A stretch of 10,126 nucleotides of DNA. Origin: an uncultured Mollicutes bacterium (GTDB taxonomy: Bacteria > Bacillota_I > Bacilli_A > MAG-NZ). Shown here one piece after another: positions 1 to 10,126 of the stretch (the first letter of the stretch is position 1; the number at the start of each line of letters is the position of its first letter). Both the position numbers and the translations under genes were made by a program. The notes under the pieces are model-generated. The model had not been told where the DNA came from, did not search any database, and saw nothing but the letters and a program-made list of their open reading frames with translations. Where the stretch lies: contig CAJYBF010000017.1 of the NCBI GenBank assembly GCA_913064935.1, forward strand, positions 1 through 10,126. Direction: 5' to 3'.

Positions 1-311
1 AACGGTTAGTTCTTGACGTAATCTTTGGAGATATGTTGAGTATTGTGACACTGTAGTAAATCATTCTGCCTAGCATGAATAGCTTAACATAAAACACGCC
101 CATCACCAGTCTTTGAAGCTGCGGCTTCTTGGCTACAAGTTGCTTTGGTTGTACAATTGGTTAAACCATCAGCAGTACCGTTATAGCCTGTTGCTATTAT
201 GTGATTATGGTTGTTAATCAATACACAGCCAACATTCCTTCTGCAACAAGTTCCTCTTGTAGCAACAACATTTGCTATATTAATAAAATATTCATCTAGT
301 GAAGGTCTCAT
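1..311 (-). pseudogene. dCMP deaminase, interrupted by in-frame stops (partial at window edge)
   Basis: The start at 311 has a good AGGAC site 8 bases upstream and lies one base after the stop of the synthase-like gene. The first 75 codons read as a phage deoxycytidylate deaminase (dCMP to dUMP): MRPSLDEYF, TRGTCCRR and the GYNG loop at residues 42-45. A TAA at 84-86 then stops the frame. Reading through it, the same frame continues as AIHARQNDLLQC and SKDYVKN, clearly the next part of the family, before a second TAA at 6-8. The family normally has C-E-A-I-H-A-E-Q-N here, so the first stop sits where Glu is expected (GAA to TAA is one change). The catalytic HAE is HAR. The PCxxC zinc ligands would follow beyond the window. 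Because homology resumes in the same frame, this is substitution decay rather than a frameshift. The alternative is poor sequence near a contig end. As read, the product cannot be active. Confidence 0.8.
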
Positions 312-312
312 A

Positions 313-1128
313 TCATTTGTCCTTTAGTTGTAATAGAAATTCAGATTCAACTTCATTCCATCGTTGCAATCCAGCGAACATTAACTCTTTAGCTAATTCA
401 TCTGGATGACCAAATTCATTTATGTCAAATGCGATAGATCCTTTTCTTATGTCATTGCAAATTTGTCCATGGTCTACAAGTTCTGCTGCTTCAAAGTTAT
501 TTTCGTATAAGTGTTGAGATCCTGCGGATAAATACAAATTGCCTAATCTTATATCATTGTATGCTGGTCTTAATGCTAAAGCAATCCACGCTGAAATCAT
601 TGAGAAATTAAATGTATCATAAACCCAGCCAAGCCAAGCATCTGATGATCTCATATTAGCTTTGCAATGCAATTTATTATCACGAATAAACCATTGCAGA
701 TTTAACGTACAAGGTATATCTTTAGAAGGTCTTGGATTTTCACGCCATATGTTGATCACAGCTTGTCTTGAATCTTTATCTGCTTTTAGATTACTAAGGA
801 CATAAGAAAGTTGATCTACTACTTTTGGTCCGTATGCTCCATTAAACATAAGACCATTGTCACTAAACTTTTCTATAGCTTTCATAAACTGAGTAATATT
901 ACTTACTCTGTTACTACCAGACAGTATCCAATAAGCTTCACCACACATAAACTTGTAATTCATACCACGTTCTTTAGCAGTTATGATAGGATAATTCATA
1001 TCGATAGTTGTTTGATATGCTAAAAGTTCTTTGGTCATCATACCTCTTGGGTAAGTAACTTCTCCTGAACCTAATATTTTATTAAGAAGACAAGACCAAA
1101 CCAAATTTATGTTATTATCATTATTCAT
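313..1128 (-). CDS. Thymidylate-synthase-fold enzyme, probable dCMP hydroxymethylase
   Basis: A 271-residue protein with the whole thymidylate synthase fold: Glu64 (GEAYW), NGAYG at 96-100, DSRQAV at 119-124, catalytic Cys140 in DIPCT, NMRSSD at 158-163, and SQHLY at 204-208. Two positions depart from true thymidylate synthases. Cys140 is followed by Thr, not His. The residue equivalent to the base-reading Asn (E. coli Asn177, LPFN) is Asp171 in GWVYD. In the family, Asp there switches preference from dUMP to dCMP, and T4 gp42 has both Cys-Thr and this Asp. I infer a folate-dependent enzyme making 5-hydroxymethyl-dCMP, or 5-methyl-dCMP as in phage XP12. I use the ATG at 1128, which overlaps the previous stop as ATGA with AAGAGA upstream; the ATG 27 bases earlier lies inside the kinase gene. 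Generic annotation would say thymidylate synthase. Confidence 0.85.
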   Translation of the reverse strand: MNNDNNINLVWSCLLNKILGSGEVTYPRGMMTKELLAYQTTIDMNYPIITAKERGMNYKFMCGEAYWILSGSNRVSNITQFMKAIEKFSDNGLMFNGAYGPKVVDQLSYVLSNLKADKDSRQAVINIWRENPRPSKDIPCTLNLQWFIRDNKLHCKANMRSSDAWLGWVYDTFNFSMISAWIALALRPAYNDIRLGNLYLSAGSQHLYENNFEAAELVDHGQICNDIRKGSIAFDINEFGHPDELAKELMFAGLQRWNEVESEFLLQLKDK

Positions 1129-2174
1129 TGTATTTCTCTTAAAATGCTTGCACAATATTGTTTTAAATCCGAACCATCCATTTCAAAATCATAACTAATA
1201 AAATCATTACGCCTAACTAACCCACCAGAGTTTATGATCATATTAGCGTATTCTGATTTGAAAGAATTATCTACTATTCCTTTTTGAGTTCCCCAATAGA
1301 TAGCATAATAATAATCAAAAACGTTATCAATGCTATCATACATCTCATCACGCTCAGTTTTTAATTTATTAAAACGTTCTATTCCTCTTCGTGGGTCATT
1401 AGGCATACAGATAACGTTATAAGCATTATTATTTAACAACATGCGATCACACGTTTCATGTAATAACGGCCAGTTAGTACCATTGCGAAATGCTTCTGAA
1501 TAACAGATCTCACTCATCCAGCAGCGATCTATGATCACTAATTTAGTTTTAGACAGTTCGATAGCTTCTTCTATATTACCTATCATATAATCAGACATTC
1601 GATTTTCTAATTCAGGAGACCAGGTAAGATGAAGTATTTGAGCTCCATATAACTCTTGGAACTTTTCAGCAAGAGTAGTTTTACCACAACCATCAGGACC
1701 ATCTAGAACTATGATACCTTTTATTGGTTGAACAAGATCAGTTAATATTGGCGCAATCCAGCCTTTTGGTTTAACAAGATCACGTTTAAATCCACGCTTA
1801 GAATTTTCATCGGATCCTGCAAGTTCTTTCTGAATATTAGCTTGCATGACACGGTTAAAACCTTCATTCCAATTAAAGCCTTGTCGTTCAGCAGTACCCA
1901 TAGTAAATACCGCAAGATCAAGTAAAGCATCAAACTGATCTTCAAGATTGTAACCCACTTTAAAAGCAACGTCTCTTATCCACACATCGAATATCTGATT
2001 TTCTTTTTCAAGATCTATTATGAAAGTGGTATCAATGTATTCCATCAATTCTTCATACATTGCTTTGCAACGGAACATAGCTTCTTCGTGGGATAATGGC
2101 TGAGGGTTTCCAGGATTATCTAACTTAAATTTCTCATGCATTTGTTTCACTAAATTGAAGTTGTTATTATCCAT
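1125..2174 (-). CDS. MazG-like nucleotide pyrophosphohydrolase fused to dNMP (thymidylate-type) kinase
   Basis: A 349-residue two-domain enzyme. Residues 1-145 match the phage phosphoribosyl-ATP pyrophosphohydrolase/MazG-like family: FNLVKQMHEKF, the acidic metal site EELMEY (41-46) with DALLDLAVF (82-90), GTAERQGF, and the closing KPKGWIAPILTDLV. Residues 150-349 are a P-loop dNMP kinase: Walker A GPDGCGKTT at 159-167 and the DR motif in VIIDRCW (214-219), as in thymidylate kinases. The first domain should hydrolyse a dNTP to dNMP and PPi; the second should phosphorylate a dNMP to dNDP. The substrates cannot be read from sequence. Next to a dCMP-hydroxymethylase-like gene, the pair mirrors T4 gp56 (dCTPase) and gp1 (dNMP kinase). 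The start overlaps the end of the 44-residue gene and the stop overlaps the next start (ATGA), so the genes are probably translationally coupled. No obvious strong ribosome site is present. Confidence 0.9.
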   Translation of the reverse strand: MDNNNFNLVKQMHEKFKLDNPGNPQPLSHEEAMFRCKAMYEELMEYIDTTFIIDLEKENQIFDVWIRDVAFKVGYNLEDQFDALLDLAVFTMGTAERQGFNWNEGFNRVMQANIQKELAGSDENSKRGFKRDLVKPKGWIAPILTDLVQPIKGIIVLDGPDGCGKTTLAEKFQELYGAQILHLTWSPELENRMSDYMIGNIEEAIELSKTKLVIIDRCWMSEICYSEAFRNGTNWPLLHETCDRMLLNNNAYNVICMPNDPRRGIERFNKLKTERDEMYDSIDNVFDYYYAIYWGTQKGIVDNSFKSEYANMIINSGGLVRRNDFISYDFEMDGSDLKQYCASILREIQ

Positions 2175-2301
2175 GACAGTTCAACCCAGCTAAACCTTGT
2201 TTAACTCTGCGTTGGCATTCTTTAGGACCTTGATGTGCTACTTTGCTATTAGTCTTATGTTTAATTTGATATAAAACGTTATTAAATCTGTAAGTTGGCA
2301 T
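2167..2301 (-). CDS. Small basic protein, 44 aa, unknown
   Basis: An open frame of 44 codons fills the gap between the methyltransferase and the kinase fusion. Its ATG at 2301 is preceded by a strong AGGAGA site that overlaps the TAG of the methyltransferase gene (TAGGAGAACAGAATG). Its TAA lies just inside the kinase gene, overlapping it by 8 bases. The product begins MPTYRFNNVLYQIKHKT and is rich in Lys, Arg and Gln, with two Cys; no membrane segment or known motif is seen. The excellent start site and tight packing support a real gene. I do not recognise its family. Confidence 0.7.
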   Translation of the reverse strand: MPTYRFNNVLYQIKHKTNSKVAHQGPKECQRRVKQGLAGLNCHG

Positions 2302-2310
2302 TCTGTTCTC

Positions 2311-3102
2311 CTATTGTATTATTGATTTTATGAATATTGGTTCTATAGTATTTTTATCTATACTACAGACGTGAGTAATGTTACGTGCAGCTTCTGGGTA
2401 TTTAGGACTTAAGAAACAACCAAGTAAATCATTGCTATAGAATCCACCAACAGTTTTGTAAAGCGCAATTTCTTCTTTAGTTGCAACTTTCTTAAGATCA
2501 TTCCAGTTGCCAAATGTTCCATATTGCTGTTTGATCTTAAATCCAGCAGAGTGGAGTTCATCTTCAATCTCTTCTTTCTTTAATTCGTTAATATGGTTAC
2601 GTGCCATTTTATAACGTTCAGAATAAACAGGCATACTAAATATCAAAACACCATCTGGTTTTAATAGACGTTTAAACGCTTTTAACATTCTGCGACCATA
2701 CTCCATTTGCATATGTTCAAATACTTCGAAGTTAACTATCACATCAAACTGGCCAAACTCTCTTTTAAGTTTTCTCCAATCAGATATAATATTAAATTCA
2801 TCTTTAACATGAAAATTCTTGCGGTTAACAGGATCTTTAATTTTATTCAGATCAACACCGACATACATTTCTGGTACTGAGTTAATATTAGATCCACCAA
2901 GACTTCTTGCAAATGGCATCTCTTGACCACAACCAACATCGAGTACTTTAACTTTTCTGTTAACGTATTTAGATGCAAAACCCCAGCGAAATATATGGCC
3001 GAGATAATCTTTATGAGGTTGATATTTAAATTGCGCAAGTTTGAGTTGCGTCTGATCAAAGTCACGTGTGACTTCTAATCCGTCTTTTGCTCTTGATGTC
3101 AT
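2311..3102 (-). CDS. Class I SAM-dependent methyltransferase
   Basis: A 263-residue protein with a Rossmann-type SAM methyltransferase core: motif I VLDVGCG at 53-59, the acidic loop GVDL at 82-85, FDVIVNFEVFEHM at 119-131, and the strand LLKPDGVLIFSMP at 146-158. This arrangement is that of UbiE/type-11-like small-molecule or protein methyltransferases. I see none of the catalytic motifs of DNA base methyltransferases: no DPPY/NPPY and no PCQ. The first 45 residues and the last 60 (GGFYSNDLLGCFLSPKYPEAARN) are not familiar. The ATG overlaps the upstream stop as TAATG, with GGGGA 9 bases before it. Its place in the nucleotide-modification operon suggests a role in tailoring a nucleotide or DNA, but the acceptor is unknown. 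Confidence 0.85.
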   Translation of the reverse strand: MTSRAKDGLEVTRDFDQTQLKLAQFKYQPHKDYLGHIFRWGFASKYVNRKVKVLDVGCGQEMPFARSLGGSNINSVPEMYVGVDLNKIKDPVNRKNFHVKDEFNIISDWRKLKREFGQFDVIVNFEVFEHMQMEYGRRMLKAFKRLLKPDGVLIFSMPVYSERYKMARNHINELKKEEIEDELHSAGFKIKQQYGTFGNWNDLKKVATKEEIALYKTVGGFYSNDLLGCFLSPKYPEAARNITHVCSIDKNTIEPIFIKSIIQ

Positions 3103-3398
3103 TATTTATTCCCCGTAGTTTTATCGGTTAAATATTCAGAAGGATCAGAAATATAGATCTCTTCTTTTATTAATTCTATTATGGTGCTATTTTTTTTCCA
3201 GACTATTCGACCAGTAGCTATGTTCATCACTAAAGTACTGTTATGGTTTAAATCAATTCTGGTATTACCGATCTTGCAGATCTTATAGAAATTAATTGAG
3301 CCATCAGTATCATCTATCTGTACTGTTATACCAGGACTGATTTTACCAAGTTCTATTTTAGCAACTACTTCATTTTTTCTATGTTCATAAATGCTCAT
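3102..3398 (-). CDS. Hypothetical protein, 98 aa
   Basis: The ATG at 3398 has GAAGAGA upstream, and the gene ends in TAATG shared with the methyltransferase start. The 98-residue product is predicted by eye to be mostly beta strand: VVAKIELG, ITVQIDDTDG, INFYKICKIG, TLVMNIATGRIVWKK. It has a charged C-terminal tail. There is no signal peptide, membrane segment or catalytic motif that I can name. The -1-frame extension of the histone-like gene ends 14 bases inside this gene, so the two are likely co-translated. Function unknown. Confidence 0.8.
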   Translation of the reverse strand: MSIYEHRKNEVVAKIELGKISPGITVQIDDTDGSINFYKICKIGNTRIDLNHNSTLVMNIATGRIVWKKNSTIIELIKEEIYISDPSEYLTDKTTGNK

Positions 3399-3600
3399 GT
3401 AATAATCTCTTCATTAGGTTTCTTAAAGTTTTTTTCGTATTGTTTTTAGAGCATGTTGATGTAATAAACCCAGGGGCGTTTTCTGTGGGTTCTTTTAACC
3501 TTACTTTAACAAGGTATAATCCTAATTCGTTATTTAAGTCTGAGACAGAGTATAAGAACTCTGTCCCATTCCTTGTTTTTAAAGTTAAACCCCTTTCTAC
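3385..3600 (-). CDS. Start-less -1-frame extension of the H1-like gene (possible programmed frameshift product)
   Basis: After the TAG of the H1-like gene, the -1 frame is open for 71 codons. It runs from GTA at 3600 to TGA at 3385-3387 and overlaps the next start by 14 bases. There is no ATG, GTG, TTG or CTG in frame before codon 62 (ATG at 3412-3414), so it cannot start independently in a normal way. Upstream the frame is closed by TAA at 3628-3630, leaving a short overlap with the zero frame that contains the heptamer A AAA AAG. The translation looks like ordinary protein: GTEFLYSVSDLNNELGLYLV, then VRLKEPTENAPGF, then a basic helix TLRNLMKRLLHEHL. TTA/AAA-style codon use matches the neighbours. 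I infer a 181-residue fusion made by -1 slippage, or a split caused by a homopolymer error or mutation. Confidence 0.55.
   Translation of the reverse strand, partial: VERGLTLKTRNGTEFLYSVSDLNNELGLYLVKVRLKEPTENAPGFITSTCSKNNTKKTLRNLMKRLLHEHL
3542..3567 (-). repeat. Perfect 8-bp stem-loop downstream of the slip site
   Basis: GACAGAGT at 3544-3551 pairs with ACTCTGTC at 3558-3565 across a 6-base loop. One more G-C pair (3542/3567) lies outside a mismatch. On the transcript it begins about 33 bases after A AAA AAG. No run of U follows it on the minus strand, so it is not a standard terminator. It lies inside the -1-frame coding stretch. It could be an RNA structure affecting frameshifting or stability, or chance. 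Confidence 0.45.
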
Positions 3601-3929
3601 TTTTTTGTAGAACGACGAGTTTTCTTTTTACCTACGTGCTTTTTCTTAGCAGTAGTTTTATCTTTGCCAGCAGAAGCTTTCACAGTAGCTTTCTTTACAG
3701 TTGTTTTTGCTGTAGCTTTCTTCACAACATATTTACCATGCTGTTCTTCTGTGATCACGCCTTCGCGTTTTAACAGGCCAGAATAATATTTAACATGTGA
3801 TTCATCAGCTACAGACGTTGGGCATTTTTTACCTACGTCTTTTAAAATCTTAGCTACTGTAGAACCAGCAATGATACCTTCACTGATAACAGATTTTACT
3901 GTTACTTTTACTTTCGTGCTCTTAGCCAT
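3597..3929 (-). CDS. Histone-H1-like basic protein with small N-terminal helical domain
   Basis: A 110-residue protein. Residues 10-66 form a compact predicted domain (VAKILKDVGKKCPTSVADESHVKYYSGLLKREGVI) that aligns with the C-terminal half of the neighbouring 127-residue protein. Residues 70-110 are a Lys/Ala/Thr tail (KKATAKTTVKKATVKA, then KKKTRRSTKK) like the tails of histone H1 and bacterial H1-like proteins. I infer that the tail binds DNA or RNA non-specifically and that the N-terminal domain provides specificity. The start has a strong AGGAGA site 8 bases upstream. A promoter-like -10 box lies ahead of it. The frame ends at TAG straight after a slippery A AAA AAG and may be extended by 71 residues. 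The domain resembles a motif I associate with small phage proteins, but I cannot name it precisely. Confidence 0.85.
   Translation of the reverse strand: MAKSTKVKVTVKSVISEGIIAGSTVAKILKDVGKKCPTSVADESHVKYYSGLLKREGVITEEQHGKYVVKKATAKTTVKKATVKASAGKDKTTAKKKHVGKKKTRRSTKK
3600..3606 (-). promoter_or_regulatory. Candidate -1 slippery heptamer A AAA AAG
   Basis: On the minus strand the H1-like frame ends ACA AAA AAG TAG. The heptamer A AAA AAG has the X XXY YYZ phase in the zero frame and is the slip site of E. coli dnaX and many phage frameshifts. Slippage here continues with GTA GAA AGG into the 71-codon open frame. The in-frame stop directly after the heptamer is a known kind of stimulatory context. 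Neither a typical hairpin 5-9 bases downstream nor a clear internal Shine-Dalgarno site 10-14 bases upstream is evident. Confidence 0.5.
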
Positions 3930-3965
3930 TTCAATTTCTCCTAAAGTTTAATTAATGACAGATCT

Positions 3966-3971
3966 ATTATA
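3966..3971 (-). promoter_or_regulatory. Candidate -10 element upstream of the H1-like gene
   Basis: TATAATAGATCTGTCA on the minus strand matches the -10 and downstream segment of the promoter at 5048-5077 (TATAATAGATCTATCA) at 15 of 16 positions. Unlike that promoter it has no TTGTAC box 18 bases upstream; that position reads CAACAC inside the preceding gene. It may be a weak or activator-dependent promoter for the H1-like gene. Confidence 0.45.
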
Positions 3972-3974
3972 CAA

Positions 3975-4358
3975 CTATTTCTTACTTTGGTGTTGAGATT
4001 CTTTCCAATCTTTGTAGGCTTTACATCTTCTTGGTGCATGTTCTGGACCAATTATTCCATCTCTGAACAGAGTTGATCTATACCACGAGATATGGCTATT
4101 GTCAAATGCTGATTCAGGAAATTCTTTCTGTACCGCATCGACTATAGTTTTATCATCTTCACTTTTTAAGATCATATCTAACGTTAGTGTTTTAATAGAA
4201 CATTTTTTCTTTGGAAATAACTTTTCAAGTTTAGCTTTGATCTTTGGTACAGAAGGAGCAGATACAATCTTTGGTCCTCCTTCAACTGAGTGCGCATGCC
4301 ATGAGTACTTAGTTGCACGTTCAACTTCGAATAGTTTACCATTTACGGTGATTATCAT
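3975..4358 (-). CDS. Small protein with C-terminal domain shared with the H1-like protein
   Basis: A 127-residue protein in two parts. Residues 1-50 (MIITVNGKLFEVERATKYSW, then a Lys-rich stretch) look like a small beta unit followed by a helix. Residues 56-106 (KTIVDAVQKEFPESAFDN, then SHISWYRSTLFRDGII) align without large gaps to residues 9-61 of the H1-like protein. Shared positions include S-H, a Y two to three residues later, L-x-R and G-I/V-I. The C-terminus is basic. The start carries the repeated AGGATTAAGATTATG leader, and the preceding gene's stop lies within that leader. I infer a nucleic-acid-binding early protein; no function is established by the sequence. Confidence 0.85.
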   Translation of the reverse strand: MIITVNGKLFEVERATKYSWHAHSVEGGPKIVSAPSVPKIKAKLEKLFPKKKCSIKTLTLDMILKSEDDKTIVDAVQKEFPESAFDNSHISWYRSTLFRDGIIGPEHAPRRCKAYKDWKESQHQSKK

Positions 4359-4362
4359 AATC

Positions 4363-4584
4363 TTAATCCTCTTTATTTAATATTAATATCTGACCGAAAC
4401 CTGCTCTCTTATTTCTTCTAAAAGATAACCGAGCTTCGTTTGCTGCAACTAAATATGGACCTCTGAATTTAAATACAGTCATCGCATCCATCGCAAAAGA
4501 CCACATTACATTCTCATTATTTTCTAATGGTCCATAACCATATTTTTCTACAAATTCTTCTGATGGTTTTACTTGTATTGCCAT
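4363..4584 (-). CDS. Hypothetical small protein, 73 aa
   Basis: A 73-residue soluble protein beginning MAIQVKPSEEFVEKYGYG, with a basic patch LSFRRNKRAGFGQ near the C-terminus and an ending NKED created by the next gene's ribosome site. No recognised domain. The start carries the AGGAATTAAGATTATG leader. It lies in the run of five genes with this leader, probably transcribed from the promoter at 5048-5077. Function unknown; position and size suit an early host-takeover protein. Confidence 0.8.
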   Translation of the reverse strand: MAIQVKPSEEFVEKYGYGPLENNENVMWSFAMDAMTVFKFRGPYLVAANEARLSFRRNKRAGFGQILILNKED

Positions 4585-4588
4585 AATC

Positions 4589-4771
4589 TTAATTCCTGTT
4601 TATATTAAACAATTCGATCACCTGCTTCAATTCCTTTTCAGTTATAAAAACCCATCCTTCAGGACCACGAATTTGAACTATACCTACATTTTTAGTTTCG
4701 CTTTCGTGTTTACCTTTACCTATAAACGTAGCTGTTGTTTGACTTGTGTTATTCAATTGTATTTTTCTCAT
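4589..4771 (-). CDS. Hypothetical small protein, 60 aa
   Basis: I place the start at the ATG at 4771, not at the in-frame ATG 15 bases upstream, because 4771 sits at the end of the conserved AGGATTAAGATTATG leader; the earlier ATG would place the leader inside the gene. The 60-residue product begins MRKIQLNNTSQTTATFIGKG, has a central strand-rich part (VGIVQIRGPEGWVFITEKEL) and a C-terminal helix LKQVIELFN. No known motif. The stop is shared with the next gene's leader. Function unknown. Confidence 0.78.
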   Translation of the reverse strand: MRKIQLNNTSQTTATFIGKGKHESETKNVGIVQIRGPEGWVFITEKELKQVIELFNINRN

Positions 4772-4775
4772 AATC

Positions 4776-5012
4776 TTAATCCTCATTGAACAAATTATTA
4801 TCTAAAAGAAAGTTTTCATGATTTTCAAGTTCACAAGTATAATCTTCTGGAGAGATCATGAAACGTTCAGCTCCATATTGCTTAGCAATTTCATATATCG
4901 CAGTTACAGCGTTTCTGTGTTCATCAGTACCAAATCGATTAACTTTTTGAATATTAATCTGTTCGATAACTTCTGGAAGTGCATGAAATTCTTGTTGTGA
5001 TATTGTTGACAT
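4776..5012 (-). CDS. Hypothetical small acidic protein, 78 aa
   Basis: A 78-residue acidic protein beginning MSTISQQEFHALPEVIEQIN, likely mostly helical (NAVTAIYEIAKQYGAERF), with an Asp/Glu/Asn-rich C-terminus. The start has the AGAATTAAGATTATG leader and is the first gene after the promoter at 5048-5077. The final residues NED come from the ribosome site of the following gene. No homology recognised. Acidic small early phage proteins often inhibit host factors, but nothing here shows that. Confidence 0.8.
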   Translation of the reverse strand: MSTISQQEFHALPEVIEQINIQKVNRFGTDEHRNAVTAIYEIAKQYGAERFMISPEDYTCELENHENFLLDNNLFNED

Positions 5013-5047
5013 AATCTTAATTCTCTTGTTGCGTTGTTGATAGATCT

Positions 5048-5077
5048 ATTATAGTGTGATGTATCTTAAATGTACAA
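5048..5077 (-). promoter_or_regulatory. Sigma70-like promoter upstream of the small-gene operon
   Basis: On the minus strand, TTGTAC (5072-5077) and TATAAT (5048-5053) are separated by 18 bases. The predicted start is near 5041, about 30 bases before the ATG at 5012. The site lies between two genes. It is nearly identical to the promoter at 5279-5308, including the spacer core (ACATTTRAGATRYATCA), which suggests a duplicated promoter or a shared operator. Confidence 0.75.
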
Positions 5078-5091
5078 CTTTATTTTAAATA

Positions 5092-5244
5092 TTACATCGC
5101 ATAATCTACTTCACCATTTTTAAATCCGTACATATATGTCTTTTCTTCAGCTGTAATATCTCTATCATACCAAATTCTTACTTTTCGTTTTTGATCTGCG
5201 CTTAATGATGTATATTTGATTTCTATTATATAGTCTTCTGCCAT
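5092..5244 (-). CDS. Small protein, 50 aa, unknown
   Basis: A 50-codon frame with the conserved AGGAATTAAGATTATG leader at its start and its own promoter at 5279-5308. The product begins MAEDYIIEIKYTSLSADQKR and continues with KVRIWYDRDITAEEKTYMYG. It is charged and soluble, with several Tyr, and has no recognised domain. The stop is followed within 20 bases by the next promoter. The leader and promoter together make this a confident gene despite its size. Confidence 0.8.
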   Translation of the reverse strand: MAEDYIIEIKYTSLSADQKRKVRIWYDRDITAEEKTYMYGFKNGEVDYAM

Positions 5245-5278
5245 AATCTTAATTCCTATTTGTTTGGTTTACATATTT

Positions 5279-5308
5279 ATTATATCATGATACATCTCAA
5301 ATGTACAA
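5279..5308 (-). promoter_or_regulatory. Sigma70-like promoter upstream of the 50-aa gene
   Basis: TTGTAC (5303-5308) and TATAAT (5279-5284) with an 18-base spacer on the minus strand, just after the helicase stop. Flanks AAAATAAA upstream and the spacer core are shared with the promoter at 5048-5077. The predicted start is near 5272, giving a leader of about 28 bases. Confidence 0.75.
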
Positions 5309-5314
5309 TTTATT

Positions 5315-6769
5315 TTAAGATGATTTTGTCTTAGCATAACGTTTTATGGCGTCTAAGAATGTATTTTGTTTCCTTTCTTTAGCGTTTAATGACATTAAAA
5401 TGGCTTCATCTATTGTATTTTCAGCTATGATCTGATGTACTCTAACGTACTTGCTATCATTTCCTTGGCGGAGTACTCTAAGGATGAACTGATCATAGTC
5501 TTCATAGTTATGGATCAATGAATAAAAGCATACATCTTGTCCGCACTCTTGCAGGTTTAATCCTAAAGCATTAGATCCAGGATAAGCAGCAAGCAGAGGT
5601 ATCTTACCTTTATTCCAGTCTGATTCAATCTTGGAAGTCTGAGTCATATTACCTTCAATTACTTTTATTCCTTTAAACCGTTTTTTAAGTTGGATCAAAT
5701 CATGCTTGAAATTATAACCAATAAGTAGAGGTTTGCCGTCTAGCTCTTCTATAAGATCTTCTAACGCATTTAATTTTTGTTCATGTATTAAAACAAACTC
5801 TTTGGTTTTAGGTTTAGGTAGAAGAGGATCTACGTCCTTATAGACACAACCATTTGCAATTTGATGGCACTTCATGGAAGCTACACCTGACGTTGCTGCG
5901 TTAAGTTCATCTTGTTCTACTAACGTAAATAGATCTGCTTCCATCTCATCATAATACTTTTGAGCTTTGCGAGGGAGTTTGATTACAATCGGGTTTATTA
6001 TTTTTTCAGGTAATTCTAGATAATCAGTTGCTTTCATTCGCATAGTGAACTTAGCTACTTTTTTATATATAGCTATTTCACATTGTTTATCTTTAGGCAC
6101 CCAATTATTCCATTCAGGTCTTCCTATACGTTTAAAGTAATCATGATAGAAATAACTTTTCTTTGTGCCGAACGATTCACCTTGATCTACTATACACATT
6201 TGGCCTTGTATGTTGCGTAGACCATTTGGAATTGGTGTACCTGTTAATATGTATCTGCGTTTAAATGCTCCTAACATCCATTTGATATTTTTAAATCTAC
6301 CTGATGACATGTTTTTAAATTTAGTAGATTCATCTACTACGAGCATGTCAAATGGCCAATTAACTTTGCGTTTACCTTTAAGCTGTTTTAACAACCAAGG
6401 TAAACCTTCTGGATTGATTACATAAATGTCATGCTTTTGTTTTATCGATATATTTTTTGGAACTTTCCATTCATCATGTAAAACTGTTATTGATATGTTA
6501 CTAAAGTTTTTCCACTTGCGAACTTCTTTTGGCCATACTAAGTAACATGGTCTAAGAGGAGCAACTACCAATATTGCTTTTACATGGTCATTTGCTTTTA
6601 GTATTTTGAATAGTTGGAGTATTATAGACGTTTTGCCTAAACCAGGATCTAGAAAATATGCTAGGTATTTATGAGTTATGCCTTTTGCGATTGCTCGCAG
6701 TTGGTATTTATGAGGAATCCACTTCTTTGAGGAAAATTTTGAAAGCTTGCTTTGACGACGTACATACAT
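5315..6769 (-). CDS. SNF2-like superfamily 2 DNA helicase/translocase
   Basis: A 484-residue ATPase with superfamily 2 motifs in order: Q-like HKYQLRAI (20-27), Walker A DPGLGKT (41-47), LVVAPLRP (67-74), motif II VVDEST (144-149), motif III LTGTPIPN (175-182), and the second RecA lobe with GSNALGLNLQECG (398-410) and motif VI RVLRQGN (431-437). This is the compact SNF2-type protein found beside VRR-NUC and family A polymerase genes in many phages and prophages. It probably translocates on or remodels DNA during replication or recombination. Strand activity is not known. The start overlaps the nuclease gene by 62 bases. It has AGGA and a leader AGGATTTAAAGTTTATG resembling the five-copy leader, and no later in-frame ATG precedes Walker A. 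Confidence 0.92.
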   Translation of the reverse strand: MYVRRQSKLSKFSSKKWIPHKYQLRAIAKGITHKYLAYFLDPGLGKTSIILQLFKILKANDHVKAILVVAPLRPCYLVWPKEVRKWKNFSNISITVLHDEWKVPKNISIKQKHDIYVINPEGLPWLLKQLKGKRKVNWPFDMLVVDESTKFKNMSSGRFKNIKWMLGAFKRRYILTGTPIPNGLRNIQGQMCIVDQGESFGTKKSYFYHDYFKRIGRPEWNNWVPKDKQCEIAIYKKVAKFTMRMKATDYLELPEKIINPIVIKLPRKAQKYYDEMEADLFTLVEQDELNAATSGVASMKCHQIANGCVYKDVDPLLPKPKTKEFVLIHEQKLNALEDLIEELDGKPLLIGYNFKHDLIQLKKRFKGIKVIEGNMTQTSKIESDWNKGKIPLLAAYPGSNALGLNLQECGQDVCFYSLIHNYEDYDQFILRVLRQGNDSKYVRVHQIIAENTIDEAILMSLNAKERKQNTFLDAIKRYAKTKSS

Positions 6770-6995
6770 AAACTTTAAATCCTAATCTTGTTAACAACTT
6801 TTTCCATTTTACTTGCGGAGGATCTAATGTTTTTCCTGGTTGTTTAAATTCAATAAAGAATATTTTACCATTGCATAGTATAGTCCTATCAGGAAATCCC
6901 ACACCAGCAAATAGAATTAATTTTAATGCTATAGCTGGTAAAGGATATTCTTGAACTAGGTCTACAAAATCATTTTCAATTTTTGATTCAAGCAA
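6708..6995 (-). CDS. VRR-NUC domain nuclease
   Basis: A 95-residue single-domain VRR-NUC protein of the PD-(D/E)xK superfamily. It has Glu8 in the first helix, Pro-Asp at 35-36 (GFPDR), and E-x-K at 49-51 (FFIEFKQPG), followed by Gln61 in PPQVKWKKLL. These are the expected metal-binding and catalytic positions. Stand-alone phage VRR-NUC proteins cleave branched or structured DNA and are usually adjacent to an SNF2 helicase, as here. The only plausible start is TTG at 6995 (a TAA lies three codons upstream), overlapping the previous gene's stop by 8 bases, so translation probably depends on coupling. The C-terminal 62 bases are shared with the helicase gene in another frame. Confidence 0.9.
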   Translation of the reverse strand: MLESKIENDFVDLVQEYPLPAIALKLILFAGVGFPDRTILCNGKIFFIEFKQPGKTLDPPQVKWKKLLTRLGFKVYVCTSSKQAFKIFLKEVDSS

Positions 6996-7329
6996 GGTCT
7001 TTTAATTTTTGCAATGATTCAAGATAAGTTGTAAGAGTTTCAGATGCGCTTTCCATGCTAAGCATAAGATCAGCTGATATAGTTTTGAAATCATCTAAAT
7101 TCTTTAGTGCTGATTTACCTAAATGAATAGCATTGAACTTTTTAGTATTTTCTGAGTATGCTTTTCTAGATGTTTCGAAGATAATTTTATCAGCTTTAAC
7201 TTGCTTAGTAAGTTTTATCCTTTCATCTTTATTTTCATCTTGAGTTGCTTTTAACTCACGTTCTTTTATTAGTAATGCTTTGCGCTGTTCTTTTATTTCT
7301 TTTAATGTTAGTTCTTTTTCTTCACTCAT
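6988..7329 (-). CDS. Predicted coiled-coil protein, 113 aa
   Basis: A strong GGAGG lies 9 bases before the ATG. The first 60 residues are almost entirely charged helix (LTLKEIKEQRKALLIKEREL and on), very likely a coiled coil. The second half (LGKSALKNLDDFKTISADLM, then TYLESLQKLKDLA) is also helical. It has no Cys, no membrane segment and no catalytic motif. It lies between the polymerase and nuclease genes, so a structural or ssDNA-associated accessory role in replication is possible, but I do not recognise the family. Confidence 0.8.
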   Translation of the reverse strand: MSEEKELTLKEIKEQRKALLIKERELKATQDENKDERIKLTKQVKADKIIFETSRKAYSENTKKFNAIHLGKSALKNLDDFKTISADLMLSMESASETLTTYLESLQKLKDLA

Positions 7330-7330
7330 T

Positions 7331-7510
7331 TTAAAATTCCTCCATTACATTATATTGTTTAATCCATAAAGTACCAGCACCACCAGATGTGCCAATCTCT
7401 ACTAAATTATCATCTTCAAAATCATCTAAAATATTTTTTAAATCTTTAACTGAACATACTCCTGATTTAATTCTTTTATAAGCAGGATTTTTATCTTTTT
7501 TATCACTCAT
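7331..7510 (-). CDS. Small protein, 59 aa, downstream of DNA polymerase
   Basis: An open frame of 59 codons filling the gap after the polymerase gene. The ATG at 7510 overlaps the polymerase stop (ATGA) and has AAGGA and GAGG sites within the preceding 20 bases. It ends one base before the next gene. The product starts MSDKKDKNPAYKRIKSG and has VKDLKNILDDFEDDNLVEIG, then GGAGTLWIKQY. This looks like a small helix-turn-helix or winged-helix-sized domain, but no diagnostic motif is visible. Codon use fits the neighbours. Confidence 0.75.
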   Translation of the reverse strand: MSDKKDKNPAYKRIKSGVCSVKDLKNILDDFEDDNLVEIGTSGGAGTLWIKQYNVMEEF

Positions 7511-9489
7511 TTTCTATACCTCAGTCCTTCCCAGCCTTCAGCGACAACAGGAATACCTTCTGCCCATTTAGGAATTCTTGCTAATATCTTTTCAAATTCT
7601 TGGTAACTACCAAAGTCTTCATCAACCATAGTTACGCACTCATCATGCACTGTGAATATGCATTCATAACCTTCTTTTTCTGACTGGAGCATACCATAAG
7701 CCATTATATCACGAGCTGTTGCTTGCACATAATTTTCTACCAAAGAACCACCATATGTTTGTAACCTTAACCACTTATGTTTAAATGAATCCCAACCCAT
7801 AAATGTTAATTGGTTTATTAATTGATTTTTGTTCCATGGAGCTTGAACTTCTTTTATTTCTGGTAGGTGATAAGCTATGCGTCGACCTGATGGTAATTTA
7901 CAATACAAGAAATCGCCAATGTGTTTATAAGCTATTCGTTTATTAGCACAATGATATACATGACCTTTGTTAAGTACAGCATTCATCGCAGCAGTATTAG
8001 ATTCTCCCCAAAGATCTTTTACTTTCTTATATTTTTTTCTATAGAAACTAACTACATCTTTTGCGAAATCAAGTTCTATTTTAACATCAGACTTTTCATA
8101 AAGACTTGATTTGAACTTTGGTCCTGCCATCTGAAAGCCTAAACCTAAAATAACATTCTTGCCTATGAATCTTTCGAATTCATCTTTCTTTGTAATTGGT
8201 CTTTTGTAAATATCTGTAGCCATGTCGCAGTATATATCTCCACCTTCAGCAAAGATCTTCAATGCTTTCTTCTCATCTGCAAACCAGAACAACACTCGAG
8301 CTTCGATCTGAGCATAATCTGCGGCTACTAACTTTTTACCTTTTTCAGCTTTGATCATAGAACGGAGAGCTGATGATAATACTTCCATCACAGATCCATA
8401 TAAGAATTCTATCTGTTCATGATCTTCTTCTGTTATAAGTTTAGCGACATAATTATAATCTACCCACTTTGGCAATGTTGGCCTTGCGAAATTACTTGTT
8501 TGTAATCCTCGACCTCCCCATCTTCCAGTTCTTGCTATATGATATTTAGATGTCTCATGGACTTTATAATCTAATCCTATTTTTTCTAATGCTGAAAAGT
8601 ATTTTGCGGTTGATGTTTTAGATACTTGTTGACGCAGTTCTATTATGCGTATACAGTCATCAGAATATATCCTCTCTTCTTTATCCTGTTTGAGCAAACG
8701 TTCTATAGTTTCTGCTTGCATGTTAGGCATAGGACATCCATTTTCTTCTAACCAGTTTTTAACGGCATCACGTTGCGTTACTGATTCAAAAGCTCCATTA
8801 CATATTTGTCTTGCTTCTTCATTAGCTTTTCCAACAGAATATTCTATTAAACCAATTGCTCCTTCAACCATTTCAAGATCTATAGGAACACCGCGGACAT
8901 TCATTTTTTCAGTAAGTAAAAATATCTTATGTTCGAATTCAGAAAGTAATGGAACGTACTGAGCTATTCCTATTTGCGTCTTTACGTCTATATCACAGTA
9001 TAGATCAAACCGTAAGAATTCATCCCAATAATCTTTTGGTTGTTTAAACACTTCTCCTTTTTTGCGACTTGGTTTAGAAAACATGTTGATAAGACGTTTG
9101 CCTTCTTTATCTTTCTGAATTTCTAATCCCATTTGTTCACCCATAACTTCGAGTGAAGGTTTAAATGAGTGTGAGCATCCCATAGCTTGAGTGCAATAAA
9201 ATTGTTCAATAGGAACTTTAGGCCAATCAAGTTTTTTTACAGCCACGTGGTTCCATATGCAATATTCAAAGAAAGAATTATGAGCTCTTACTAAATACCC
9301 TTTCTTTATATATTCAAATAATTTTTTAGGTGGAGGATCTCCTATTAACCATCTTGTAGTTTTACCTTCGTTAACAGTCCATCTAAGAATTAATATTTCT
9401 GTAGATCTATGTTCAGAATAAACCCAAGCTCCTTGTGACATAATATCACATTTAGATCTTGTCTCAAAGTCTAAGTCAATAAATTTCAT
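7507..9489 (-). CDS. Family A DNA polymerase with 3'-5' exonuclease domain
   Basis: A 660-residue phage replicative polymerase. N-terminal exonuclease: Exo I IDLDFETRS (4-12), Exo II-like RAHNSFFE (68-75) and Exo III region YCDIDVKT (164-171). Polymerase core: TGRWGGRGLQTSN (321-333), motif A VAADYAQIEAR (388-398) with Asp391, motif B KNVILGLGFQMAG (444-456) and motif C VHDECV (614-619). All key acidic residues are present and no 5'-3' exonuclease domain is attached, so it is proofreading-competent in appearance. The DFETRS type is common in phages that also carry VRR-NUC and SNF2 genes. The start at 9489 overlaps the preceding stop (ATGA). Its ribosome site is weak, suggesting coupling. Motif A has DYAQ instead of the usual DYSQ. 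Confidence 0.96.
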   Translation of the reverse strand: MKFIDLDFETRSKCDIMSQGAWVYSEHRSTEILILRWTVNEGKTTRWLIGDPPPKKLFEYIKKGYLVRAHNSFFEYCIWNHVAVKKLDWPKVPIEQFYCTQAMGCSHSFKPSLEVMGEQMGLEIQKDKEGKRLINMFSKPSRKKGEVFKQPKDYWDEFLRFDLYCDIDVKTQIGIAQYVPLLSEFEHKIFLLTEKMNVRGVPIDLEMVEGAIGLIEYSVGKANEEARQICNGAFESVTQRDAVKNWLEENGCPMPNMQAETIERLLKQDKEERIYSDDCIRIIELRQQVSKTSTAKYFSALEKIGLDYKVHETSKYHIARTGRWGGRGLQTSNFARPTLPKWVDYNYVAKLITEEDHEQIEFLYGSVMEVLSSALRSMIKAEKGKKLVAADYAQIEARVLFWFADEKKALKIFAEGGDIYCDMATDIYKRPITKKDEFERFIGKNVILGLGFQMAGPKFKSSLYEKSDVKIELDFAKDVVSFYRKKYKKVKDLWGESNTAAMNAVLNKGHVYHCANKRIAYKHIGDFLYCKLPSGRRIAYHLPEIKEVQAPWNKNQLINQLTFMGWDSFKHKWLRLQTYGGSLVENYVQATARDIMAYGMLQSEKEGYECIFTVHDECVTMVDEDFGSYQEFEKILARIPKWAEGIPVVAEGWEGLRYRK

Positions 9490-9632
9490 TTTATTATTTC
9501 TATAATTATTGTTTCAGTTTTAGTTGTCACAGTTCTGCAATCTACTTCTATTGTATCTTTTGCTATTGCCCAGTCTTGCCAACCAAGAAATAACTCAATG
9601 ATTGCTGGAATGAAGTATAGTCTTTTATTCAT
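9486..9632 (-). CDS. Small protein, 48 aa, with hydrophobic N-terminus
   Basis: The ATG at 9632 has AAGGA 8 bases upstream, and the TGA overlaps the polymerase start as ATGA. The product begins MNKRLYFIPAIIELFLGW: a short basic N-terminus then a hydrophobic stretch, with a possible signal-peptidase-like AIA near residue 24. The rest is Thr/Ile-rich, possibly beta. A polar QDW inside the hydrophobic part weakens the signal-peptide reading. Function unknown. Confidence 0.65.
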   Translation of the reverse strand: MNKRLYFIPAIIELFLGWQDWAIAKDTIEVDCRTVTTKTETIIIEIIK

Positions 9633-9634
9633 TT

Positions 9635-9832
9635 TCAAAATCCTTTTATAACTTTGAATCTTATACCTAAATCATTCTCACATAAGCATAAGACATCAAC
9701 TTCTTTACCGCTTGGTATATACATTCCATGAGATACACACTCCTCAAGTGCTTCCAAAGCATTGTTACCAGGACCGCTGCTTTCACTTACTGCATTTCCA
9801 TCTTTGAATATTTTAAAAAAGTAATGTTTCAT
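9635..9832 (-). CDS. Hypothetical protein, 65 aa
   Basis: The start overlaps the upstream stop as TAATG, with GGGGAG 9 bases before it; the stop lies two bases before the next gene. The 65-residue product begins MKHYFFKIFKDGNAV and has a helix NNALEALEECVSHGMYIPSG, then strands VDVLCLCEN and GIRFKVIKGF. Three Cys occur but not in a zinc-like pattern. I do not recognise it. Confidence 0.75.
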   Translation of the reverse strand: MKHYFFKIFKDGNAVSESSGPGNNALEALEECVSHGMYIPSGKEVDVLCLCENDLGIRFKVIKGF

Positions 9833-10008
9833 TAGTCACTGCTCCCCGCAACAAATAGCCCAACCATACCAGACACCCACCCGATTAATGCGAATGTTGA
9901 AGGGTGTAGTTCTCCAGAAAATCTTTGTAGCATGGCACTTATAAAAAGCAACACCGCTAATACAACAATTGAAGCTGTTACACCTGTAAATAATTGACTT
10001 TTAGTCAT
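9832..10008 (-). CDS. Small membrane protein, 58 aa, two predicted transmembrane segments
   Basis: I choose the ATG at 10008 because it overlaps the stop of the upstream 26-codon gene (CTATGACT). The more distant in-frame ATG at 10071 has no ribosome site and would overlap that gene almost entirely. From 10008 the product has two hydrophobic segments, about residues 8-27 (GVTASIVVLAVLLFISAML) and 39-55 (FALIGWVSGMVGLFVAG), with short charged ends. The length and topology resemble small class II holins or other phage membrane proteins. No lysis gene is nearby, so holin is only a possibility. If the longer start is used there would be a third segment. Confidence 0.7.
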   Translation of the reverse strand: MTKSQLFTGVTASIVVLAVLLFISAMLQRFSGELHPSTFALIGWVSGMVGLFVAGSSD

Positions 10009-10085
10009 AGTATACACCACGCAACATAACCCCAAAATAAAATTAGTAATATAACCGCGCACCATCGACATGCGTATTTATTCAT
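10005..10085 (-). CDS. Tiny single-span membrane protein, 26 aa
   Basis: The ATG at 10085 follows a strong ribosome site (AAAGAGGATTAGTTATG), and the TGA overlaps the next ATG. The product begins MNKYACRWC and is then one hydrophobic span (AVILLILFWGYVAWCIL). The combination of strong start signal, ATGA coupling and a clean transmembrane segment supports a real gene. The alternative start of the next gene (10071) would read the same bases in another frame without any ribosome site. Confidence 0.6.
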   Translation of the reverse strand: MNKYACRWCAVILLILFWGYVAWCIL

Positions 10086-10087
10086 AA

Positions 10088-10126
10088 CTAATCCTCTTTA
10101 GGTTGAATAGTTGCTACAGCATGCAG
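10088..10126 (-). CDS. C-terminal 12 residues of an upstream gene (partial)
   Basis: The frame open from the window edge ends TIQPKED then TAG. The last codons GAG GAT TAG form the ribosome site of the 26-residue gene, the same overlap style as at 4363 and 4776. Too short to identify. Confidence 0.5.
   Translation of the reverse strand: MHAVATIQPKED

Follow-up and report, generated by a model that had tools for sequence, protein, structure and literature searches.

An H1-like gene in a phage contig is followed, in the -1 frame, by a long open stretch with no usual start codon near its beginning. The question that this locus raises is whether ribosomes reach that stretch by slipping back one nucleotide at the end of the gene. 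The window, by which we mean the whole 10,126-base contig, had been placed in the bin of a 342-contig draft genome and is of phage origin, with genes for DNA polymerase, helicase and nucleotide metabolism; its main genes all lie on the minus strand. A cluster at 84-2174 holds a deaminase-like gene (by eye), a thymidylate-synthase-like gene and a MazG-like plus thymidylate-kinase-like gene in an order resembling that of MW202621, where one cluster gene is annotated as a pyrimidine hydroxymethylase. This cluster may point to modified pyrimidines in the phage DNA.

The H1-like gene (3597..3929, minus strand) encodes 110 residues, an N-terminal domain common to its relatives joined to a K/A/T-rich C-terminal part; the C-terminal half is lysine-rich and of low complexity, as judged by eye from its composition. 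"H1-like" is a label for composition only: no Pfam family scored above cut-off for the window protein, and HC2 reached an E-value of 0.45 in one of five members. Histone H1-like proteins of bacteria include those of the Hc1/HC2 and AlgP type. Homologues of the gene are P0002, RSP_0027 and genes of the phages G296, G297 and G300. Upstream lies a paralogue of 127 amino acids (3975..4358, minus strand), with a C-terminal domain similar to the one at the N terminus of the H1-like protein; genes similar to this shared domain were also seen in L004 and L006 and, by eye, in AXL_3 and PW916. The next gene downstream (3102..3398, minus strand) encodes a 98-amino-acid homologue of RSP_0025, and the order H1-like gene, tail, 98-aa gene is kept in the window, in RSP and, with a gap, in G296, where the 98-aa homologue lies some 350 bases past the tail.

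As the initial annotation had described, the 3' end of the H1-like gene (3929..3597) reads CGT CGT TCT ACA AAA AAG TAG. The slippery heptamer A_AAA_AAG (3600..3606, minus strand) is thus in the 0 frame, directly before the TAG stop codon (3597..3599, minus strand), in a phase that fits slippage by -1. From there the -1 frame runs on for 71 codons without a stop, as had also been claimed, from GTA at 3600 to TGA at 3387-3385 (3385..3600, minus strand), and ends 14 bases inside the 98-aa gene. That this tail begins with a start-less stretch was likewise correct, though its extent, given as 61 codons, is 62: the sole ATG, GTG or TTG is an ATG at codon 63, at +185 from the stop. An open run of 71 codons has a probability of about 0.0023 by chance, given the base composition of the region. 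On the opposite strand (3440-3610), an antisense frame is open for 56 codons from a TTG.

Neither the heptamer nor the overlap is remarkable when the window is taken alone. In this lysine-rich gene 48% of synonymous shuffles place A_AAA_AA[AG] in the overlap, and 53% equal the overlap length. A heptamer of another type, TTTAAAA, lies outside the overlap at -247.

Start-less tails in related phages

Because the window heptamer by itself is unsurprising, the weight of the frameshift case lies with the relatives. The polymerase alignment gave seven IMG/VR loci, and the H1 alignment, searched against 14 records, revealed an H1-like gene in three of them, the IMG/VR phage contigs G296, G297 and G300. 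These phages are deeply diverged, with polymerases 55, 46 and 43% identical to that of the window. Behind each of their H1-like genes the -1 frame encodes a start-less tail, and an in-frame A_AAA_AAG lies within the overlap over which the -1 frame is open. A profile picked up only the G296 tail (one of the 14 records, E 0.003); the tails of G297 and G300 came to light when the -1 frame behind their H1-like genes was read. In the G296 gene (110 aa) two heptamers precede the stop, A_AAA_AAG at -31 and A_AAA_AAA at -7; A_AAA_AAG is found at -139 in G297 (124 aa; last -1 stop at -166) and at -82 in G300 (124 aa; last -1 stop at -106). The first ATG, GTG or TTG in the tails is a GTG, at +152 in G296, +59 in G297 and +68 in G300. 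Directly behind the tails of G297 and G300 follows a frame that runs into a methyltransferase. AXL_3 and PW916 also have a basic gene before a methyltransferase, and no tail was noticed there by eye. At another locus, L003 (9947-13581), the phage DNA polymerase is interrupted; by eye, the frame between its halves is intein-like, with a homing-endonuclease-like protein.

The comparison of homologues proposed by the initial annotation gives a split gene in all three relatives, with the -1 relation and A_AAA_AAG kept. When the Pseudomonas phages RSP and KPP23 are included (KPP23 is nearly RSP, and both are counted), a -1 frame tail is present at all six H1-like genes with readable downstream DNA. 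In four of the six, the -1 frame lacks ATG, GTG and TTG throughout the overlap and for at least 59 nt beyond the stop, and all four of these carry A_AAA_AAG in the -1-open overlap, in the X_XXY_YYZ register of the 0 frame. Their tails extend 63-78 residues past the stop and are basic, with a pI of 9.7-10.1 (9.7 for the window tail). A tail family search returned no credible family match; a PHROG "tail sheath" match for one of the four tails (E 0.001) was dropped, the other three tails giving it no support.

Tail similarity is strong in five of ten pairs: window-G296 (z 11.5), window-RSP (7.4), G296-G297 (6.9), G296-RSP (6.5) and G297-G300 (17.6). The window and G296 tail proteins are 39% identical, a score reached in 0 of 2000 shuffles. 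Similarity is weak or non-significant for window-G297 (148/2000), window-G300 (54/2000), G296-G300 (230/2000), RSP-G297 (1618/2000) and RSP-G300 (1290/2000). The two start-less pairs are linked through G296-G297 (0/2000), through the similarity of window and G296 to RSP, and through position; the tail is conserved in its position and, among part of the pairs, also in its sequence. In four tail pairs the -1 frame was by far the best of the six frames (z 11.4, 7.8, 16.9 and 6.1). One antisense frame also rose above the shuffles in the same pairs, below the -1 frame (z 3.2, 4.3, 3.6 and 0.8), which is probably a codon-mirror effect.

Other searches yielded no relative. This was the case in IMG/VR for the window H1 and tail as single sequences and for the alignments A1, A2 and A3, in genome_contigs for P0002 and the helicase alignment, and in the protein database for the window tail. 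The phage collection gave no relative for the window H1, the G300 H1, the G297 tail or the 127-aa protein, and single matches there to the window tail (E 4) and the 98-aa protein (E 0.08) were dropped. H1 as one protein in 296 whole genomes, and H1 alignments in 395 and 392 (overlapping sets), recovered the window's own contig only. Tail matches in two of the 296 genomes (G005, E 0.009; G099, E 0.0005) fell inside 294-residue open frames in unrelated context and were set aside, as were weak H1-domain matches in G304 and G308, located in other genes.

A shifted frame or a separate protein

The main alternative to frameshifting is that the tail is a separate protein made by coupled translation from an unusual start. 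Such an arrangement, with a real ATG, does occur in RSP and KPP23, the closest named phages by polymerase (44.5% identical). The RSP trio RSP_0027/0026/0025 is syntenic with the H1-like gene, tail and 98-aa gene of the window: the local score of the N-terminal domain of the basic protein RSP_0027 against the H1-like domain was reached in 1 of 5000 shuffles, and those of RSP_0026 (67 aa) against the window tail and of RSP_0025 against the 98-aa gene in none of 5000. Three mismatched pairs gave no score by local alignment (1907, 2108 and 2485 of 5000), though one of these three does score in the global test (25/2000). RSP_0026 lies in the -1 frame relative to RSP_0027 and starts at an ATG that overlaps the end of that gene (ATGA); KPP23 shares both this tail protein and the 4-base overlap. 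In the window, a Shine-Dalgarno-like AAAGGGG (3590..3596, minus strand) just past the stop would also suit a separate protein. A TTA codon in the tail frame (3580-3582) lies 7 nt past it and could serve as the unusual start, as could the stop-overlapping GTA.

Several observations speak against this explanation and make it unlikely. The four start-less genes have no ATG, GTG or TTG near the beginning of the tail. In G297 the -1 frame is open over 55 overlapping codons, from 27 nt before the heptamer, an extent reached in 0 of 5000 shuffles and needless for a downstream gene; the overlaps of G300 (35 codons) and G296 were equalled in 4.4% and 17% of shuffles. Furthermore, the four genes together contain five A_AAA_AA[AG] heptamers, the only type counted here, and every one falls inside the overlap; elsewhere in the genes 5.66 would be expected and there are none (P 0.0008). 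Shuffles with at least four inside and none elsewhere made up a fraction of 0.00025 of 4000. By synonymous-codon shuffling, the probability of a heptamer in all four overlaps is 0.48 x 0.22 x 0.05 x 0.20 = 0.0011, or 0.0023 without the window, which had been picked for its heptamer. These figures overstate independence, since the four start-less genes form two sister pairs, window/G296 and G297/G300.

The initial annotation had named relatives with an independent tail gene as evidence against frameshifting. RSP and KPP23, with their own ATG, do count against it in that respect, but an X_XXY_YYZ slippery heptamer is absent from the RSP H1-like gene, while A_AAA_AAG is present in each of the four start-less genes. 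With ultrafast bootstrap values of 97-100, the polymerase tree groups the phages as ((window, G296), (RSP, (G297, G300))); it was rebuilt without the long-branched rows L018 and MW202621, and four IMG/VR polymerases were taken as its outgroup. RSP thus adjoins two start-less relatives. If the start-less form is old, one change, the gain of a start towards RSP, would explain the states; otherwise two would be needed. The genes seem to have either an own start or a slippery heptamer, one in place of the other, and this favours frameshifting in the window.

A second alternative, less probable again, is slippage of RNA polymerase along the A run, which would leave a fraction of the mRNA with an altered A count that encodes the fusion. 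The sites do contain runs of 6-7 A, but a run of 6 is on the short side for slippage during transcription, and the in-phase X_XXY_YYZ points to the ribosome, as do the Shine-Dalgarno-like sites that G297 and G300 have at ribosomal spacing.

That a single gene was split by a fresh mutation, or by an assembly error of one base, had been regarded as the main alternative, and the homopolymer at the junction would fit it. This view no longer holds. An error in one contig is insufficient because three separately assembled relatives, G296, G297 and G300, share the -1 relation, as do RSP and KPP23, with heptamers at different places; a single-frame fusion was found in none of the six genes read. The explanation is largely refuted. 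Equally improbable is a decaying remnant of an RSP-type gene that has lost its start (RSP does have an ATG) and is no longer made, given that the window-G296 tail similarity described above is strongest in the -1 frame and that an old start would require at least two losses on the polymerase tree.

Taken together, these comparisons with G296, G297 and G300 support the original proposal of a -1 frameshift that fuses the tail to the histone-like protein. We put the probability of conserved -1 programmed frameshifting, by which the H1-like protein is made both as such and with a basic extension at its C terminus, at roughly 85%. The majority of ribosomes would terminate at the TAG (3599-3597) and release the 110-residue H1-like protein. 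A fraction would slip by -1 on A_AAA_AAG, where tRNA-Lys pairs anew with AAA AAA, and would read 71 more codons to produce a 181-residue form with a small basic extension (pI 9.7). That ribosomes slip at the heptamer we infer from the sequence. By analogy with the fused product of IS3 elements, the long form may be a modified DNA-binding protein with an added module.

Candidate stimulators and a hairpin in the tail

Shine-Dalgarno-like sites and a hairpin may stimulate the predicted slippage. Anti-Shine-Dalgarno pairing along the genes identified AAGGAG in G297, 10 nt before the heptamer (-8.0 kcal/mol, best 0.8% of the gene), and AAAGGAGGT in G300, 14 nt before it (-13.0 kcal/mol, best 0.3% of the gene). 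The same analysis found no Shine-Dalgarno-like stimulator before the heptamer in the window or G296. A review puts the spacing at which such sites stimulate -1 shifts at 9-14 nt (PMC5009743).

All four start-less genes have a hairpin in the coding sequence of the tail. In the window, where the initial annotation had not mentioned it, its 11-bp stem, with one G-U pair, spans 3541..3568 (minus strand); the stem has 15 bp in G296 and 13 in G297, and is imperfect in G300. Scanned in steps of 5, the 10-kb coding strand of the window has its most stable 45-nt fold at this hairpin, and the tail hairpin is the most stable such fold in the examined 4.5 kb of G296 and of G297, but not in the 5.5 kb of G300. 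Its strength was matched by synonymous shuffles of the codons in 4 of 400 cases for the window, 0 for G296 and 3 for G297, and in a non-significant 71 of 400 for G300; the strongest fold at the RSP tail gave 35/400. The loop centres fall at columns 23, 22, 22 and 21 of the tail alignment, and the stem sequences differ.

The usual distance from heptamer to stimulator is 5-9 nt. The stem starts about 26 nt past the heptamer in the window, 19 nt past the nearer of the two heptamers in G296, and in G297 and G300 more than 100 nt past it. The hairpin does not fit a stimulator at fixed spacing, as its place in the tail is kept but the distance to the heptamer varies. Rather doubtfully, the hairpin could be a separate control element, e.g. 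one at which the H1-like protein or the longer product binds its own mRNA, in which case the frameshift would act as a feedback switch on the ratio of the two forms. G297 has a second very stable fold some 50 nt past the heptamer (L033, 1681-1725), the second strongest of the 4.5 kb examined.

Comparison with known systems

The best-known cases of programmed frameshifting in tailed phages concern capsid proteins and tail chaperones. The mechanism proposed here is known, while the gene family using it appears to be new. Exact-word searches of open-licence papers found no phage frameshifting paper on histone-like, nucleoid-associated or early DNA-binding proteins, none on H1-like phage proteins, and none joining the heptamer with dnaX and phage, which at that scope is weak evidence. 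In passages from PRFect (PMC10274946), tail chaperones are the main annotated phage frameshift class, and none of the other genes listed in them is H1-like. If the reading is right, a frameshift governs how much of each form of a DNA-binding H1-like protein is made, in phages that are deeply diverged. It would then be worth re-examining start-less -1 frames that follow lysine-rich genes, as gene callers that require a start would miss them.

The A_AAA_AAG heptamer of the H1-like genes is that of Escherichia coli dnaX, where the -1 shift yields a shorter protein, whereas the shift proposed here would yield a longer one. A 5' Shine-Dalgarno stimulator, described for dnaX in a review (PMC5009743), has putative counterparts in G297 and G300 but none in the window and G296. 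The same review describes the OrfA/OrfAB system of the IS3 family, in which an upstream DNA-binding protein, able to act alone, is fused by frameshifting to a partly overlapping, often -1, frame. The H1-like gene likewise combines a putative DNA-binding upstream protein with an overlapping -1 frame; it differs from IS3 in its short tail, 63-78 aa past the stop, and in its setting, a phage replication and nucleotide-metabolism cluster.

Phage genes that make short and C-terminally extended forms by frameshifting are represented by the T3/T7 gene 10 capsid extension (PMC5009743) and the lambda-type tail assembly chaperones (PMC5009743; PRFect, PMC10274946). Unlike the H1-like protein, these are structural or assembly proteins. 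RSP and KPP23 share with the window the gene order and a -1 frame tail right after a basic gene with a domain of the H1-like type; they differ in the tail ATG within the ATGA overlap and, for RSP, in a gene free of slippery heptamers. With their ordinary start they offer a natural comparison of frameshift gain or loss. T7 gene 5.5-5.7 is another phage case in which frameshifting extends a nucleoid-related protein; that protein binds H-NS and is not H1-like.
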